Shown here one piece after another: positions 1 to 64,000 of a DNA stretch of 64,000 nt. The stretch spans positions 1 through 64,000 of the forward strand of contig JAHCII010000009.1 in NCBI GenBank assembly GCA_026129305.1. The letters run 5' to 3'. The notes under the pieces were generated by a model. That model did not search any database. It worked only from the letters and a program-made list of their open reading frames with translations, and had not been told where the DNA came from. How positions within the stretch are numbered: position 1 is the stretch's first letter; the number at the start of each line of letters is the position of its first letter. The stretch is from Anaerolineales bacterium (lineage in GTDB: Bacteria; Chloroflexota; Anaerolineae; Anaerolineales; UBA11579). The translations under genes were made by a program, and so were the position numbers.

Positions 1-1
1 C

Positions 2-2227
2 GTGCTGCCGATCAGCGATGACATGGGCCGCCAGCAGTCTGGCATCTTCCAGACCCTGCGTGATGCGGCCCTGATCCAGCAGACTGGCGGCGGCAACGGC
101 TTCTCCTTCTCTCGTCTGCGCCCCAAGGACGCGCACGTCAAGACCTCGGCCGGGCGCGCCACCGGCCCGGTCGGCTTCCTGCGCGTCTACGACCAGGCCT
201 TCGGCGAGATCGCCCAGGGCGGCACGCGCCGCGGGGCCAACATGGCCGTGCTGCGCTGCGACCACCCGGATGTGGAAGAGTTCATCACCTGCAAAACCGA
301 CGAAAACTCGATCACCAACTTCAATATTTCCGTGGGCATCACCGATGCCTTCATGCGCGCCGTGCGTGACGATGCCGACTGGGACTTGCGCTTCATTGAC
401 GTCTCCGACCCGGCCACCAAGGGTTTCGACGGCACCCTGGAGCAGGCGGAGGCCGCCGGGCTGCCGATCAAGATCTACAAGACGGTGCGCGCCCGCGAAC
501 TATTCGACAAAATCGTCATACAGGCGCACCACAACGGCGAGCCGGGCTGCCTGTTCCTGGATGCGGCCAACCGCAGCAACCCGGTGCCGCATCTCTATCC
601 GCTGGAGGCCACCAACCCCTGCGGTGAGCAGTGGTTGGGGCCTTATGAGAACTGCTGTTTAGGTTCGATCAACCTGGCCCAGCACTTCGGCCCCGATGGC
701 ACCGTGGACTGGGAGAAGCTGCGCCAGACCGTAGTGCTTTCTACGCGCTTCCTGGACGATGTGGTGGAAGAGAACGCCTACGTGCCCGCCGTGCCGCAGC
801 TGCGTGAAGCGGCCCTGAATGCCCGCCGGATTGGTCTGGGCATCATGGCCCTGGCTGATCTGCTCTACCATGTCGGCATTGGCTACGGTTCTGAGGAAGC
901 GCAGGAGTTCAGCGCTCAGGTGATGGAGTTCGTGCGCTATCACAGCATGCAGACCAGCATTGAGCTGGCCGATGAGCGCGGTCCCTTCACGGCCATTGAG
1001 GGCAGCATTTACGACCCGGCCAAGATGACCTGGCGGCCGCCCACGCCACTGCGTAGTTACCAGCACGACTATGGTCGCCCAGCGCTGGATTGGGACCAAA
1101 TCGTCAGCGGCATCCAGCAGCACGGCATCCGCAACGCCGCCCAGACCACCATCGCGCCCACCGGCACCATCGCCACCGTCTCCGGCTGCGAAGGCTACGG
1201 CTGCGAGCCGGTCTTCGCCCTGGCTTATCTGCGCCATGTCAACGACAACGGCAAGGACCTGACCCTGACCTACACCAGCCCGATGTTCGAGGCGGCCCTG
1301 AACAAGAGCGGCCTGGACGCCAAGACGCGCAAGAAGGTCATCGAGCAGGTCGTCGCCGAGGGCAGCTGCCACAACGTCAAGGAACTGCCCCAAGCGTTGC
1401 GCGACACCTTCGTGGTCTCGGCAGACATCACCGCCGAGGAACATGTACGTATGCAGGGCGCGCTGCAGGCCTTCGTCGATAACAGCCTGTCCAAGACGGT
1501 CAATTTCCCGGCTGGCGCTACCGAAGAGGATGTAGCCACCGCCTACATGCTGGCCTGGGAGCTGGGTGCCAAGGGCATCACCGTCTATGTGACCGGCTCG
1601 CGCGACAAGGTCGTGCTGGAGACGCACGCCACGGCCAAGTCCAAGGAACCGGTAGCCGCTGCAGTCGAACCTTTGTGGAATGAAAGCCGCAAGCCGCGTT
1701 CTGGCGTGCTGCACGGCTCCACCTACAAGACCGAGACACCGCTGGGCACCGTCTTCGTCACCGTCAACAAGAATGGTGACGAGCAGCCTTTTGAAGCCTT
1801 CATCACCAGCGCCAAGGCCGGCTCCGAGACTGCGGCCGTCTCCGAAGCCATCGGCCGCCTGATCTCCTACGTCCTGCGCCTGGCCTCGCCCATCTCACCC
1901 CGCCAGCGCCTGATTGAGATCCGCAACCAGCTCTCTGGCTTGGGCGGCGACCGCCAACTGGGTCTGGGGCCGCGCAAGGTGCGCTCCCTGCCTGACGGGG
2001 TCAGCCAGGCGCTGGACCAGTACCTGGCTGACAGCGAAGAGGCCGCCGATGCGGCCCCCGCGGCCGCCCCCGCGCCAACCGCTGCCAAGCAGGCCGGCGG
2101 CAGCCCGGCCGTTGCGCCCGGCGCTTTCGCCGCCGTGGGTGAGCTGTGCCCGGAATGTGGCCACAGTACGCTGGTCAATACCGAAGGCTGCAAGAAATGC
2201 TATACGTGTAGTTATAGTGAGTGCTGA
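2..2227 (+). CDS. nrdJ: Adenosylcobalamin-dependent ribonucleotide reductase, 5' end cut off
   Basis: Class II ribonucleotide reductase, which makes deoxyribonucleotides from ribonucleotides with a B12-generated thiyl radical and needs no oxygen. Family motifs seen in order are [13 protein letters not shown] near residue 30, GGTRRGANM near 73, NPCGEQ near 206 and [13 protein letters not shown] near 388. A TSCPD-like domain follows near residues 580-640, then a C-terminal Cys-pair tail (CPECG...CKKCYTC) that in this family is re-reduced by thioredoxin. The frame is open at the left edge and the first residues read as the middle of the enzyme, so the GTG at position 2 is not the true start and an N-terminal portion is missing. 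A strong terminator follows at once. Confidence 0.95.
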
Positions 2228-2261
2228 GCAAAAAAAGCCCCATTTTTGGGGCTTTTTTTGC
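2228..2261 (+). terminator. Rho-independent terminator after nrdJ
   Basis: Starting one base after the nrdJ stop, an A-run plus GCCCC pairs with GGGGC plus a T-run around a short T-rich loop. The A and T runs make it usable in both directions. Confidence 0.9.
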
Positions 2262-2370
2262 AAGCTCTTCATATTTTTAGTAAGTAACCACTCCCAACCT
2301 CCCATCGTTCTGCTTGTAGCTAATTTGTAGTCAAATTTGGTAGGCATAATCGATCTCAGGAGGATTCGCC

Positions 2371-3183
2371 ATGCGCAATAAGCCCACCTTACTCGTTTTC
2401 GCCGTGCTCACCGTGCTACTTCTCGCCGCCTGCGGCGGCAATGTCGACGCGGCCGTCGCCACCGGCATCGCCCAGACCCAGCAGATTAGCTCGCTGGAGA
2501 CGGCCGCCGCCGGGGCACAGGCCACGCCAGAACCCACCCAGGCTCCGACAGAGGCTGAAGCCACCCCAGTGCCCATCACCACCTCCCGTGATGTCAATCT
2601 GCGCACTGGGGATTCGACAGCCTATCCCGTTATCACAGTGGTTTCCGGGGGCGAAACCTTGCAGTTGACGGGCGTCAATCAAGCAGGGACCTGGTACCAG
2701 GTCAGCTTCCGGAATACTTCAGGCTGGATCTCTGCTGATTTTATTGAGGGAGAGATCCCGGATGATTTGCCTGTGCTCGCGCCGGCGGCTCCACCGCCGC
2801 AGGCCACTGCCACCAGCAGCGGCAGCGGGGGTGGTGGCGGAGGCAGTGGCGGTCCGGTGAGCAACTATGTGCTCATCTTGGATGCCAATGATACGGACAA
2901 CAAGTCGATCAGCGATACCGTCTCCGGCAATAACGTCCATCGCATCACCATTCAAGTGCAGGGGCTGAGCGGCTCCAATTCGGTTGAAGTGGATATTGCT
3001 TTCCAATGCGATACCAGCCAGCCGGAGAAGGTTAAGCTGACCGCGCCCGGCGCGACGGACAATGTGATCTGTAACAACAACTGGTCGCACCAGGTGAGCA
3101 GCAGCAACCCGGCGGTCATCACGGTTCAGTTGGATGGCATAAACTCCGCCAAATGGACTGTGATCGCCAACGTCAGTCCATAA
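2371..3183 (+). CDS. Secreted lipoprotein with SH3b-type domain
   Basis: Predicted lipoprotein: hydrophobic leader with lipobox LLAAC, modified Cys near residue 21, then an Ala/Thr/Pro/Gln-rich linker. Residues about 68-128 look like a bacterial SH3 domain (RDVNLRTGDSTAYPVITVV ... WYQVSF ... GWISADFIEG), a fold that often binds cell-wall or extracellular ligands. A Gly/Ser-rich spacer near residues 150-163 leads to a C-terminal beta-rich region of about 100 residues with two Cys that I do not recognise. AGGAGG lies 7 nt before the ATG. It is a single-gene unit between two terminators. The function is unknown. Confidence 0.8.
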   Translation: MRNKPTLLVFAVLTVLLLAACGGNVDAAVATGIAQTQQISSLETAAAGAQATPEPTQAPTEAEATPVPITTSRDVNLRTGDSTAYPVITVVSGGETLQLTGVNQAGTWYQVSFRNTSGWISADFIEGEIPDDLPVLAPAAPPPQATATSSGSGGGGGGSGGPVSNYVLILDANDTDNKSISDTVSGNNVHRITIQVQGLSGSNSVEVDIAFQCDTSQPEKVKLTAPGATDNVICNNNWSHQVSSSNPAVITVQLDGINSAKWTVIANVSP

Positions 3184-3199
3184 CCGTAGAGCTCACACA

Positions 3200-3227
3200 A
3201 AAGAGGCGGCCAATTGGCCGCCTCTTT
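3200..3227 (+). terminator. Bidirectional terminator
   Basis: Perfect 28-nt palindrome (AAAGAGGCGGCCAA and its complement) 16 nt after the lipoprotein stop, between two convergent genes. It can serve both. Confidence 0.85.
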
Positions 3228-3301
3228 GTCTGCATACTTCTTCTTGGGCTCCGTTGGGGCGCACGGCCGTGCGCCCTTACAGCTATCGCTTTGCTGAATA
3301 G

Positions 3302-4126
3302 CTACTTCACTTCAATTTTGATCTGGTAATCGACCACACGGCCAGCCTGCGGCACGACTTCGATGATGTAGAACTGCGTTTGCGGCAGGTCCAGACTGTA
3401 ATTGGTCACGCCGTTTTGCGCCCGCACATAGGGTGTGCCCGAATCAAAGCCCCAGACCGTCAACGCGGCATCGTTGGGGTTGGTGTTCAGGGTCACATAC
3501 AGGTCTTGATTGGCCTGGGCGTACACCGTGTAGGTCACAGGGTTGCCATCCGCCGTGCGGCCATCATAGCTTGCGCTGCTTGTGCCCGAGGCAAAGCGCA
3601 CCGGCACGGCAAAGGTGACACTCAGCGTGAAGTCCTGCGTGCTATTCCCACCCACCACGCGGAACTCATAGTCTTGGGTCTTGGGCAGCAGGCTGCGGAA
3701 CGAATTCCAGCCGCGCGACGTCGGCAGCTGCACGGTACCATCCGCCCCCACCACTTCCAGCACTGCATTACCGGCCGGAGTGAACAGTTGGGCGATCATG
3801 ATCTGGTTCTGGGCCGCGCCGGCCAGGTAGCTGCGGGTCTGGTTGGCTTGCACCTGTCCGGTCACCGTACCCTGTGTGGCCCCTGTGGAGAAATTGATAC
3901 GGTTGCTTTCCGGCGTATTGCTGGGGATCGGGGTGGGGGGCGCCGTGGTGGCGCTGGGTTCCGGCTCGCTGGTCGGACTGGCTGCCGCCGCCGTGCTGGT
4001 GGAGGCAGCCTGCAGCGTGCCCGCCACGTCCGTGGCGATAACCTCAATATCCGGGCCGGTTTGGCTGGCGCCGCAAGCCGCCAAGGCTAAAGCAAACAGC
4101 AAAGTAAGACAAACTCGAATGATCAT
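3302..4126 (-). CDS. Secreted lipoprotein with beta-sandwich (PPC-like) repeats
   Basis: Leader with lipobox ALAAC marks a lipoprotein. A long Ser/Thr/Pro/Ala linker follows, then two tandem beta-rich regions of about 90-100 residues each, near 80-170 and 175-274. The first contains GQVQANQTRSYLAGAAQNQI, the style of bacterial pre-peptidase C-terminal (PPC-like) domains, which are extracellular modules without known catalysis. I chose the ATG at 4126 because GAGGTG lies 6 nt before it; an in-frame GTG sits one codon upstream. It converges on the plus-strand lipoprotein and shares the terminator between them. No enzymatic motif is seen. Confidence 0.75.
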   Translation of the reverse strand: MIIRVCLTLLFALALAACGASQTGPDIEVIATDVAGTLQAASTSTAAAASPTSEPEPSATTAPPTPIPSNTPESNRINFSTGATQGTVTGQVQANQTRSYLAGAAQNQIMIAQLFTPAGNAVLEVVGADGTVQLPTSRGWNSFRSLLPKTQDYEFRVVGGNSTQDFTLSVTFAVPVRFASGTSSASYDGRTADGNPVTYTVYAQANQDLYVTLNTNPNDAALTVWGFDSGTPYVRAQNGVTNYSLDLPQTQFYIIEVVPQAGRVVDYQIKIEVK

Positions 4127-4183
4127 CACAGCACCTCTGGGGCAAGTATAACTTTAGCCTCTTGGAAACAGGCAAGTTGCTAG

Positions 4184-4804
4184 TTAGCTGGATCGCCTTT
4201 GTTGGGCCAGCCATAGCACTGTGCCAAAGCTTAGCGCCGCGGCCAAAATCGTCCCAAGGGTCAGAATCCACATGGTAGCTGCACCACTGGTGTTGGGGAA
4301 AACCGGCACGTTGTGCCCCGGCCCTGCGGCAAAAGCCAGGGCGGCAACCATCATGCGCCCGACGGCCTGTCTGCTGCGGCCCATCAGCCAGCCCAGCGCC
4401 GCACCACTCAGCGCGGAGACCAGGAACAGGTCTATGGCGAAGCGTGAAGCCAGCTCAGCCTCGAACCCGGGCAAAACCTGATTGCCGCCAAAAAGTAAGT
4501 CGGTCAGCGGCCGCTGCCAGCTGCTCACTGTAAAGGAGGCGGCCAATACCAGGGTCAGCAGGGCGGAGAAGATCAGGATCGCCAGATACGGGTTGCGCGG
4601 CAGACGGGCCTGCATGGCTTCAAAGGCCCAGCCCACCAGCAGGCCGGTGGGGATCGCCACCACGATCCCAAACCCGGCGATGAACCAGATCGGCAGAATC
4701 AAAAAATGGTGGATGGTCAGAAAAGTTCCAAACCCCACAGCGCCGGCCACGGCCCCCGCTAAAGCGTAGCGGGATTGGATAAAGGGTGTTTTCTCGGTGC
4801 TCAT
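4184..4804 (-). CDS. Integral membrane protein, unknown function
   Basis: About 206 residues with roughly five hydrophobic segments (near 17-35, 42-62, 78-98, 130-155 and 180-202) joined by short loops. I recognise no family. The start is set at the second ATG (4804) because AAGGAG lies 5-6 nt before it; the first ATG at 4822 has no binding site and touches a -10-like TATAAT. It is divergent from another small membrane protein at 4872, with an AT-rich palindrome between them, so the two may share regulation. Confidence 0.65.
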   Translation of the reverse strand: MSTEKTPFIQSRYALAGAVAGAVGFGTFLTIHHFLILPIWFIAGFGIVVAIPTGLLVGWAFEAMQARLPRNPYLAILIFSALLTLVLAASFTVSSWQRPLTDLLFGGNQVLPGFEAELASRFAIDLFLVSALSGAALGWLMGRSRQAVGRMMVAALAFAAGPGHNVPVFPNTSGAATMWILTLGTILAAALSFGTVLWLAQQRRSS

Positions 4805-4820
4805 TGCGGCTCCTTGCTCC

Positions 4821-4830
4821 ATTATATAAT
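4821..4830. promoter_or_regulatory. Palindromic ATTATATAAT, possible shared -10 of two divergent genes
   Basis: The 10-bp palindrome reads TATAAT on both strands (4825-4830 plus, 4821-4826 minus) between divergent membrane-protein genes. No clear -35 is seen on either side, so this is a tentative call. Confidence 0.4.
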
Positions 4831-4871
4831 GCTCATTTATTCAGTTCTTGTTGAAAGAAGGAGGTGGCCGC

Positions 4872-5342
4872 ATGCGCTCTTCGCTGCTGTGGACGCTGTT
4901 TTTTTCATTCCTATTGCAGTGGCTCATTCCCCTGGGAATTGGTTTGCTGATGATCACGTTTCTCGGGGCCATGTATTTGTTGGCCCCGCTGGGCGTGGAC
5001 CTGGCACAGCCTTGGGCGGGCAGCTTGGCCTTTCTCGGCATTCAAACGCTGCAAGTGCTCATCACTACGCCGCTTCTGGTCGCGGTGGTGTATCGCTTGG
5101 GCCAGCGCGTGCATTCCGGCTGGCTGTATTTGTGGGCGGCCTTGGCAGGCTGGTTGCTTCCGCTGACCCTGCATTTCCTCTATGCGGCACTCATGCGCCT
5201 CTTCCAGCCGGAGGCCAACTACGACAATTTGCTCGGTATCGCTCTGGTGGTCATCGCCCTGAGCGGCGCGCTGCTCGGTCTGATCGCAGTTGCGGTCATG
5301 CGCCGCGCCCAGCAAACCTCTGCTGCCGAGACAGCACTGTGA
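4872..5342 (+). CDS. Small integral membrane protein, unknown function
   Basis: 156 residues with about four hydrophobic segments (near 4-30, 48-70, 80-105 and 118-145) and a short charged C-terminus. No family is recognised. The start is the ATG at 4872, preceded by AAGGAGGT with good spacing; an upstream in-frame TTG at 4848 has none. It is followed after 50 nt by the deoxynucleoside kinase on the same strand and may be co-transcribed with it. Confidence 0.65.
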   Translation: MRSSLLWTLFFSFLLQWLIPLGIGLLMITFLGAMYLLAPLGVDLAQPWAGSLAFLGIQTLQVLITTPLLVAVVYRLGQRVHSGWLYLWAALAGWLLPLTLHFLYAALMRLFQPEANYDNLLGIALVVIALSGALLGLIAVAVMRRAQQTSAAETAL

Positions 5343-5392
5343 CCAAGCCAGCTTGCTCAGCGGAATCACCGATTCTGTAGGAGAATAGCCGC

Positions 5393-6040
5393 ATGGCCGC
5401 CAAACGTCTTGTCATCGTCGCCGGGAACATCGGGGCCGGCAAAACCTCCCTCACCAAAAAACTGAGCGAAAAGCTTAGCTGGGCTTCGGGTTTCGAGACC
5501 GTTGAAAAGAACCCCTACCTGGGCAAGTTCTACGGCGACATGCGCAACTGGGCTTTCCACCTGCAGGTCTTCTTGCTCGGCCAACGCTCTGAGCAGCACA
5601 TCTCCGCCCACCAGGCCGCTCGGTCCTGCATTCTGGATCGCAGCATCTACGAGGATTACCACATCTTTGCCCGGGCGCTCAACGAGCTGGGCAACCTCAG
5701 CGACGAAGACTTGGACACCTACCGCCGCGTCTACAACTTAGTTATCGACCACCTGCCCAAGCCAGACCTGCTGGTCTACCTGAGCGCCCCGGTGGACGCT
5801 CTGCTGGAGCGGATCCGCCTGCGCGGCCGCGCCATGGAAACCGGTATCAGCCGCGAATACCTCGATCTGCTCGACCGCTTTTACCGGGAGTGGATGGCGG
5901 GCTTTGACCTGTGCCCGGTGCTGACCGTACCTTCGGGCGATCTGGACTTTGTCAAGCGCCCCCAGCACCTGGACCTGGTCAGCGAAAAGATCCTGGAGAA
6001 ACTCTCCGGGAAAGATGACGTGGTCTTCCCCGAAAGCTAG
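5393..6040 (+). CDS. Deoxynucleoside kinase (deoxyadenosine/deoxyguanosine kinase family)
   Basis: Phosphorylates deoxynucleosides to the 5'-monophosphate for nucleotide salvage in the cytoplasm. The P-loop GNIGAGKTS is at residues 11-19. The family signature DRSIYEDYHIF is near 82-92 and the ERIRLRGRAME lid near 142-152. At 215 residues it has the normal length for the dNK family. TAGGAG lies before the ATG. Which base is preferred cannot be read from sequence. The B12 ribonucleotide reductase lies 3 kb away, so both routes to dNTPs are present locally. Confidence 0.88.
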   Translation: MAAKRLVIVAGNIGAGKTSLTKKLSEKLSWASGFETVEKNPYLGKFYGDMRNWAFHLQVFLLGQRSEQHISAHQAARSCILDRSIYEDYHIFARALNELGNLSDEDLDTYRRVYNLVIDHLPKPDLLVYLSAPVDALLERIRLRGRAMETGISREYLDLLDRFYREWMAGFDLCPVLTVPSGDLDFVKRPQHLDLVSEKILEKLSGKDDVVFPES

Positions 6041-6066
6041 TCGCTGGATCGGTCAGCCAGTGGCGG

Positions 6067-7584
6067 CTATTCCTGGTAATCGGCGGCGTACAGGCCCATC
6101 TGGGGGATGTCTGGCAACTCGAGCTGATACAGCCAGGCATCGAAGAAGCCGGCCAAATCCCGCCCGGCCAGCTCTTCGGCCGTGGCGATAAAGTCTGCCG
6201 TACTGGCATTGCCGCCGCCAAAGCGCGTCGTGTAAGTGCGCAGGGTCTCAAAGAAAGCCTGATCGCCAATCTCGACCCGCAGGGCGTGCAGCACCAGGCC
6301 GCCGCGTGCATAAACGCTGGCGTAATCAAACAGCCAGTTGGCCCCTGGGTCGCCAGTAAAACTCTGGTTGTAAGCGGCATAGGCGGCGAGGCTTTCGTAA
6401 GTGGAGCGGATGTTGCGCTCCATGGCCGGGCGGCCATCGGTGTGTTCATTCCACAGGTCGCTGGCGTAGGTGGCAAAGCCCTCGTTCAGCCAAATATCCT
6501 GCCACTGCTTCAGCCCTACCGCGTTGCCGAACCAGTGGTGGGCCAACTCATGCACCACCACATACTCATCGGTGAAGCTGTTGCCAAACACGGACAACGT
6601 GGCGGTCTCCAAAGCGAAGTTCAGCGGCATGTCATGCACCACCACACCGTAGGCTTCGTAAGGGTAGGGGCCGAACAGGTCTTCAAAATAATCCAGCATT
6701 TCCGCGGTGCGGGCGAAATCGTTGCGCACTTCTCGGCTCACGCCGGAGCCAAAATAGTTACGGATCAGCAAGCCGTCCGGAGTGCGGCTTTCTTCCAAAT
6801 CAAATTCGGCGATGCCCAGCGTGGTCAGATAGGGCGCGATCGGGTCGGCGATCGCCCAGTGATAGGTGCTGTGTGCGTTGCTCTGCTCCACGCCAGTCAG
6901 CAAGCCGTTGGCGGCCACATCGTACCTCGCATCGACCGTGATGCTGAAGCTGTAGGTGGCTTTGTCTGAGGGGTGTTCATTGACTGGGTACCAGGTGGAC
7001 GCCCCGGTCGGCTCCCCGGCCACCAGGATCCCGTGGCCGTAGTGGATCCAGCCTTGTGAATACTGCGGCAGGTCATCCCGGCTTTCGCCTGGGCGACCCT
7101 GGTAGAGGACCTCGATTAGCAGCTCATCACCCAGGTCGGCAGGCAGCGGCAGGAAAATGGTCATCTCGACGCCCAGCCGGTGAAACTCGGCGCGCTCGCC
7201 GTTGACGCGCACCTGATCCACTTGCAGCTCGTACAGCTCCAGGTTCAGGCTGCTCAGGCGCTGCGTGGCCGTCAGTTGGATCTCGGCCAAACCGCGGATG
7301 TAGTTGTCCAGTACATCCACATCCAGCACGAGATGGTAATGGCGCACATCGTAGCCGCCATTGCCCAGTTCAGCATAGTACACATCGCCCAGGCCTGCTG
7401 GCCCGGGGTGCGGGTTGGGTGGGGCAGTCAGTTCTGCTGTGGGGCCGGGCGGGCTGGTTTGCGTAGCGGTGGTTGTATCCACGTCGCGCACCGCCAGCCG
7501 ATCGGCCAGCATGCTGGTGACGGTGTTGCAGGCCAGGCTGGCTACCAATAGCAGGCTGAGGATCAGTTTGAGGCGTAAGGGCAT
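6067..7584 (-). CDS. M1-family zinc metallopeptidase, lipoprotein
   Basis: Aminopeptidase-N-like gluzincin anchored outside the membrane: lipobox VASLAC near residue 19. The active site HELAHHWFGN (near 339-348), followed by WLNEGFATYASDLW about 18 residues later, gives the HEXXH-x18-E zinc ligands and catalytic Glu. The exopeptidase GXMEN loop appears in a weak form (LNFALETATLS), so the amino-terminal specificity is less certain. The 505 residues cover the N-terminal beta domain and the catalytic domain but lack the long C-terminal helical domain of full PepN. A CATACT box lies 7 nt before the ATG, suggesting a leaderless mRNA. Confidence 0.88.
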   Translation of the reverse strand: MPLRLKLILSLLLVASLACNTVTSMLADRLAVRDVDTTTATQTSPPGPTAELTAPPNPHPGPAGLGDVYYAELGNGGYDVRHYHLVLDVDVLDNYIRGLAEIQLTATQRLSSLNLELYELQVDQVRVNGERAEFHRLGVEMTIFLPLPADLGDELLIEVLYQGRPGESRDDLPQYSQGWIHYGHGILVAGEPTGASTWYPVNEHPSDKATYSFSITVDARYDVAANGLLTGVEQSNAHSTYHWAIADPIAPYLTTLGIAEFDLEESRTPDGLLIRNYFGSGVSREVRNDFARTAEMLDYFEDLFGPYPYEAYGVVVHDMPLNFALETATLSVFGNSFTDEYVVVHELAHHWFGNAVGLKQWQDIWLNEGFATYASDLWNEHTDGRPAMERNIRSTYESLAAYAAYNQSFTGDPGANWLFDYASVYARGGLVLHALRVEIGDQAFFETLRTYTTRFGGGNASTADFIATAEELAGRDLAGFFDAWLYQLELPDIPQMGLYAADYQE

Positions 7585-7626
7585 ACCGCTAAGTATGCCT
7601 CAATTCTTTTAGCTCAGCTAGCCTGC

Positions 7627-7947
7627 TCAGGCGGAGTACTTTAGCCCGATGATGCTGGCAATCAGCAAACCCAGAAAGAAGACTTTATTGGGGTTGATGG
7701 CTTCTTTGAATAGCAAAATACCCAACAAACTGGCACCCACTGTGCCAATCCCCACCCATACTGCGTAGGCTACGCTCAAGTCCAGCTTCTTGGTTGCCAG
7801 GGAAAGTAGATAGACACTCAGCGCCAGCGCCCCAATGGTCAGGGCGCTGGGCCAAAATTTGGTGAAGCCATCCGTGTACTTTAGCCCCACGGCCCAGCCG
7901 ACTTCAAACAACCCGGCCAAAATCAAGATGCCCCAAATCGCATTCAT
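7627..7947 (-). CDS. sugE: SMR-family exporter, Gdx/SugE type (guanidinium exporter)
   Basis: Four-helix small multidrug resistance protein of 106 residues. The Gdx/SugE subtype is suggested by GLFEVGWAVGLKYTDGF, with the essential Glu in the first helix. Members of this subtype export guanidinium in exchange for protons. The ATG at 7947 has GGAGGT 4-5 nt upstream; the reading frame stays open further upstream, but that stretch is occupied by a riboswitch and a -10 box. The guanidine-III riboswitch in the leader independently supports a guanidinium substrate. Expression is therefore likely induced by guanidine. Confidence 0.92.
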   Translation of the reverse strand: MNAIWGILILAGLFEVGWAVGLKYTDGFTKFWPSALTIGALALSVYLLSLATKKLDLSVAYAVWVGIGTVGASLLGILLFKEAINPNKVFFLGLLIASIIGLKYSA

Positions 7948-7973
7948 GCACACCTCCAACAAGAAAAGTTTGT

Positions 7974-8014
7974 GCGTCGTCTTATCTTGACCGGGTACGG
8001 CGCGTCTCGTCCGG
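7974..8014 (-). promoter_or_regulatory. Guanidine-III riboswitch (ykkC-III class)
   Basis: Read on the minus strand, the 41 nt begin CCGGACGAG, continue GCGCCGTACCCGGTCA and end AAGACGACGC. This matches, nearly base for base and at the same length, the guanidine-III consensus as I remember it: CCGG paired with a second CCGG, and GCGCCGU paired with the 3' ACGNCGC to close a pseudoknot. The last pairing holds one C-A mismatch. A TATACT -10 box at 8027-8032 puts the transcript start just before the motif. The ribosome site of the exporter begins 16 nt after it. Confidence 0.88.
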
Positions 8015-8026
8015 AGGGGTGAATCC

Positions 8027-8032
8027 AGTATA
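8027..8032 (-). promoter_or_regulatory. -10 box of the exporter transcript
   Basis: TATACT on the minus strand, 12 nt upstream of the riboswitch. No convincing -35 element is visible. Confidence 0.5.
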
Positions 8033-8061
8033 ACCTGCCTTGCTGAGCATAGGCTTAGCAC

Positions 8062-8087
8062 AACGCCCCGGCAAGGGCCGGGGCGTT
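8062..8087 (-). terminator. GC-rich hairpin after the SHMT-GcvT gene
   Basis: Perfect 11-bp stem (AACGCCCCGGC) with a 4-nt loop, 12 nt after the stop codon. It has no following T-run, so it may be a weak terminator or a 3'-end stabiliser. Confidence 0.55.
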
Positions 8088-8099
8088 GATGGTGATTGG

Positions 8100-11000
8100 C
8101 TAGAAGCGGCTGAGTACCTTGGCTTCCGTGGGGCTGGCCCCATGTAGGTCTTTGCCGGCCCGCCCTTGGTAGATCCAGAGCGCACTGCCTTCTTTGGCAT
8201 GTTTCTTGTCCACCCAGGCTTGCCCGGTAAGCGTGCCCTGCTGGTCCAGTGAACAGCTGGTGACTTCCCCGATCTGCTTCCCCTCGGCGTCGGTTACCGG
8301 GTCGCCCTGGTGGGCCATGCGCACCCCGGGCGGGAACTGGAAGCGCAGCACTTCGCGCTTGCGTCTGGCATCTGCCGCCAGGAAGGCGCCGCGCCCAATG
8401 AACCAGGGCTTGTTGGTCTGCACAAAGCTGCGGAACCCCGCATCGGCCGGGCTGAGCTTGTGCGGCCCGGCCAACTCTTGTCCGTAGAGGGGCAGACCAG
8501 CCTCAATGCGTAGCGAGTCGCGCGCCCCCAGGCCGATGGGCTGCAAGCCGTGCTTGGCCCCGGCCTTGAACAGGCTGTGCCACAGCTCCACGGCCTGGTC
8601 GGGATGCACGAAGAGCTCATAGGAGAACTGCTCGCCGGTGTAGCCGGTGCGTGAGACGATCAGGTCCAGCCCAGCCAACTGGGCGCGGGTGACGCCAAAG
8701 CGGCTCAGCTTGCGCAGCCGCGGCTTGTCGGCCGCGGCGGCCAGGGCCAGTAAGATCTTGCGGGCGTTGGGGCCTTGCAGGGCCAGGTCCACGCGCTGGT
8801 CAGCGCCGGCGCTGGCCGCGCGCAGGTTGCGCAGCGCCACGCCGCGGCCGAAGGCCAGCGCATCCGGCTGCCCCCGGTCGATGCACACCTCGCCCGCTCG
8901 CACCGCGTTGAGCCAGGCCCAGTTCTTGTCGTCGTTGCCGGCGTTCACCACCACCAGGTAGTCTTCCTGGTCCAAGCGATAAACCAGCAGGTCATCGATC
9001 ACGCCGCCGTCCGGGTCCAGGAAATGGGTATAGATGGACAACCCCACGGGCAGCCCGGCGATGTCGTTGGCGCACACCGAATCCAGAAAAGCGGCGGCCT
9101 GCGAGCCGCGCGCATCGTAGACGCCCATATGGCTGACGTCAAACAGGCCAGCGGTTTGGCGCACGGCCAGGTGTTCTTCGCGTACGGAGCTGTAGCGCAG
9201 CGGCATATCCCAACCGGCGAAGGGCACCAGCTTGGCGCCCAGGCTTTGATGCACTTCATACAGCCGGGTGCGCTTCAATGGCGGATCGACCGGCGCTTGC
9301 CAGGCAAAATCAGGCAGGGCCTTGGTTGGGGCGGCGGGCTGGCCCACCGCAAAGGGCTTGCGCGCCGGGGCTGGCTTGCCTTTGGGTGCTGCCACCTTGC
9401 GTTTGCTCTCGGTCACCAGCACAGGGCCGGGTGCGGTGCGGGTCAGGTCCTGATCGTCCAGGGTCACAAAACCGTCGGAGAGCGCCCGCAGCCACTCGGC
9501 GGCCAGGCTGAACTTCGCCCTGGGCACGGCCAGCAAGTAATCGTCGCCGCTCAACCGGCTGAGCCCAGCCTTGACTTCGCCCATGGGTGTGGGCAGGCTC
9601 ACCGCCAGGTTGCTCTTGGGGCTGGCGGCTTCAATATCATTAGCCACGGCCACGTTCAGCAGGTTTTGAGCCTGCTGGCCGCTGATTTCCAGGCCGACCC
9701 AGGCGGCTTTGCCGGCCGCTTTGTCGTCCGGATAATAGAAATGGGGATACCCATGCTGGCTGGGCTTGAAGTCGATGCCGGCCGCTTCGGCCAGCTTGCG
9801 CACGCGCAGCTTGGCGTCCCACAACGCGGCAAAGTCCACCTTGGCGCGCTGGCTCAGGCTGCTCTGTGTGCGGTCCCGGTAGGGGCGGCAGGCCAGCAGC
9901 AGGTCAGTGATGATGTTGCCCAGCTCACGGCTGTCTTTTTCACTGAAGCCGCGCTGGGTCACCCAGGAGGTACCTAAGCGCACGCCGGACGGATTGAAGG
10001 CGGAGCGGTCGCCGGGAATCGTGTTGCGGTTGACCACAATACCCGCCAGGTCCAGGATGCGCGCTGCCATGTCTCCCGATAGGGTCGTGCCATCCGGGCC
10101 TACCACGCTCTTGCAGTCCAAGTTGGTCAGATGACTGCGTGTGCCGCCAAAAGGGATGCGAAAACCGCGCTGCTGCAGTTGGTCGCTCAACGCCACACAG
10201 TTGGCGATTACCTGGGTTTGCAGCGCCTGAAATTCCGGGCTTTGGGCGATCTTGAAGGTCAGGGCCAGCCCCGCAAATACATTCACGTGCGGGCCGCCTT
10301 GCTCGCCGGGGAACACGGCCCGGTCGATCTTTTCGGCCAGCTTTTTGTCTGTCGTCAGGATGATGGCGCCGCGCGGGCCGTTGAGCGTCTTATGCGTAGT
10401 CGAAGTGACCACGTGCGCGTGACCCACAGGGGATGGATAGACCCCGGCGGCCACCAAGCCGGCCACATGGGCGATATCGGCGAGCAGGTAGGCGCCCACC
10501 GAGTCGGCGATGCGCCGCAAGGCGGCCCAGTCCGCCGGCCAGGGATAGGATGAGAAGCCGCCAATGATCATGCGTGGCTTGTGCTGCAGGGCCAGTTCAG
10601 CCAGCTCTTCATAATCGATCATTTCTGTGTCAGGGTTGACCGTGTAATGCACGATGTTGTAATACTTGCCGGAGCGATTGGCAGGCGAGCCGTGCGAGAG
10701 GTGGCCGCCGTGCAGCAGGTTCATGCCCATCACCGTATCCCCGGGTTGTACCAGGGCGTGGTACACGGCGTTGTTGGCTGGCGCGCCGGAGAGCGCCTGA
10801 ACATTCACATACAGCTTGTCCGCGCTGACCTCCTGTGTGGCAAAGGTTTCCGCTACCCGCCGGCGCGCCAACGCTTCCAGCAGGTTGGCGTATTCCACGC
10901 CCTTGTAATAGCGCGGGTCAGAATGACGGCGGTAGTGGTTGAGGCGCGCTGGATAATCCATGATCTCGGCCTCCTGCATCCAACGCGTGTCTTCGTCGGG

Positions 11001-11189
11001 ATAGCCTTCGGCGTAAATATTCTGGAAGGCCGAAGAAAGCGCTTCGCGCACGGCCAGGGGCGCGCTGCTTTCGCTGGGGATCAAGATCAGCCGACGGTAT
11101 TGGCGCTCAGCCTCAAGCTGTGTTAGTTCATCAATTTCAGGGGCCAGTTGGGCCAGGGAACCGCGGAAAAGGAAGTCTTTGGCAGGCAT
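8100..11189 (-). CDS. Fused serine hydroxymethyltransferase - glycine cleavage T protein
   Basis: Single 1029-residue protein joining two folate enzymes. Residues about 1-440 are PLP-dependent serine hydroxymethyltransferase, with the lysine motif TTHKTLNGPRG. A linker region of about 130 residues (near 440-570) reads weakly like a folate-binding barrel. Residues about 635-1029 are an aminomethyltransferase with FAGWDMPLRY, GLFDVSHMG and SRTGYTGEQFSYELF. It could turn serine to glycine and use glycine-derived aminomethyl groups, both yielding methylene-THF. The start is the ATG at 11189 because the SHMT fold begins there and a TACAAT box lies 6 nt upstream. The in-frame extension to 11360 overlaps the divergent gene. 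Confidence 0.9.
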   Translation of the reverse strand: MPAKDFLFRGSLAQLAPEIDELTQLEAERQYRRLILIPSESSAPLAVREALSSAFQNIYAEGYPDEDTRWMQEAEIMDYPARLNHYRRHSDPRYYKGVEYANLLEALARRRVAETFATQEVSADKLYVNVQALSGAPANNAVYHALVQPGDTVMGMNLLHGGHLSHGSPANRSGKYYNIVHYTVNPDTEMIDYEELAELALQHKPRMIIGGFSSYPWPADWAALRRIADSVGAYLLADIAHVAGLVAAGVYPSPVGHAHVVTSTTHKTLNGPRGAIILTTDKKLAEKIDRAVFPGEQGGPHVNVFAGLALTFKIAQSPEFQALQTQVIANCVALSDQLQQRGFRIPFGGTRSHLTNLDCKSVVGPDGTTLSGDMAARILDLAGIVVNRNTIPGDRSAFNPSGVRLGTSWVTQRGFSEKDSRELGNIITDLLLACRPYRDRTQSSLSQRAKVDFAALWDAKLRVRKLAEAAGIDFKPSQHGYPHFYYPDDKAAGKAAWVGLEISGQQAQNLLNVAVANDIEAASPKSNLAVSLPTPMGEVKAGLSRLSGDDYLLAVPRAKFSLAAEWLRALSDGFVTLDDQDLTRTAPGPVLVTESKRKVAAPKGKPAPARKPFAVGQPAAPTKALPDFAWQAPVDPPLKRTRLYEVHQSLGAKLVPFAGWDMPLRYSSVREEHLAVRQTAGLFDVSHMGVYDARGSQAAAFLDSVCANDIAGLPVGLSIYTHFLDPDGGVIDDLLVYRLDQEDYLVVVNAGNDDKNWAWLNAVRAGEVCIDRGQPDALAFGRGVALRNLRAASAGADQRVDLALQGPNARKILLALAAAADKPRLRKLSRFGVTRAQLAGLDLIVSRTGYTGEQFSYELFVHPDQAVELWHSLFKAGAKHGLQPIGLGARDSLRIEAGLPLYGQELAGPHKLSPADAGFRSFVQTNKPWFIGRGAFLAADARRKREVLRFQFPPGVRMAHQGDPVTDAEGKQIGEVTSCSLDQQGTLTGQAWVDKKHAKEGSALWIYQGRAGKDLHGASPTEAKVLSRF

Positions 11190-11195
11190 GCCGGA

Positions 11196-11201
11196 ATTGT
11201 A
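11196..11201 (-). promoter_or_regulatory. -10 box for leaderless SHMT-GcvT mRNA
   Basis: TACAAT on the minus strand, separated by 6 nt from the ATG, so transcription should begin at or next to the start codon. No ribosome-binding site is present. Confidence 0.6.
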
Positions 11202-11225
11202 ACGCTTCTCTGCGCCACAGCTTTG

Positions 11226-11231
11226 TATAAT
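11226..11231 (+). promoter_or_regulatory. -10 box of the DUF1801 gene
   Basis: TATAAT 28 nt before the ATG, facing away from the SHMT-GcvT -10 box 25 bp to the left. AAGGAGGT between box and ATG gives a normal leader. Confidence 0.55.
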
Positions 11232-11259
11232 GGAGGGGCTATTTGCAAGGAGGTGCAGT

Positions 11260-11721
11260 ATGGTCAGCAGCAAAGCGGCAACCGTGGAAGAGTATCTCAA
11301 AGAATTGCCTGAAGACCGCCGGGAGGCGCTCTCCGCGGTTCGCCAGGTTATTTTAGACAACCTGCCCGCTGGCTATGAGGAAGGTATGCTCTACGGCATG
11401 ATCGCCTACTACATCCCGCTGAAGGATTTCCCGGATACGTACAACGGCCAGCCGCTTGGCCACGTCGGGTTGGCTTCGCAAAAAAATTATATGGCTTTGT
11501 ATTTGAACAGCGTGTACAGTGATGCAGCGGCGGAGAAGTGGTTCAGGGAACGTTACCAAGCCAGCGGCAAGAAGCTGGATATGGGTAAATCCTGCGTACG
11601 TTTCAAGAAACTTGCTGATCTGCCATTGGAGCTTGTCGGCGAGACTGTGGCAATGACGCCGCCGGAAAAACTCCTGACCTTCTACAAGCAGCCACAGAAA
11701 ACGGCCCGGAGAAAGAAATAA
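11260..11721 (+). CDS. DUF1801-family protein
   Basis: 153-residue cytoplasmic protein of the DUF1801/YdhG-like type. Typical features are the N-terminal TVEEYLKELPEDRREAL helix, YEEGMLYGMIAYYIP near residue 43, and SQKNYMALYLNS near 77. The C-terminus is basic (KTARRKK). The biochemical role of the family is not established. The start is the ATG at 11260 with AAGGAGGT 6 nt upstream. It is divergent from the SHMT-GcvT gene and ends just before an unexplained structured intergenic element. Confidence 0.8.
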   Translation: MVSSKAATVEEYLKELPEDRREALSAVRQVILDNLPAGYEEGMLYGMIAYYIPLKDFPDTYNGQPLGHVGLASQKNYMALYLNSVYSDAAAEKWFRERYQASGKKLDMGKSCVRFKKLADLPLELVGETVAMTPPEKLLTFYKQPQKTARRKK

Positions 11722-11723
11722 AA

Positions 11724-11897
11724 GAAAACGCCGGAGCTTGGCTTGACCTGCGCTCTCGCTAAGACCAGTTCGCCTCTGGCCGGCGGTGCGCTCGTTGCCT
11801 CATCTGGTAGTTTGCCCTCGGCTACGGATGGTGATGCTTCCGTTCCCGCAAAGAGCCTTGTTGCTGGGCCGTACCAGATGTTCGCTCCGGCGTTCTT
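11724..11897. other. Long inverted-repeat-bounded structured element, strand unknown
   Basis: Between two convergent genes, AACGCCGGAGC at 11727-11737 is perfectly complementary to GCTCCGGCGTT at 11884-11894, and the pairing extends outward by an AAAG/CTTT step past one bulged base. Inside, CATCTGGTA at 11801-11809 pairs perfectly with TACCAGATG at 11872-11880. Smaller hairpins are possible in both arms, for example ACGGA at 11824 with TCCGT at 11839. The result is a branched fold of about 170 nt closed by two long helices. It could be a small RNA gene, a dispersed repeat or a 3'-end structure. It matches no RNA family I can name. Confidence 0.45.
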
Positions 11898-11941
11898 TGC
11901 ACCCATAGAATAGCCGGACCCACAAGGCTTGCCACCTGCTG

Positions 11942-11966
11942 TTTGTCCTGCCTTGGGCAGGACAAA
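11942..11966 (-). terminator. Hairpin after the ZIP transporter gene
   Basis: Perfect 11-bp stem (TTTGTCCTGCC and complement) with a 3-nt loop, starting 6 nt after the stop codon of the minus-strand transporter. The T-run is short. Confidence 0.6.
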
Positions 11967-11971
11967 TGACA

Positions 11972-12712
11972 TCAGCCCAAGACAGCTTGCAAGGCGATCA
12001 TCGCTGTGACAGACAGCGTCACGACGACGGCTACGACTTCTTTCGGCGCATCTTCCAGGGCCTCGGGCAACACTTCGGCGAAGACCATCCACAGCATGGC
12101 GCCGGCCGCCAGCCCCAGCCCAAAAGGCAGCACAGGCTTAAACAAGGTCACGGCCAGGAAGGCTGGCACCGCCATAAGGGGTTGGGGAAGGGAAGAGACG
12201 ACGGCCCACCAGGCGGCCCGCAAAGGCGAGGTGCCAAGCGGCACCATCAGGAGCGCGATCGCCAACCCTTCCGGGATATTTTGAATGGCAATGGCGGCGG
12301 CGATCAGCAGCCCCAGCTGTTCCCCACCGCCATAGGCCACACCCATGCCAATACCTTCTGCGAAGGAGTGGATGGTCATGGCTGCTAAGATCAGGAGGGT
12401 TTTAACGCCGACTGATTTGCGGAGAGCCTGCAGTGATGCGCTCTTGTCTTGCTTTAGGCGTTGGTTCAGGGCATGAATGCCTGCCAGGCCGGCGATCGAC
12501 CCCAGCATTAGCAGCGGCACGGAGAGCGGCAGGGCTTCAAAGATCAGGCTGAAGGAGGCCCCCAGCATCAGGCCGCTGGCTGCGCCGCCGAATATTCCCA
12601 GCCAACGCCGGGAAAAGTTGTGCACAAAGAAGAAGGGCAGTGCCCCCAGGCCGCAAGCCAATGCGGTGAGCAGCGCAGCCCAAAACACGGTCCAAACGTT
12701 GGTTTGCATCAT
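11972..12712 (-). CDS. ZIP-family divalent metal transporter
   Basis: 246 residues with about eight hydrophobic segments. The two ZIP signatures lie in helices 4 and 5: HSFAEGIGMG near residue 112 and QNIPEGLAIALL near 142, whose His, Glu and Asn residues form the metal path. The family imports zinc or other divalent metals, and selectivity cannot be read here. A long, Lys/Gln-rich loop lies near residues 80-105. The start is an ATG-ATG pair immediately after the T-run of the tRNA-Val terminator. No ribosome site is visible, so translation may depend on read-through or an unseen start. Confidence 0.88.
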   Translation of the reverse strand: MMQTNVWTVFWAALLTALACGLGALPFFFVHNFSRRWLGIFGGAASGLMLGASFSLIFEALPLSVPLLMLGSIAGLAGIHALNQRLKQDKSASLQALRKSVGVKTLLILAAMTIHSFAEGIGMGVAYGGGEQLGLLIAAAIAIQNIPEGLAIALLMVPLGTSPLRAAWWAVVSSLPQPLMAVPAFLAVTLFKPVLPFGLGLAAGAMLWMVFAEVLPEALEDAPKEVVAVVVTLSVTAMIALQAVLG

Positions 12713-12744
12713 AAAAAATGCTAGGGCGCCGTAAGGCGCCCTAG
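12713..12744 (-). terminator. Terminator of tRNA-Val, abutting the ZIP start codon
   Basis: Perfect 10-bp stem CTAGGGCGCC with loop GTAA (12721-12744), then six T on the minus strand (12713-12718). The T-run touches the transporter's ATG at 12712. Confidence 0.85.
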
Positions 12745-12818
12745 TGGGCGAGATAGGACTCGAACCTACGACATCTTCCTTGTAAGGGAAGCGCTCTAAC
12801 CAACTGAGCTACTCGCCC
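12745..12818 (-). tRNA. tRNA-Val (anticodon TAC)
   Basis: 74-nt cloverleaf on the minus strand: acceptor GGGCGAG pairs with CTCGCCC, D-arm GCTCAGTTGGTTAGAGC, anticodon stem CTTCC/GGAAG around TTACAAG with anticodon TAC at 12782-12784, and T-loop GGTTCGAACC. CCA is not encoded. TACAAT at 12829-12834 is a likely -10 box. Confidence 0.96.
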
Positions 12819-12846
12819 GATCGACAAAATTGTACCCGAAGCGCTC

Positions 12847-12862
12847 TGCAACACGTGTTGCA
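12847..12862. promoter_or_regulatory. 16-bp perfect palindrome, probable operator of the RpiR-type regulator
   Basis: TGCAACACGTGTTGCA is fully self-complementary. It lies 42-57 bp upstream of the presumed leaderless start of the regulator gene and 13 bp beyond the tRNA-Val -10 box. A dimeric regulator could bind it to control either unit. Confidence 0.55.
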
Positions 12863-12891
12863 CTTCATGTGCGGTCTGCAATTTTCTGTGC

Positions 12892-12897
12892 TATAGT
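12892..12897 (+). promoter_or_regulatory. -10 box for leaderless regulator mRNA
   Basis: TATAGT ends 6 nt before the ATG at 12904, leaving no space for a ribosome-binding site. Confidence 0.55.
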
Positions 12898-12903
12898 GCC
12901 TCA

Positions 12904-13755
12904 ATGGCTGCGACCTATGCAGAGCGGATTCGCGCTGCCCGTCCGGGGCTTTCCAAGAGCTTCCAGCGGCTGGCTGATTATATACTGGATTCCTATGTGC
13001 ACGCCGCGCTGATGACGGCCTCAGAACTGGCCCATGCGGTGGACGTCGACTCTGCCACGGTGGTGCGCTTCGCCCAAGCGCTCAGCTATTCGGGCTTCCC
13101 TGAACTGCAGGCCGAAATTAAAGCGCGCGTGATCCAAGACCTGATGTTGCGGCCCAAGGAAAGTGTCAAACCCGACAGTCTGCCTGCGCTCACCGATACG
13201 GCCTTTAAGGACCTCAGCGAAACTATGGAGCGCCGCCGGCGCATGTTGGACCCCGAGCCCCTGGAGCAGCTGCTGACAGCGCTCAAGTCAGCCGAGCGTG
13301 TGCTGGTGCTGGCAGATTCGCAGGGCCAATTTATCTTGGGGGAGCTGGCGCGTTTGTTGCGGGCCGTGGGCATGGTTTGCCTGCCGCTGCCCAGCGATGA
13401 ACACAGCCTGGCTGCCAGCCTGGCCGCAGTACTCCCCAGTGATTTTTTGTTCATCATTGATATGACTGACCAGGGCGAAACCATCCCAGCCGCGCTGGCC
13501 TGGGCCAAAACAGCCGGCCTGCCTAGCGCGGCCCTGGTGGGCAGCGCCTCATTTGCGGCAGCCCAGCGAGCCAGCATCGTGATCGAGGTGCAAAGCCAGG
13601 AGCAAAGCGACAATGCCCCCGTAGTGCTGTCGGCCATGGTATACACGATTGGCAGGGCGCTGCGTTGGCGATTTGCCGATGAGTACAAGCAAGTGCAATC
13701 CAAAGTGGAAAGGGCCCAAAAACGCCTGGCCGCGGCCAGGGTGGGCAAAGCATAA
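12904..13755 (+). CDS. MurR/RpiR-family transcriptional regulator
   Basis: 283 residues. The N-terminal RpiR-type helix-turn-helix spans about residues 1-77 (LADYILDSYVHAALMTASEL then VDSATVVRFAQALSYSGFPE). A SIS sugar-phosphate-binding domain covers about 120-255 (RVLVLADSQGQFILGELARLL near 137). The family senses phosphosugars or related ligands. The next gene, an FAH-family hydrolase, starts 3 nt after the stop, so the two form an operon and the regulator probably controls it. The C-terminus is rich in Lys/Arg/Ala. The mRNA looks leaderless. Confidence 0.88.
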   Translation: MAATYAERIRAARPGLSKSFQRLADYILDSYVHAALMTASELAHAVDVDSATVVRFAQALSYSGFPELQAEIKARVIQDLMLRPKESVKPDSLPALTDTAFKDLSETMERRRRMLDPEPLEQLLTALKSAERVLVLADSQGQFILGELARLLRAVGMVCLPLPSDEHSLAASLAAVLPSDFLFIIDMTDQGETIPAALAWAKTAGLPSAALVGSASFAAAQRASIVIEVQSQEQSDNAPVVLSAMVYTIGRALRWRFADEYKQVQSKVERAQKRLAAARVGKA

Positions 13756-13758
13756 GAA

Positions 13759-14529
13759 ATGCAGATTATTCGTTTTTCTCAGGCGGGCGGGGCGCCGCAG
13801 TACGGCTGGCTCTTGGATGACAAGATCGGTCTGATCGAGGGCAGCCCGTTTGCCGCTTTCCGACGCGGCGAAGCAGCCATTGAGTTGGAGAAGGTGGATT
13901 TGCTTTCCCCGGTTGAACCCAGCAAGATCATTTGTGTGGGGCGCAATTACGTGGCTCATGCCCAGGAGCATGACGTGGATGTGCCTGAAGTGCCGCTTCT
14001 GTTCCTCAAACCGCCGTCTTCCATTGTGGGGCCGGGCGGCACCATCTTCTTGCCGCCGCAGACCCAGCGGGTGGAGCATGAAGCCGAGTTGGCCGTGGTG
14101 ATCGGCCAGCGCAGCCGCTGGCTCAACCCGGAGACGGCCAAGGCGGCCATCCTGGGTTACACGATCGCCAATGACGTCACGGCGCGGGATTTGCAGCGCC
14201 GTGATGGGCAATGGACACGCGGCAAAGGTTTCGACACTTTTTGCCCGGTCGGCCCGTGGATCGAGACGGATTTTGACCCGGCGGACGCGGTAGTGACTTG
14301 CAATGTCAATGGGGAATTACGCCAGATGGGTTCTACGCGGGATATGGTTTTCCCTGTCTTGCAACTGATTGCCTATGCCTCTTCTGTAATGACCCTGGAG
14401 CCGGGCGACATTTTGCTGACGGGCACGCCGGCTGGGGTGGGGCCGCTGGTGGATGGTGATGAACTGGTCAGCAGCATCGAAGGGTTGGGTGAGCTGCGCA
14501 ACCCGGTGCGTGCCGAGCCGCCGCACTAG
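13759..14529 (+). CDS. Fumarylacetoacetate hydrolase (FAH) family protein
   Basis: 256-residue protein of the FAH/2-hydroxyhepta-2,4-diene-1,7-dioate isomerase superfamily, which act on C-C bonds or enol/keto forms of dicarboxylic acids from aromatic or sugar breakdown. Motifs are ICVGRNYVAHAQEH near residue 54, the metal-binding Glu pair in VEHEAELAVVIG near 105, and GYTIANDVTARDLQ near 132 with GDILLTGTPAGVG near 216. The short N-terminal domain is typical of this subgroup. It is co-transcribed with the upstream RpiR-type regulator, 3 nt away. The substrate is not known. Confidence 0.88.
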   Translation: MQIIRFSQAGGAPQYGWLLDDKIGLIEGSPFAAFRRGEAAIELEKVDLLSPVEPSKIICVGRNYVAHAQEHDVDVPEVPLLFLKPPSSIVGPGGTIFLPPQTQRVEHEAELAVVIGQRSRWLNPETAKAAILGYTIANDVTARDLQRRDGQWTRGKGFDTFCPVGPWIETDFDPADAVVTCNVNGELRQMGSTRDMVFPVLQLIAYASSVMTLEPGDILLTGTPAGVGPLVDGDELVSSIEGLGELRNPVRAEPPH

Positions 14530-14544
14530 TCCGAGGTTAAATAC

Positions 14545-14574
14545 AAAAAGGCTGCCGAAAGGCAGCCTTTTTGA
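14545..14574 (+). terminator. Bidirectional terminator
   Basis: AAAAAGGCTGCC, loop GAAA, GGCAGCCTTTTT between convergent genes. Confidence 0.9.
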
Positions 14575-14598
14575 TTTTTAGCAAAGTCCTAAGAGCTC

Positions 14599-14769
14599 TT
14601 AGAAGCCCTTCATGGCATTGCCGAGGATCAGCAGTACCGCGCTGGCGACAGCCAACCAGAGTGCATAGGCACCCAGGGCGCTGGATAGCACGGTAGCACC
14701 GAGCACAGCCAGCACTACCAGGATCACCGAGATCCAGAAAACTGCTTTGGTGGGGGGGGTAAGACGCAT
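14599..14769 (-). CDS. Small two-helix membrane protein
   Basis: 56 residues with two hydrophobic segments (near 8-29 and 33-51) and basic or polar ends. AAAGGAG lies 8 nt before the ATG at 14769; a longer in-frame start at 14787 lies over that site and is rejected. No family is recognised and the function is unknown. It is convergent with the FAH gene across a terminator. Confidence 0.6.
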   Translation of the reverse strand: MRLTPPTKAVFWISVILVVLAVLGATVLSSALGAYALWLAVASAVLLILGNAMKGF

Positions 14770-14845
14770 AATGAAATCTCCTTTCAAGATAACTGCTTAA
14801 CTAACTCTACTATAAATGCCAGATGAAAACAAGCAAATTTTTGGT

Positions 14846-15175
14846 TTACTTGCTGCGGTCTTCTACGCTGGCTTTCTTGGCGGCTTCTTTCACAGCCTTA
14901 ACGCCATTTTCCATCGCAGAAGTACCGGAGTACATTTCACTGGTACCGATCACCTTGTTGTTGCGGGCGCGCAGGTTGAAGTAGGGTGCACCGTTCTTGG
15001 CGGTCTTGCGCTGGTAGTTCTTATCGTCACCTGCGTGCTTCTGCACGGAAGCGATACCGCGCTTGGCGCCGGCTTTGTTGGTGTAGGTCTCGCTGTGCAG
15101 GATGGGTTCGTTGTTGCCAGCCAGCAGGTTGAAGCGATACCCGCCTTTACCCAGTTCGATTACAAATTTAGCCAT
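14846..15175 (-). CDS. YegP/DUF1508-family protein
   Basis: 109 residues made of two tandem DUF1508 repeats, each about 50 residues: KFVIELGKGGYRFNLLAGNN with SETYTNKAGAKRGIASV, then APYFNLRARNNKVIGTSEMY. The basic, compact beta-alpha repeat is widespread and its role is unknown. GAGGTGAAAG precedes the ATG. A TAAAAT box about 35 nt upstream may be the -10. Confidence 0.85.
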   Translation of the reverse strand: MAKFVIELGKGGYRFNLLAGNNEPILHSETYTNKAGAKRGIASVQKHAGDDKNYQRKTAKNGAPYFNLRARNNKVIGTSEMYSGTSAMENGVKAVKEAAKKASVEDRSK

Positions 15176-15231
15176 CTTTCACCTCAGGTACATAAAAATG
15201 ATAGGGATTTTATCATTGATAACTCTACACC

Positions 15232-15265
15232 AAAAAAAGAGGCGCACATTCGTGCGCCTCTTTTT
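15232..15265 (-). terminator. Terminator after the Ig-domain lipoprotein gene
   Basis: GAGGCGCAC, loop ATTC, GTGCGCCTC flanked by A and T runs, starting 8 nt past the minus-strand stop. The runs on both sides also allow plus-strand use. Confidence 0.88.
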
Positions 15266-15273
15266 GGAACCAA

Positions 15274-16476
15274 TTACTTACGGACAATTTGCGGCACAAA
15301 CCAGTAACCGTTGGCGTGCTGATAGTTCTGGTTGCCGGTCTCCACGGTTAGAATGAAGCGCACTTCAGTGCCGGCCAGAGAGGAGAGATCAATGTCGATG
15401 GTGCGCGACAGGTTGTCGAATTTCTCATCCCAGGTGCCCAACACCACTTCGTTGCCATTGGGGCGCAGGTAGCTGAGCCTAAAGGTCAGCCGGCAATTGG
15501 TGCTGGGATCCAGGCAGCCAATCACGGCCACGAAATGGTCATTGTTGCGCACCTCATACTTGGGGAACTGCCCGCTGATGTAGCCGGAACCGGCATGGTT
15601 GGGGCGCATCCAGATGGCGGGTTCGTCTTCCTTGCGGTGCTCCAGGGCGGGGTCTTGCAACACCAGCACGAAACCGTCACTGCCCTGGTTGGCGCCGGGG
15701 CAGGGCAGATTGTTCTTGGTGTTGCTGGACCACTTAGCGTCGCAGTAGTTTGCCGCGAAGTCGTAGCGCACATTACCGCCCCCGCTGTTGCCGCCACCTG
15801 AACCACCTGCGCCCACACGGATGATGGCGAAGAAGGGCACACCGGCGCTGTTGGTCGAGCCGTTCACGCCAAACTTGGCGCCAGAACCGCTGCGCAGCAT
15901 CCAGTTGCTGCGGTAGGTGCCATTGTCATTGGGCGCCTTCATCGGGATGGAAATGTCCACAGTTTCGCCGGGGGCGACCGTCTTGGGCAGGTCAAAGCTG
16001 CTCTTGTCTGCGAGGTTGGTGCCGCCTTCGTAGACGATGTCATAGCTGTCTTTGTCCCAAGTGCAGGTGCCGCTATTGCGGATGCGCCAGGTCTTGGTGA
16101 AGGTGTTGCCCTTGCCGATCTGGGTGTTGTCGGGGATGCTGATGTCGGCGATGAAAGTGGCCTGGTTGCAGGCAATCCCCGCTGTGGGCGGCACGCTGGT
16201 CGGCGTGGAAGTGGGCGACTCTACGATTTCCGGGGTCGCGGTATAGGTAGCCGTGACCACGATGGGGGTCTGGGTAGGCTGTTCTGCCTGGCCACCGGAG
16301 GGGTCCGGCTGCTGCTGCCCCTGGGCGATGAGGGTGCCAGCCACCTGGGTATACAGCGCGTTGATGTCCTGGGTTGGTGCGGTGTTCGCGTCCGGCGTGG
16401 GCGCGCGGCAAGCCCCCAGCACCAGCGCAAGCAGGACCAATCCTATGATTCCGTATTTCCGTGATTTAGCAGTCAT
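15274..16476 (-). CDS. Secreted lipoprotein with NBR1-type Ig domain
   Basis: 400 residues. A basic leader plus lipobox LVLGAC near residue 22 is followed by a Thr/Pro/Gln-rich linker. An Ig-like domain of the type found next to BRCA1 gene 1 (NBR1) spans about residues 105-215: TFTKTWRIRNSGTCTWDKD and APGETVDISIPMKAP. This domain is frequent in secreted Chloroflexota proteins. A Gly/Asn-rich spacer leads to a C-terminal domain near 240-400 with several Cys and Trp that I do not recognise. TAGGAG precedes the ATG, and a TACAAT box lies at 16506-16511. The role is probably extracellular binding. Confidence 0.82.
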   Translation of the reverse strand: MTAKSRKYGIIGLVLLALVLGACRAPTPDANTAPTQDINALYTQVAGTLIAQGQQQPDPSGGQAEQPTQTPIVVTATYTATPEIVESPTSTPTSVPPTAGIACNQATFIADISIPDNTQIGKGNTFTKTWRIRNSGTCTWDKDSYDIVYEGGTNLADKSSFDLPKTVAPGETVDISIPMKAPNDNGTYRSNWMLRSGSGAKFGVNGSTNSAGVPFFAIIRVGAGGSGGGNSGGGNVRYDFAANYCDAKWSSNTKNNLPCPGANQGSDGFVLVLQDPALEHRKEDEPAIWMRPNHAGSGYISGQFPKYEVRNNDHFVAVIGCLDPSTNCRLTFRLSYLRPNGNEVVLGTWDEKFDNLSRTIDIDLSSLAGTEVRFILTVETGNQNYQHANGYWFVPQIVRK

Positions 16477-16618
16477 ACCGTCTCCTAATGTAGAGCCTCA
16501 CTTTGATTGTAGCATCCGCGGCCGGGAAATCAAGCACGAAAGCCCTTTTTGTCTAAACGTCGAAGGTTGAGGAAAAGTTCCCCGCATATTCGCAAACGCA
16601 AAAGCTTTGTAAAGCCAA

Positions 16619-16624
16619 TATAAT
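16619..16624 (+). promoter_or_regulatory. -10 box of the ku-ligD unit
   Basis: TATAAT 31 nt before the ku ATG; no good -35 element is seen. Confidence 0.5.
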
Positions 16625-16655
16625 TAGGAAAATCGCCATAGAAATGAGGTGAATC

Positions 16656-17510
16656 ATGCCTAAAGCCAAGGATTCTGAAGACAAAAGCAGCAAGGAAAAA
16701 GGCCAGAAAAAAGCCGCCGGTGGGGCCAGGGCGATTTGGTCTGGAGCGATCGCATTTGGTTTGATCAATATCCCGATAAAACTGTTTTCTGCCACGCAGG
16801 AATACCAAATTTCTTTCAATCAACTGCGTCGTGGTGACCTTTCGCGCATCAAGTACCTGCGCGTGGCTGCCAATGACGGCCAGGAAGTGCCTTATGAAGA
16901 CATCATCAAGGGTTACGAGATTGAAGAAGATGTCTATGTAGTCATTGACGAAGAGGACATCAAGCAGGCCAGCCCCAAAAAGACGCAGTCCGTCGAGATC
17001 GTGACCTTCACTGATGAGGCTGAGATCGATAGCATTTACTTTGAGAAGCCGTATTACACCGCGCCAGACAAGACCTCGGCGCGCGCCTATGTGCTGCTGC
17101 GTGAGGCTTTGAAAGCGTCCAAAAAAGTGGCGGTGTGCAAATTCATCTTGCGCACCAAAGAGAACCTGGCCATCCTCAAGGCTGAGGGTGATGCGCTGAT
17201 CCTCAACCAGATCCGCTTCCAGTCCGAGATCCGGGAGCGTGAGCACTTGGACCTGCCCGGCTCGGAGGCGATGAAAGAGAAAGAGTTGGAACTGGCGCTG
17301 AACCTGGTGGAGCAACTCACCGAGCCGTTTGACCCGGCTCAATACCGGGACACCTTCACTGATGAGATCAAGCAAATCATTGAGCAGAAGGCTCAGGGCA
17401 TTGACGTGACGGCCATGGTCGGCGCCAAACCGGAAGCCACGGATGACGATGACCTGCTCAAGATCTTGCAGGCCAGCCTGGAGAAGAGCAAGACCAGCGT
17501 AGACGCCTAA
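16656..17510 (+). CDS. ku: Non-homologous end-joining protein Ku
   Basis: Binds DNA double-strand ends as a dimer and recruits LigD. The Ku core spans about residues 25-260: AIWSGAIAFGLINIPIKLFS, FNQLRRGDLSRIKY, then LNQIRFQSEIRE and EKELELALNLVEQLTEPFDP. The 284 residues fit bacterial Ku. The N-terminal 22 residues are highly Lys/Ser-rich and the C-terminus is acidic, unlike the basic tails common in other bacterial Ku proteins. GAGGTG precedes the ATG. ligD starts 15 nt downstream, so the pair is one operon. Confidence 0.95.
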   Translation: MPKAKDSEDKSSKEKGQKKAAGGARAIWSGAIAFGLINIPIKLFSATQEYQISFNQLRRGDLSRIKYLRVAANDGQEVPYEDIIKGYEIEEDVYVVIDEEDIKQASPKKTQSVEIVTFTDEAEIDSIYFEKPYYTAPDKTSARAYVLLREALKASKKVAVCKFILRTKENLAILKAEGDALILNQIRFQSEIREREHLDLPGSEAMKEKELELALNLVEQLTEPFDPAQYRDTFTDEIKQIIEQKAQGIDVTAMVGAKPEATDDDDLLKILQASLEKSKTSVDA

Positions 17511-17525
17511 GCACGGAATTGCGCT

Positions 17526-20105
17526 GTGGCCCGCCCCCCTGACAAACTCGCCGAATATCGCCAAAAGCGCGACTTTCAGGCCACCAACGAGCCCGCCGGT
17601 GCGGCTGATCCTGCCGCACCGGGGGCTTTGCGTTTTGTGGTGCAGAAGCACGACGCCACCCGCATGCACTACGACGTGCGCTTGGAAGTGGACGGCGTGC
17701 TCAAGTCTTGGGCGGTGCCGGAAGGGCCATCCACCGACCCGCAAGTCAAGCGTCTGGCAGTGGAGACTGAAGACCACCCGATGGAGTACCTGACCTTCGA
17801 GGGCGTGATCCCCAAAGGCCAGTATGGGGCCGGCCCGATCATTGTCTGGGACACTGGCACTTACACCAATATCCGCGGCGATAAGCGCAAGCCGTTCAGC
17901 ATGCAAGAGTCGTACGAGCAGGGCTTGATCGAAGTGCGGCTGAGTGGCGAAAAGCTGCGCGGGGCCTATGCCCTGGTGCGCACCAAATTCCGAGATGCCG
18001 AAAACAGCTGGCTGATGGTCAAGATGAAGGACGGCGAAGCGGACTCGCAGCGTGACCTGGTCAGCGAGTTCCCGCAATCGATCAAGAGCGGCAAGACGAT
18101 CGAAGAGTTGTGGGAGGAGAGCGAGCGGGAAGCCATGCCGCCTGCCTTGCGTGATGTGCCTGAGACGCTGCGGCCCAAACTGCGCGCCGCGCCGTACCCC
18201 GGCTGGCTGGCGCCGATGCTGGCCACCGCGGCCGACAAACCCTTTGAACGCCCCAACTGGCTGTATGAGCAAAAACTGGACGGCCAGCGCTGCCTGGTCT
18301 ACCGCAAGGGGGATCAGGTGCAACTGATCTCACGCAATCAGCTGCTGATTACCAGCCAATACCCGGAGCTGGTGGCGGCGCTACTGAAGCAGGCGCATGG
18401 GGATTTTGTGCTGGATGCCGAGATCGTGGCTTTTGACAACGGCCGGCCCAGCTTTGAAATGATGCAGCAGCGCATGCATGTGCAGAAGCCTAAAAAGGAA
18501 CTGCTGAAAGAGGTGCCCGTCTTCCTGTATGCCTTTGATGTGCTTTACTACGAAGGCTACAGCACCGCAGCCCTGCCGCAAATTGAGCGCAAGCATGTGC
18601 TGGAGCGGATGCTGGAGTACCGCGACCCGCTGCGCTACACCCAACACCAGACCGGCGGCGGCCTGCAGTTGCTGGCCCAGGCTTGCAAGGAGGGTCTGGA
18701 AGGCATTATTGCCAAGGATGCCAATGCGGCTTACCAGCATCGTCGCTCGCCACTGTGGCTTAAGTTCAAATGCGTGCGACAGCAGGAAATGGTGGTGGGC
18801 GGGTATACGGAAGGCAAGGCCGGCATGCGCGGCTTTGGCTCGCTACTGGTGGGCTATTACCCGCCCGGTGAAACCCAGCTGCAGTTTGCCGGTGGAGTAG
18901 GCACCGGCTTCAGTGATGGGGCCATCCGGGATATTGCTGCGCAGCTGGGCGACCTGTCCAGCGAAGTGAACCCCTTTGCGCCCGACGACCTGCTGCCCAA
19001 AAGCGGCGTGCATTGGGTGAAACCGACGCTGGTGGCCCAAGTGGGGTACGGTGAATGGACCAGCGCCAACAAAATGCGCCATCCGCGCTTTTTGGGACTG
19101 CGCAATGATATTGACCCACAACAGGTCACGCGTGAGACGGCCCCAGAGCCAGAGTGGGCCGAAGAGGATGCGACCGCTGTCAAACGCGGCAGCCTAAACA
19201 CCGACACGACCCGCATTGTGGATGGGCACAAGATCAAACTGACCAATCTGGATAAGGCACTGTACCCCGATGGAATCACCAAGGGCGAAGTGATTGACTA
19301 TTACGAGCGCATTGCGCCCTTCATGCTGCCGCAAATCCAAGACCGGCCGCTGAACCTGGAGCGGTTCCCCAACGGGATCGGCACCAAGGGCTTCTACCAT
19401 AAGGAAACACCTGACTATTTCCCCAAGTACATTGACCTGGTCGAAGTCAAGGTGTCTGACACCGAAACCCAGATGCAGAGCATGGCCAACAACGCGGCCA
19501 GCCTGGTGTACCTGGCGCAGATGGCAGCCCTGACGCTGCACCACTGGCTGAGCCGCGCCCAGCACCTGGAGCGCCCGGACAAGATCGTTTTTGACCTGGA
19601 CCCGTCCACCGAAGACGGCTGGGAGGTGGTGCGTTCCGGGGCAGCGGACTTGCGCAATATGCTGGCTGAAATGGGCCTGCCGTCTTTTCTGATGGCGACC
19701 GGCTCACGCGGCTTGCATGTGGCCGTACCGTTACAGCCAGAGCATGAGTACGAGGCGATCACTTTGTTTGCCAAGGCGGTGTGCCGCAAGCTGGAACGCG
19801 AGGACAGCAAGTTCACCACCCAGTTTCGCAAGGAGAAGCGCAAAGGTCGCGTGTTCTTGGACCATTTGCGCAACCGTTACGGGCATACCAGCGTGGCACC
19901 CTATACGCTGCGCGCCAAGCCAGGTGCGCCGGTGGCTGCGCCGCTGTCCTGGGATGAGCTGGACAACCCTGATCTGACCTCCCAGTCCTTCACGATTGCC
20001 AATATCTTTTCCCGCCTGGAGCAGGGCGGCGATCCCTGGAAGGATTTCTTCAAGTTCAAGGCTCCGCTGCCTGGGTTTGAGATGATTCAGAAGGTGCTGG
20101 GGTGA
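17526..20105 (+). CDS. ligD: Multifunctional DNA ligase LigD (phosphoesterase-ligase-polymerase)
   Basis: 859-residue end-joining enzyme with three domains in the order PE-Lig-Pol. The 3'-phosphoesterase spans about residues 25-165 (RFVVQKHDATRMHYDVRLE). The ATP-dependent ligase spans about 215-530, with the catalytic Lys in EQKLDGQRCLVY. The primase-like polymerase covers about 560-850 (LTNLDKALYPDGITK and ERFPNGIGTKGFYHKE). It processes and seals double-strand breaks held by Ku. The start is a GTG at 17526, 15 nt after ku. The domain order is that of the Pseudomonas enzyme, not the mycobacterial Pol-PE-Lig order. Confidence 0.95.
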   Translation: MARPPDKLAEYRQKRDFQATNEPAGAADPAAPGALRFVVQKHDATRMHYDVRLEVDGVLKSWAVPEGPSTDPQVKRLAVETEDHPMEYLTFEGVIPKGQYGAGPIIVWDTGTYTNIRGDKRKPFSMQESYEQGLIEVRLSGEKLRGAYALVRTKFRDAENSWLMVKMKDGEADSQRDLVSEFPQSIKSGKTIEELWEESEREAMPPALRDVPETLRPKLRAAPYPGWLAPMLATAADKPFERPNWLYEQKLDGQRCLVYRKGDQVQLISRNQLLITSQYPELVAALLKQAHGDFVLDAEIVAFDNGRPSFEMMQQRMHVQKPKKELLKEVPVFLYAFDVLYYEGYSTAALPQIERKHVLERMLEYRDPLRYTQHQTGGGLQLLAQACKEGLEGIIAKDANAAYQHRRSPLWLKFKCVRQQEMVVGGYTEGKAGMRGFGSLLVGYYPPGETQLQFAGGVGTGFSDGAIRDIAAQLGDLSSEVNPFAPDDLLPKSGVHWVKPTLVAQVGYGEWTSANKMRHPRFLGLRNDIDPQQVTRETAPEPEWAEEDATAVKRGSLNTDTTRIVDGHKIKLTNLDKALYPDGITKGEVIDYYERIAPFMLPQIQDRPLNLERFPNGIGTKGFYHKETPDYFPKYIDLVEVKVSDTETQMQSMANNAASLVYLAQMAALTLHHWLSRAQHLERPDKIVFDLDPSTEDGWEVVRSGAADLRNMLAEMGLPSFLMATGSRGLHVAVPLQPEHEYEAITLFAKAVCRKLEREDSKFTTQFRKEKRKGRVFLDHLRNRYGHTSVAPYTLRAKPGAPVAAPLSWDELDNPDLTSQSFTIANIFSRLEQGGDPWKDFFKFKAPLPGFEMIQKVLG

Positions 20106-20116
20106 GGCAGCTTTTA

Positions 20117-20153
20117 GCGTATAGCTATTAGCTGTTGGCGATTAGCTATACGC
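20117..20153. repeat. Inverted repeat after ligD
   Basis: GCGTATAGCTA at 20117-20127 is the exact complement of TAGCTATACGC at 20143-20153, with a 15-nt spacer that repeats parts of the arms (ATTAGCT twice). The rest of the gap, 20154-20305, shows no coding region or recognised RNA. Confidence 0.55.
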
Positions 20154-20305
20154 GAGCGCGCCGTGTCGCCTAGAGATGGCAGGCCAGTTTGCCTAGTGAG
20201 GGGGCTTTCATGTGTTGGTGAAGAAGTGGCTGGCTGAAGAAAGACGAGGCTGCGAGGTCTGTGGAGTGGCTTGTAAGCCGGCCCTACCTGTAACTGATCG
20301 CGCAT

Positions 20306-20342
20306 AAAAAAAGAGCCTGCAGCATCGGCAGGCTCTTTTTTT
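20306..20342 (-). terminator. Bidirectional terminator between ligD and rpoD
   Basis: Seven A then GAGCCTGC pair with GCAGGCTC then seven T around a 7-nt loop. It is well placed to end rpoD on the minus strand and ligD on the plus strand. Confidence 0.9.
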
Positions 20343-20358
20343 ATTTTTGCATAGTCAG

Positions 20359-21609
20359 CTAGCTGACGTAGTCCTTGAGACGGGTGCGCACGCGCGGGTC
20401 ACGCAGTTTGCGCAGGGCCTGGGCCTCGATCTGGCGCACGCGCTCACGCGTCACGCCCAGGCGGCGGCCCACGTCGCTGAGGCTGTGCACCCGGCCGTCA
20501 TCCAAACCGAAGCGCAAACGCACGATGCGCGCCTCGCGCAGGGGCAGGATGTCTTCCAGCGTGCGGGCCAAGTCCTCTTGAAGCAAGGCCTGGGCCGTGC
20601 TCTCCTCAGGGGAGGGGGAGGTTTCATCTTCGATCAGTTCCCCCAACACGGAGTCTTCATCGCTGCCAATCGGCGTTTCCAGCGACTGGGGCAGGTAAGC
20701 AGCCTTGGTGATCAGTTCCACCTCTTGCGGGGTGGTCTCCAGTGCATCGGCGATCTCTACCAGGGTGGGCTCGCGCTTCAACTCCTGCTTCAGCGTGTTC
20801 TTGCTGCGCATCATCTTGGAGATCTTGTCGCCCATATGAGCGGGGATGCGGATAGTGCGGCCCTTGTTGGAGATGGCGCGGGTGATGGCTTGGCGGATCC
20901 ACCAAGTGGCGTAGGTGCTGAATTTGAAACCCAGGCGATAGTCAAACTTCTTGGCGGCGCGCATCAGGCCGATGTTGCCTTCCTGGATCAGGTCGATCAA
21001 GGGCAGGCCGCGGTTCATGTTCTTCTTGGCAATGCTGATCACCAAGCGCGAGTTGGCCACGATGAGGTGCTGGCGGGCATCCCAGCCCTCCTGCACTTCT
21101 TTGGTCAACTTGGCGCGCTTGGCAACGCTGAGGTTGGGCTGGGCCAGTTGGGTGCTGGCCTTGTTGCCCAGCTCCATCGCTTTGGCCAGGGCGACCTCTT
21201 CCTGCGCATTCAGCAAAGGAACACTGGCCGCTTCGTTGAAGTACATGCGCACCAGGTCGCTGGTCTCTGCTTCGGCCAGGGGGTCATCGCTGTTGTAGTA
21301 CACCACGCCTTGCGGCTCGGAATCTTCTTCTTCGTCCTCGTCGCTGGCGGCTTCGACCTCATCGTCGAGCTCGGCTTCAATCGCCTCGTGAGCCTCATCG
21401 TCCTCGATCAGAGGGATGCCGGCGTTGAGCAAGGCTTCAAAGATGTCTTCCATCTGGCCGGACTGGCGCTGTTCGCCAGGCACGATCTGCAAGACATTGT
21501 CGATATTCACGAATCCCTGCTTGCGGCCCAGGGCCAGCAAGCGTTCTAGAGCATCTTCCTCTTCCAAGATCTCTTCGGGTTCAAAGGCTTCAATCATTTT
21601 CTTTGCCAT
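20359..21609 (-). CDS. rpoD: RNA polymerase primary sigma factor RpoD/SigA
   Basis: 416-residue sigma-70. A short region 1.1-like N-terminus is followed by a strongly acidic stretch near residues 73-100. Region 1.2 starts at DLVRMYFNEAASVPLL. Region 2 has RLVISIAKKNMNRGLPLIDLIQEGNIGLMRA and the 2.4 helix FSTYATWWIRQAITRAI that reads the -10 box. Region 3 contains RIPAHM. Region 4 ends with RLGVTRERVRQIEAQALRKLR for -35 recognition. GGAGG lies 11-12 nt before the ATG, a rather long spacing. It is the likely reader of the TANNNT boxes seen throughout the window. Confidence 0.95.
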   Translation of the reverse strand: MAKKMIEAFEPEEILEEEDALERLLALGRKQGFVNIDNVLQIVPGEQRQSGQMEDIFEALLNAGIPLIEDDEAHEAIEAELDDEVEAASDEDEEEDSEPQGVVYYNSDDPLAEAETSDLVRMYFNEAASVPLLNAQEEVALAKAMELGNKASTQLAQPNLSVAKRAKLTKEVQEGWDARQHLIVANSRLVISIAKKNMNRGLPLIDLIQEGNIGLMRAAKKFDYRLGFKFSTYATWWIRQAITRAISNKGRTIRIPAHMGDKISKMMRSKNTLKQELKREPTLVEIADALETTPQEVELITKAAYLPQSLETPIGSDEDSVLGELIEDETSPSPEESTAQALLQEDLARTLEDILPLREARIVRLRFGLDDGRVHSLSDVGRRLGVTRERVRQIEAQALRKLRDPRVRTRLKDYVS

Positions 21610-21831
21610 TTCTAAAACAGCCTCCGCAAATTTAGAGTGGCCGTGCTCTCAAAAGCTTACACTGGAGAACGCAGCCCTGTGCGCTTGCGCTATGCGCAGA
21701 AACACGCGCCCTGTTGGCAGGGTGTATTGGCAGCTCAGTTATTGGCGTAAGGGTAAAAGAGACAGTGAACTGCTAAGGGTCATTCTAGCATTCGACCCAT
21801 TAGAACTTTATTTGAGCCAGATGAGTGCAGG

Positions 21832-22848
21832 TTAAGCGATGCGGCTGAGTTGCTGCCAACCGTAGGCCGCGGCGCCTAGCAGGCCGGCCCCCGTGTTGAG
21901 GATGATGTGGATGGGCATCCGGCCCAGGTAGCTTTCGTAGGCTGTTTTGGCGGCGAACTTTTGGGCGAAGTTCAGGCGCTCAAATTCGGGCAGGATGCGC
22001 GGAGGAATGCCGCCCCCGATGTAGACACCCCCCGTGCTGCCGTAAGTGAGGGCCAGGCTGCCCGCCTCGGCGGCGAGCACATCGACGAAGATCTCGATCA
22101 CTTGCTGGCAGATCTGGCTGCCAGGTTCCCCGGCCAGGGCGGCGTCCACGATGACCGGCGTGCGGTCGGGCGCGGCAGCCAGCTGCGCGGTCAGCCATTC
22201 GGGGGCTTGGGCGCGGCCGCTGGCCAGCAGGAAGTCGTAGATGTTGGGGATGCCGATGCCGGAACAAACATGCTCCACATGCACCTGGGGAAAGCGCGGC
22301 CGTAGGAAGGAGAGCAACTCGTCTTGCAGGGCGTTGGCCGGGGCGAAGTCTGCATGGCCGGCCTCCGTGGCGTAGGGCAGGTAGCGCTGCCCATTCCATA
22401 CCAGATAGCCTACGCCCAGGCCGGTGCCTGGGGCGATCACGAAGCGGCTGCCCTGCGCCTCTGCCAAGCCGTTTTGCAGGCTGTGCAAGTCAGCGCTGGG
22501 CAAATGCTCCACCGAACTGGCAATGGCTTTGAGATCGTTGAGCAGCCAGACCCCCTGCCAACCAAACTCCTGGCGCAGCTCCTGGGCGTCAATCGTCCAG
22601 GGCAGGTTGGTAAGCTTGACGCGCTCCTCGACCACCGGGCCGGCGGCGCCCAGGCTGGCAGCCAGGATGGGCTGGTGCACGTCGGCCAGAAATTCACGCA
22701 GGATGTCGCCAAAACGCGTATAGCGCGGGCCTTTGAATTTGGCGCGGTGCACAGCAGTGTAGGGATCTTGGGCCGAGAAGAGGGCCAGGCGGGTATTGGT
22801 GGCGCCAATATCACCGGCAAGCAAAAGGCCTTGAGTAGACGTTTTCAT
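21832..22848 (-). CDS. glk: Glucokinase (ROK-independent Glk family)
   Basis: ATP-dependent kinase for glucose to glucose-6-phosphate. The 338 residues match the proteobacterial-type Glk family: phosphate motif GDIGATNTRLALF near residue 12, LTNLPWTID near 76, NDLKAIASS near 98, GTGLGVGYL near 132, and the sugar-site Glu in EAGHADFAP near 153. GSTGGVYIGGGIPPRI follows near 265. I chose the ATG at 22848; a TTG two codons upstream is also possible. TATAAT lies 15 nt before the ATG without a clear ribosome site. Confidence 0.88.
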   Translation of the reverse strand: MKTSTQGLLLAGDIGATNTRLALFSAQDPYTAVHRAKFKGPRYTRFGDILREFLADVHQPILAASLGAAGPVVEERVKLTNLPWTIDAQELRQEFGWQGVWLLNDLKAIASSVEHLPSADLHSLQNGLAEAQGSRFVIAPGTGLGVGYLVWNGQRYLPYATEAGHADFAPANALQDELLSFLRPRFPQVHVEHVCSGIGIPNIYDFLLASGRAQAPEWLTAQLAAAPDRTPVIVDAALAGEPGSQICQQVIEIFVDVLAAEAGSLALTYGSTGGVYIGGGIPPRILPEFERLNFAQKFAAKTAYESYLGRMPIHIILNTGAGLLGAAAYGWQQLSRIA

Positions 22849-22895
22849 GGGCAATGCGGCTGAATTATACTGCCGCCCTCCTGTAAACTTGTAGC

Positions 22896-23696
22896 ATGTC
22901 CAGTTTCTTTGAACTCATCCGCAAAACCCATGACAAGTATTACCTCGACAACTGTCCGATGTTGGCGGCGGCCCTGGCCTATTACAGTTTCTTTTCCATT
23001 TTCCCCTTCCTGCTGTTTCTGATCTATTTCGGCAGCGAAGTGCTGGCGGTCAGTGGCCTGCAGCAGGAACTGATCCACAGCTTGGGGCAGTTTCTGCCCA
23101 CGGGCGCCGAGGCGATCGCTGGCGTGGTGACCACCACGATCAGCCACAGCCGCTCGCTGGGCTGGGTGGGCCTGGTGGGCTTGCTGTGGAGCGCCTCTTC
23201 GATCTTTGCAGTGCTGGAGACAGCCCTCAACCGCATCTGGCGCACCCGCGCCCGCGGCTTTTGGCGCAAACGCCTGATGGCGACCTTGTCGATCTTGTCG
23301 TTGTGCCTGCTTTTTCTGGTGGTGATTGGCCTGGGGCACTTCCTGCCCAGCATGCTGACCCTGGCCGAGCACCCGGGCACACAGTGGCTGGGCCAGCTGA
23401 GCGCTTTCGTGCTGCTGATAGTGGTGATCAGTTTGCTCTATACGATTTTGCCGAACCGGCGCATACCGCCGCGCATCGCCTGGCTGGCCGGTCTGACCGC
23501 GGCGACGCTGTTGTTCACTGCCCGGGCGCTGTTTGACCTTTTTATCCGTTCCGCTTTCAATAACTACGGCGCGGTGTATGGCTCGCTGGCCTGGGTGGTC
23601 TCCCTGGCGTTGTGGGCTTACGTAGTCGCCAACTTGTTCCTGTTGGGCGCCGAGCTCGGCTCGGTGCTGGAGAAGAGCGAGGAGAAACTCGCATGA
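22896..23696 (+). CDS. YihY/BrkB-family inner membrane protein
   Basis: 266 residues with about six hydrophobic segments. The family signature is seen near residues 18-48 (CPMLAAALAYYSFFSIFPFLL) and near 205-240 (SAFNNYGAVYGSLAWVVSLALW). The family was once thought to be RNase BN, and its real function is not settled. TAAACT lies 6 nt before the ATG, suggesting a leaderless mRNA. Its stop overlaps the next gene's start (ATGA). Confidence 0.88.
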   Translation: MSSFFELIRKTHDKYYLDNCPMLAAALAYYSFFSIFPFLLFLIYFGSEVLAVSGLQQELIHSLGQFLPTGAEAIAGVVTTTISHSRSLGWVGLVGLLWSASSIFAVLETALNRIWRTRARGFWRKRLMATLSILSLCLLFLVVIGLGHFLPSMLTLAEHPGTQWLGQLSAFVLLIVVISLLYTILPNRRIPPRIAWLAGLTAATLLFTARALFDLFIRSAFNNYGAVYGSLAWVVSLALWAYVVANLFLLGAELGSVLEKSEEKLA

Positions 23697-24073
23697 ATCC
23701 CGTGACCCAGGGCTTGTTGGCGCAGTTGAACGAACCCTCATTGGCGGCCTTCGCCCAGAATTGGGACGACTGGGAAGGCCTGATCATCGAGATCTATCGC
23801 CAGAAAACCGTCTCGTTTGAGCAGCAGGAGCGCTTTTTTACGCTGCACGAGGCACTGGAACCGGAGTATGCGGCGCTGGCCGCTGAGCTGGGGCAGTTCT
23901 GGCCCCATGTGCGCATTAAAGGCGAGAGCTTGACCACCAATCCGTTCGAGGCTTTGCTGGCCCTGCCAGCAGCCAAACAGGTGGTGGAGAACTGGGCCGC
24001 CATGCGCTATCTGCCGGCGGCACGCGAAGCGATCAACCAGCTGCTGATGGCCCGCATTGAAAATTCTGCTTAG
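23693..24073 (+). CDS. Conserved-looking hypothetical protein
   Basis: 126-residue soluble, helix-rich, acidic protein with many Trp and Phe (QNWDDWEGLIIEIYRQ and ELGQFWPHVRI). No family is recognised. The start overlaps the YihY stop as ATGA, which with the shared strand argues for translational coupling and supports it as a real gene. Confidence 0.6.
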   Translation: MNPVTQGLLAQLNEPSLAAFAQNWDDWEGLIIEIYRQKTVSFEQQERFFTLHEALEPEYAALAAELGQFWPHVRIKGESLTTNPFEALLALPAAKQVVENWAAMRYLPAAREAINQLLMARIENSA

Positions 24074-24074
24074 G

Positions 24075-24932
24075 CTAGCTCAACCTTCTATCCAGGTAAG
24101 ACAGCACAGCGTTGGCAAACTCTTCGGGACGTTCTTTCTGCGGCCAGTGTTTGCCCCCTTCCATCACGTACAGCTCGCAGTCCGCGATTTGTCGGCTGGC
24201 TGCAATGGCGTCTTTGAGCGGCACGGCCGCATCGTGGCTGCCATGGATCAAGAGAGTGGGCTGTCGGATTTCGGCAAACCTGGCTGACAGGTCTCGCGTC
24301 AGACCGGTCGGGGTGATCTCCGCTTTTTGGAAAGACATAAATGCTTTGCCAGCATCCGGCGCCTTCATCAGCTCAACAATCTCGTTGACCATCTCGTCGG
24401 TCACTTTACTCTTGTCGCTGATCAGGTTGTATTCCAGAGACCAGCGCACCATCCAAGGTGTCGCAGTCCATTTGTAGATGTTTTGATTAAGCTTGGAGCG
24501 CGTGTACCAATAAGTCAGCCGATGCCAAGGTAGTTTGTTGGACAGTCCCCAGGCGTCTACCGGTATAAGGACCTTTACCAGCTCTGGGTAGGTGAGGGCG
24601 GTGTTCAGGGCAATGCCGCCGCCCAGGGATAGACCGCACAGGATGACCGGGCCACCTCCGAAAGCTTCGATGACCCCTTTGGCGATGTTGGTATAGAAGG
24701 GTAGCGAATACTCACCGCTGATGCGCTGACTGGCACCGTATCCCGGCAGGTCAGGGGCGATGACGTGATAGCGCTCGGCCAGCAGGGGCAGCACCTCAGC
24801 CCAGGAAAGCCTGGCCGAATCCACCCCGGCGCCATGCAGCAGGATGATGGTCTCTTTGCCCCTGCCGGCGTGGAAGCAGTGCACCCCCACACCGTCTACG
24901 GTGATGCGTTTGCTTTGAATTCCTTGTGCCAT
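24075..24932 (-). CDS. Alpha/beta-hydrolase
   Basis: 285-residue alpha/beta-hydrolase fold enzyme with oxyanion-region motif LLHGAGVDSARLSW near residue 32. The nucleophile elbow GLSLGGG (Ser) is near 100, the acid Asp lies in HGSHDAAVPL near 232, and the catalytic His in EGGKHWPQKERPE near 258. The cap region near 130-200 is helical. The substrate is unknown. Its start overlaps the TetR gene stop (TAATG), so it is the second gene of a TetR-controlled operon and probably acts on a compound the regulator senses. Confidence 0.85.
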   Translation of the reverse strand: MAQGIQSKRITVDGVGVHCFHAGRGKETIILLHGAGVDSARLSWAEVLPLLAERYHVIAPDLPGYGASQRISGEYSLPFYTNIAKGVIEAFGGGPVILCGLSLGGGIALNTALTYPELVKVLIPVDAWGLSNKLPWHRLTYWYTRSKLNQNIYKWTATPWMVRWSLEYNLISDKSKVTDEMVNEIVELMKAPDAGKAFMSFQKAEITPTGLTRDLSARFAEIRQPTLLIHGSHDAAVPLKDAIAASRQIADCELYVMEGGKHWPQKERPEEFANAVLSYLDRRLS

Positions 24933-25516
24933 TAGCTTGCCTCTCGGTTTTCCAAGATGATGCGTAGACTGGCCGCGATGCGCTCTTTAGGGTCACTGCC
25001 CGGCTCATCTTTGCACCACAGCAGCGCTGCGCCGGAGGCCGCGGCCTGCAGGGTCTGGCTCATGCCGGGGATGTCCTCGCAGATCAGTTCGCCGCGTTGC
25101 ACCGCGGCGCGAAGCATCTTTTGCACCTCGTCGTCCACCAGGCGCAAGCGCTGCCGGGACTTATGCACCAATTGCGGGTCAATGTAGAAGTTCAGGTAGA
25201 GCATCAGCAGGTTGGCGTACTCGCTGGGTTCCTTGATGAATTGGTTCCATTCGGTGAAAAGGTCGGTGAATGCCTCCAGCAATGGCAGCGGACGCTTAGA
25301 CAGCTCTGCAAAACTGGCTTCGGTAACTTGAATCAGGAAATCGTAATAGGCTAGCAGCATGGCTTTCTTGGAGCCGAAGCGTTTGGAGAGGGCGGCCGGT
25401 GAGAGTTGGGCCTGCTGAGCAATATTTTGCAGGGTGAGGGCCTCGTAGCCCTGCTTGAGCAGCACGGCGGAGATGCTGATGAAAATGGCTTCGTCAGTCT
25501 GTGTTTGAGGGCGCAT
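24932..25516 (-). CDS. TetR-family transcriptional regulator
   Basis: 194 residues. The N-terminal helix-turn-helix near residues 8-55 reads LLKQGYEALTLQNIAQQAQLSPAALSKRFGSK in shorter pieces, typical for TetR. The C-terminal helical domain carries the ligand pocket and dimer interface. The start is the ATG at 25516, 9 nt after GGAG; upstream in-frame starts lie inside the operator. A 36-bp palindrome just upstream, overlapping the expected transcription start, points to autorepression. It forms an operon with the alpha/beta-hydrolase. Confidence 0.88.
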   Translation of the reverse strand: MRPQTQTDEAIFISISAVLLKQGYEALTLQNIAQQAQLSPAALSKRFGSKKAMLLAYYDFLIQVTEASFAELSKRPLPLLEAFTDLFTEWNQFIKEPSEYANLLMLYLNFYIDPQLVHKSRQRLRLVDDEVQKMLRAAVQRGELICEDIPGMSQTLQAAASGAALLWCKDEPGSDPKERIAASLRIILENREAS

Positions 25517-25525
25517 GCCTACAAG

Positions 25526-25561
25526 CTCCATTAGTAAGTGAACGACCACTTACTAATGGAG
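25526..25561. promoter_or_regulatory. TetR operator palindrome
   Basis: CTCCATTAGTAAGTG and its exact complement CACTTACTAATGGAG are separated by 6 bp. A TATAAA -10 box (25562-25567, minus strand) adjoins it, so a bound regulator would cover the transcription start. Confidence 0.8.
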
Positions 25562-25604
25562 TTTATACCTGGCTTAGGCTTCGCTTGTCAAGCAGGGGTG
25601 AGTT

Positions 25605-25630
25605 AAAACAACGGAACCCTTGCGGGTTCC
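25605..25630 (-). terminator. Terminator of tRNA-His
   Basis: GGAACCC, short loop, GGGTTCC followed on the minus strand by GTTGTTTT, 14 nt after the tRNA. Confidence 0.75.
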
Positions 25631-25643
25631 GAGTGTTTGCTGC

Positions 25644-25719
25644 TGGGGTGGATGACGGGAGTCGAACCCGCAACCACCGCATCCACAATGCGGTGCTCTG
25701 CCATTGAGCTACATCCACC
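25644..25719 (-). tRNA. tRNA-His (anticodon GTG)
   Basis: Minus-strand cloverleaf with the His-specific extra G(-1) opposite C73: GGTGGATG ... CATCCACC. D-arm GCTCAATGGCAGAGC, anticodon stem CCGCA/TGCGG with loop TTGTGGA, T-loop GGGTTCGACTCC. The following bases read CCA, so the 3' CCA may be encoded. It lies 17 nt after the hisS stop codon. Confidence 0.96.
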
Positions 25720-25736
25720 AAGCGGCGGCTATTTTA

Positions 25737-27008
25737 TCACGTTGCGCTGAGTATGCGCTTGAGTTCCGCCGCCAGTTCCGTCTGGGGCAAATTGCGCTGT
25801 TCGCCGCTGCGCAAGTCTTTGAGCGTGACCTGCTTTTGCTGCAGCTCGTCCGGCCCCAACACCAAAACGACCTTGGCCCCCAGCCGGTCGGCCTGCTTGA
25901 ACTGCTTTTGCAGTTTGTCGGCGGCCAGGTGGCTGGCGACTGCCAGGCCGGCGCTGCGCAGCTCGGCTGCCAGAGTCAGGCTGGCGGCCAACTGCTCTTC
26001 GCCGAAGACGGTGACATAGATGGGGGCGCCGGCGCTCAGTTGCGGCAGGCGGCCCAAGGCCTTGAGCATGAGACTGATGACCACATTGCCTACGGCAAAG
26101 CCGACCGCCGGCACGGGGTCGCCGCCCACGGCATTGACCAGGTCGTTGTAACGCCCGCCGCCAAAGATGGCGCGGAACTCGCCGGCGGTGTCCCAGGCTT
26201 CGAAAACGGTGCCAGTGTAATAATCCAGCCCGCGGATGATCTGCGGGCCAAAGCGCACGTAGTCGCTGGCGTTGTGGGCGGCCACCGCCTCGAAGAAGCG
26301 CACCAGGCTGGGCGACTTCTTCCACAGCTGTTGGTCGCTGATGATCTTTTGGATGCCGCCCAGCTCGGCCTGGCTGAGGCCCAGTTCAGCGCCATATTCA
26401 TTCCAGGCGGCCGCGCTGAGCTTGTCACGCCGGTCCACCAAGCCGAAGACCAGCTTGTGCTTGGCGGCGGGGATGCCCAGCGCCTCTAACTCTTGCTGCA
26501 TCAGCTGGCGGTTGTTGACCAGCACCTGCACTTCGCTGGGCTGCAGGCCCACGCTGCGCAGGAAGGAGGCCGCCACGGCGGCCAGCTCGGCATCGGCTTC
26601 AGGCGAGTCTTCGCCGATCATGTCGATGTTCCACTGGAAGAACTCGCGGCTGCGGCCCTTTTGGGGCTTCTCGTAGCGCCAGAAGGGGCCGAAGGACCAC
26701 CAGCGCAGTGGATAGGTCAGCTGACGCTGGCGGCTGGCCACCATGCGGGCCAGGGTCGGAGTTAGCTCCGGGCGCAGGGCGATCTTTTCGCCGCCGCGGT
26801 CTTCAAAGACGTAGGACTGTTTTTCCACCAACTCGGCGCCGGATTTGGCCGCGTACAGGTCAAAGCGCTCCAGGAAAGGGCCGTCGTATTCCTGATAGCC
26901 AAACGATTCGGATACGGAGCGCATCTGGCTGTACAGCCAATTGCGCACCGCCATGTCTTCGGGGAAATAGTCCTGGGTGCCGCGCACCGCCTGCACAATA
27001 TTTGCCAT
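25737..27008 (-). CDS. hisS: Histidyl-tRNA synthetase
   Basis: Class II aminoacyl-tRNA synthetase charging tRNA-His, 423 residues. Motif 1 region is YDGPFLERFDLYAAKSG. Motif 2 is RWWSFGPFWRYEKPQKGRSREFFQWN in shortened form. HisA box FGPQIIRGLDYYTGTVFEAW near 255 and motif 3 GGGRYNDLVNAVGG near 282 follow. The C-terminal anticodon-binding domain spans about 325-420. TAAAAT lies 6 nt before the ATG, suggesting a leaderless mRNA. The gene for its own substrate, tRNA-His, follows 17 nt after the stop on the same strand. Confidence 0.95.
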   Translation of the reverse strand: MANIVQAVRGTQDYFPEDMAVRNWLYSQMRSVSESFGYQEYDGPFLERFDLYAAKSGAELVEKQSYVFEDRGGEKIALRPELTPTLARMVASRQRQLTYPLRWWSFGPFWRYEKPQKGRSREFFQWNIDMIGEDSPEADAELAAVAASFLRSVGLQPSEVQVLVNNRQLMQQELEALGIPAAKHKLVFGLVDRRDKLSAAAWNEYGAELGLSQAELGGIQKIISDQQLWKKSPSLVRFFEAVAAHNASDYVRFGPQIIRGLDYYTGTVFEAWDTAGEFRAIFGGGRYNDLVNAVGGDPVPAVGFAVGNVVISLMLKALGRLPQLSAGAPIYVTVFGEEQLAASLTLAAELRSAGLAVASHLAADKLQKQFKQADRLGAKVVLVLGPDELQQKQVTLKDLRSGEQRNLPQTELAAELKRILSAT

Positions 27009-27014
27009 GCGGGG

Positions 27015-27020
27015 ATTTTA
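27015..27020 (-). promoter_or_regulatory. -10 box for leaderless hisS mRNA
   Basis: TAAAAT on the minus strand, 6 nt from the hisS ATG. Confidence 0.5.
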
Positions 27021-27050
27021 GCATGGGGCGGCTGGAAAAAGCGGCGCGGG

Positions 27051-27056
27051 TACAAT
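27051..27056 (+). promoter_or_regulatory. -10 box of the exonuclease III gene
   Basis: TACAAT 19 nt before the ATG, with GGAGG between them. It is divergent from hisS. Confidence 0.5.
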
Positions 27057-27075
27057 TGCGGCCACGGAGGCAGCC

Positions 27076-27840
27076 ATGAAATTGGTCACTTGGAACGTGA
27101 ATGGGTTACGTTCGCTGTTGAAACGCGAGGGGTGGAATTGGGTTGCGGCGCAGAAGCCGGATGTGGTCTGCCATCAGGAGATCAAAGTGATGCCTGAGCA
27201 GTTGAGCGCCGACCAACTTGCTGCTTTCAGCGGCTACGAAGCCGTTTGGAATCCGGCGGAAAAGCCGGGCTACAGCGGTGTGGCGACATTCACCAAGCTG
27301 AAAAGTGCGGCCGAGATTGGTTTCGGCCAGTCCAAGTTCGACAGCGAAGGCCGCCTGATCCAAACCCACTTTGATGACTTCGAGTTGTTGAACGTCTATT
27401 TCCCCAGCGGCACCAGCGGCATGCATCGCGTGGAGTTCAAGTTGGAATTCTATGCGGCTTTGTTGGAGTACATCAAGACACTGCGCGCCCAAGGCAAGAG
27501 CGTAGTCATCACCGGCGACTTTAACACCGCCCACAACGAGATCGACCTGGCGCGCCCCAAGGGCAACCAGAAGACCTCTGGCTTTATGCCCATCGAGCGC
27601 GAAGCATTGGGCAAATACTTTGAGAGCGGTCTGGTGGACAGCTTCCGGCAGCTTAACCCCGACAAGGTGCAATACACCTGGTGGTCACAGCGGTCGCCCA
27701 GCGCGCGGGCCAACAATATTGGCTGGCGGCTGGACTATTTCCTGGTCTCGGAAGACCTGTTCCCCCGGGTCAAAAGTGTAACCATCTTCGATCAGGTCAC
27801 AGGCTCCGACCACTGTCCGGTGATGCTTGAGATAAAGTGA
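27076..27840 (+). CDS. xth: Exodeoxyribonuclease III (AP endonuclease)
   Basis: 254-residue Xth/ExoA-type metal-dependent nuclease that cuts at abasic sites and trims 3' ends in base-excision repair. Motifs: KLVTWNVNGLRSLL at the N-terminus with the metal-site Asn, CHQEIKVMPEQL near residue 31 with the metal Glu, GDFNTAHNEIDLARPKGN near 148 with catalytic Asp and Asn, and the C-terminal GSDHCPVML with the catalytic His. GGAGG precedes the ATG. Confidence 0.94.
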   Translation: MKLVTWNVNGLRSLLKREGWNWVAAQKPDVVCHQEIKVMPEQLSADQLAAFSGYEAVWNPAEKPGYSGVATFTKLKSAAEIGFGQSKFDSEGRLIQTHFDDFELLNVYFPSGTSGMHRVEFKLEFYAALLEYIKTLRAQGKSVVITGDFNTAHNEIDLARPKGNQKTSGFMPIEREALGKYFESGLVDSFRQLNPDKVQYTWWSQRSPSARANNIGWRLDYFLVSEDLFPRVKSVTIFDQVTGSDHCPVMLEIK

Positions 27841-27932
27841 GTAGCCTGGTGGTTGCCCAGCCTGTGCCTGGTCGCTTGGCGCAGAGCCAGGGCCTTAACC
27901 TGCCGCTAAAGTGAGATAGTTCACAAGTGGAC

Positions 27933-27938
27933 TATACT
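27933..27938 (+). promoter_or_regulatory. -10 box for leaderless P450 mRNA
   Basis: TATACT, 6 nt before the ATG at 27945. Confidence 0.55.
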
Positions 27939-27944
27939 CACGAC

Positions 27945-29291
27945 ATGCTCAACACCGAGATGATCTCCTCCTCTCAAGAATTGCCCACACCGCCCATGCT
28001 CAGCGGCGGTTTGCCGTATATCGGCCATGTTCTGGAGTTTTATCGTGATCAGGAGAACTTTTTCCGGCGCGGTTATCAGACACATGGCAGCGTGTTTGGC
28101 ATCAAGCTTTTGGGCCAGCCGATGGCGATCCTGGTGGGGCCGCAGCAGCAGTCCTTCTTTTTCCGCAGCACAGACAAGCAGTTGGACATGGAAAAGCCCT
28201 ACGCTTTCCTGGCGGCCATGTTTGGGCGCATCGCCTTCCTGGGCAGTCACGAAACCTACAAGCAGCACCGGCCGGTGCTGCATAGCTTGTTTGGCCGGGA
28301 CCAGATGGTGGGCTACCTGCCGGTGATGAGCCGGGCGGTCAAAGCCTGGGTGGGCAGCCTGGGCGAGAGCGGTGAGATCGAGCTGACTGCGCAGTTGACC
28401 CATCTGGTCAAAGAAGTGGCGGGCCGCTGCTTCCTCGGGGATGCAGTTCATGAGCGCCTGGAAGCCGAGGGCTTCTGGGCGCAGTACGATGCGCTGAGCG
28501 CATCGCTGGACCCACTGCTATACAACTTGCCGCTGCCCAAGTTCGCCCGCCGGGATGCCGCCAAGCAAAAGATCCGCGCCATTTTGCAGCCGCTGATCGA
28601 AGAGCGCCGGGCCAATCCGGTTGACGATGGTTTCCAATATTTGTTGGACCAGCCAGATGGCAGCGGCCAGCCTCTGCCCGACGAGATCGTGGCCAACTTC
28701 TTCGCGGCGTTGATGTTCGCCGGCCATGAAACCACCGCCGGGCAGGCGGCCTGGTCGGTGATCCACTTGATCGAAAATGAACCCTACCGCCAGCGTCTGA
28801 CCGCCGAGGTCGAGCGCGTATTGGGTGGGCTGGACGAAGTTAACCACATGCACCTGCGCGAGTTCACGCTGGTCAACGCGGCCGTGCAGGAAACCGGCCG
28901 GCTGCGTCCCTCGGCCGAGACGCTGATCCGTGAAGTCAAGGAAGATATTGAATTGGACGGTTACCGCATCCCCGCCGGTTGGTTTGTGATGACCTCGACC
29001 GCGGCAGCCCACTTCATTCCGGAGTTCTTTGCGGACCCGTATCGCTATGATCCCGAACGCTTTAGCGAACGCAAGGAGGGCGGAGGCTTTGAACTGTTGA
29101 CCTTTGGCGGCGGTTTGCACAAATGCACTGGCATGAACTTTGCCCGCACAGAGATGTCAATCATCCTGGCGATGCTATTCCGTGACTATGATTTGGAACT
29201 GGTCACACCAGCAGAAGAGCTGCGGGTGGAGCGCAGCGGTTCGAGTAAGCCAACCCCGACTGTCGTGCGCTACAAGAGGAAAATCACCTGA
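27945..29291 (+). CDS. Cytochrome P450, CYP51-like
   Basis: 448-residue heme monooxygenase without membrane anchor. The I-helix oxygen-activation motif is FAGHETTAGQ near residue 262 and the K-helix ExxR is QETGRLRP near 319. The heme-binding loop FGGGLHKCTGMNFA near 391 supplies the Cys thiolate. The N-terminal LPYIGHVLEFYRDQENFF and the heme-loop style are closest, to my reading, to the CYP51 (sterol 14-demethylase) type, but the substrate is uncertain. It stands alone, with no ferredoxin or reductase next to it. I chose the ATG at 27945 over a GTG at 27927 that overlaps the promoter. Confidence 0.88.
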   Translation: MLNTEMISSSQELPTPPMLSGGLPYIGHVLEFYRDQENFFRRGYQTHGSVFGIKLLGQPMAILVGPQQQSFFFRSTDKQLDMEKPYAFLAAMFGRIAFLGSHETYKQHRPVLHSLFGRDQMVGYLPVMSRAVKAWVGSLGESGEIELTAQLTHLVKEVAGRCFLGDAVHERLEAEGFWAQYDALSASLDPLLYNLPLPKFARRDAAKQKIRAILQPLIEERRANPVDDGFQYLLDQPDGSGQPLPDEIVANFFAALMFAGHETTAGQAAWSVIHLIENEPYRQRLTAEVERVLGGLDEVNHMHLREFTLVNAAVQETGRLRPSAETLIREVKEDIELDGYRIPAGWFVMTSTAAAHFIPEFFADPYRYDPERFSERKEGGGFELLTFGGGLHKCTGMNFARTEMSIILAMLFRDYDLELVTPAEELRVERSGSSKPTPTVVRYKRKIT

Positions 29292-29292
29292 T

Positions 29293-29320
29293 CAAAAACG
29301 GGCCGAGAGGCCCGTTTTTG
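29293..29320 (+). terminator. Bidirectional terminator
   Basis: CAAAAACGGGCC, loop GAGA, GGCCCGTTTTTG between the convergent P450 and DUF255 genes. Confidence 0.92.
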
Positions 29321-31357
29321 TTATGAAGCCAATTGTTTTGCCAGTGCCTCAGGCGTGGTAACCGGCAGCTGGCAGGCGAAGTTCCGGCAAACGTAAGCAC
29401 TGGGCTGGCCGTTCACCAGGGGTCTCTCGGCGAGCAGCGCCGGGCTGCTGGCAGGCACTGGAACGGGGCTGGCGGCCAGCACATCGAAGGGCCGCCAACG
29501 GGTCCAGACGGTCTCTTGCAGGGCGGCTGTGACCGGTTCCGCCAACTCGCCGAGAATGGCGACTTCGCGCCCTCCGGCCAAAGCGAATTGTGCTGCGCAT
29601 AGCCATTGAGCGAAACCAGTAGGATAGCGGATTGCCTGGGGCAAAATGCCGGCCAGCAGGCTTTCCGCCTGCCGCCGCCAGCTATGGTTACCCTCATAGG
29701 CGGCCAATTGCAGCAGCAGTGTGGCCGCTAGGGCATTGCCACTGGGCGTGGCGTTGTCCTGCACATCCTTGGGGCGCGTAATCAACGCTTCGGCGTCGTC
29801 ACGGGTGTCGTAGAAGCCCCCATTGGGGTCGCTGAAGTGCGCCAGCATCTCCTCGGCCAGGCGTTTAGCCTCGGCAAACCAACGCGGCTGCGGGTCGCTC
29901 TGATAGAGCGCCAGCAGGCCGAGACCCAACGCGGCGTGATCTTCCAGATAAGCATCGTGGGCCGCACGGCCGGCCCGCCAGGAGCGCAGCAAGCGACCGC
30001 CGGGCTGCATTTGGGTCAGCAGGAAATCGGCGTTGCGTTGGGCGGCCTGCAAATAGTCCGGCCGTTTCAGGTAACGAGCCGCTTCGGCAAAGGCGATCAG
30101 CATCAGGCCGTTCCAGGCGGTCAGCACTTTGTCGTCTGTTCCGGGGCGCACGCGACTGCTGCGGGCCGCCAGCAAGGCATCCAGGCCAGCGCGCAGGCGA
30201 ACCGGAACCTGTTCTGCCGCCAAGCCGAACTGCTCGCCCAATTCGGCATCATGCTTGGCGCGCTGCAGAATGGTCTTACCCTCAAAATTGCCTTGATTGG
30301 TGACGCCGTAGGCGGCCAGCAGCAGGTCCTGGTTAAGCGGGTCGCCAATGGCTTGCTTGATCTCTTCCAGGCTCCAGACATAGAACTTGCCCTCGTGCCC
30401 TTCAGAGTCGGCGTCCAGGCTGCTGTAAAAGCGGCCGCTTTCATCGCAAAGCTCGCGCAGCACGAAATCCAGAGTTTCCTCACAGACCTGGCGGAAGTGT
30501 GGATCCCCCGTAACCAGATGGCCGTGCAGGTAGGCGCGGGCCAACTGGGCATTGTCATAGAGCATCTTCTCGAAGTGCGGCACCAGCCACAGGTTGTCCA
30601 CACTGTAGCGGGCAAAACCACCGCCCACTACATCGTAGAGACCGCCCAGCGCCATGGCATTCAGGGCATGGCGGGCCATGTCGCCGGCCAGCTTGTCGCC
30701 CTGGGTGCTGCGCCCCAGCAGGAACTCAATGCTCATCGGCTGCGGGAACTTGGGCGCGTGTCCCCAGCCGCCCAGATGCCAGTCATATGCCTGGGCCAGC
30801 GCCATAGAGATCTTGTTCAGTTCTTCCGCCTGCAGAAGGTTGTTGTCGCTGGTAACCAGTGGTTGCCAGAGATGCTCTCTCAACTGTTCGCCGGCGGCTT
30901 CCACCTTGTCCCGCTCCCCATTCCATAAGCCCATGATATGTTCCAGTACTTGGCGGAAAGAGGGCATACGGTGGCTGGGGAGTGGCGGAAAATAGGTCCC
31001 GCCCCAGAAAGGCCGCCCATCCGGCATGAGGAAGACGCTCATCGGCCAGCCACCAGAGCCGGTCAGTGCTACGACCGCTTCCATGTAAATACCGTCAATG
31101 TCGGGGCGCTCTTCACGGTCCACCTTGATGTTGATGAAATGTTGGTTGAGGTAGGCGGCGGTTTCTGGATCTTCGAAGGATTCGTGGGCCATGACATGGC
31201 ACCAGTGGCAGGCGGCGTAGCCGATGCTGAGAAAGATAGGCTTGTCTTCGGTCTCGGCGCGCTGCAGCGCTTCACGGCCCCAGGGGTACCAATTCACCGG
31301 GTTGTGCTGGTGCTGCAGCAAGTAAGGGGAGTTAGAATCGGCGAGGCGATTGGGCAT
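29321..31357 (-). CDS. DUF255 / thioredoxin-domain protein (YyaL, SPATA20-like)
   Basis: 678-residue cytoplasmic protein. The N-terminal thioredoxin-like domain (about 1-170) begins [20 protein letters not shown] and has the CxxC-type centre AACHWCHVM near residue 49. The rest is an alpha/alpha-toroid region resembling glycosidase or epimerase folds, with [13 protein letters not shown] and [17 protein letters not shown]. The family occurs from bacteria to mammals and its reaction is not known. It is the last gene of a five-gene minus-strand operon, 6 nt after the transporter gene. Confidence 0.88.
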
Positions 31358-31363
31358 GTGAGG

Positions 31364-31789
31364 CTAGTGTATCGCCACCAGTATGGTTCCGCCAGCCACC
31401 AGCAGGATGCCGAGCCAATTGATGGCGGTGAGCTTCTCCCCCAGCAGCGCCACTCCGAACAGGGCCACCAACACAACACTGAGCTTGTCCACCGAAACCA
31501 CCTGAGACGCCTGTCCCAGACTTAAGGCGCGGAAGAAAGCCAGCCAGGAGGCGGCCGTGGCCAGGCCGGAGAAGCCCAACAGCAGCATGCTCCTCAGCGT
31601 CCAGTCAGCCGGCTGGCGCAGCTCGCCCGTGGCCCACACAACCAGTGCCATGGCGGGCAGGGCGACCAGAGTGCGGATGAGCGTGCCAAAGTCCGAGCTG
31701 ATGCCGCTAATGCCCGCCTTGGCCAACAGATTGGTGACCGCAGCAAACAAGGCGGAAAGGAAAGCCCAGAAAACCCAGGACTCGCTCAT
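31364..31789 (-). CDS. Half-size EamA-type transporter
   Basis: 141 residues with about five hydrophobic segments, equal to one EamA repeat where most drug/metabolite transporters carry two. The segment LGQASQVVSVDKLSVVLVALFG and the C-terminal LLGEKLTAINWLGILLVAGG are typical. It probably works as a dimer. The start overlaps the aldo/keto reductase stop by ATGA. No second half is found next to it. The substrate is unknown. Confidence 0.82.
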   Translation of the reverse strand: MSESWVFWAFLSALFAAVTNLLAKAGISGISSDFGTLIRTLVALPAMALVVWATGELRQPADWTLRSMLLLGFSGLATAASWLAFFRALSLGQASQVVSVDKLSVVLVALFGVALLGEKLTAINWLGILLVAGGTILVAIH

Positions 31790-32565
31790 TCGGTGAGCAC
31801 GCCTTTCTCGAGGTAGTCAATATCTTCGTCAGCCAATTTGATCTGCAGGCTTTGGAGATTGCTCTCGATATGGGCGGCGTTGGAGGACGCCGGGATCACG
31901 ATCATGCCCTTGTGCATCAGCCAGCTGAGCAGCACCTGCTCACGCGTGGCATTGCGTTTTTTGGCGATCTGGGCAGCCCGCGCTTCCTGCTCTGGCGTGC
32001 CGCGCTCCAGCGAGGTGTATGAGGTCACGCTAATGCCGTGTTCTAGGCAAAAGCGCAGCACTTCCTGTGGTTGCTCTTTGAGGTTGTACTCGATCTGGTT
32101 GTTACTAAACAGGATGCCTGTGTCGAGTGAGGCCTGGAGCAGGTCGATCTCGAAGTTCGAGACACCCAAGGCGCGCACCTGCCCGGCCTTGCGAGCGGCA
32201 TCCATAGCCCCCAGCGTTTCAGCCACGGGCACCCTACTGGGCCAGTGGATGAGCAGCAGATCTATGTAGTCGGTGTGCAGTTCCTCTAGGAAACGCTGCA
32301 CGGCCTCCTTGACCTGCTTGGCGCCGTGGCTTTGTGGCATGAGCTTGGTGGTGATGAAGAGGTCTTGGCGAGGCAAACCGCTGTCCGCCAAGGCTTCAGC
32401 GATGGCACCGTGGCTGTGGTAGAGGTCTGCAGTATCCAAATGGCGGTAGCCGACCTGCAGGGCCTGGCCGATAGCGCTGCGCGGGTCGCGCAGTTTCCAA
32501 GTCCCGAAGCCCAGCTGGGGAATGCTAAGTTCAGGGGTTAAGGACAAAGTAGGTGAATGTGTCAT
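31786..32565 (-). CDS. Aldo/keto reductase
   Basis: 259-residue TIM-barrel NADPH-dependent oxidoreductase of the 2,5-diketo-gluconate reductase type. Catalytic residues are in RHLDTADLYHSHGAIAEAL (Asp and Tyr, near 42-60), ITTKLMPQ (Lys, near 76) and DLLLIHWP (His, near 107). Cofactor-end motif IPASSNAAHIESNL lies near 219. The start overlaps the HEAT gene stop (ATGA) and its own stop overlaps the transporter start, so translation is coupled. The physiological substrate is unknown. Confidence 0.9.
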   Translation of the reverse strand: MTHSPTLSLTPELSIPQLGFGTWKLRDPRSAIGQALQVGYRHLDTADLYHSHGAIAEALADSGLPRQDLFITTKLMPQSHGAKQVKEAVQRFLEELHTDYIDLLLIHWPSRVPVAETLGAMDAARKAGQVRALGVSNFEIDLLQASLDTGILFSNNQIEYNLKEQPQEVLRFCLEHGISVTSYTSLERGTPEQEARAAQIAKKRNATREQVLLSWLMHKGMIVIPASSNAAHIESNLQSLQIKLADEDIDYLEKGVLTE

Positions 32566-33137
32566 GGTTTAAAGAAGGTCATGCCCACGCCCAACTTGGC
32601 CAGGCCTTCGCCCGCCCAATACTGGACCAATGTCGATTCGCTTTCCAGCAGGTTCATCAGAGTAGGGATGCTGTTTTTGTCGCCAGCCAGCGCCAGGGCG
32701 CGGGCCGCTTCGGCTTGGCCAGCGGCTTCAGGTTGCTGCAGGAACTGGGTCAGGGCAGCCACAGCCGGCGCCCCGCCTGCGGCCAGGGCATCGCCCGCCA
32801 GGCGAGAAAGCAAACTGTCTTCGCGGTGCAGCATGCTGATCAGGGCCGGGATGGCGGCAGGCTCTGGGCGTTGGGTCAGTGCCAGAGCGGCGCAACTGCG
32901 CACATCCGGCTCGGAGTCCGCCAGCGCGGCGGCCAGGGCTTTCCCGGCAGGTGGCTGGGGGAAACCCGCCAAAGCCCGCAGTGCCCACCAGCGCTGGTTA
33001 GGTTGCGGGCTTTGGCTGAGGGTCAATAGAGCGTCCAAGGCTGCCTGCTCGTGGGCGGGCAGGCTGAGGGCGGCTTGCTCCGCGAAGGCGTCATCTCCGC
33101 CCGTTAGGTCGCGCAGCAGGTGCGCCAGGTCTGGCAT
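32562..33137 (-). CDS. HEAT-repeat protein
   Basis: 191 residues made of about five Ala/Leu-rich helical hairpins of roughly 30 residues: NQRWWALRALAGF, DVRSCAALALTQRPEPAAIPAL, LAGDALAAGGAPAVAALTQFL and so on. HEAT repeats form scaffolds for protein contacts or, in lyase-type members, act on phycobilins. No lyase-specific residue is evident. It lies in the operon one base after the Trm112 gene stop. Confidence 0.8.
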   Translation of the reverse strand: MPDLAHLLRDLTGGDDAFAEQAALSLPAHEQAALDALLTLSQSPQPNQRWWALRALAGFPQPPAGKALAAALADSEPDVRSCAALALTQRPEPAAIPALISMLHREDSLLSRLAGDALAAGGAPAVAALTQFLQQPEAAGQAEAARALALAGDKNSIPTLMNLLESESTLVQYWAGEGLAKLGVGMTFFKP

Positions 33138-33138
33138 C

Positions 33139-33366
33139 TTAGTCTGCGGCAGAGGCGGGGGCCGGAACCTGCAGGCCTTTCTTGTCGGTCTTGATGAATT
33201 TGTCGCCGACTTCGATGAGCATCACGGGAATGTCATCAATCACCGGATACTTGCGCCCGCACTCTTTGCAGATGAACCAGGCTTCCTGGTAAAACTCCAG
33301 TTCGCCTTCGCTCTCCTGCACACAGGCAGGGCACCTTAAAATTTCAATCAGATCTTTGCTAACCAT
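33139..33366 (-). CDS. Trm112-family small zinc protein
   Basis: 75 residues with two Cys pairs, LRCPACVQ near residue 10 and FICKECGRKYPVIDDIPVML near 31, the bacterial Trm112/YcaR pattern. In other organisms Trm112 proteins activate methyltransferases; no methyltransferase gene lies beside it here. GGAGGAAG precedes the ATG and TACAAT lies about 26 nt upstream. It is the first gene of the five-gene operon that ends with the DUF255 gene. Confidence 0.88.
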   Translation of the reverse strand: MVSKDLIEILRCPACVQESEGELEFYQEAWFICKECGRKYPVIDDIPVMLIEVGDKFIKTDKKGLQVPAPASAAD

Positions 33367-33381
33367 GCGCTTCCTCCGGTG

Positions 33382-34683
33382 CTATTGTACAGCCTCAATG
33401 CGCGCTCCCAGGCTGCGCAGATTGGCTTCCAAGTCTTCGTACCCGCGGGTGATGTGATCGATCCCGTGGATGATGGATTTTCCCTGAGCCATGATGGCGG
33501 CGATCAGATAGGTGAAACCCGCGCGCAGGTCCGGCACATTGATCTCGGCCGCCTTTAGCTGGGCTGGCCCTTTGATCACGGCGCTGTGCTTGTAGTTGCT
33601 GCTGTGAAAGCGGCAATGATTGCCCAGGCAGGTGTTGTACAGGGCGATCTCGGCGCCCATCTGCTGCAACGCGCTGACATAGCCAAAACGGTCTTCAAAA
33701 ACGGTCTCATGCACCACAGACATACCCTCAGCCTGGGTCAGCAGCAGCAGGAAGGGCGATTGCCAGTCGGTCATAAAGCCGGGGTGCACACTGGTTTCCA
33801 GGTGAATGGCTTTCAGCGGGCCGTTGTGGAAGAAGCGGATGCCTTCTTCCTTGACCTCGAAGAGGCCGCCCACGCGGCGCAGGGTGTTGAGGAAGGTTAG
33901 CAGATCCGTTTGGCGGGCATTACGAACGAATACGTCTCCGCCGGTGGCTACGGCCGCCACGCCCAGTGAGGCAGCCACGATGCGGTCGGGCATTAGGCGG
34001 TGGTTGGCTCCGTTCAGTTTGGATACGCCCTCGATGACGAAGGTGCGGTCCACGTTGTAGTCGATGATGGCGCCCATTTTTTGCAGATAGATGACCAAGT
34101 CCATCACTTCTGGCTCGATGGCGGCATTGCGTAGGATCGTGCGGCCTTGGGCCAAGGCGGCGGCCATCAGCAAATTCTCGGTGGTGGTTACGCTGGGATA
34201 GGGCAGCTCGATTTCGGCGCCGTGCAGCCCATCACTTTCGATCTGGTAGACGCCATCACGGATTTGGACTTTGGCGCCCATGCGGCGGATGCCCTCCAGG
34301 TGGAAATCCACCGGGCGGGGGCCGATCTGGTCGCCGCCCGCGGCAGCCGGGATAAAAGCCCGGCCGCTGCGGTGCAGTAGCGGGCCCATCATCATGATCG
34401 CCAGACGGTTGCGGCCGCCCAGTTCGGCGCTGATCGCATGGTTGGTGATCTGCGGTGTGTGCACGATCAGGCCGTGCGCGCTGGGGCTTTCAAACTGGGC
34501 GCCAACGGCTCCACACATCTCCTGCGTGATCAGGCGGTCGCCAATGTTGGGTACGTTGCGAAAATGGCTGGGTTGTTCGCTCAGCATTGAGGCGACCAGC
34601 AGCTTGGTGATGGAATTCTTTGCGCCGCTGACCGCGATCTCTCCGCGGAGTGGCAGGCCCCCTTCAATGCTCCATGAGGTCAT
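33382..34683 (-). CDS. murA: UDP-N-acetylglucosamine 1-carboxyvinyltransferase (MurA), Asp-type active site
   Basis: EPSP-synthase-fold enzyme that transfers enolpyruvate to UDP-GlcNAc, the first committed step of peptidoglycan synthesis. The 433 residues contain SGAKNS near 19, TTTENLLMAAALAQG near 160, MPDRI near 216, HPGFMTDWQ near 305 and VPDLRAG near 378. The catalytic loop reads AAAGGDQIGPRPVD, so residue 118 is Asp (codon 34330-34332) where most MurA have Cys; such enzymes are naturally fosfomycin-resistant. About ten extra residues with Cys and His lie near 345-365. The gene starts 3 nt after the VanW stop. Confidence 0.88.
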   Translation of the reverse strand: MTSWSIEGGLPLRGEIAVSGAKNSITKLLVASMLSEQPSHFRNVPNIGDRLITQEMCGAVGAQFESPSAHGLIVHTPQITNHAISAELGGRNRLAIMMMGPLLHRSGRAFIPAAAGGDQIGPRPVDFHLEGIRRMGAKVQIRDGVYQIESDGLHGAEIELPYPSVTTTENLLMAAALAQGRTILRNAAIEPEVMDLVIYLQKMGAIIDYNVDRTFVIEGVSKLNGANHRLMPDRIVAASLGVAAVATGGDVFVRNARQTDLLTFLNTLRRVGGLFEVKEEGIRFFHNGPLKAIHLETSVHPGFMTDWQSPFLLLLTQAEGMSVVHETVFEDRFGYVSALQQMGAEIALYNTCLGNHCRFHSSNYKHSAVIKGPAQLKAAEINVPDLRAGFTYLIAAIMAQGKSIIHGIDHITRGYEDLEANLRSLGARIEAVQ

Positions 34684-34686
34684 CAG

Positions 34687-36567
34687 CTAATTTCCTTGAA
34701 TCTGCCGGGGAGGCATATTGGGCGTCCCCGGCCCGTATTGGTAGACCGCAGCCCAGGCTTGGTATTGTGTATTGATCTGATCCTGGTGAATCACCTCGCC
34801 GTTGCGCGTCACCGTGCGGACGACGCTGACAGTGGCGCCATCTGCGGACCAGTCGACCTGTTTCACTTCGCCTCGACCCAGTTCCGCATTCTCTTCATAG
34901 ACTGGGTCGGGAGCGTCGACAATGTTGCGGGTTCCGCTGGTGTCCCAGTCCACCGTGCGGCCGTCGTAGGTTGAATAGAACTTCCAAGTGATCGTGCGAG
35001 CGGCGCGATTCACATAGGTTTCCATCAGCAGCCAGTGAGGCGTGTCGTTGCGGAACTTGAAGTCCACAATGGGAGCGAAGATGGCGGCATCCAAGCCGGC
35101 CAGGTTGGTGCGCGTGTTGCCGGCCGCGTCCATCTCGTAATAGCCGACACGGTAGGCGTGCGGGTAGCGTTCGACAATTGGGAAACCCCCGAAGAATACG
35201 GTGCGGAAGAGCGTAGTGCTGACCTGGCAGACCCCGCCGCCGACACCTTTGATGGTGCGGTCGCCGAAAATGATGAGGGCCTCGGCAAACCCGGATTCCA
35301 GGCTGATGTCACCGATGTTTTCCACCATCGAGAAGACTTCGCCGGGGGCGACCAGCAGGCCATGGAAACGCTCTGCGGAGATGGCGATGTTCTGGATGCG
35401 CTCATCGCTGGAGCCGTAAAAATAGGTGGTTTGCTCTGAAACCAGTTCGCGGATGCCCAGTTCTTCAGCGCTGATCGAATTCAGGATCCCCGGTTCGGTG
35501 TAGTCGTACTGCAGCTCGACCTGGTGGGCACCCTGGCCGATCTGGTTGTTGATGTGCTCGATGCTGGCTTGCAGATTAAGCGTGCGCCCGATGACGGCCG
35601 GTTTATAGATGTCCAGTTGCCTGGTCTCGTCGTTGAAGACGAAACGAGCATTGCGCGGTTGGGCGCTGACCTTGCTGCCCAGGCTGGCCAGGATGGCGCC
35701 CAGCTCCTGGCTGTTCAAACCCAACTGGTAGTGGGCACCGTCCAGCCCTTCTACGCGCTCCACGCTAAGCAGGCCAGCCAGTGTCTCGGGTTCCAGGGTC
35801 CAGGGGTCGGGGTTGTCTTCGTAGTCACCGCCGGGGGCGATGACCAGCGGCTGGCCCAGTAGATTTTCTGCGATGGCGGCTTGGGCGCTGACGTCCAAAA
35901 TGCGTGGCGGGGTTTCCTCCACAGCCAGCGGCACATCCACATCCTGCATTTGCATCAGTTGGGCAGCCAGCCAGGTGACGGTTTTTTCACTGTCCAGGCT
36001 CAGGCCCACCTGGCCGGGGCTCATGGATACATGCAGTTCTTGCAAGGAAAGCTGGGCCTCAATGGTAGGCTGGTTGATCTCTGCTGCGATTTGCTGCAGG
36101 ACCAGGTGGGCGACTTGGCCGTCAAAAATCAAGCGCGGGGCCAGGTCAGCGCCGCCCTGCAGGGTTTGCATTTTCTGGGCGATATTTTCCCACGGCCACA
36201 GGCTGCGGCCGAAGCCGTACGCGGCTCCCGCGGAGGCTTCGGCGTCCAGGTGCAGGCCCAGCTGGGCGGGGGTGAACTGCCAACTGCGCTCACCATAACG
36301 TAGGGTCACCTTTCCGGTGTGTGAGAAGGTGAGCTGCTGGCTGAGCAGGGCGATGGCCTCCCTGCGCCCGACGCCGCTGAGGTCCATACCAGCCACGCGG
36401 ACACCCGGCATGACTTTGCCGAGGTTGAACAGGCTGATCACCAGGGAAAAAAGCAGAGCAACCGCCGCCACCACCCCCAGAGCCGCCACCACGGCAGCCA
36501 GCACACGCGAGAACCAGGATGGCCGGGGCAGCTCAAACGATGGCTGAGAGAGTGGTTGGGTGACCAT
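34687..36567 (-). CDS. VanW-family membrane-anchored protein
   Basis: 626 residues. One N-terminal transmembrane helix lies near 22-48, so most of the protein is outside the membrane. Two putative peptidoglycan-binding (PG_binding_4-like) regions cover about 75-190 and 255-345. The VanW domain spans about 370-510 with the signature GVGGGVCQVSTTLFRTVFF. The C-terminal 60 residues are G5-like (RGEVKQVDWSADGATVSVVR). The biochemical role of VanW is unknown, although it sits in some vancomycin-resistance clusters. A TAAAAT box lies 7 nt before the ATG. The gene runs directly into murA. Confidence 0.85.
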   Translation of the reverse strand: MVTQPLSQPSFELPRPSWFSRVLAAVVAALGVVAAVALLFSLVISLFNLGKVMPGVRVAGMDLSGVGRREAIALLSQQLTFSHTGKVTLRYGERSWQFTPAQLGLHLDAEASAGAAYGFGRSLWPWENIAQKMQTLQGGADLAPRLIFDGQVAHLVLQQIAAEINQPTIEAQLSLQELHVSMSPGQVGLSLDSEKTVTWLAAQLMQMQDVDVPLAVEETPPRILDVSAQAAIAENLLGQPLVIAPGGDYEDNPDPWTLEPETLAGLLSVERVEGLDGAHYQLGLNSQELGAILASLGSKVSAQPRNARFVFNDETRQLDIYKPAVIGRTLNLQASIEHINNQIGQGAHQVELQYDYTEPGILNSISAEELGIRELVSEQTTYFYGSSDERIQNIAISAERFHGLLVAPGEVFSMVENIGDISLESGFAEALIIFGDRTIKGVGGGVCQVSTTLFRTVFFGGFPIVERYPHAYRVGYYEMDAAGNTRTNLAGLDAAIFAPIVDFKFRNDTPHWLLMETYVNRAARTITWKFYSTYDGRTVDWDTSGTRNIVDAPDPVYEENAELGRGEVKQVDWSADGATVSVVRTVTRNGEVIHQDQINTQYQAWAAVYQYGPGTPNMPPRQIQGN

Positions 36568-36618
36568 GCCCTAGATTTTACCCGTTGTGGTACTGCTATT
36601 TTGGACGACCGGGAGAAG

Positions 36619-37269
36619 TCATCCCGTCCAGGAATGCGAACAGTGAACCCCTGCGTTTTGCTGAGCCCAATCATCCCAAGTTGTGATCAGTTCGAAGGGA
36701 CTCAGGGTGCTGCGCAAGTGCTTAGGCATTAAGCCCAGCAGCACGTCGAGACTTTCTGGAGTGATGGCGACACTAGCCGCCGCGCACAGATGGTTGAGCA
36801 CTGCCACCTGATCGCGCAAAGCGCGCTGCGGTTGTTCCCAAGTTTGGCTGTACAAGGCCGGCGCGTGGCCGGCTAGGGTGTTTAGCGTGGCAAATGCGGT
36901 CAAGTCCAGCCAATGCACCGTCTCCCAGTGGTCAGAGCCACTAAGCGTGATGAGCCTTTGGGGACCTTGCAGTTGCTGTGGGCTCAGCCGGATGGCGGCA
37001 TGCGGCTGGGCATATAAGTTTTGTCTGTCGGTCAAGGGTGCTGGGTAGATCGGTCGCAGCTGCAAGGTGGTGTCCGCCTTGGTGACGGCCCACAGCCCCA
37101 GCAAACGCGGTTCCGCGCTGCGCAGGTCATCGACCAGCGCAATCAAAACCTGACTCTCTGCAGGATGTTCGGGGGCGGCCAGGACACGGCTAAGGCGGCC
37201 GACGAACAACCCCCCGATCAAGCCGAGCACAGCCAGGCCGCCGAGAACGGTTTGCCGTGGGCCGATCAT
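36619..37269 (-). CDS. Hypothetical membrane-anchored protein
   Basis: 216 residues with a single N-terminal hydrophobic segment near 7-30, then an extracytoplasmic domain. The stretch LLGLWAVTKADTTLQLRPIYP faintly resembles the start of LytR-CpsA-Psr ligase domains, but the catalytic arginines of that family are not seen, so this is not a firm assignment. Tight packing with the 68-residue gene upstream supports it as real. It is part of the run from ftsZ to murA. Confidence 0.6.
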   Translation of the reverse strand: MIGPRQTVLGGLAVLGLIGGLFVGRLSRVLAAPEHPAESQVLIALVDDLRSAEPRLLGLWAVTKADTTLQLRPIYPAPLTDRQNLYAQPHAAIRLSPQQLQGPQRLITLSGSDHWETVHWLDLTAFATLNTLAGHAPALYSQTWEQPQRALRDQVAVLNHLCAAASVAITPESLDVLLGLMPKHLRSTLSPFELITTWDDWAQQNAGVHCSHSWTG

Positions 37270-37270
37270 T

Positions 37271-37477
37271 TCACCAGAACCAGCCCAGCAGAGCGCCGGC
37301 GCAGAAACTCAGGAGCAGAGTGGCACCAGCCATGGCCTGGATGTTCCAGCCGGTGTTGTTATCAGCAGCCTTGCTGTTGGCTTGCTGGATATGGCTGAAG
37401 GGACGCACCGCGCCGAGGATCCGCACGGCGAGTTGCCAAAAACTGAGTTCCAGCCAGTGAGCGAGGCGAGTGCTCAT
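37271..37477 (-). CDS. Small hypothetical membrane protein
   Basis: 68 residues with one clear hydrophobic segment near the C-terminus (AMAGATLLLSFCAGALLGWFW) and an amphipathic N-terminal half. Its start overlaps the stop of the 79-residue gene by one base and its stop is one base from the next start. The family is unknown. Confidence 0.55.
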   Translation of the reverse strand: MSTRLAHWLELSFWQLAVRILGAVRPFSHIQQANSKAADNNTGWNIQAMAGATLLLSFCAGALLGWFW

Positions 37478-37716
37478 CAGCGGGAGGTAGTTACTTTCAG
37501 GATGCGGCCACTGTCGTCCGCCACGACGCGCACTGTGCGGCTGATCGCATGGCCGCCAGCATCCCCTGTGTGGCCTGTATAAGCCAGGAGGTAAGTTGCA
37601 TGACCGCCCGGGCTTTTTGCCCCAGCTTGCGGAGTGACCCGCGGGGCGCTGCCTGCCAGTTCGGGAAACTGGCGCAACACTTCTCTGCTGATGCGATCAA
37701 TTGTTTTTGTGTCCAT
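37477..37716 (-). CDS. Small hypothetical protein
   Basis: 79-residue soluble protein: helical N-terminus (TIDRISREVLRQFPELAG) then a Gly/Thr-rich, beta-like second half (TYLLAYTGHTGDAGGHAISR). The start lies 3 nt after the ftsZ stop. No family is recognised. Co-transcription with ftsZ suggests a role in division or envelope work, but this is inference. Confidence 0.6.
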   Translation of the reverse strand: MDTKTIDRISREVLRQFPELAGSAPRVTPQAGAKSPGGHATYLLAYTGHTGDAGGHAISRTVRVVADDSGRILKVTTSR

Positions 37717-37719
37717 TTG

Positions 37720-38919
37720 CTAATGCTCCACCAACTGCGCGTTGACCCGCGCTTTCTTGCGCAGGAAAGCGGGCACATCCAGGTCGCTCAATACCTCGGC
37801 GGGCATACTGGGCTGGCTTTCCGTGATCCTTGGTTCTGTGAAAGTCGGGGCAACTTCATAGGCCATTTTTGCCTCAGGCTCTGCGACCTGATGCTCAGGG
37901 CTGAGCAACTCTTGGTTGTGCGAAGCGGCAACCGGCTGGGAGGGTTTCTCCCCAAGGCCAGTCACGACCAGGATCACTTGGGCACGACCGTTCAGCCGTT
38001 CGTCCTGGGACAGGCCCATGACAACGTCCACGCGCTCCCCGGTCAGCGAGTTGATATGGCCTACCGCCTCGCCAACTTCGTACAAGCTCAGGTCATCCCC
38101 GCCGCTGAAGTTGGCGATGACGCCGTCTGCGTCGGCCAAGGATACGTCGCCCAGCAGCGGATGTTGCAGAGCCTGCTGGATGGCGTCCAGTACTTTGTTG
38201 GGCCCGCTGCCGTGGCCGATGGCCATCAGCGCGCCGCCACCGCGCAGCATTAGATTGCGGATGTGCGAGAAGTCTACGTTGATCAGACCTGGCTGAGTGA
38301 TCAGTTCGGCGATACCCTGCACGGCGCGGCGCAGCACATCGTCCGCCATGCGGAATGCGGTTTCCAGTGGCAGGTCTTGTGGAGCCACTTGCAGCAGGCG
38401 GTCATTGGAAATAGTGATCAGCGTGTCCGTGTGCGGCGCCAAGCGCTCCAGACCCTCCTGGGCGTTGCGCTGGCGGCGGCCCATTTCGAAACTGAAGGGC
38501 GTGGTGACGACGGCGATGGTCACGGCGCCCAGGGAACGGGCTACTTCGCCGGCCACGGCGATGGATCCGGTGCCAGTGCCGCCGCCCATGCCTGCTGCCA
38601 GGAAGACCATGTCCGCTCCGCGCAGCGCTTCTTGCAGCTCCTTGCGACTCTCCAGTGCAGCGCTGCAGCCGATCTCATAGTCGCCGCCGGCGCCCAGGCC
38701 GCGGGTGAGCAGCGGCCCCAATTGGACTTTGGTAGGCGCCTGGCTGTTCTGCAATACCTGGTAGTCGGTGTTGGCGGCGATGAACTCAACACCGGGGATG
38801 CCCAGTTCGATCATGCGGTCCACTGCGTTGCCACCGCCGCCGCCTAGCCCTAAGACTTTGATCACCGGACTGCGCAGCTCGCTGGTTGCAGTCGCAGGGT
38901 TGGGTTTTGTGTCTTCCAT
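37720..38919 (-). CDS. ftsZ: FtsZ-family cell-division GTPase with altered T7 loop
   Basis: 399-residue tubulin homologue. The N-terminal GTPase domain has VLGLGGGGGNAVDRM near residue 22, T3 loop RGLGAGGDYEIG near 73 and the tubulin signature GMGGGTGTGS near 110. The C-terminal tail DVPAFLRKK is the usual docking peptide for membrane partners. The T7 loop reads NVDFSHI, so the second acidic residue (Asp212 in E. coli) is His219 (codon 38263-38265). AAGGAG lies 6 nt before the ATG at 38919. The upstream gene ends 10 nt earlier and small unknown genes follow; no ftsA, ftsQ or mraZ is nearby. Confidence 0.9.
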   Translation of the reverse strand: MEDTKPNPATATSELRSPVIKVLGLGGGGGNAVDRMIELGIPGVEFIAANTDYQVLQNSQAPTKVQLGPLLTRGLGAGGDYEIGCSAALESRKELQEALRGADMVFLAAGMGGGTGTGSIAVAGEVARSLGAVTIAVVTTPFSFEMGRRQRNAQEGLERLAPHTDTLITISNDRLLQVAPQDLPLETAFRMADDVLRRAVQGIAELITQPGLINVDFSHIRNLMLRGGGALMAIGHGSGPNKVLDAIQQALQHPLLGDVSLADADGVIANFSGGDDLSLYEVGEAVGHINSLTGERVDVVMGLSQDERLNGRAQVILVVTGLGEKPSQPVAASHNQELLSPEHQVAEPEAKMAYEVAPTFTEPRITESQPSMPAEVLSDLDVPAFLRKKARVNAQLVEH

Positions 38920-38929
38920 CTTGGGCTCC

Positions 38930-40405
38930 TTAAGCGGCCTGCAAGTTGTCCACCGCACAGCCAGCCTGGATCAGAGTGCGCAAAGTCTCGTCTGGGTAGG
39001 CCTCCAAGCCGCCCGCTAGGGTGACACGTGAGGCGGCCAGGGCCTGCTCCAGAGAAGTGCCGACCGCGGCCTGGTGCGACTGCAGGAAGCTTCGCACTGT
39101 ATCCATGGGCCAGTGCTCTGCATGTGGCAATAGCATGTAATGCGCCAAGGTTTGGGCTTTGGTGATGCCTTTGCTGCCCGCGAGCAGGTTGTTGGGTGCC
39201 GCTGCGGGTACGGCAGTGGCGGGTTGGGTTGCCGGGGCTGATTTGGCTTTGGGCGCATTCCAGTCCAGCCATTCTTCGCCCTGCTGGTTGGGCTTGGCGG
39301 TTTGGTAGCGGAACCAGCTGTAGGTGCTGGAAGGGCTGTCCTCCGCCGCGCAGAGCAACCAGAAGTTGCAGGCCAAGACATTGGCGGGCACGTGGTTGTT
39401 GTGCGTGTCTGAGGGGGCGCGCTGTAGTGATTCGGCCATGACGATGGCGCGGCGCACAGGTTGCGCATCACGGGCCTGGCTATTTTCGCGTTGGACGCCG
39501 GCCGCTACCAGGATGATGGGCAGCACGCTGCCGGTTACGGCGCGGCTGATGGCGTTGTACCAGTCGAAGATGCGAAAGCCCATTTGGTCTTCGCTGCCTT
39601 CGGGCGTGTGGTAAGGCATGGTGGCGGGCCAATTCTCTGGGCCGCCGGCGCCCCAGGTCATGGACTGGTCGCGCGTCCAAGCATAGGCGCCCAGCACCAG
39701 GCTGGCCAACAGTTCACTTTCACCACGACCCTGCAGACCTTCCAGAGCAGAACGCAAGAAAGCCGTGTCCCAGTAATCACCACCGGGTTCCAGGGCGGGG
39801 AAGACTGGGGTCAGGCCCGCTTGGCGGGCAGCCTGAGCCAGGGGAATGAACTTGTCCAGGAAATTGTCCACCAGACCGCGCTGCGTCCAGGCCACACCAG
39901 GCCACTGGCTGCGCAGGTTGGGGCGGTCGAACAGCACTGCGTAGCGCACGCCCCAGCCGGCATAGGCTCGGAACAGAGCCGCGAAATCCTCGACAGAGTA
40001 TTCTTCTGTCAGCGGAATGTCGAACTGCAGGACGGGTTGGATGTCGCTGGTGATCAGCCCGCTGATGAATTGATCTGGGATGGCACGATCCAGCGGAGCG
40101 GGCAGGGTGATCCAATTGACGCCCAGCGATTGAATGGCCGGCAGCCATTTCTGCACAGCACCCTGACCGTAATGCTTGTAGTCTGGGAAATAGTGGATGC
40201 CCATGCGTTTGCTGCTGGAGATCTGCAATGCCGGCTGAACCGGCACTGCCTCGATGGTTTCGTCGGCAGGCGTGCTGGCGAACACCTCCTGGAAGGGGGT
40301 GCCTTCCTCGGCGCCTTCCGGGAAATCTTCGATGATGTCTGCGCTGTGGCTGATCGCCCCGGCAAAGCCATCGTCTTGTGTGTAGTATTGCGTTTCGATT
40401 TCCAT
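38930..40405 (-). CDS. Large hypothetical protein, possibly glycosidase-like TIM barrel
   Basis: 491 residues without signal peptide. An acidic N-terminal 65 residues is followed by a region near 66-330 with spaced beta-alpha units: MGIHYFPDYKHYG, SLGVNWITLP, DIQPVLQFDIPL, GWGVRYAVLFDRPN and AGLTPVFPALEPGGDYWD. This pattern suggests a glycoside-hydrolase-like barrel. An Ala/Pro/Thr-rich linker near 385-405 leads to a C-terminal helical domain. I recognise no named family and cannot point to catalytic acids. AAAGGAG precedes the ATG. It lies 10 nt upstream of ftsZ. Confidence 0.65.
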   Translation of the reverse strand: MEIETQYYTQDDGFAGAISHSADIIEDFPEGAEEGTPFQEVFASTPADETIEAVPVQPALQISSSKRMGIHYFPDYKHYGQGAVQKWLPAIQSLGVNWITLPAPLDRAIPDQFISGLITSDIQPVLQFDIPLTEEYSVEDFAALFRAYAGWGVRYAVLFDRPNLRSQWPGVAWTQRGLVDNFLDKFIPLAQAARQAGLTPVFPALEPGGDYWDTAFLRSALEGLQGRGESELLASLVLGAYAWTRDQSMTWGAGGPENWPATMPYHTPEGSEDQMGFRIFDWYNAISRAVTGSVLPIILVAAGVQRENSQARDAQPVRRAIVMAESLQRAPSDTHNNHVPANVLACNFWLLCAAEDSPSSTYSWFRYQTAKPNQQGEEWLDWNAPKAKSAPATQPATAVPAAAPNNLLAGSKGITKAQTLAHYMLLPHAEHWPMDTVRSFLQSHQAAVGTSLEQALAASRVTLAGGLEAYPDETLRTLIQAGCAVDNLQAA

Positions 40406-40512
40406 AGTCGCACTCCTTTACATGCCTGCAAGATGCAAGAGACGTGCCAAATCCTGATGATTCGCTTAGACCGCCGGAGGTAATGGCGGTATGGATGTGG
40501 TAAAACCTTTCA

Positions 40513-41496
40513 ATGATTTTGGTCACCGGTGGGGCCGGGTTCATTGGACAGCGATTGATCGCCAGGCTGTCCGAAGAAGGCGCCAGCATTCGCACACTGC
40601 TGCGGCCATCCAATGAGACGCCACGCTTGCCGCGTGGCGTGTCTGTGCAGGCGGCCATCAGCAGCCTTACGGATACGCGCGGCTTGCGGGCAGCCCTGGT
40701 GGGGGTGGATACGGTATTTCATCTGGCGGCGGTGGAGTGGAACGACCCCGCCGCCGATTTTCGTGCCACTGAAAGTGAAGGTACGCGCAGTCTGTTGGGC
40801 GCGGCAGAGGACGCCGGCGTCAAGCGCTTTATCTTTCTGAGCCATCTGGATGCTGACAGAGCGGCGGCCTATCCCATGCTGAAAGCCAAGGGGATCGCGG
40901 AGGAATTCATTCGCCAAAGCCGCATGGACTACACCATTTTGCGCAGCAGCTTGGTGTTTGGGCCTGGCGACCATTTCACCAGCGGTCTGGCCCGACTGAT
41001 CGCCTTCTTTCCGCGCGTCTTTCCCTTGCCGGCGGATGGCGAGACTATGCTGCAGCCGTTGTGGGTGGAGGACCTGGTCACCTGCCTTTCCTGGTGCCTG
41101 CAGGACCAGAGCACGGCCGGCCAAACGTATGAGTTGGGCGGCCCGGAGCATTTGACCCTGCGGCAGATCACCGAAATTGTCTTGCAAAAAACAGGGCAGC
41201 CGCGCCAATTGGTCCCCATGCGTCCCTCACATCTGCGCGTGTTGCTGCGCCTGGCGCACGTTTTATGGCCGCAGATGCCGGCGTCCAACTACTGGCTGGA
41301 TTACTTGGCAGCTGATCGCATCACCTCCTTCGATACTATTCCACGTGTATTTCACCTGTTGCCCGCCCGCTTTTCTCAGAAGAATGCTTATCTGGCCGGG
41401 GTCGAGTGGAAGGCGGAACTGAAAAAAGAGATGGAAGCACTGCGCTTGAGAATGTTGTTGCCAAACTCGAGCGATTCCGAAGTGGCGGCAGACTAA
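40513..41496 (+). CDS. NAD(P)-dependent epimerase/dehydratase-like SDR protein
   Basis: 327-residue extended short-chain dehydrogenase with Rossmann motif TGGAGFIG near residue 5, FHLAAVEWNDP near 70, and a YxxxK pair in AAYPMLKAKGIAEEF near 116. YTILRSSLVFGPGDHF near 136 and WVEDLV near 182 follow the pattern of the NDUFA9/atypical SDR group, which often lacks normal catalysis. The substrate is unknown. A weak -10 (TAAAAC) lies 6 nt before the ATG. Confidence 0.85.
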   Translation: MILVTGGAGFIGQRLIARLSEEGASIRTLLRPSNETPRLPRGVSVQAAISSLTDTRGLRAALVGVDTVFHLAAVEWNDPAADFRATESEGTRSLLGAAEDAGVKRFIFLSHLDADRAAAYPMLKAKGIAEEFIRQSRMDYTILRSSLVFGPGDHFTSGLARLIAFFPRVFPLPADGETMLQPLWVEDLVTCLSWCLQDQSTAGQTYELGGPEHLTLRQITEIVLQKTGQPRQLVPMRPSHLRVLLRLAHVLWPQMPASNYWLDYLAADRITSFDTIPRVFHLLPARFSQKNAYLAGVEWKAELKKEMEALRLRMLLPNSSDSEVAAD

Positions 41497-41533
41497 CTGC
41501 TCTTATATACTCACGCGCAGTTGCTGGCTGAGT

Positions 41534-42169
41534 ATGAAAACTTACGACATCACCTTGGATATTTCTGCGGAATTGCCTATCTGGCCGGGTCATGAAGGCT
41601 TGGTGCTGCAGCGTTTCGAAAAAATTGAAGATGGTTCAGTCGCCAATGTATCCCGCGTGGCGATGGGGGTGCACACCGGCACGCATGTGGATGCCCCGTA
41701 TCATTTTGTCAAAGATGGCAAAACAGTGGAGACGCTCTCGCTGAAGATCCTGGTGGGACGCGCCTATGTGATTCACCTCAAAGACGATGTTGGCGTGGTG
41801 ACACCCCAAGTGCTGGAGGCGGCCGGCATCCCACCGCGCACCCGCCGTGTGCTGATCCGCACGCGGAACTCCAAACAATGGGTGAAGGGTTACAAACCCT
41901 TTGCTGAGGATTATGTTGGGCTGGACAAAGCCGCGGCGGATTATTTGGTCAAGCGCGGCGTGAAGCTGGTGGGCGTGGACTATCTTTCGGTGGCGCCATT
42001 TGCGGAGCCTGCGCCCACTCACCAGGCTTTGCTAAAAGCCGGGGTGATCATCGTGGAGGGGCTGAATTTGTCACAAGTGTCCCAAGGCCGGTACAACTTC
42101 GTATGTTTGCCGCTGAAGCTGGTGGGCAGTGACGGGGCGCCGGCCCGCGCGATTTTGATGGGCGTGTGA
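41534..42169 (+). CDS. Cyclase-family metal hydrolase (kynurenine formamidase-like)
   Basis: 211-residue protein with the family's metal site GVHTGTHVDAPYHFV near residue 49, supplying His, Asp and His ligands. DITLDISAELPIWPGHEG lies at the N-terminus, and GVDYLSVAPF near 150 is typical. Members hydrolyse formamides or cyclic compounds, including N-formylkynurenine and isatin. The substrate is unknown here because no tryptophan-breakdown gene lies nearby. The next gene begins 4 nt after the stop. Confidence 0.87.
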   Translation: MKTYDITLDISAELPIWPGHEGLVLQRFEKIEDGSVANVSRVAMGVHTGTHVDAPYHFVKDGKTVETLSLKILVGRAYVIHLKDDVGVVTPQVLEAAGIPPRTRRVLIRTRNSKQWVKGYKPFAEDYVGLDKAAADYLVKRGVKLVGVDYLSVAPFAEPAPTHQALLKAGVIIVEGLNLSQVSQGRYNFVCLPLKLVGSDGAPARAILMGV

Positions 42170-42173
42170 TCTT

Positions 42174-42692
42174 GTGGACGACAAGGTTGCAATCCGCCCC
42201 GCCAGAGTGGGGGATGCGGGAGCAGTGGCGCGTGTTCATGTGGAGAGCTGGCGCAGTACCTATCGTGGCTTACTCCCCGAAAACTTCTTGAACAATTTAG
42301 ATATCCAGCGTCGCTTGGACTATTGGCGCAGCGTGTTCGAGAACGAATCGCCAGGTGAATTCGCCTTGGTGGCAGAGCACTCGACGCAGGGCGTGGTGGG
42401 CTTTGTCAGCGGCGGCCCAGCGCTCGAAGACCTTGGTCCGTACAGTGGACAAGTTTATGCAATCTATCTGTTGGCCTCGCAGCAAGGGCAGGGCATTGGC
42501 CGCGCGATGTTTGAAGGTGCACGCGGCTCGCTGGTTGAGCGAGACTACGCTGGCTTCATGCTGTGGGTATTGGAGGGCAACCCAACTTGCGGCTTCTACG
42601 AGCACATGGGAGGGCAGCTGATCGGGCGTAAAGAAGATCAGATCGGCGGTCAGCCTGTGACCGAGTTGGCCTATGGCTGGGCAAGTACCTAA
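42174..42692 (+). CDS. GNAT-family N-acetyltransferase
   Basis: 172 residues: RPARVGDAGAVARVHVESWRSTYRGLLP at the N-terminus and the acetyl-CoA loop LASQQGQGIGRAMFEGA near residue 100. GFYEHMGGQLIGRK lies near 141. A GTG start is used. Its 3' end overlaps the following acetyltransferase gene by 20 nt. The acceptor is unknown. Confidence 0.85.
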   Translation: MDDKVAIRPARVGDAGAVARVHVESWRSTYRGLLPENFLNNLDIQRRLDYWRSVFENESPGEFALVAEHSTQGVVGFVSGGPALEDLGPYSGQVYAIYLLASQQGQGIGRAMFEGARGSLVERDYAGFMLWVLEGNPTCGFYEHMGGQLIGRKEDQIGGQPVTELAYGWAST

Positions 42693-43272
42693 GTCCTTTC
42701 ACGTGAGATTGGCCAGCGTGGCGGATGCCGAGGCCATTCTGGCGATTTATGCGCCACTGGTGAGCCACTCTGCAGTCTCATTCGAAACTGAGCCGCCCTC
42801 TGTAACGGAAATGGCCGGGCGCGTTGAGCACACGCTGCCAGAATTTCCCTGGTTGGTGGCCGAAGGCGGAGGCGTTGTGCTGGGCTATGCCTATGCCAGC
42901 CGCTATCGTCCGCGGGCAGCGTATCAGTGGGCGGTGGAATGCTCAGTGTATGTGCACCCTGATGCGCGCCGCCAGGGCATTGCCAGCGCGCTGTACAAAG
43001 TGCTGTTTGCCATTCTGAGGCTACAAGGTTTTTACAAGGTCTATGCGGCGGTCACATTGCCCAACCTAGGCAGCGTGGCTGTGCACGAAGCCTTCGGCTT
43101 CCGCCAATTCGCCACCTATCGGGCCGTGGGCTATAAGCTGGGCGCCTGGCAGGATGTGGGCTGGTGGGAGATGGATCTGAGGGAACTGGCCGGAGAACCG
43201 GTTGCGCCAAAACCGTTCAACCAGTTGGCTGACAGCAGCGGGTTGGCGATAATTCTGTCAGCGACTAGCTAA
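42673..43272 (+). CDS. GNAT-family N-acetyltransferase, phosphinothricin-acetyltransferase type
   Basis: 199 residues. VRLASVADAEAILAIYAPLVSHSAVSFETEPPS in its N-terminal part, split here for length as VRLASVADAEAILAIY then SAVSFETEPPS, resembles the PAT/MnaT group. The acetyl-CoA loop is PDARRQGIASALYKVL near 95 and HEAFGFRQFATYRAVGYK near 137. This group acetylates phosphinothricin or methionine derivatives. The true substrate is unknown. It overlaps the upstream GNAT gene by 20 nt. Confidence 0.86.
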   Translation: MAGQVPKSFHVRLASVADAEAILAIYAPLVSHSAVSFETEPPSVTEMAGRVEHTLPEFPWLVAEGGGVVLGYAYASRYRPRAAYQWAVECSVYVHPDARRQGIASALYKVLFAILRLQGFYKVYAAVTLPNLGSVAVHEAFGFRQFATYRAVGYKLGAWQDVGWWEMDLRELAGEPVAPKPFNQLADSSGLAIILSATS

Positions 43273-43708
43273 TGCGTTGGATCTTCTTGAACAGTCTGCG
43301 GTCGAAGCCAGCCAGGTTACCAGGGCCCAGCTCTCCGGCGGCTGTTACCGCGGCCACCACATCGGCCCGCAGCTGATCCACATCCACACCGCGGCAAACC
43401 GCTGGCCAGGGGGCCAGCCATTTCTTGCAGCGTTCAAACATTTTGGCCATGCCAATGAAATTGTTGCGTTCTATTTGGAGGTAGACGACGCCGACCTGCA
43501 ATATGCCTTGGTAAAGGTGGCGAACGGGGCCGGGCTCTGCCCGCCAGGCGGCTTCCAGCGCTTCGTGAGCCTCCCAGTATTGGCCAGCGTCAAACAAAGC
43601 AATACCCTCTACCGCGGCAGGGTGCAAGGCACCCTGGCAGGCAGAGGGTATTTGCTGCGGTGTGACGAAGATTTCGTCAGGATTGCGAACCGGTGTGGTC
43701 TTACTCAA
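43265..43708 (-). CDS. DUF309-family protein
   Basis: About 147 residues with the DUF309 core GIALFDAGQYWEAHEALEAAW near residue 35 and HLYQGILQVGVVYLQIERNN near 65. It forms a helical bundle of unknown role. I chose the TTG at 43708, which overlaps the upstream gene's stop as TTGAGTAA; ATG codons at 43741 and 43750 would cause a 40-50 nt overlap. It is the last gene of the five-gene DUF2089 operon. Confidence 0.75.
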   Translation of the reverse strand: MSKTTPVRNPDEIFVTPQQIPSACQGALHPAAVEGIALFDAGQYWEAHEALEAAWRAEPGPVRHLYQGILQVGVVYLQIERNNFIGMAKMFERCKKWLAPWPAVCRGVDVDQLRADVVAAVTAAGELGPGNLAGFDRRLFKKIQRIS

Positions 43709-44069
43709 TGTAGATTTCCACGTGGTCGCCGTCTTCCTCATCGCGTACATCGATCACTTTTCCGGTCATGCCGCTGCGAATGGCTTCCATCAACTCTTCT
43801 TCTTGCACGCCCGGAACATATTTGGAGGCGATGCCCAGTCCGGCGCTCACCAGGCTCAGTGGTAAATTGACTGTCACCTTGTTTCGTCCGCTAAACAAAT
43901 CCGTCACCCGTACGCGCAGATAGCGGCCGTCGTCTGCTGTCACGCGACCGGGAGACGGGCGGCCAGAACCGCGCGTCAATGCTTCCAGAAGCTTGGCGCC
44001 GTCGGCCGGGCTGATCTTGCCGTCTTGGATCATTTGTAAAATCTTTAGTCGTTCTTCACTGGTTGCCAT
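43701..44069 (-). CDS. SHOCT-like domain protein
   Basis: 122 residues. The N-terminal SHOCT-like helical hairpin (EERLKILQMIQDGKISPAD, residues 5-23, then GAKLLEAL) is followed by a linker and a beta/alpha region ending in a strongly acidic tail (VRDEEDGDHVEIYIE). GGGAG precedes the ATG. The same hairpin occurs in the three genes upstream. Function is unknown; similar modules sit at the N-terminus of LiaX/YvlB-type envelope-stress proteins. Confidence 0.75.
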   Translation of the reverse strand: MATSEERLKILQMIQDGKISPADGAKLLEALTRGSGRPSPGRVTADDGRYLRVRVTDLFSGRNKVTVNLPLSLVSAGLGIASKYVPGVQEEELMEAIRSGMTGKVIDVRDEEDGDHVEIYIE

Positions 44070-44093
44070 GACTATCTCCCAATTAGACCGCGA

Positions 44094-44798
44094 TTAGCTG
44101 ATCTGGATGTCGACTGTTTCATCATCATCGTCGCTGTGGGCCTGGATGATGATCGGTTGGCCGTTCTCTTTGACCTGTTCAAAGGCACTCAGCAGGCCTT
44201 CAATATCCTCTAAATCCACTCCAGAGATATTCATGCGACCGCCAAAAAATCTCAGCACCTGGCTGGTCAGCTTAACCGGCAGAGGCAGGTCCAAGTTGAA
44301 GTTGCCCTCAGCATGCCCGACCGCCTTGCGCGAGCGAATACGGACACTGGCCCAGGGGCTTTGCCGGCTGGCCCAACCCAGCACGATCAGCAAAACGCCA
44401 AGCAGCATCGGTGCCCAGGCGCAGATAAAGGCCAGGCCCAGCGAGCCGTCCCGCAGATCGCTGCGCATCCAGCTGGCGGCCAGCACGGCCAGCAGACTGC
44501 CCGCCGCGATCGCCACCGCCCACCACCGGGACCGGCGAACTTTAGGGTCGATGACTTCGACCCGGCTGGTGTGACTTTCTTCTTTGGCGTCCTGGCTTGC
44601 GCCCGCTGCCCCCAATTGTTGTGCAGCCTCTTCAGGGTTAATTTCGCCGCGCTCCAGTTGCTCCAACACATCCATTGGGGAAGCTGCAGCCTTGCGGCTG
44701 GTTTGCGCGCCGGTCAACAATTCCGCGGCCTGTTCAATGCTTAGCTCGCCGCGCTCCAGGCGGTTGAGGATCTCGAGGCGTTCTGACGGGCTAGGCAT
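44094..44798 (-). CDS. Membrane protein with two tandem SHOCT-like hairpins
   Basis: 234 residues. Two copies of the hairpin lie near residues 5-30 (ERLEILNRLERGELSIEQ) and 42-66 (MDVLEQLERGEINPEE). Two transmembrane helices near 92-110 and 120-145 follow, then a C-terminal domain with NLDLPLPVKLTSQVLRFFGG and an acidic DDDDE tail resembling the 43701-44069 protein. GGAG lies 7 nt before the ATG at 44798. It overlaps the DUF4097 gene end. Function is unknown. Confidence 0.75.
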   Translation of the reverse strand: MPSPSERLEILNRLERGELSIEQAAELLTGAQTSRKAAASPMDVLEQLERGEINPEEAAQQLGAAGASQDAKEESHTSRVEVIDPKVRRSRWWAVAIAAGSLLAVLAASWMRSDLRDGSLGLAFICAWAPMLLGVLLIVLGWASRQSPWASVRIRSRKAVGHAEGNFNLDLPLPVKLTSQVLRFFGGRMNISGVDLEDIEGLLSAFEQVKENGQPIIIQAHSDDDDETVDIQIS

Positions 44799-46017
44799 CT
44801 TCATTCTCCACAGAGTTCGGCGGAGTGGGCGCTTCCGGAAGCATAGGCGGCTCGGGAGCCACTGGTGGTTCAGGAGGCTGCACGATCGGGCGACCTTCCA
44901 GAGCGTGCAGCAGCATCTCTGCCTCGGCGATGGAGATCTTCTTTTCTTGCAGCATGTTCAGCACCATGGCACGCTCTTTGGTATCCACGGGTTCAACGGG
45001 CCTGGCGGGCGGGGTGGGCGGCGACACAGTGCGGCCACGCCGACGGCTGGCGAGCTTCATTTCCAATTTGCGTTGGGTGCGGGCCACGCGCTCCTGAGCG
45101 CGTGCCGCAGCCCGTGAGCCGGAATGGCCCAGTCGCTCGCTGAGCGAGCTGAGCCGCTGGTTCAGCGCTTCCATCTGGGATTCCAATTGCTGGGTCACCT
45201 GGCCAGTGATCTCATCCGCCAGATTGTCCAGGTCGTCCACTGCGTCCAGGTCCACCAACAGCTCCTCATCCCGCTGGCGGCTGCGGATGTCTATGTGTCC
45301 GCCGGCTTTCAGCACGATCTGGCTGCCGCCCTCTCCCAGGACGAATTCATGCGTGCGGGTCTGGATGCGGGTCCTCTCATCTGGGCTGGTGACCAGGATG
45401 CTTTTGGCCTTGCTCTCCAAATGAATATTGGCGTCCATCGAATCGCGCAGGTCACAATGCAGGTTGCCGGCGGCTTCTACATGAACAGTATCCTCTAGCG
45501 TGCTCAGGCGCAGGTCAGCGTTACCGCTGGTCTTAACCTGGATGTTGCCTTCCACATCGCGCAGGCCCAGGCTGCCGCTGATGGTCTGCGCCTCCAGGTT
45601 GCCCTCAACATTGCGGATGGCGGCGCTGCCGCTGATATTGCGCACGCTCAGGTTCCCATCTACATTGCGGGCAGTGAAACTGCCAGCGATGTGCTCGGCG
45701 ACCGTATCACCCACCATGCGCAGGGTCAGCGAGCCGCCAATCTGATGCACCTTTAGGTCGCCTTCTACGTTGCTGATGTAGGCATCCCGGCCGACCTGAG
45801 CGATGCTCAGCGAGCTATCTTCCGGTATGCGCAGAACGCAGTCGCTGTCACAGGAGAGCGTCAGCCTGTCGTTTTGGAAGCTGTATTGCAGTGCATCTTC
45901 GCTTTGACCTTCGATGCGGATATTGCTGTCGCCGTGGCCTTTGATGTGCAAACTGCCTGCAATCGAACCGATTTGTATTTCAGGGTTGCTGCTCGAAGCC
46001 AGTTGTATGCGTGCCAT
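44791..46017 (-). CDS. DUF4097-type beta-repeat protein with C-terminal SHOCT-like hairpin
   Basis: 408 residues without signal peptide. Residues about 1-240 are a regular beta solenoid of roughly 20-residue rungs (for example GNLSVRNISGSAAIRNVEGN and NLEAQTISGSLGLRDVEGN), as in DUF4097/LiaX-like proteins. A coiled-coil and basic Arg-rich region lies near 265-325, then Pro-rich linkers around a helical hairpin KERAMVLNMLQEKKISIAE near 350. The start at 46017 is set by the fold and by the DUF2089 stop one base earlier. It may bind envelope components or assemble with the SHOCT proteins. That role is inference. Confidence 0.78.
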   Translation of the reverse strand: MARIQLASSSNPEIQIGSIAGSLHIKGHGDSNIRIEGQSEDALQYSFQNDRLTLSCDSDCVLRIPEDSSLSIAQVGRDAYISNVEGDLKVHQIGGSLTLRMVGDTVAEHIAGSFTARNVDGNLSVRNISGSAAIRNVEGNLEAQTISGSLGLRDVEGNIQVKTSGNADLRLSTLEDTVHVEAAGNLHCDLRDSMDANIHLESKAKSILVTSPDERTRIQTRTHEFVLGEGGSQIVLKAGGHIDIRSRQRDEELLVDLDAVDDLDNLADEITGQVTQQLESQMEALNQRLSSLSERLGHSGSRAAARAQERVARTQRKLEMKLASRRRGRTVSPPTPPARPVEPVDTKERAMVLNMLQEKKISIAEAEMLLHALEGRPIVQPPEPPVAPEPPMLPEAPTPPNSVENEDA

Positions 46018-46018
46018 T

Positions 46019-46405
46019 TTAGCTGCCTTCCTTTTCTTCAATGAGGCGCAAGGCCTCTTCGTAGCTGATCGTGCCGTGGTCCAGGTCGTCCAAGATGCGG
46101 CGGCGCTCTTCGTCGCCCAACCCGGCGAAGTCTTCTTCGCTGGGCTCATAGCCCAGACTGCGAATGATCTCCATCAGGCGGTTGCGGATGGTGGGGTAGG
46201 AAAGCCCCAGGTCGGCCTCCATGCGGGTGATCTTGCCTTGGTTGCGGACAAATAATTCCACGAAGGCCAATTGCTCTTCGCTCAGCTGGCTGAACGGACT
46301 GCCTTGAAAGCGACCTTCGATGCGCGTATCGCATTCGCGACAAGCCAAGCTGGTGACTAGCAGGTCGCCCTGGCAAACTGGACAAGTGTGGGGAGTGGGG
46401 TGCAT
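46019..46405 (-). CDS. DUF2089-family zinc-ribbon/HTH regulator
   Basis: 128 residues. A zinc ribbon made of CPVCQG and CRECDTRIEGRF at the N-terminus is followed by a sigma-like helix-turn-helix (FVRNQGKITRMEADLGLSYP, then TIRNRLMEII). The C-terminal hairpin ERRRILDDLDHGTISYEEAL is the same module seen in the three genes downstream. TAGGAG precedes the ATG. A strong promoter and a palindrome lie in its leader, so it likely autoregulates the operon. Confidence 0.88.
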   Translation of the reverse strand: MHPTPHTCPVCQGDLLVTSLACRECDTRIEGRFQGSPFSQLSEEQLAFVELFVRNQGKITRMEADLGLSYPTIRNRLMEIIRSLGYEPSEEDFAGLGDEERRRILDDLDHGTISYEEALRLIEEKEGS

Positions 46406-46421
46406 GTCATTCTCCTAAGCG

Positions 46422-46437
46422 CAAAATCAGGATTTTG
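46422..46437. promoter_or_regulatory. Inverted repeat in the DUF2089 leader
   Basis: CAAAATC, 2 bp, GATTTTG, located between the promoter and the ribosome site. It is a candidate binding site for the DUF2089 regulator. Confidence 0.5.
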
Positions 46438-46463
46438 ATTTCTTCACGCGGAAACATGCAACT

Positions 46464-46491
46464 ATTGTATAGATGTTTTAGCAAATGTCAA
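46464..46491 (-). promoter_or_regulatory. Sigma-70 promoter of the DUF2089 operon
   Basis: TTGACA (46486-46491) and TACAAT (46464-46469) with a 16-bp spacer on the minus strand, preceded by a very AT-rich, UP-element-like tract (46492-46515). It is the best-formed promoter in the window. Confidence 0.8.
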
Positions 46492-46542
46492 GAAAATATA
46501 TTAAATATTTTGATATTCCTATTCATTTTTCTCAACGCATGC

Positions 46543-47490
46543 TCAAGTTACTCCAAGAATCACGGCATTTTCCCCATTTTCGGTAGTAAGTGTGACGCCG
46601 GCCTGGTCGTGTGGTCGGCGCAGCACGGCCAGGGCTAGGTGGCCATCAGTGGGCGAAGCCGCCGCTGAGGTGATCTCACCGACGGGTTTGCCTTCTGCTC
46701 GCAGTCGCTGGCCCGGAGCCAAGGGTTGCTGGCTGCTGACTTGGGCCAGCTTGCGTACGACCTTGTCGTAGGTCACCTGGCGGGCCAGTACTTCCTGGCC
46801 GGTGTAGCAGCCCTTGGTAGCCGAGACCAGTCGATCCAGACCAAGTTCGAATGGCGTGTACTGGTGGTTGAATTCCGGGTCGCCCGGCAGACCGGCCTCA
46901 ATGCGCAACAGCTCACGTTGTGAGGTGTTCAGCTCTGGCAACTGCAGACTGGCTAGCAGGACTGGGGCAGCGGGTTTAGGCAGCAGGAGTAGAACACTGT
47001 ACGGGCTGCCGTAGCCGGATTGGGTGATCAGATGAACCGGATGCCCTTGCCACTCTGCCGCCCGCAGGCCATCCAGCGCTGCGACGGGTTCCAGACCCAG
47101 CCTGGCCAGAGCCTGCACCGCCAGCGGACCGTGCAGTTCAATTTGCGCATAGGCGTCGCTCTGGTCTTGGATGGCGACCTGGTCGTTGAAGAAGATGCGT
47201 TTTTGGAAGTAGGTTGCCAGCCCGGGGCCGTGCCCGGGTTGGGTCAGCATGAGCAGGCTGCCCCCGTCCTGGGCCAGGCTGAAGTGTTCCAGCACGCGGC
47301 CTTGGGCGGAAGTTAGTAGGCTGGGCACGACTTGCTGCGGGCTGAGCAAGCCGAGATCATTGCTGGTCTGCCGCTGCAAAAATTCCACATATGTATCGCC
47401 GGTGAAACGCAAAAGGCCGGGAGCGCTTAAGGTGAAGTAAGCAACACCTTCTTTGGCGGCCTGGTAGGCAGGTAGAGCTTGTCCGGTCAT
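46543..47490 (-). CDS. ygfZ: YgfZ-type folate-binding protein
   Basis: 315-residue GcvT-fold protein of the YgfZ/CAF17 group, which assists iron-sulfur cluster enzymes using tetrahydrofolate. The diagnostic motif KGCYTGQEVLARQVTYDKV near residue 229 contains the conserved Cys. The N-terminal part has LRFTGDTYVEFLQRQTSND. A TATTAT box lies 6 nt before the ATG. It is divergent from trxB, which could supply reduced thioredoxin. It is not the glycine-cleavage T protein; that activity is in the 8.1-11.2 kb fusion. Confidence 0.9.
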   Translation of the reverse strand: MTGQALPAYQAAKEGVAYFTLSAPGLLRFTGDTYVEFLQRQTSNDLGLLSPQQVVPSLLTSAQGRVLEHFSLAQDGGSLLMLTQPGHGPGLATYFQKRIFFNDQVAIQDQSDAYAQIELHGPLAVQALARLGLEPVAALDGLRAAEWQGHPVHLITQSGYGSPYSVLLLLPKPAAPVLLASLQLPELNTSQRELLRIEAGLPGDPEFNHQYTPFELGLDRLVSATKGCYTGQEVLARQVTYDKVVRKLAQVSSQQPLAPGQRLRAEGKPVGEITSAAASPTDGHLALAVLRRPHDQAGVTLTTENGENAVILGVT

Positions 47491-47520
47491 TATTCGATAA
47501 TAGCATGTGATCCGACGCTA

Positions 47521-47526
47521 TATAAT
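47521..47526 (+). promoter_or_regulatory. -10 box of trxB
   Basis: TATAAT 65 nt upstream of the trxB ATG. The intervening leader has no clear structure beyond its ribosome site. Confidence 0.45.
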
Positions 47527-47591
47527 CAGCTTGGTAATGAAAGGGACGCGGTCGGCGTCTAGGTAGTGAACCCATTGGATGAGGATGCACG

Positions 47592-48554
47592 ATGCTCGAA
47601 GTCAAACGCAATGCCAACAATTCTGCTTCACCGCCTGAGCATGTCAAAAATTTAATCTTAGGTTCTGGCCCGGCCGGGCTGAGCGCGGCCTTGTACACCG
47701 CCCGCGCCCAACTGGAGCCGGTGGTGTTGGCTGGCCAAGAGTATGGCGGCCAGGTATCCCAAACCCATATTGTGGAGAATTACCCCGGCTTTCCCGAAGC
47801 GGTGGGGGGCCCGGAACTGACCGAGCTGTTCCGCAAGCAAGCAGAGCGTTTCGGCGCGCGTGTGGTCTTTGATACGGCCACCCAAGTGGATCTAAGCCAG
47901 CGACCTTTCCGGGTCACGACCTATGAAAAGGTCTACCTGGCGGATACATTGATCATTGCCACCGGGGCCACGCCGCGGCACTTGGATGTGCCGGGCGAAG
48001 TGGAGCTGACCGGGCGCGGCGTTTCCTACTGCGGCACTTGCGATGGTTTCTTCTTCAAGGACAAGGATGTGATCGTGGTCGGCGGTGGGGACAGCGCCAT
48101 GGAAGAAGGTTCGTTCCTGACGCGCTTTGCCAACAACGTTACCGTGATCCACCGCCGCGAGGAATTCCGTGCGGGCGAATTGCTGCTGCAGCGCGCCCAG
48201 GAAAACCCGAAGATGAAATTCATCACCAACACGGTGGTTAACAGGATCGAAGGTCCTGAAGCGGTCAACACAGTGGAGCTGGAAGATATCGTCTCCGGCG
48301 AGAAGAAGAACTTCAAAACCGATGGCGTGTTTATCTTCATCGGCCACACGCCTAACACGCAATTGTTTGTCGGCCAGCTAGAGATGGACGCGGGCGGTTA
48401 TCTGATCGCCAATCAGTACATGGAGACCAGCGTCCCCGGCGTATTCGCTGCAGGCGAAGTGGCTGACCCGCATTTCCGGCAGGTGATTACTTCTGCGGGT
48501 ATGGGCGCCGCGGCGGGGATTCAGGCCACGCGTTTTCTCGAAGAAAACCCCTAA
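47592..48554 (+). CDS. trxB: Thioredoxin reductase
   Basis: 320-residue FAD/NADPH enzyme that reduces thioredoxin. FAD site GSGPAGLSAALYTARA lies near residue 23. The redox-active pair is in YCGTCDGFFF near 145, where CATC is more usual. NADPH site VVGGGDSAMEEG lies near 160, and GVFAAGEVADPHFRQ near 284 is the second FAD motif. The product supports nrdJ, whose C-terminal Cys need reduction. GAGG precedes the ATG. Confidence 0.92.
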   Translation: MLEVKRNANNSASPPEHVKNLILGSGPAGLSAALYTARAQLEPVVLAGQEYGGQVSQTHIVENYPGFPEAVGGPELTELFRKQAERFGARVVFDTATQVDLSQRPFRVTTYEKVYLADTLIIATGATPRHLDVPGEVELTGRGVSYCGTCDGFFFKDKDVIVVGGGDSAMEEGSFLTRFANNVTVIHRREEFRAGELLLQRAQENPKMKFITNTVVNRIEGPEAVNTVELEDIVSGEKKNFKTDGVFIFIGHTPNTQLFVGQLEMDAGGYLIANQYMETSVPGVFAAGEVADPHFRQVITSAGMGAAAGIQATRFLEENP

Positions 48555-48570
48555 ATACGAATGAAACCAG

Positions 48571-48605
48571 CAAACTGGGTGGTGCTTCCGCCCAGTTTGT
48601 TTTTT
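48571..48605 (+). terminator. Terminator of trxB
   Basis: CAAACTGGG ... CCCAGTTTG stem followed by six T, 16 nt after the stop. Confidence 0.85.
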
Positions 48606-48635
48606 AACCCAAGTTTTTGGGCAAATCTGCAATGT

Positions 48636-48641
48636 TATAAT
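48636..48641 (+). promoter_or_regulatory. -10 box of the mdh-gltA unit
   Basis: TATAAT 53 nt before the mdh ATG; a convincing -35 is not seen. Confidence 0.5.
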
Positions 48642-48694
48642 TCGTTTGTTTGAGCTATGCGTTCCCAAAACTTCCCTAAATTTCTGGAGCATGA

Positions 48695-49618
48695 ATGACT
48701 AAAGTTTCTATTGTCGGCGCCGGCATGACCGGTGCTACCGCGGCCCACTGGTTGGCTGAGCGCGAACTGGCGGACATTGCCCTGGTGGATGTGGTTGAAG
48801 GGATGCCGCAGGGCAAAGCCCTGGACCTGCTGCAGGCCATGCCGGTGATCGGCAAAGACGTGCGCGTGACGGGCAGCAATGACTACAAGGTCACCGAAGG
48901 GTCAGACATTGTGGTGATCACTGCCGGCCTGCCGCGTAAGCCGGGCATGAGCCGTGAAGATCTGCTTAACACCAATGCCGATATCGTCAAAAAAGCCACC
49001 GAAGAGACCCTCAAGCATTCCCCCAACGCCATCTACATTATCCTCACCAATCCGCTGGACACGATGTGCTACGTCACGATGAAGACCGGTGGCCTGCCGC
49101 GCGAACGCGTGATCGGCCAGGCCGGCATCCTTGATTCCGCTCGCATGCGCGCCTTTGTGGCCATGGAGCTGGGTGTCAGTGTGGAGAACATTAACTGCTA
49201 CGTGCTGGGCGGCCATGGCGACAGCATGGTGCCGTTGACGCGCCATTCGAACGTGGCTGGCGTCCCACTGAACGAGATGCTGCCCGCCGACCGGCTGGAA
49301 GCCATCGTGGAACGCACCCGTAAGGGTGGCGGCGAGATCGTTTCGCTGCTCAAGCAGGGCAGCGCCTTCTATGCGCCTTCTGTGGCAATCGCCCAGATGG
49401 TGGAAGCCATTTTGAAAGACAAGAACCTGATCGTGCCCAGTTCCATTTACTTGCAAGGTGAATATGGACAGAAGGACATTTTCTTTGGCGTGCCTGCACA
49501 GTTGGGCCGCAAGGGTCTGGTGAAGGTGATTGAGTACACGCTCAATGCAGAGGAACAGGCAGAGGTCGACAAGTCTGCGGCGGAAGTCAAAGCCAGCATG
49601 ACCGAACTGAAGATCTAG
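48695..49618 (+). CDS. mdh: Malate dehydrogenase (LDH-like)
   Basis: 307-residue NAD-dependent enzyme of the TCA cycle converting malate to oxaloacetate. Rossmann motif GAGMTGATAAHWLA near residue 7, adenosine-ribose Asp in ALVDVVEG near 29, substrate loop GLPRKPGMSREDLL near 77 (Arg), and the catalytic His in LGGHGDSMVP near 172 are all present. CTGGAG precedes the second of two close ATG codons; the first is out of frame. Citrate synthase follows after 21 nt. Confidence 0.93.
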   Translation: MTKVSIVGAGMTGATAAHWLAERELADIALVDVVEGMPQGKALDLLQAMPVIGKDVRVTGSNDYKVTEGSDIVVITAGLPRKPGMSREDLLNTNADIVKKATEETLKHSPNAIYIILTNPLDTMCYVTMKTGGLPRERVIGQAGILDSARMRAFVAMELGVSVENINCYVLGGHGDSMVPLTRHSNVAGVPLNEMLPADRLEAIVERTRKGGGEIVSLLKQGSAFYAPSVAIAQMVEAILKDKNLIVPSSIYLQGEYGQKDIFFGVPAQLGRKGLVKVIEYTLNAEEQAEVDKSAAEVKASMTELKI

Positions 49619-49639
49619 ACTGCCTGAGAAAGAAGAGAT

Positions 49640-50929
49640 ATGTCCAAAGACACATTATCGATCACGGACAACCGCACAGGGAAACAATACGAGATCCCGG
49701 TGTGGGAAGGCACCATTCGGGCTTTGGATCTGCGCCAGATCAAGACTGGTGACGATGATTTTGGCCTGATGAGCTATGACCCGGCCTTCACCAACACAGC
49801 CAGCACCAAGAGCAGCATCACGTTGGTGGATGGTGACAAAGGCATTCTGCGCTATCGCGGCTATCCGATTGAGCAGCTGGCGGAGAACTGTACCTATCTT
49901 GAAGTGGCCTACCTGATCTTGCATGGTGAATTGCCCAACAAGGCTCAGGACGAGCAGTGGGTTTACGACATCACCCACCATACGATCATCCACGAGAACA
50001 TCAAGAACTTTATGCAGCACTTCCGCTACGATGCCCACCCGATGGGCATGTTCATCGCTACTGTGGCGGCGCTGTCCACTTTCTACCCTGAGGCCAGCAA
50101 TATCGGTGACGAGGCCGGGCGCACGATCCAGATCCAGCGCCTGATTGCCAAGGTGCCCACCATCGCGGCGTTTTCTTATCGCCACAGCCAGGGTTTGCCG
50201 TTTGCCTATCCAGACAATGACCTGAGTTACCCGGGCAACTTCTTGAACATGATGTTCCGCATGACCGAGTTGAAGTACGAGCCCAACCCAGTGCTGGAGC
50301 GCGCCCTGGATGTGCTTTTCATACTGCATGCGGACCACGAGCAGAACTGCAGCACCAATGCGATGCGCGGCATCGGCTCCAGCCAGGTGGATCCGTATTC
50401 CGCCATGGCCGGTGCGGCGGCCGCCTTGTACGGCCCGCTGCATGGCGGCGCAAACGAAGCCGTGCTGCGTATGCTCAACCAGATCGGCGACGCCAAGAAC
50501 ATCCCGGCCTTCGTCGAGAAGGTTAAGAAGGGCGAAGGCCGCCTGATGGGCTTTGGGCACCGTGTGTACAAGAATTATGACCCGCGGGCGCGCATCATCA
50601 AGCAGGTGGCGGAGGACGTCTTCAAGGTCACCGGCCGCAACCCGATGCTGGATGTGGCCATGGAATTGGAGCGCATCGCCCTCGAGGATGACTACTTCAT
50701 CGAGCGCAAACTGTACCCCAATGTGGATTTCTACTCGGGCATCATCTACCAGGCCATACGCCTGCCGACCAGCTTTTTCCCGGTGATGTTCGCCATCCCG
50801 CGCACGGTGGGTTGGCTGGCGCAGTGGCAGGAAATGCTGCTGGATAGCGAGCAGAAGATCGCTCGCCCGCGCCAAGTGTACCTGGGCGAGGACGTGCGCG
50901 ATTTTGTGCCGATGGCCAAGCGCAAGTAG
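49640..50929 (+). CDS. gltA: Citrate synthase
   Basis: 429 residues, hexameric-type length. It condenses oxaloacetate, the product of the gene upstream, with acetyl-CoA. Catalytic His residues lie in LHADHEQNCSTNAMR near 233 and GPLHGGANEAVLRML near 267, and the catalytic Asp in the region ANVDFYSGIIY (here PNVDFYSGIIY) near 366. MGFGHRVYKNYDPRA near 308 is the signature. It forms an operon with mdh and is followed by a strong terminator. Confidence 0.94.
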   Translation: MSKDTLSITDNRTGKQYEIPVWEGTIRALDLRQIKTGDDDFGLMSYDPAFTNTASTKSSITLVDGDKGILRYRGYPIEQLAENCTYLEVAYLILHGELPNKAQDEQWVYDITHHTIIHENIKNFMQHFRYDAHPMGMFIATVAALSTFYPEASNIGDEAGRTIQIQRLIAKVPTIAAFSYRHSQGLPFAYPDNDLSYPGNFLNMMFRMTELKYEPNPVLERALDVLFILHADHEQNCSTNAMRGIGSSQVDPYSAMAGAAAALYGPLHGGANEAVLRMLNQIGDAKNIPAFVEKVKKGEGRLMGFGHRVYKNYDPRARIIKQVAEDVFKVTGRNPMLDVAMELERIALEDDYFIERKLYPNVDFYSGIIYQAIRLPTSFFPVMFAIPRTVGWLAQWQEMLLDSEQKIARPRQVYLGEDVRDFVPMAKRK

Positions 50930-50942
50930 CTCAACCATACAG

Positions 50943-50980
50943 ATAAAAAAAGACCTCCCAAACGGGAGGTCTTTTTTTTA
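50943..50980 (+). terminator. Bidirectional terminator
   Basis: ATAAAAAAAGACCTCCC, loop AAAC, GGGAGGTCTTTTTTTAT between the convergent gltA and LysM genes. Confidence 0.93.
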
Positions 50981-50989
50981 TGGTTTTGG

Positions 50990-52156
50990 CTATGGGGTGG
51001 GCGTAGCAGTGGCGGCAGGCGCACCGCCGCCGGCTCCACCGTTCCAGGAGAAGAAGCGCATTTCGCTGGAGGGGCCGCCGGCAATGTAGACCGGCAGGCC
51101 ATCAGCATCCACGCCGATCTGAGCCACGGGCACCACTTGCCAGCTAAAGATATGCGGCTGGCCGGTACTGGGCCGGAAGTTGGCCGGGACAGTGAAAGTA
51201 GTGTCCTTGACATGCCCAATGGTTTGGCGGTTCTGGCCGCCGGTGATGTCAGTGACCGTGACCTGGTAGTACTCGTTGCCGCGCAGGGCGCCGACGGAAG
51301 ACCACTGCAGCGTAATTGTGCTGCTGGAGGAGTCGAACGGAGAGCCGTTGGCGGGCAGTAGCGGCTCTGGGGCTGGATAGGGCGGGGCTACCGTGGGCGT
51401 GACCGTGGCTACGCCCACAAAGGTGCGCTCGCACATCGGGATGGAGAGACGCTGACCAAGGAAAGCCACATCCGAAGTTAGCGAGTTCCACTCCATAATG
51501 GCTTCCATCGGCACGCCAAAGGTCAAGGCGATCAAACTGAGGGTTTCACCCTCTTGGACGACGTGGCTGCGGGTTTCGCAGGCGGCGATGGTCGCTTCCA
51601 GCTCGCTGAGGGTGGCGGTGGCCAACGGCGTTGGGGTGAAAGTGGGTTGTGGAATGCTGAGCACCTGGCCAATGCTCAGCCCGCAGTTGGCGTTCAGCGC
51701 GTTGGCTAGAATGATGTCTTGCGGCTGGATGTTGAAGGCAAAAGCAATGCCGCCGCAGGTGTCGTTGGATTGCACCGTATAGCTCAACGGCGTATGAGTG
51801 GGTTGCGGAGTGGAGGTTGGCGTGGGGGTCTCTGGCGTGGGTGACAGTGTGGGAGTGGCGCTTTCGTTGGCCAGGAGTTCAGCGTCCTCTGTTGCGGTTC
51901 CGCTTGGCGATAGTGCAAAATAGACCAAACCGCCGAGCAGCAAGATCACAAATGCCAGCAAGCCGATGGCGATGGGGATGCTGAGCACCACCTGAGGTTG
52001 TGTGCGCCCGGCGGCGGGCGTCCGCACCAAGGGGGTCTTGCTGCCCTGGTCGAATTGATGGCCGCAAACCAGGCAACGCGGCGAGCGTTCGCTCACCCGG
52101 GTTCCGCAGGAGGGGCAGACTTTTGTCGGTGTAGAACGGGGATTGTCGGCTGTCAT
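50990..52156 (-). CDS. Zinc-ribbon, membrane-anchored LysM protein
   Basis: 388 residues. A cytoplasmic zinc ribbon (CPSCGTRV and CLVCGHQF) at the N-terminus is followed by one transmembrane helix near 58-82. A Thr/Pro linker leads to two LysM domains, near 123-168 (YTVQSNDTCGGIAFAFNI) and 198-243 (HVVQEGETLSLIALTFGV). A C-terminal Ig/fibronectin-like region follows. LysM binds cell-wall glycans. The zinc ribbon on the inner face may join outside binding to an inside partner. Confidence 0.82.
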   Translation of the reverse strand: MTADNPRSTPTKVCPSCGTRVSERSPRCLVCGHQFDQGSKTPLVRTPAAGRTQPQVVLSIPIAIGLLAFVILLLGGLVYFALSPSGTATEDAELLANESATPTLSPTPETPTPTSTPQPTHTPLSYTVQSNDTCGGIAFAFNIQPQDIILANALNANCGLSIGQVLSIPQPTFTPTPLATATLSELEATIAACETRSHVVQEGETLSLIALTFGVPMEAIMEWNSLTSDVAFLGQRLSIPMCERTFVGVATVTPTVAPPYPAPEPLLPANGSPFDSSSSTITLQWSSVGALRGNEYYQVTVTDITGGQNRQTIGHVKDTTFTVPANFRPSTGQPHIFSWQVVPVAQIGVDADGLPVYIAGGPSSEMRFFSWNGGAGGGAPAATATPTP

Positions 52157-52211
52157 AGCGAAAGCGGGCGGATTATACCAAGAGCCGCATGGATATGTGT
52201 CAAGCCAAGGT

Positions 52212-52217
52212 TATACT
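52212..52217 (+). promoter_or_regulatory. -10 box for leaderless hemW mRNA
   Basis: TATACT 7 nt before the ATG at 52225. Confidence 0.55.
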
Positions 52218-52224
52218 GATTTTT

Positions 52225-53409
52225 ATGCTGCCCGTCAGCCTGTATTTGCACATCCCCTTTTGTACCCATCGCTGCGGTTACTGCGACTTCAACACCTATG
52301 CAGGTTTGGAGGCGCTGATGCCCGTTTATGCAGACGCGCTGCAACAGGAAGCGCGTCTGCTGGCCCAGGCGGCCCCGGAACGATTGCCGGTGCAGACCGT
52401 CTTTTTTGGTGGGGGTACGCCTTCTTTGCTGCCGCCGCAGACCGTAGAAGCCATCTTGCAAACACTTGCGGAAGTGTATGACCTGGCTGCGGATGCTGAG
52501 GTCACGTTGGAGGCCAACCCTGGCACGCTGGACCGGGAAAAGCTGCAAGGACTGCGTGCGGCGGGAATCAACCGGCTGAGCTTCGGGGTGCAGTCTTCCA
52601 GCCCCGAGGAACTGCGCCTGCTGGAGCGTGAGCACGACTTTATGGATGTGATCCGTGCGGTGGAGTGGGCGCGTCAGACGGGGTTCGACAACCTGAACCT
52701 GGATTGGATATTTGGCTTGCCGGGGCAGTCGTTGCGCTCTTGGCAGCGCAATGTGGAACTGGCCATACAGCTGGCCCCGGAACACCTATCACTGTATGCC
52801 CTGACCATCGAGCACGGTACGCCCTTCAGGGACATGGCCGCCCGTGGCCTGCTGCCGGACTTGGATGCTGATCTGGCGGCTGACATGTATGAATTGGCCG
52901 TCGATCGCCTGGCCGCCGCTGGTTACGAGCAGTATGAGATATCCAACTGGGCGCGGCGTGACTCTAACGGTGAGTTGCTGGCTTGCAAGCACAACTTGCA
53001 GTATTGGCGCAGCCTGCCTTACGCCGGCTTGGGCGCTGGCGCCCACGGCTTCCTGGACGGCAAGCGCACCGCAAACGTGCTGGCGCCGGCCGCCTACATC
53101 AAGCGACTGCGTGAGGGCGCCGCGCTGGAGTTCCCGCGCACGCCAGCGACCGTCAACCTGACGGTTTTGGAGGCGCAGGACGAGATGGGTGAAGTGATGA
53201 TGATGGGGTTGCGCCTGATCCACGAAGGGGTCTCGCAGAGCAGCTTTTCGCAGCGCTTCGGCCGGTCGCTGGACGATGTCTATGGGAGGGAGATACGCCA
53301 ACTGACCCGGTCTGGTTTGTTGGAGCGCATGAACGGTGAACAAGCAGGCATCCGCCTCAGTCAGCGGGGGCGCCTGTTGGGGAACCAGGTGTTCGTAGAG
53401 TTTATTTAA
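52225..53409 (+). CDS. hemW: Radical SAM heme chaperone HemW
   Basis: 394-residue HemN-like radical SAM protein. The N-terminal cluster motif HIPFCTHRCGYCDFNTY near residue 10 gives three Cys plus the extra Cys-x-Phe pattern of the HemN/HemW group. FFGGGTPSLLPP lies near 62 and EANPGTLD near 95. HemW delivers heme to targets and lacks the N-terminal extension of true coproporphyrinogen dehydrogenase. I chose the ATG at 52225 because it follows a -10 box and starts at the conserved region; an upstream ATG at 52189 overlaps the promoter. Confidence 0.9.
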   Translation: MLPVSLYLHIPFCTHRCGYCDFNTYAGLEALMPVYADALQQEARLLAQAAPERLPVQTVFFGGGTPSLLPPQTVEAILQTLAEVYDLAADAEVTLEANPGTLDREKLQGLRAAGINRLSFGVQSSSPEELRLLEREHDFMDVIRAVEWARQTGFDNLNLDWIFGLPGQSLRSWQRNVELAIQLAPEHLSLYALTIEHGTPFRDMAARGLLPDLDADLAADMYELAVDRLAAAGYEQYEISNWARRDSNGELLACKHNLQYWRSLPYAGLGAGAHGFLDGKRTANVLAPAAYIKRLREGAALEFPRTPATVNLTVLEAQDEMGEVMMMGLRLIHEGVSQSSFSQRFGRSLDDVYGREIRQLTRSGLLERMNGEQAGIRLSQRGRLLGNQVFVEFI

Positions 53410-54419
53410 AGGCTGCGGTGGCCCAGTTCCTGGGCCAGAGCCATCAAGGCCTCGCCGGCGGTCTGCAGGGGGTTGGCCGCGTGCAGCGCCTCCAGGGCCT
53501 CTTCGGTGAGTTGAGCGGCTTTCTGGCGGGTGTATTGCTGAGCGCCTTCTTCTTCCAGCAGGCTGGCAAATTCCGCTACTTGCTCCTCTGGGATGCCACC
53601 TTCCTGCCAGCGGCTGGCGAAGCGGCCTTTGTTTTCCAGGCCAAACAAAACGGGCAGAGACTTCTTGCCGCTGAGTAGATCGGTGTGGGCTGACTTGCCC
53701 ATTTCGTCCGGGTCGCCCCAGATGCCGAGTAGATCATCATAGACCTGATAGGCCAGGCCCAGCTTTTCGCCAAAGAGCATATAGGCTTTCAGTTCGCGGC
53801 CAGTTAGCCCGGCAATGCGCGCCCCCAAGTCCGTGCAGGCGCGGATGAGCACGGCGGTCTTGCCCCAGATCATCGGCCAGTAGGCTTCAACGCCTGGGTT
53901 CTCCACCGTTTCATAGGCCATGTCCAGGTATTGCCCTTGGGTCAGCTGCAAGCTGGTGCGCGCCAGCAGCTTGGCGGCAGCGGCGTAGATGGCCTGATTG
54001 GCGCTCTCCTCAAGGCTTTCCAAGCTGATGTGCGCCAGGGCGAACATGGCATCGCCGGCATTGATGGCTTGGGCGGTGCCGTGCAACGCCCACAGCGTGG
54101 GGCGGCCGCGGCGCAGGTCGCTCTTGTCCTGAATGTCATCATGGATCAGCGAGAAGTTGTGCAGCAGCTCCACCGCCGCGGCCGCGGGCAGGGCCGCACG
54201 CCAGTTGCCACCGGCGGCGGCGCAGGAGAGCAGCAAGAGCATGGAGCGCACCCGCTTGCCGGCCGCCTTGGGACCGGCGCCCAGGCCCTCCCAACCCATG
54301 TGATAGCTGAGCATGCCATACAGCACTTCCTGGCCGGGGGTATTGGCGGGCTGCGTGGCTGCCTTCAGAGCCTCTTCGACGACGGGCAGCATTTCGTTAC
54401 GATAGGTGTTTAATGTCAT
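53406..54419 (-). CDS. Polyprenyl diphosphate synthase family protein
   Basis: 337-residue trans-isoprenyl synthase extending allylic diphosphates with isopentenyl diphosphate. First Asp-rich motif LIHDDIQDKSDLRRGRPT near residue 90 and second YQVYDDLLGIWGD near 220 bind magnesium and diphosphate. Product length is not readable with certainty. It may supply the side chain for quinones used with the UbiA enzyme at 60.6 kb. It is the third gene after the aldolase and NUDIX genes and converges on hemW with a 4-nt overlap. Confidence 0.9.
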   Translation of the reverse strand: MTLNTYRNEMLPVVEEALKAATQPANTPGQEVLYGMLSYHMGWEGLGAGPKAAGKRVRSMLLLLSCAAAGGNWRAALPAAAAVELLHNFSLIHDDIQDKSDLRRGRPTLWALHGTAQAINAGDAMFALAHISLESLEESANQAIYAAAAKLLARTSLQLTQGQYLDMAYETVENPGVEAYWPMIWGKTAVLIRACTDLGARIAGLTGRELKAYMLFGEKLGLAYQVYDDLLGIWGDPDEMGKSAHTDLLSGKKSLPVLFGLENKGRFASRWQEGGIPEEQVAEFASLLEEEGAQQYTRQKAAQLTEEALEALHAANPLQTAGEALMALAQELGHRSL

Positions 54420-54428
54420 GCTGGCCAG

Positions 54429-54968
54429 CTATAGTGATTCGAAGTGCATCTGCAATTGCCCGTCTGCCGTGTAACTGTAATGGGCCCAGAGTGGGGCATC
54501 GTCGGGCTGCATGTTTAGGATCTTGGGCAAAAGCACCGGGATGTCCTCGACCATTGACAGGCCAGCCAGTTGGTCGCGGGGGATCCAAGAGCTCTCGCCC
54601 TCTGGTGTGGAGCTGGGTTCGCCTTCGGCGCTGCCCCGAAAGACCCACATCACGATGCCGGTATGTGGGTCACCCGTATCAATTGCCGCGACTGCGCATA
54701 GCCAAAGGCCTGTGACATGCAGGCCACTCTCCTCCAGGACTTCACGCCGGGCGGCCGCCAGTACACTTTCGCCTACTTCCACATGGCCGCCCAAGCCGTT
54801 GTACTGGCCGGGAAAAACGCGCCGGTCGGCGGCGCGTTTCATCATCAGAACTTCATCCCCGCGACTGAGGAAAACCAGCACGCGCGGGATGACCTGGTAG
54901 CGGCGGCTGTCAAAGGCCTGGGGGTTAGTCTGCAAGGTCCTTAACTTCTTCTTGTTCGACTTCTTCAC
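54429..54968 (-). CDS. NUDIX hydrolase
   Basis: Up to 179 residues. Complete Nudix box GGHVEVGESVLAAARREVLEES (positions about 60-81, ending with the Glu pair), which binds metal and cleaves nucleoside-diphosphate-linked substrates. The GTG at 54968 gives a 44-nt overlap with the aldolase gene and no ribosome site; a TTG near 54932 after AAGG would reduce the overlap, so the start is unsure. The substrate is unknown. Confidence 0.85.
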   Translation of the reverse strand: MKKSNKKKLRTLQTNPQAFDSRRYQVIPRVLVFLSRGDEVLMMKRAADRRVFPGQYNGLGGHVEVGESVLAAARREVLEESGLHVTGLWLCAVAAIDTGDPHTGIVMWVFRGSAEGEPSSTPEGESSWIPRDQLAGLSMVEDIPVLLPKILNMQPDDAPLWAHYSYTADGQLQMHFESL

Positions 54969-56346
54969 CGAAATAGAAGGCCCGCATTACCTCTGGGTGG
55001 GTGCGGGAGACAAATTCATCCACATACTTGCGTGTGCCGGCGATAGCCAGATGCCCGAAAAGCATGCGGAACTGTTCTTCCCAAGCCTGGAAGATGGTTT
55101 CCTTTTCGGCCTGAGAAAGCTGCATGAGCTTGGCCTTGAAGGGCCCCAGAGCGCGCTTGCGGTTTTCGTAATGGAACTGTTCGTCCGTCTGTTCGGGCTT
55201 ACGGTCCTCGGCGTATTTTTCGTCGATGTAGGCGTAAACCTCGGCCAAAAGCGCTTGGGGGACGTTTGAATATAGGATGTTCTGGAAATTGGTGGCTAGG
55301 TGAACTTCACAAGCCTCCGCCTCCACGAACTTGCCAAAGGCATCTTCAGGCAGGGTCGAAGCGCCGTGCTGTACAGCGCCAGCAAAGCCGTATTCATTGC
55401 GCGCCACGCGGCTCAGGTTCAACAGCGTGTCGAAGTCCACTTTTACCTTGGCGACGCTGCCGTCGGGCAGCACCACGCCACCGTGGGACGTGCCGGTCTG
55501 GATGCTGATCTTGCTGAGCCCTGCCTGGCCGCTGCCCAATTCGTCAAGCTTGGTTTGGAAGCCATCCACATAAGCGCGCAATTCCGCTTCGTTGGAATTG
55601 CGGCCGCCCACTTCGCCGATTTCTCCGCCGACGGAGACCGTGACACCGGCCGGTTCGTGCTGGCGGATGAAGTGGGTGAAATGGGCTGAGAGCTCAGAGT
55701 TCAAACGCTGCTGAGCTGGTTCGCCGACCTGATTAATGTCTACCAAGGTGGAGGTGTCAATATCAATATTTAGAAAACCGGCTTGCATGGCCTCCACCGT
55801 CAGCTCTTCCACGGCGGCGATTTCCTTGGTGGGGTCCTCTTTGTAGCGCTTGGCCGAGATCTGGAAATGGTCGCCCTGGATGAAGACTGGGCCTTGATAG
55901 CCCTCGGCAATGGCGGCTGCCAGAATGTTGGTGGCGTATTCCGCAGGGCGCTGCTCGGTGTAGCCGATCTCTGAACGAGCGATCTCGAATATGAAGGCTC
56001 CCGCGTCGATGTCTTTCGCCACGCGGAATACGCAGCGGGCCGCGTCGTGCGAGAGGGCACGCAGGTTCATAGCCGGCACGGTGAAGGTGGGGGGCACGTC
56101 GCCGCGGCCGCGGGCGATGTAGAGTTCATGGATGCTTGCTGGGAAGGCGCCAAGCTCTACAGCCAGCAGGCGCACAATGTAACGCGCCCAGGATTGCTCA
56201 GCCTTGCTGCCCAGGGCAGACAGCTCCACCAGGCTGCCGATCTGACTGCGGACGGCGGACTCATCTTTGAGGGTGACTTTGCCGTCGCGGTAGTCGATGC
56301 TGTTGCCCAGGGCGTGGAACACTTTATTCAAAGCTTCGTTATTCAT
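54925..56346 (-). CDS. Class II fructose-bisphosphate aldolase-family protein, long form
   Basis: 473 residues, longer than the 280-360 of typical class II aldolases. Zinc-site and catalytic motifs recognisable are VFIQGDHFQIS near 154, GGEIGEVGGRNSNEAELR near 238, SIQTGTSHGGVVLPDGS near 280 and AVQHGASTLPEDAF near 327. The C-terminal extension of about 120 residues is charged and helical. It likely cleaves or forms a ketose bisphosphate, though the exact sugar is uncertain. The start is the ATG at 56346, 6 nt after GAGG. Confidence 0.82.
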   Translation of the reverse strand: MNNEALNKVFHALGNSIDYRDGKVTLKDESAVRSQIGSLVELSALGSKAEQSWARYIVRLLAVELGAFPASIHELYIARGRGDVPPTFTVPAMNLRALSHDAARCVFRVAKDIDAGAFIFEIARSEIGYTEQRPAEYATNILAAAIAEGYQGPVFIQGDHFQISAKRYKEDPTKEIAAVEELTVEAMQAGFLNIDIDTSTLVDINQVGEPAQQRLNSELSAHFTHFIRQHEPAGVTVSVGGEIGEVGGRNSNEAELRAYVDGFQTKLDELGSGQAGLSKISIQTGTSHGGVVLPDGSVAKVKVDFDTLLNLSRVARNEYGFAGAVQHGASTLPEDAFGKFVEAEACEVHLATNFQNILYSNVPQALLAEVYAYIDEKYAEDRKPEQTDEQFHYENRKRALGPFKAKLMQLSQAEKETIFQAWEEQFRMLFGHLAIAGTRKYVDEFVSRTHPEVMRAFYFGEEVEQEEVKDLAD

Positions 56347-56435
56347 ATGCATCCTCAGAAACGGGGAAGAAGTTGTTGGCATTTTACCATCCGGAGGTAT
56401 TCAGGGGCGCTAACAATATGCATATCGTCTTCATG

Positions 56436-56441
56436 TATAAT
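56436..56441 (+). promoter_or_regulatory. -10 box of the acidic protein/SPFH unit
   Basis: TATAAT 40 nt before the ATG, in the gap divergent from the aldolase gene. Confidence 0.5.
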
Positions 56442-56481
56442 GATTCCAGGTGCGGATGCGCCCAAGTTGAGGAGAGAAAAA

Positions 56482-57141
56482 ATGGCAGATTTATACGATC
56501 AAGTGAACGCCGATCAGGATATTTTTCGCCGGTTGGCGGGAAAAATTCCCGGCTTTAGTGGATATGTTGAACGCGAAAATCGACGTGCGGCTGACAAGAT
56601 CCTGCGCGAGTCGATTGCAGACAGCTACGAACAGATCTGGAAGCAGGTCACCAACGTGCAAAAGGATCTGGCCAATAATGGCGCTTTTGATCTGATAGAT
56701 GACATGGAAGAAGCTGCCACCAAGCTGCGCACCTTCATCGATAAAGTGCGCACCGCCAGCTATGGCAACACAGGCTTTTTTGATGCGATCAAGATCAAAT
56801 CGCCCGAATTGCAGCGCTTGTACGAATTTGATCTGGCGCTGGTTTCTCGCGCAGATGAGATCAGCACAGCCGTGGAGGCTGTGCGCGCCGCAGTGGGTGG
56901 TGACGACCTGGCAACGCCAGTGTGGGCCTTGATCGACCTGAGCCGTGATCTGGTGGCCACTTTCGAGGGCCGCCGCGCGGTGATCACTGAAGAGGCAAGT
57001 ATTGCCACGGGTGAGGGCGATGAGACTGCAGCTGCACCTGCGGCCGAGACTGAAGCCCCTGCCGCGGATGATGCACCGGCATCTGTGGGTTCGCTGATGG
57101 ATGCCGAGGCGGATGCAGACGACTCAGCACCGGCTGAATAA
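56482..57141 (+). CDS. Hypothetical helical protein with acidic tail
   Basis: 219 residues. Residues 1-165 are helix-rich (RENRRAADKILRESIADSYE, DLIDDMEEAATKLRTFIDKV and others) without membrane segments. The last 50 residues are Ala/Glu/Asp/Pro-rich and strongly acidic. No family is recognised. GAGGAG precedes the ATG at 56482; a long in-frame extension to 56047 covers the aldolase gene and is rejected. The SPFH-HTH gene follows 24 nt later, so the two probably act together. Confidence 0.68.
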   Translation: MADLYDQVNADQDIFRRLAGKIPGFSGYVERENRRAADKILRESIADSYEQIWKQVTNVQKDLANNGAFDLIDDMEEAATKLRTFIDKVRTASYGNTGFFDAIKIKSPELQRLYEFDLALVSRADEISTAVEAVRAAVGGDDLATPVWALIDLSRDLVATFEGRRAVITEEASIATGEGDETAAAPAAETEAPAADDAPASVGSLMDAEADADDSAPAE

Positions 57142-57165
57142 TTGTTGACTTCTGTTGGAGGAGAA

Positions 57166-58197
57166 ATGGCTCGTATTTTTGACGTAGTTGAATACCCCAA
57201 TGAGATGAAGGAAGAGATCGTACATCGCTTCCCAGAGAGCGGTGCAGGTGACTTCCGCATTGGCTCGCAGGTGATCGTACGTGAATCTCAGAATGCCCTC
57301 TTCTTCCGTGACGGTAAAGCGCTGGATGTGTTTGGCCCCGGCCGCCATACGATCGCCACGGGCAACGTGCCGCTGCTGGTCAACCTGCTGGGCACGCTTT
57401 TTGATGGTCGCAGCCCCTTCACAGCTGAGGTGTACTTTGTCTCCATGCGGGAGTTTTTGGACCGCAAGTGGGGCACTCCGCAACCGATCGTGATGCAGAC
57501 CCCGGGGATTGGCTTGGGTTGGCTGTTGCTGCAAGGGTTTGGCACCTATGCCTATCAGGTGGAAGACCCGCAGCAGTTTGTCACCCAGGTAGTGGGCACC
57601 CAAGGTAAGTACGACACCGCCGAGATCGAAAATGACCTGCGCTCTCGCTTGCTGCGCTCTTTCTCTGACCTGCTGGGTGAGATGAAGGGCAAGTACAGCA
57701 CGGTGCAGGACATCATCGGCAACCAGGAAGAGATCAGCGCCGGCGTGCGCGCCAAGACCGCCTCGGACTTTGAAGCGCGTGGCTTGGTACTGAAGAGCTT
57801 TGTGATCGCCAACTTGACCCCGGCTCGCACCACGGCGGAAGATCTGCGCGATATGGGCTTGCTGGACACAGCCACCTATACGCAGCTGCAGGCGGCCGAC
57901 GCAATGCGCGATGCCGCCAACAATCCCAGCGGCGGCGCCGGCTTGACGGCCGGTATCGGTGCTGGCGTGGGCATTGGACAGGTAATGGGCGAGGCGCTCA
58001 AGGGCGCCATGAGCAGCCCGGCCGCGGCCGCCATGCCGGATGTGATGACGACTGCCGAAGTGGCTGGTTTCCTCAAGGTGGCTGAGAAAGATGTGCTGGC
58101 TGCCATCGAAAGCAAAGATCTTAAGGCCAAAAAAGTGGGTGGCACCTACCGCATCACCAAAGCCAACCTGGAGGCCTTCCTCGGTGGTGATGAGTAA
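57166..58197 (+). CDS. SPFH/band-7 protein fused to an excisionase-type HTH
   Basis: 343 residues. An SPFH-like domain of the YdjI/virion-core type covers about residues 10-240: RFPESGAGDFRIGSQVIVRE, FFRDGKALDVFGPGRHTI, then KTASDFEARGLVLKSFVIAN. A Gly/Ala-rich hinge is near 255-290. The C-terminus (near 293-340) is a MerR/excisionase-like HTH: MTTAEVAGFLKVAEKDVLAA then GGTYRITKANLEAFL. There is no transmembrane helix. Relatives I know often carry a zinc ribbon in the C-terminal place. GGAGGAG precedes the ATG. Confidence 0.82.
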   Translation: MARIFDVVEYPNEMKEEIVHRFPESGAGDFRIGSQVIVRESQNALFFRDGKALDVFGPGRHTIATGNVPLLVNLLGTLFDGRSPFTAEVYFVSMREFLDRKWGTPQPIVMQTPGIGLGWLLLQGFGTYAYQVEDPQQFVTQVVGTQGKYDTAEIENDLRSRLLRSFSDLLGEMKGKYSTVQDIIGNQEEISAGVRAKTASDFEARGLVLKSFVIANLTPARTTAEDLRDMGLLDTATYTQLQAADAMRDAANNPSGGAGLTAGIGAGVGIGQVMGEALKGAMSSPAAAAMPDVMTTAEVAGFLKVAEKDVLAAIESKDLKAKKVGGTYRITKANLEAFLGGDE

Positions 58198-58213
58198 TTG
58201 ACAGTTGAGCTTC

Positions 58214-58249
58214 AAAGGCCGCGGCAACCCGGTTGCCGCGGCCTTTTTT
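58214..58249 (+). terminator. Terminator of the SPFH-HTH gene
   Basis: AAAGGCCGCGGCAA, loop CCCGG, TTGCCGCGGCC then six T, 16 nt after the stop. Confidence 0.9.
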
Positions 58250-58262
58250 GTAGGAGAGCGCT

Positions 58263-58298
58263 ATGAATCTCGATGAACAAAGCATGCAAATTCAATAG
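58263..58298 (+). pseudogene. Separated N-terminus of the following membrane protein (in-frame TAG)
   Basis: TAGGAGAG then ATG at 58263 opens a frame MNLDEQSMQIQ that stops at TAG (58296-58298) and continues in the same frame without another stop into the membrane protein at 58320. This is the natural start by its ribosome site, so the gene appears split by one nonsense codon (CAG to TAG would be one C-to-T change). Confidence 0.65.
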
Positions 58299-58319
58299 CA
58301 GCAAGGTCACCTTAACCGG

Positions 58320-58871
58320 GTGCAAGCAGCAGCTTCCTGGCTAATATTCCTGGGTGCATTCTCGCTGGTGAACTCGGTGCTCACCTATTTCGGCTCGACG
58401 GTAATCGCGGCCTTCGGTTTGAGCTTCACCCAATTCGCGGATGTATTGATCGCCATGCTTCCGGAGGTCATGGACGAGTTCAAACTGGTGTTCTCTGGCC
58501 TGGCGGTCGCCATTTACGTGGTCACCTTCCTGGTGCTGATGCTGGGGGCCTTGCTGGGGCGCAGAAACAAGTGGATCTATTTGGCTGTGGCGGTAATCTA
58601 TCTGATGGATGCTGGCATTACCTTTTGGCTGGAGGATTATCTGGGGCTGATCATCCATGCCATTCCATTATTTATCCTATTCCGCGCTATTCACAGCTTA
58701 AGCCAATTGAAAAAACTTGACCAGGCTGATAGCCCCTTGGGTGCTGAGCTCAAGATCGGTGCGCTTGATCTAAGCCAAGCCAGAAAGCCACTAACGGTCT
58801 TATTTTGGTTGCTTGCTGTGCTTTGGATTGTTCTGCTGGCCGCAGTGATCTTCTTGTTTTTCTTTTGGTAG
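58320..58871 (+). CDS. Integral membrane protein, probably N-terminally interrupted
   Basis: 183 residues from the first available GTG, with about five hydrophobic segments (near 5-30, 55-75, 83-100, 104-122, 160-182). Family unknown. The GTG at 58320 has no ribosome site, while the well-placed ATG at 58263 is cut off by an in-frame TAG at 58296. Either the gene is a recent pseudogene, the TAG is read through, or the base is a sequencing error. The body of the protein shows no other damage. Confidence 0.6.
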   Translation: MQAAASWLIFLGAFSLVNSVLTYFGSTVIAAFGLSFTQFADVLIAMLPEVMDEFKLVFSGLAVAIYVVTFLVLMLGALLGRRNKWIYLAVAVIYLMDAGITFWLEDYLGLIIHAIPLFILFRAIHSLSQLKKLDQADSPLGAELKIGALDLSQARKPLTVLFWLLAVLWIVLLAAVIFLFFFW

Positions 58872-58873
58872 GC

Positions 58874-60055
58874 CTATTTGCGTACGCCTTCGCCGGCGGC
58901 TCGTGCTTCCTCAGCCTTTAGGTCGCCGCGCTCCCGCCAGGCGAAGCGCGCGGCATAGGGATTGGACTTGCTTTCCATCACATCTGCAGTGACCCGGCCG
59001 AGTAGTGGCGTGAACTTGAAGGCGTGCCCGCTGCCGCCGGCGCTGACCAGCAATCCGGGGCGTTGCGGGTCGTGATCGATCCAGAAATCACCGTCGAAAG
59101 TATCGCAGTAGAAGCAAAGGCGCTCAAAGATCTTGGGCGCCTGTGCCATGCCTGGCAGCGATTCGGCCAGGAAGGAGCGAAAGCGCTCTTCGGCTTCGGC
59201 CGGAACCTGGCGCGGTAGCCGTGGGTCCTGCTGCCAGCCCACGCCGTGATTGGCAATTTTTAAGGTGCCATCGTTCTGAGCGGGAAAGCCGTACCAGCCC
59301 GTCTTGCCCACATCCGCCGTCCAAACCGGGAATTGCGGCGGCTGGTAGAGGGAGAGCTGATCGGCTTTGAAATGGAAGACAGCCTGGGCGGTGGGCCACA
59401 TCACGTCTGCCAGATGGGGCAGCAGCACGGGGGTCCAAGCGCCCGTGCAAAAGATGACTTGATCTGCATGATACTGCTTATCGTCTGTGGTCAGCACACC
59501 GGTGACCCGGCCGCTGGTCTCCAACAACTGTTTGAAACCCACGTTTTGCACGATGTGCACCCCGGCTTGCAGCGCACGTTGGGCTAGCAACGTGACCACG
59601 CGCCCGCTGGCAGCCCAGCCACCTTGTGGGTTGAAGTAGCCATCGGGGTACAGCTCGGCGTTCCAGGCTGGGTAGCGTTTGCGTATCTCCGCCGAGTTTA
59701 GGCGCTCGGTGGGGTGGCCGTGTTTTTGAAGCAGGAGGTAACTTTCGTACTCGAAGTCATTTGCCTGCATGCCATCCAGCGTGAAATAGAGCACGCCGGT
59801 CTCGTGGTAGATGGTCTCGCCCAATTCCTCATTCCACTGCCGCCAGAGGGGCAAGGCTTCTGCCATCATCTGCAAATAGAGCTCATCTTTGCCGTAGTCC
59901 AGCCGGATGACCTTGCTGATGTCGGTCGATGCCGCATCCGGGTGAGGGATCGGGCCGGGTTCCAGCAGCGTGACCGCGTAGCCGCGTCCTTGTAACTCGA
60001 TGGCGGTGTTAATCCCGTATGTGCCACCACCAATAATCAGGATGTTAGTGGTCAA
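58874..60055 (-). CDS. FAD-dependent oxidoreductase, sarcosine-oxidase-like (DAO family)
   Basis: 393-residue flavoenzyme with the FAD motif ILIIGGGTYGINTAIEL at the N-terminus. Residues CFYCDTFDGDFWIDHD near 325 and GGSGHAFKFTPLLGR near 350 match the monomeric sarcosine oxidase type, in which a Cys in this region binds FAD covalently. It would oxidise a secondary amine such as sarcosine to glycine, with one-carbon release. I chose the TTG at 60055, which overlaps the DUF1684 stop (TTGA), because the FAD fold begins there. The longer frame to 60121 covers the upstream gene. Confidence 0.85.
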   Translation of the reverse strand: MTTNILIIGGGTYGINTAIELQGRGYAVTLLEPGPIPHPDAASTDISKVIRLDYGKDELYLQMMAEALPLWRQWNEELGETIYHETGVLYFTLDGMQANDFEYESYLLLQKHGHPTERLNSAEIRKRYPAWNAELYPDGYFNPQGGWAASGRVVTLLAQRALQAGVHIVQNVGFKQLLETSGRVTGVLTTDDKQYHADQVIFCTGAWTPVLLPHLADVMWPTAQAVFHFKADQLSLYQPPQFPVWTADVGKTGWYGFPAQNDGTLKIANHGVGWQQDPRLPRQVPAEAEERFRSFLAESLPGMAQAPKIFERLCFYCDTFDGDFWIDHDPQRPGLLVSAGGSGHAFKFTPLLGRVTADVMESKSNPYAARFAWRERGDLKAEEARAAGEGVRK

Positions 60056-60558
60056 TTGAAATTCTTCTCGCCGGCGCGGATGGGTACCTTCAGCCGATTT
60101 TCTGCCGGGGGAATGGGGCAATTCCAGGCGTCGTTATAGGCACAGTAGGGGTTGTAGGCCAGGTTGAAGTCGATCAGGAACTTGCCATCGGGCAATTGCT
60201 CGGGTTCCAGGTAGCGGCCAGCACCGTAGGTTTCGCTGCCGGCCAGTGAGTCTACGAAGAGCAAGAAGAAGCCATAAGGCGCATGGAACAGGGTCAGTTC
60301 CGCTTGTTCGCCGTCCACGGTAAAGCTGAAGCGCCCATAACGGGTGTAAGTCTTTAGATCCCCGGTGGATGTGGGGAGTTGCACTAGTTCTTGTTCCTCA
60401 AAGGGTGTCACGTCTTTTTCAAACTGCAAAGCTTGGTTCTCGGGAAAGTAGCTGAGACCCGAAAAGCGTTCCCGCTGTTCGGGGGTCAGAGGGCTGTTGG
60501 TGTGGTTGGCAAAGAAGTCATCTTTGCCTTGGCGGAAGGTATTCAGCGAATTCTCCAT
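60052..60558 (-). CDS. DUF1684-family protein
   Basis: 168 residues with the family pattern: FSGLSYFPENQALQF near residue 33, YGRFSFTVDGEQAELTLF near 74, ETYGAGRYLEPE near 108 and DFNLAYNPYCAYNDAWNCPI near 129. Function of the family is unknown. A TAAAAT box 7 nt before the ATG suggests a leaderless mRNA. It is translationally coupled to the flavoenzyme downstream. Confidence 0.88.
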   Translation of the reverse strand: MENSLNTFRQGKDDFFANHTNSPLTPEQRERFSGLSYFPENQALQFEKDVTPFEEQELVQLPTSTGDLKTYTRYGRFSFTVDGEQAELTLFHAPYGFFLLFVDSLAGSETYGAGRYLEPEQLPDGKFLIDFNLAYNPYCAYNDAWNCPIPPAENRLKVPIRAGEKNFN

Positions 60559-60589
60559 AGAAATTATTTTATCGCTAAGTTATATGCAA

Positions 60590-60617
60590 AAAGCCCCGGC
60601 CATTAGGCCGGGGCTTT
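60590..60617 (-). terminator. Terminator of the UbiA gene
   Basis: AAAGCCCCGGCC, loop ATTA, GGCCGGGGCTTT with a T-run on the minus strand, 26 nt after the stop. Confidence 0.88.
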
Positions 60618-60642
60618 ATATTTTGAATTTTGCCAGCTGATT

Positions 60643-61701
60643 CTACAGCAAGCTGGAAATGTAGTGCCAGCCGATGTTAACCAGCAAGCCGAGAGTGAAG
60701 TAGCCACCGGCTTTGCGGTTGAAGTGCATGGCCCAACCCACGAACCACAGCGGCCACACGGTCCAACCCTCCGGCGCCTTCTTAGGCTTGGGCTCGGAGT
60801 ATTTCTGCCAGCTGCGACGCAAGTAGGGCAGCGCCAGGAAGGTGAGCAGCACGCCGGGGCCTGTGTAGTTCAACACGACCAGGGCGACGATGATGACGTA
60901 GAAAAGGATGAAGATGGCCTTATTGAGCAGCTTTGAGCGTTCTTCGCCGAGGATGACGGGCACAGAACGGACGCCAACCTTGGTGTCGGGTTCGATCTTG
61001 TCGATGTGCTTGCCCACCAACACACTGGCCACCACCAGACCGTAGGGCAGGGTCAGCGCCCAGATCTCTGTAGTCAAGGGCATGCCGTTGAGGGCGACGT
61101 AAGCCGTACCGCCGGTCATCAACGGTCCCCAAACCACGAAAGCGGTTAACTCGCCCAAGCCAGCCCGCTTGAGTACGTTGGTGTAAAAGAAGCTAAGTAC
61201 GAAACCCAGCACAGCAAATACCAGCACCATAGCCCCGACCTGAGTGTACAGATAGAGCATGATGAGGAAATCAATGAAGGTGAGCAGGCCAGCGGCCTTG
61301 AGCAGGCCATTGGGGGTGGTAAGCCCGCCCAGTATCGGGTGGGTGCTATATTGGGCGCGTGGATAGTCTTCCGTATCCACGCCCTGGCGTACATCCATGT
61401 AGTCGTTGAGCAGGTTGTTGGACGCATGCGCCAGCATGATTCCGATGATGGCCAGAAAGCCGAAGAACCAATTGACCGAGCCAGCGCCGCGAGTGGCCTG
61501 CTCGGCAGCGATCAGCAGCCCCAGCATGCCCGAGATGATGGTCATGGTGAATACGCAGGCACGGGAGATCACCAGCCAGCGGGTGAAACCGTCTGCCAAC
61601 TCGATCTGCGGGACATTGCAACCGTCCCAAGCCGTTTTCCAACGGGTTAGCAACGGCAGTGGGTGGGCAGCTTTGCCCTGTACTGCAGTTCTGGTGCTCA
61701 T
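60643..61701 (-). CDS. UbiA-family prenyltransferase
   Basis: 352-residue membrane enzyme with about eight or nine helices. The first Asp-rich motif NNLLNDYMDVRQGVDTED near residue 95 binds prenyl diphosphate, and the second conserved region is KHIDKIEPDTKVGVRSVPV near 230. Members attach prenyl chains to aromatic cores for quinones (MenA type) or make other prenyl lipids; the acceptor is uncertain here. AAGGAG lies before the ATG at 61701. Confidence 0.88.
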   Translation of the reverse strand: MSTRTAVQGKAAHPLPLLTRWKTAWDGCNVPQIELADGFTRWLVISRACVFTMTIISGMLGLLIAAEQATRGAGSVNWFFGFLAIIGIMLAHASNNLLNDYMDVRQGVDTEDYPRAQYSTHPILGGLTTPNGLLKAAGLLTFIDFLIMLYLYTQVGAMVLVFAVLGFVLSFFYTNVLKRAGLGELTAFVVWGPLMTGGTAYVALNGMPLTTEIWALTLPYGLVVASVLVGKHIDKIEPDTKVGVRSVPVILGEERSKLLNKAIFILFYVIIVALVVLNYTGPGVLLTFLALPYLRRSWQKYSEPKPKKAPEGWTVWPLWFVGWAMHFNRKAGGYFTLGLLVNIGWHYISSLL

Positions 61702-61769
61702 GAACGCTCCTTGATTGTGAACTCTGTAATTAGTCTTTTCATAATAGCACAAGCGGCCCTGCAGCGCTA

Positions 61770-62153
61770 CTACTCGTGCAGGGTGAGCATGTAGGCGACG
61801 AGGGCATCAACCTCTTCCGGGGAAAGCACTTGCCCGAGGGTGGGTGGCATCAGGTCAGAAAAACCTTCAACCAGATAAGCGCTCGGCTGCATAATGGATT
61901 GATGCAGGTATGTGCTGGCATCCATCCCCACCACGCGCTGCTGGGCTTGAGTGGCGATCCCCGCCAACGGGGGACCAACGATGACGGTATCTGCGTTGAG
62001 GCTGTGGCAGGCGGCGCAGTGCCGGGTGAACAACGTTTGCCCGGCAGCTTCTTGCGGGCTGTGGTCTGTGTTGAGGGTGGGCTGGCTGCTGCAGGCTGCC
62101 AGCAAAGCAGCCAGAGCGCACAACCCAAGCAAGCCTGGTCGGATCTTTACCAT
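61770..62153 (-). CDS. Cytochrome c lipoprotein
   Basis: 127 residues. Lipobox LLAAC near residue 21 anchors it outside the membrane. One heme site CAACH near 48-52 and a probable distal Met in SDLMPPTLG near 100 define a class I mono-heme cytochrome c. It is a candidate electron carrier to a terminal oxidase. The gene starts within the last codons of the E1 gene (7-nt overlap), so it is translationally coupled. Confidence 0.9.
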   Translation of the reverse strand: MVKIRPGLLGLCALAALLAACSSQPTLNTDHSPQEAAGQTLFTRHCAACHSLNADTVIVGPPLAGIATQAQQRVVGMDASTYLHQSIMQPSAYLVEGFSDLMPPTLGQVLSPEEVDALVAYMLTLHE

Positions 62154-64000
62154 TGCAGCAACTCTTGAATTTTGGCGTGGATCTCTTCCACGCTGGGGAT
62201 GATGGTGTTCATCAGTGGGATGTTGAACGGGATTGGTGTATCGGGGACAGCCAGGCGCTGCACCGGCGCGTCGAGGAAAGTAAAACAGTCCTGCGCCAGC
62301 GTCGCGGCAATCTCGGCGCCGAAGCCGCCCGTCAGACCATCTTCATGGGCAATCAGGCATTTGCCCGTCTTGCGTACAGACGCCAGCACAGCCTCCCGAT
62401 CCCAAGGGGTAATGCTGCGCAGGTCGAGGATGTCTGTCCGACCGGGAAAGGCTTCTGCGGCTTCCAGGCAGCGGTGCACCATTTCTCCCCAGCTGACGAT
62501 GGTGAGGGCATCCCCAGAGCTCAGCGATGCGGCTTGCCCAAAGGGAAGCACATAGTCGTCGCCAGGATATGGACGCCGAGAGGGCGGTGTATCGTACAGC
62601 GCGCGGTGTTCCAGCAGGATGGTGGGGTTGCTGCCGCGTAGCGCAGCGCGCAGCAGACCGACCGCATCGGTAGCGTTGGAGGGCATCGCCACCTGCCAGC
62701 CGAGGCTGTGCGCATAGATGGCCTCACCCGAAACAGAGTGCCAGGGATCGCCGGTCTTTTTGCTGTAGCCCACCGGAATGCGGATGACCACCGGGGCGTT
62801 GAACTTGCCCGCGGTGCGCCAATGGATCCAGCCAATGTCATTGATCTGTTCGGTGGCTGGGTCGGCGTATTTGCGGAACTGGATCTCGGGCAGCGTGGTC
62901 AGCCCGGCCATGGCCATGCCGGCCGCCCGGCCGATGATGCCTTCTTCGGATAAGGATGTGTCGAAGACACGGCGCTCGCCGAATTTGGCTTGCAAGTCCA
63001 CCGTCACGCGATGGACGCCGCCACGGGGGCCGACATCTTCGCCGAAGATGACCAGGCGCGGGTTGGCTTGCAGTTCAGCCTCCATGGTGCGGCGGATGGC
63101 TTCAGACAAGTTGATGCGCGGACCATCTTCCGCAGCGGAGGCAGCCCAATCTGCGACTGGCTTGTGCGCATCTGCAGGCACGCTTGGGTGATGGCCTGCC
63201 TCCGCAAACACAAAGCGGCGACCAGAATCCAAGGCAGGGGTGGGCTGCTGCATGGCGTCATCCAGTTCTTGGCGCACCTGGGCCTCGACCTCAACCGCCA
63301 GAGCCTCCCAATCCGCATTGCCAAGTAATTTACGCATAGCCAATAGTGGATCTCGGCTGTGTTCTTCTTCTATTTGCTCGGAACTCTTGTAGGCGGTCTG
63401 ATCTTCGCCAAAGGTGTGGCCGGTGAGGCGTGGCACCTGCAGGTGTAGCATGACTGGGCCAACCCCGCTGCGCGCATAGGCGACCGCCTGGCTCACCAAG
63501 GCTGCCGTTTCTTCCGGCTGGGTTCCGGACCCGCGTAGGATGTGCAAGTTGTTGTAGCTGGCCAGATTGGCGCTGATGTCGCCCCCGGGAGTTTGGTATT
63601 GCTTGGGTACGGAAATGCCATAGCCGTTGTCTTCGATGTAGAAGAGCATGGGCAGCTTGAGCGTGGTGGCGATATTGAGGGCCGCCCAGAAACCGTTGCT
63701 GGCCACAGAGCCATCGCCGCCCAGGGCCGCGGCAATCGCTCCGTCCCAGGCTTTGTCTTTGAGCTCGTCACGGTAGTAGGTGGCGGCCTGTGCCCAGCCT
63801 GCGGCTGGCGTGTATTGGGCGCCCACATCGCCGGAGGAGGGCAGCACGCTCACGCCCTTGCGCGGCGGCAGAGAATAGACCACGCCCACATCACGACCCT
63901 CGGAGGGCGAACCGGTCAGCGCCATATCGGCAGCGAAGGCTTCGCGCGGACTGAGGCCGGCGGCCAACATGAAGGGCCGCGAGCGGTAATAGACCGTGGC
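62147..64000 (-). CDS. Fused alpha-keto acid dehydrogenase E1 (alpha-beta), 5' end cut off
   Basis: At least 617 residues; the frame remains open to the right edge. The alpha part (first about 225 residues seen) has YYRSRPFML and the thiamine-diphosphate motif GDGSVASNGFWAALNIA with IEDNGYGISVP. After a linker near 225-290, the beta part (about 290-617) shows LVIFGEDVGPRGGVHRVT, FDTSLSEEGIIGRAAGMAM and AHEDGLTGGFGAEIA. It decarboxylates pyruvate or branched-chain keto acids in a complex with E2 and E3, which are not in the window. Confidence 0.92.
   Translation of the reverse strand, partial: ATVYYRSRPFMLAAGLSPREAFAADMALTGSPSEGRDVGVVYSLPPRKGVSVLPSSGDVGAQYTPAAGWAQAATYYRDELKDKAWDGAIAAALGGDGSVASNGFWAALNIATTLKLPMLFYIEDNGYGISVPKQYQTPGGDISANLASYNNLHILRGSGTQPEETAALVSQAVAYARSGVGPVMLHLQVPRLTGHTFGEDQTAYKSSEQIEEEHSRDPLLAMRKLLGNADWEALAVEVEAQVRQELDDAMQQPTPALDSGRRFVFAEAGHHPSVPADAHKPVADWAASAAEDGPRINLSEAIRRTMEAELQANPRLVIFGEDVGPRGGVHRVTVDLQAKFGERRVFDTSLSEEGIIGRAAGMAMAGLTTLPEIQFRKYADPATEQINDIGWIHWRTAGKFNAPVVIRIPVGYSKKTGDPWHSVSGEAIYAHSLGWQVAMPSNATDAVGLLRAALRGSNPTILLEHRALYDTPPSRRPYPGDDYVLPFGQAASLSSGDALTIVSWGEMVHRCLEAAEAFPGRTDILDLRSITPWDREAVLASVRKTGKCLIAHEDGLTGGFGAEIAATLAQDCFTFLDAPVQRLAVPDTPIPFNIPLMNTIIPSVEEIHAKIQELLQW

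Follow-up and report, generated by a model that had tools for sequence, protein, structure and literature searches.

The first description of class III guanidine riboswitches placed them in Actinobacteria and delta-Proteobacteria (PMC2864571), and a 2025 review counts 237 representatives, mainly from Actinobacteria (PMC12186494). In the published view, class III RNAs are translational ON switches (PMC5696562; PMC12186494). In the crystal structure of the T. fusca RNA, whose base numbering we use throughout, base 10 joins the triplex layer formed by C15-G38 (PMC5696562). Among the exporters, W16 distinguishes Gdx proteins from Qac-type SMRs (PMC7695847). Here, we describe a Guanidine-III aptamer in front of an SMR gene in a 64,000-nucleotide stretch of DNA, referred to as the window. 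A Guanidine-III aptamer before a guanidinium exporter is a known class of switch and in itself ordinary; the interest of the locus comes from a corrected picture of a mismatch in the aptamer, from the range of class III, and from a lead to CBU_0592-family membrane proteins.

The aptamer and its exporter gene

Scanning the whole 64-kb window with cmscan (Rfam 15) identified a Guanidine-III match (RF01763) on the minus strand at 8031-7971, which covers the complete model (1-67) with 54.8 bits (E = 1.3e-8 for the whole window and all families). The aptamer itself comprises 41 nt (8014-7974, minus strand) and is thus shorter than the Rfam match (7971-8031). The initial annotation had assigned a guanidine-III riboswitch to exactly these 41 positions and had proposed a search with the Rfam covariance model, in which the score exceeds the gathering cut-off of the family (36 bits). 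A locally built covariance model of 25 aptamers, the window's among them, gave 63.3 bits at 7974-8014, and the next-best match in the window reached 11.8 bits. This is the single Guanidine-III copy found in the 2.1-Mb genome.

The aptamer is an H-type pseudoknot in which P1 pairs bases 1-4 with 21-24 and P2 pairs bases 12-18 with 35-41. All four P1 pairs are standard, the C20-G29 pair is present, and six of the seven P2 pairs are standard, the sole exception being a C15-A38 mismatch; both helices and the single C-A mismatch had been annotated exactly so. The ligand-contact bases C6, G7, and G17 are all present, and the window keeps all invariant columns of our aptamer alignment (A3), of which it is itself one row. 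In the 25 aptamers chosen, standard pairs fill 93.7% of the cells that the published pseudoknot defines, and five pairs are changed on both sides, which none of 500 shuffles reached; P1 contributed one two-sided change, from a single row (L049). Since these aptamers were hand-picked as class III members, the covariation backs the class more than the window's copy. At the level of sequence, the element is confirmed as a true and well-supported Guanidine-III member and is predicted to bind guanidine.

On the minus strand, the order from 5' to 3' is the end of a GlyA-GcvT gene (stop at 8100), a GC-rich inverted repeat (8061-8088), the hexamer TATACT (8032-8027), the aptamer, the Shine-Dalgarno sequence GGAGG (7957-7953), and the ATG of the SMR gene at 7947, which follows the aptamer by 26 nt on the same strand. 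The inverted repeat lacks a T run and is absent from the terminator-scan list; it is a possible terminator parting two transcription units. TATACT is a probable -10 element, and four genus mates have similar hexamers (TATCCT, TAATCT, and TATTCT) with roughly equal spacing to the aptamer. The annotated -10 box 5' of the aptamer is therefore present as a hexamer, but a consensus scan found no sigma-70-type promoter at threshold before the aptamer, so the promoter is a putative one. The upstream region (8100-11360, minus strand) is a single 1,086-aa frame with two parts, a serine hydroxymethyltransferase (GlyA) and the glycine-cleavage protein GcvT. The GcvT frame of four genus mates (484-492 aa) is open upstream to the locus edge with no stop, so the fusion may be conserved.

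The SMR gene (7947-7627 including the stop, minus strand) encodes 106 amino acids and matches Pfam PF00893 with 104.4 bits (cut-off 23.7). Its nearest solved structure is Gdx-Clo (6wk5, E = 3.4e-27), with EmrE-type chains far behind (3e-9). All five substrate-site residues of Gdx-Clo (E13, W16, S42, Y59, and W62) are found in the exporter, as E15, W18, S44, Y61, and W64. The best-scoring model is the NCBIfam SugE equivalog NF008512, whose own cut-off of 126 lies above the 109.4 bits obtained, and we thus file the protein by its residues as Gdx subtype and not as SugE. The family match and the five residues agree with the earlier assignment to SMR exporters of the guanidinium subtype, and the gene is classified as a Gdx-type, putative guanidinium exporter.

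Within the genus, five of 11 genomes have the aptamer, and the same five have the Gdx ortholog (the window's own and four at 76-79% identity); of the six genomes with neither, three are less than 80% complete. The upstream gene end is identical in kind at all five loci. At the more distant SMR paralogs within the genus (L012-L016), no guanidine riboswitch reaches the gathering threshold. A separate match, L002 (34.4 bits), falls short of the RF01763 cut-off and is an ambiguous candidate. With stricter filters, which can miss weak copies, a class-wide search (396 genomes) gave a match above the cut-off only in the window's own genome, and a search of the phylum (251 genomes) gave three genomes with Guanidine-III above the cut-off. 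We found no earlier report of a guanidine-responsive exporter in the window's lineage in the open-licence literature, and the locus adds a predicted one.

Range of class III and the 15-38 pair

We surveyed Gdx genes in 84,980 species genomes and examined the best 80 genes listed, ranked by nearness to the window's Gdx gene; genomes near the window may be missing among them. Guanidine-III lies directly upstream of 19 of these 80 genes, Guanidine-II upstream of 14, and neither upstream of 47. The 19 class III carriers come from eight named phyla (Planctomycetota, Cyanobacteriota, Bdellovibrionota, Pseudomonadota, Myxococcota, Actinomycetota, Acidobacteriota, and Verrucomicrobiota), with the proviso that MAG labels can be wrong. 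Guanidine-III is also present in the control genome, Deinobacterium chartae. Class III is not essentially actinobacterial, and the mainly actinobacterial range assumed in the initial annotation gives way to a wider one among the best 80 Gdx genes listed.

In an SMR tree of 89 rows and 102 columns, with many forks unresolved, a single branch parts all 24 class III carriers from all 14 class II carriers (one change, versus 11.6 in shuffles), with the 51 rows of neither class uncounted and on both sides. The aptamer class and the exporter lineage thus tended to travel together, and horizontal transfer of a riboswitch-exporter cassette is plausible. Just before Gdx, two Archangium loci (L071 and L080) have weak class III matches that the local model scores at 25.4 and 21.3 bits and that are absent from the Rfam output; these switches are possibly decaying or diverged. 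At another locus (L118), the class III switch precedes a 383-aa non-SMR frame with a likely resemblance to SpeB/guanidinase, a known partner. Not accepted as switches were L099 (29.2 bits), which falls within a long open frame, and three pattern matches from IMG/VR (L146-L148); in the printed flanks of these three, the CCGGACGA half of the aptamer is missing.

We compared positions 15 and 38 at 52 distinct sites that match a regular expression. Left out were 19 duplicate loci (second retrievals of a site) and every locus that the expression did not match (L002, L049, L057, L099, L137, L139, L140, L145, and L146-L148); six of the latter (L049, L057, L137, L139, L140, and L145) exceed the Rfam cut-off. 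Outside Actinomycetes, the two bases are C-A at 21 of 24 sites and A-A at the other three, and G38 occurs at none; C-A is found at all five sites of the window's genus, at all three of a second family of the same phylum, and at 13 of 16 sites of other phyla (A-A at three). The 28 sites of the Actinomycete group comprise C-G (18), U-G (2), C-A (3), U-A (3), and G-C (2), which gives G38 at 20 of 28. Among sites with a third strand of standard length, base 10 is A at C-A sites only (17/17). This pattern suggests that one triplex layer changed in concert, although common descent may also account for it. In the 52-site sample, the aptamers outside Actinomycetes do not take the G38 form known from the crystal structure.

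The C-A mismatch is therefore not a defect peculiar to the window copy, as it is the prevailing state outside Actinomycetes. The same prevalence leaves no ground to expect an affinity that differs from that of other class III RNAs, contrary to the earlier suggestion that the mismatch may alter it. It also bears on a reading in which the aptamer has decayed or been retuned and has lost guanidine switching. One non-standard P2 pair and a 5' flank shorter than that of the Rfam model would fit such a loss, but the equal mismatch at 21 of 24 sites and the retention of the aptamer core and the exporter residues in five genomes, despite more than 20% divergence of their exporters from that of the window, make it very improbable. 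Less probable still, to the point of being negligible, is a chance resemblance in an RNA without function. A high GC content and recurring short motifs in the region would fit this, yet the E value over the window and all families, the position before a Gdx gene, and the conservation together with this gene in the genus already refute that reading as far as sequence goes.

CBU_0592-family membrane proteins linked to class III

In the second family of the window's phylum (f105), class III precedes a CBU_0592-family membrane protein and not an SMR gene. The f105 proteins score 33.6-38.4 bits against NF047864 (cut-off 25), and the class III switch (above the cut-off) and the CBU gene occur in the same three of 11 genomes. 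Across 197 genomes from the class of Peterkaempfera griseoplana (Actinomycetes), class III matches number 79 and CBU_0592 matches 27 (24 of these 27 above the cut-off), and by coordinates seven CBU genes are directly 3' of a class III match (G689, G759, G760, G789, G795, G814, and G834). The class III matches of G689 and G834 are slightly under the Rfam cut-off; the local model, which had two sequences of their kind among those it was trained on, gives them 49.4 bits.

All ten class III-linked CBU_0592 sites (L097, L098, and L116 in the second family; L127/L156, L123/L166, L162, and L172-L175 in Actinomycetes) encode ExxW[AS] in the last hydrophobic stretch, versus six of 20 unlinked CBU proteins (Fisher P = 0.0003; rows are not independent, and three of the unlinked matches are partial and end short of this stretch). 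The ExxW proteins comprise 86-88 aa in three complete ones. Gdx shares E-x-x-W-A with the linked proteins. Homology between CBU_0592 and SMR proteins was rejected as unsupported: hhalign gave a probability of 1.4%, and what aligns is limited to the short ExxWA motif. The six unlinked ExxW loci yielded no convincing class III match, and a search for other guanidine classes before CBU genes, in which 20 of the 30 CBU loci were scanned with Rfam, returned only L162, with class III. We found no relatives of the CBU protein in viral contigs and, for the term CBU_0592 alone or with guanidine, no paper in the open-licence literature.

On the basis of the class III survey, CBU_0592 membrane proteins become candidates for guanidinium transport. 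The ExxW subtype may be a second, unrecognised guanidinium transporter family that is governed by class III in two bacterial groups and has a membrane Glu-Trp pair analogous to E13/W16 of Gdx, a tentative idea to which we give somewhat less credence than doubt. Two Actinomycete CBU_0592 genes (L163 and L123/L166) share the position of an in-frame TGA, which immediately precedes the conserved GFLLLEG and takes the place of the Trp found in most relatives of the subtype; L166 has an apparent frameshift besides. These seem to be pseudogenes, sequencing errors, or cases of read-through.

Proposed switching mechanism and relation to known systems

The window riboswitch is very probably a translational ON switch for the Gdx-type guanidinium exporter. 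The mRNA would start a few nucleotides (about 10 nt) before the aptamer. In the absence of guanidine, aptamer bases would pair with the region from the Shine-Dalgarno sequence to the start codon and hide the ribosome-binding site. With guanidine present, the aptamer would close into the pseudoknot and reclaim the bases paired with the start region, which would open the ribosome-binding site and allow the pump to be produced. This is a specific and testable proposal for the expression platform of the window leader.

Many leaders show complementarity of the P2 3' strand to the stretch that separates the Shine-Dalgarno sequence from the start codon, although the letters differ: AAGACG with CGUCUU (L005 and L006), GCACC with GGUGC (L044, L079, and L085), GACGACG with CGUCGUC (L054), and ACGAC with GUCGU (L036, L048, and L075). 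In the window, the 3'-terminal GCACA of the aptamer could pair with UGUGC in the segment that also holds the Shine-Dalgarno sequence (7948-7957, minus strand). We tested such duplexes in 46 SMR leaders and in 58 of 61 Gdx loci without class III, a set of 61 that includes guanidine-II carriers. In 22 leaders, the P2 strand binds its own start region at -9.9 kcal/mol versus -8.4 kcal/mol for swapped regions (P = 0.002, with related leaders not independent), and the start-region duplex of the 58 Gdx genes without class III is at -6.0 kcal/mol. Ten of the 22 leaders (L001-L096 set) beat their shuffles at P < 0.05; the Actinomycete group is weaker (5/24). The window's own P2-strand pairing is no better than its shuffles (P = 0.51).

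The window has a possible anti-Shine-Dalgarno element (CACCCCTCC, 8013-8021, minus strand), which overlaps C1 and C2 of the aptamer. As RNA, this stretch (CACCCCUCC) matches GGAGGUGUG at eight of nine places with -13.1 kcal/mol, a marginal result against two kinds of shuffles (P = 0.061 and 0.031). The genus mates lack it. As a general platform, the 5' anti-Shine-Dalgarno element was rejected, as only three of 46 leaders have one at P < 0.05, and it is at most special to the window copy. In four genus mates (L003-L006), we found an A/T-rich hairpin directly 3' of the aptamer (e.g., CAAACAAAA ... TTTTGTTTG in L003/L004) that the window copy does not have; it is probably part of their expression platform.

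Folding the window leader with two different 3' ends hid the Shine-Dalgarno sequence in both cases via different partners, and the predicted ligand-free fold thus depends on the chosen 3' end. The whole leader is no more stable than its shuffles (z = 0.48). When the aptamer was forced in the model, the window leader released its Shine-Dalgarno sequence only in part, and L005 and L006 released theirs to a greater extent. Together, the fold and duplex results suggest that an OFF structure competing with the aptamer is likely, its exact form being less sharply defined.

A different mode of control has been reported for class III in PMC12186494, which cites Richards and Belasco 2021: the ligand-bound pseudoknot near the 5' end would block RNase E scanning and stabilise the mRNA, with start-region pairing secondary. 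The probable transcript start only about 10 nt before the aptamer is where such a block would need it, but the complementarity to start regions across phyla favours translational control, and we consider RNase E blocking unlikely as the principal mechanism. Translational control and an RNase E block can act together.

The window RNA resembles the T. fusca Guanidine-III (ykkC-III) RNA (RF01763, PMC5696562) in length, pseudoknot, conserved core, the bases C6, G7, and G17, and its place before an SMR gene; it differs in carrying C15-A38 where the T. fusca RNA has C15-G38, and its triplex strand reads A10 and C11 instead of G10 and U11. The exporter resembles the guanidinium exporter Gdx-Clo (PDB 6wk5; PMC7695847) in the five substrate-site residues and in an alignment over residues 4-104, whereas it misses the SugE equivalog cut-off and its guanidinium transport is predicted. 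Guanidine-II (mini-ykkC, RF01068) precedes Gdx genes of the same family at 14 of the best 80 loci listed, yet it is another RNA fold, and its Gdx genes lie across a branch of the SMR tree from those that follow class III.

Follow-up and report, generated by a model that had tools for sequence, protein, structure and literature searches.

The DUF2089 operon and its shared modules

The window analysed here is a stretch of 64,000 nucleotides from the genome of an Anaerolineales bacterium of the Chloroflexota (GenBank assembly GCA_026129305.1, contig JAHCII010000009.1, positions 1 to 64,000). Within positions 46405-43265, five minus-strand open reading frames, designated A to E, succeed one another with gaps that are short or overlapping, and, given the overlap of B with C and the shortness of the remaining gaps, they are likely to form an operon; all features described below lie on that same strand. 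Gene A (46019..46405) encodes a 128-residue DUF2089 regulator built from a zinc ribbon (residues 8-39), a helix-turn-helix (HTH) domain (41-87) and a SHOCT-like hairpin (99-126), and all three of these DUF2089 parts score over the Pfam cut-off (PF22747, PF09862 and PF22746). Gene B (44791..46017), whose ATG start codon at 46017 is preceded by AGGAAGG, encodes a 408-residue predicted beta-solenoid of the Toastrack/LiaG-like type with a SHOCT-like module at its C-terminus. Gene C (44094..44804), which overlaps the end of B, encodes 236 residues comprising two SHOCT-like modules, a two-transmembrane (TM) hairpin and an unnamed C-terminal domain; its TM helices (residues 87-118 and 124-148; 44361..44546) are predicted by AlphaFold2 with a pLDDT above 90 for most of them, in keeping with the two-helix membrane protein of the preliminary description. 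Gene D (43701..44069), the most conserved partner of A, encodes 122 residues made up of a SHOCT-like module and an unnamed domain, and gene E (43265..43750), a DUF309 gene (PF03745, E 3e-19), starts at ATG 43750 or at a TTG at 43708 that overlaps the stop codon of D. An inverted repeat in the 5' leader, CAAAATC-CT-GATTTTG (46422..46437), is present in the window and in one sister genome (G094).

The repeated hairpin that first drew attention to these genes corresponds to the Pfam family PF22746, 'SHOCT-like_DUF2089-C', which occurs once in A (46028..46111, or 46025-46111 in the genome scan; E 5e-7), once in B (residues 348-376, 44890..44976; E 5e-6), twice in C (44709..44783 and 44607..44675; E 5e-11 for the whole protein) and once in D (residues 5-32, 43974..44057; E 5e-11), so that, as had been proposed, one module present in five copies joins the regulator, the solenoid and the membrane protein. 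The curated cut-off of 27 bits is passed by A, C and D, and B scores 26.3 bits in the Pfam search and 29.9 bits in the genome scan; E has no PF22746 module in Pfam. The second copy in C, seen in profile scans, belongs to the window and to part of the relatives only, many of which carry one, and the pair is thus not a general trait. Across the window's whole assembly, the PF22746 matches ranked one to six comprise this set's five copies and a second DUF2089 gene. A profile made from A tails alone recovers the copies in C, D and B, and one made from D recovers those in A, B and C. Neither gives a match among the 7306 remaining ORFs of the neighbourhoods, which argues that the likeness of the modules is not due to chance. 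Aligned with one another as profiles, in line with the check first suggested, the four modules give E values from 2.5e-11 to 7e-19.

What a common hairpin implies is less direct. The like-with-like contacts proposed in the preliminary description are hypothetical and were overstated there. The paper that founded the SHOCT domain reported an experiment that did not support self-oligomerization of a classical SHOCT domain (PMC3581485), for which reason the hairpins may instead bind unlike partners or serve to place proteins at the membrane. According to the main text of Ravi et al. (PMC11237479), SHOCT-like domains are predicted to place proteins at the membrane, and the hairpins might accordingly be anchoring tags that denote a common location and no protein contact; both this published prediction and the negative oligomerization test speak for such tags. 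Against them stands the fact that C keeps its hairpin despite having membrane helices of its own, and A would become a membrane-bound DNA-binding protein, which is possible but odd. On balance, anchoring without contact appears somewhat unlikely, and the hairpin is treated below as a candidate docking element.

Genes C and D are also linked by a second domain. With the SHOCT part removed, the C and D profiles align over 77 columns (99 %, E 3e-18; hhalign), the C-domain profile finds D and vice versa in many loci, and AlphaFold2 predicts, with moderate to good confidence, the same strand-strand-helix-helix-strand-strand order in both. Judged by these comparisons, the beta-beta-alpha-alpha-beta-beta domain of C (residues 151-235, 44100..44360) and the C-terminal domain of D (residues 50-121, 43704..43928) are homologous, and it follows that D consists of hairpin plus domain, and C of hairpin(s), two TM helices and the same domain. 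No Pfam or NCBIfam model covers the domain, and it has no PDB sequence or fold match, the fold comparison of D and C yielding no hit below E 0.1; that comparison is topped by ligand-binding domains of the LuxR type, which are not credible. A search of PDB chain sequences with A, B and D likewise gave no match. At two loci of Bacillota, D is followed by a gene that resembles a short stand-alone version of the domain, a weak likeness that rests on E 5e-4 in one case and on inspection by eye in the other. The homology of the two domains was absent from the preliminary description.

B, labelled 'DUF4097' at that stage, is by itself only weakly of the Toastrack type: it does not match PF13349 (DUF4097), although six of 20 of its relatives do (best E 1e-10), and it matches the NCBIfam model LiaG with E 1.9e-8 at 33.9 bits, far below the model cut-off of 285. 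Comparison with the dapto_LiaX model gives weak matches for A and B, via hairpin and solenoid (E 0.025 and 0.11; 11-13 bits, the cut-off being 350). A Toastrack/Lia-type envelope role is the natural family reading of the gene set. Searches for other components of such systems were negative in the following respects: the five proteins have no Pfam match to LiaI-LiaF-TM, B-box, PspC or a linked sigma factor, and none of these was recognized among recurrent neighbours; PspA is absent from the five proteins (Pfam); the window operon contains neither PspC nor PadR; and no histidine kinase or response regulator gene lies in 46405-43265.

Conservation of the A-D pair and its neighbours

Gene D is encoded in 113 of the 151 genomes of the window's order and in 137 of 301 genomes sampled across the phylum. 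After dereplication, 131 loci were available, 118 of them testable for the position of A, and in 103 of the latter A is found no more than 5 kb upstream of D; at the remaining 15, D has no A within that distance, in some cases since intervening genes push A farther away. Because the loci are related by descent, these and the following counts denote association and not independent events. A and D are also neighbours on plasmids of two Bacillota, Paraclostridium bifermentans and Niallia taxi; in all, the plasmid collection yielded no more than four records with D. The commonest order, found in many families, is A-B-C-D, and elsewhere A-D occurs alone or as A-D-B. In many families B immediately follows A; both B and C are frequent at the loci, and in many genomes the A-D pair stands by itself. 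DUF309 lies beside the set in the window's own family and, apart from that, in one distant instance. From the proximity of A to D in 103 of 118 loci and its recurrence in Bacillota, A-D is the durable core, with B and C next and DUF309 (E) a family-level addition. The neighbourhood survey thereby bears out the expectation that the genes occur together in relatives, with the qualification that DUF309, counted earlier as a member of the set, belongs to the operon of the window but not to the conserved unit. The preliminary description had not remarked on the A-D pair.

Beyond these genes, the most frequent associates are transporters. A major facilitator superfamily (MFS) or ABC exporter lies in or abuts the cluster at 55 of 131 loci, and an MFS gene starts within 300 nt after D at 25 of 114 loci, as compared with four MFS genes of these families in 639 kb of flank farther out. 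The best NCBIfam models for the cluster MFS proteins are H+ antiporter/Mef(A/B/C) and multidrug/Tet models, and that for the cluster ABC ATPase is DrrA, all of these matches being below curated cut-offs. In three Chloroflexota genomes, an MFS protein of the same family as the cluster MFS is fused at its C-terminus to the hairpin plus C/D domain. This exporter link is a further feature that had escaped notice.

Such associations raise the question of whether the cluster is in the first place an operon for regulated drug efflux, with Toastrack, C and D as accessories of the exporter. The exporters at 55 of 131 loci and the MFS-D fusions are what one would expect of it, but more than half of the loci, those of the window's family included, have no adjacent exporter, and the A-D pair is alone in many genomes. 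Efflux as the primary function is therefore decidedly unlikely, and exporters are regarded here as one possible output of a putative membrane-stress module. Two candidates in the window's own genome were set aside as equivalents of neighbours seen elsewhere. Mef-like homologues exist (best E 3e-90, at contig C12), all located elsewhere and with no link to A-E. Tandem GNAT genes occur in 30 loci, and the two GNAT genes that are convergent with E in the window are ordinary GNATs that fall below the score threshold of the corresponding profile.

Promoter and predicted operator

The operon is preceded by a promoter, TTGACA-16-TACAAT (46464..46491), that matches the consensus at 11 of 12 positions. 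Its strength, already remarked upon in the preliminary description, holds for the window and for many relatives with similar promoters at the same place, but not for its close congeners (G008, G086 and CP075367, the last as locus L072), in which promoter and operator are missing. Near-consensus promoters are otherwise usual for A: 70 of 117 upstream regions of relatives reach 9/12, several match at 12/12, and the spacer is 16 bp in 38 of 58.

When the promoters of 54 non-redundant relatives were aligned at the -35 element, a 13-bp dyad, TTnA-N5-TnAA, emerged at -21, with at least five of its six positions matched in 26 of 54 and all six in 13 of 54. The dyad recurs at 0, over the -35 element itself, and more weakly at -42, giving a period of 21 bp, or two helical turns. 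Some positions of the unit at 0 are already supplied by TTGAC in the -35 element; what speaks for this unit independently is the spacer, where A stands at +12 in 44 of 54. The mean score of the -21 unit is 3.98 of 6, and the best offset in 1000 shuffles reached at most 2.85. Of 58 A promoters, 28 score at least 5, as do four of 38 control sites chosen to be AT-rich and promoter-like (Fisher p 1.3e-4). The exact two-unit pattern, TTNAWWWWWTNAA-N8-TTGACW, has seven matches in 18 whole genomes, and its backwards control has none. Four of the seven lie before A, and one lies ~50 nt before a Toastrack gene that is unlinked to A-D (in G064); the other two, at G027:C5 and G113:C2, lack a plausible target and are attributed to chance. 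Unlinked B-C pairs carry the pattern with one mismatch in G053 and in a weaker version in G013. With one mismatch allowed, the pattern has 47 matches and its control 11, and, at that ratio, most single-mismatch matches are not to be read as targets. The window itself has a degenerate copy (46478..46514), recognized from the 54-relative consensus and consisting of ATCAAAATATTTAA (46514-46501) and TTGACATTTGCTAA (46491-46478, overlapping the -35 element), whose three mismatches place it no higher than the control in its genome; a search of that genome for an A regulon by pattern likewise gave little excess over the backwards control, with no sensible target seen. The operator array is not among the features listed in the preliminary description.

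Since the AT-rich sites farther upstream fall in part where an RNA polymerase UP element would lie, the conserved stretch might serve the alpha subunit of the polymerase and not A, with regulation residing elsewhere. The -21 unit does fall within the UP-element zone, and a comparable AT-rich UP region has been proposed upstream of liaX in Enterococcus faecium (PMC10269926). A simple UP element would, however, account poorly for a symmetric dyad that keeps fixed positions, for its return every 21 bp and for conserved spacer positions (the A at +12 in 44 of 54), nor would it explain the low score of AT-matched control sites (only four of 38) or the presence of the pattern before unlinked B genes. 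It is accordingly considered very unlikely, and the array is read as a putative operator for A.

The sign of regulation is a separate matter. Were A an activator, it would occupy the phased sites that precede the -35 element and recruit RNA polymerase upon stress, as do response regulators of the Lia/Vra type. Two of the three sites are upstream of -35 and on one face of the DNA (period 21), the 16-bp spacer of 38 of 58 promoters is slightly short, and Lia-type systems activate; yet the third site overlaps the -35 element itself, and several promoters, matching the consensus at 12/12, need no activator. Activation is for these reasons unlikely. The same two observations, a site over the -35 element and promoters in no need of an activator, are the grounds on which A is read as a candidate repressor.

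A putative membrane-stress circuit and its relation to known systems

The reading preferred here, held tentatively and with slightly less than even confidence, is of a DUF2089-controlled membrane-stress/efflux module in which A would be an autorepressor gated at the membrane via its SHOCT-tagged partners. A may bind the dyad sites as cooperating dimers and so repress its own promoter and, in trans, that of B-C. Docking of its hairpin would take place just beneath the membrane, on an assembly formed by B, C and D; in response to disturbance of the envelope, which this assembly would sense, A would be either held in the repressing state or freed from it. Derepression would raise the amount of scaffold and, in many relatives, of drug-type exporters (MFS, ABC), which D may contact on their cytoplasmic side, and the gene products would strengthen the membrane or power efflux. 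The operon of the window's lineage contains no exporter, and DUF309 has joined it. The protein contacts and the signal in this account are inferred. Several observations weigh against the reading: the degenerate operator of the window, the close congeners that have no such promoter, the partial coincidence of the AT-rich sites with the UP-element zone, the negative oligomerization test, the 15 loci at which D has no nearby A, and the missing exporter link in the window's family.

Parts of this arrangement have been described. Ravi et al. 2024 (PMC11237479) dissected DUF2089 into zinc ribbon, HTH and SHOCT-like parts, and their main text presents a four-gene Toastrack context with DUF2089, for which Lia-like membrane signalling is proposed. 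As with A and B here, a DUF2089 gene adjoins a Toastrack gene in that context. The partners differ, in that the main text names LiaI-LiaF-TM, B-box or PspC proteins together with a linked sigma factor, whereas those at the present loci are C (with its SHOCT-2TM-domain architecture), D, exporters and DUF309, in company with an operator array. The suggestion of an undescribed envelope-stress system is therefore only partly right: the module and the DUF2089-Toastrack neighbourhoods are already in print, whereas in the literature covered, the main text of Ravi et al. included, we found neither the C/D domain nor the operator described, nor the MFS fusions, nor a role for D as A's main partner.

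Other systems offer partial parallels. LiaX/YvlB, of the LiaFSR-LiaXYZ systems of Enterococcus and Bacillus, combines SHOCT-like hairpins and Toastrack in one protein, as noted in the main text of Ravi et al. (PMC11237479), although the hairpins of YvlB are N-terminal and that of B is C-terminal, and LiaX/YvlB signalling proceeds via a two-component system, of which the A-E operon has none. DUF2089 genes, themselves unstudied, also occur in leaderless bacteriocin clusters (bawcin, enterocin DD14 and thucin A), where, as here, a DUF2089 protein is found beside small membrane proteins and an exporter; the DUF2089 proteins of those clusters have 89-98 aa, however, and the portions of the cluster reports covered here name no Toastrack or D. 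Among the systems discussed in the main text of Ravi et al. (PMC11237479), HAAS-PadR pairs and the PspA/PspC systems are work-alikes, in each of which a transcription factor is tied to a membrane-side helical domain.

A broader proposal, which we regard as possible but less likely than not, would make DUF2089 proteins the DNA-binding members of a widespread membrane-stress circuit that works without a kinase. A single 28-residue hairpin, exchangeable between proteins, and the beta-beta-alpha-alpha-beta-beta domain, itself undescribed, would connect the regulator with D as soluble adaptor, C as membrane adaptor, Toastrack and, in some cases, the exporter itself; a phased TTnA-N5-TnAA array would define a regulon that holds together even where its genes are scattered. 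Orphan regulators of the DUF2089 family are common, and a search of the literature returned no study giving it a DNA site or target. The predicted operator, the conserved partner D and the exporter link make the family testable at the bench, the common hairpin makes the binding partners of SHOCT-like modules directly testable, and the repeated DNA signature of the promoter could allow the regulator to be studied directly for the first time.

Genes surrounding the operon

Upstream of gene A, which encodes the DUF2089 regulator, 18 relatives carry a divergent gene that, from a reading of its sequence, is CorA-like (e.g. L078 460-1446), and in genome G111 an operator-like site faces this gene. 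At the other end of the window's operon lie two neighbouring GNAT acetyltransferase genes (42174-43272, plus strand) that are convergent with the operon; the second of them runs into the end of gene E (DUF309). In seven loci containing gene D (L057, L058, L060, L061, L120, L129 and L151), no DUF2089 gene was found within 5 kb upstream of D. The window's own genome has another DUF2089 regulator with a SHOCT-like tail (L153 1192-1584, contig G000:C34), placed after an inositol monophosphatase-like gene, and none of B, C and D was seen among its neighbours.

SHOCT-like hairpins in other proteins

Proteins adjoining DUF2089 genes (L188 2911-4389 and L189 1212-2858) begin with a SHOCT-like hairpin, after which come numerous repeats of ~30 residues, of the type LRIHNVxPEYV; a tiny SHOCT-only protein accompanies them there. 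MFS transporters ending in the hairpin and the C-terminal domain common to C and D (L068 5840-7459, L069 6083-7711 and L190 3035-4651) are, within the fetched stretches, separate from DUF2089 genes.

Guanidine-III riboswitch and apparent SHMT-GcvT fusion

The window also contains a guanidine-III riboswitch aptamer (7971-8031, minus strand; 54.8 bits), flanked by a peptidase M1-like ORF (6067-7584) and by the ORF at 8100-11360 (minus strand), neither being an obvious guanidine gene. The latter is one open frame of 1086 aa in which a serine hydroxymethyltransferase match is followed by a glycine cleavage T protein match, an apparent SHMT-GcvT fusion.
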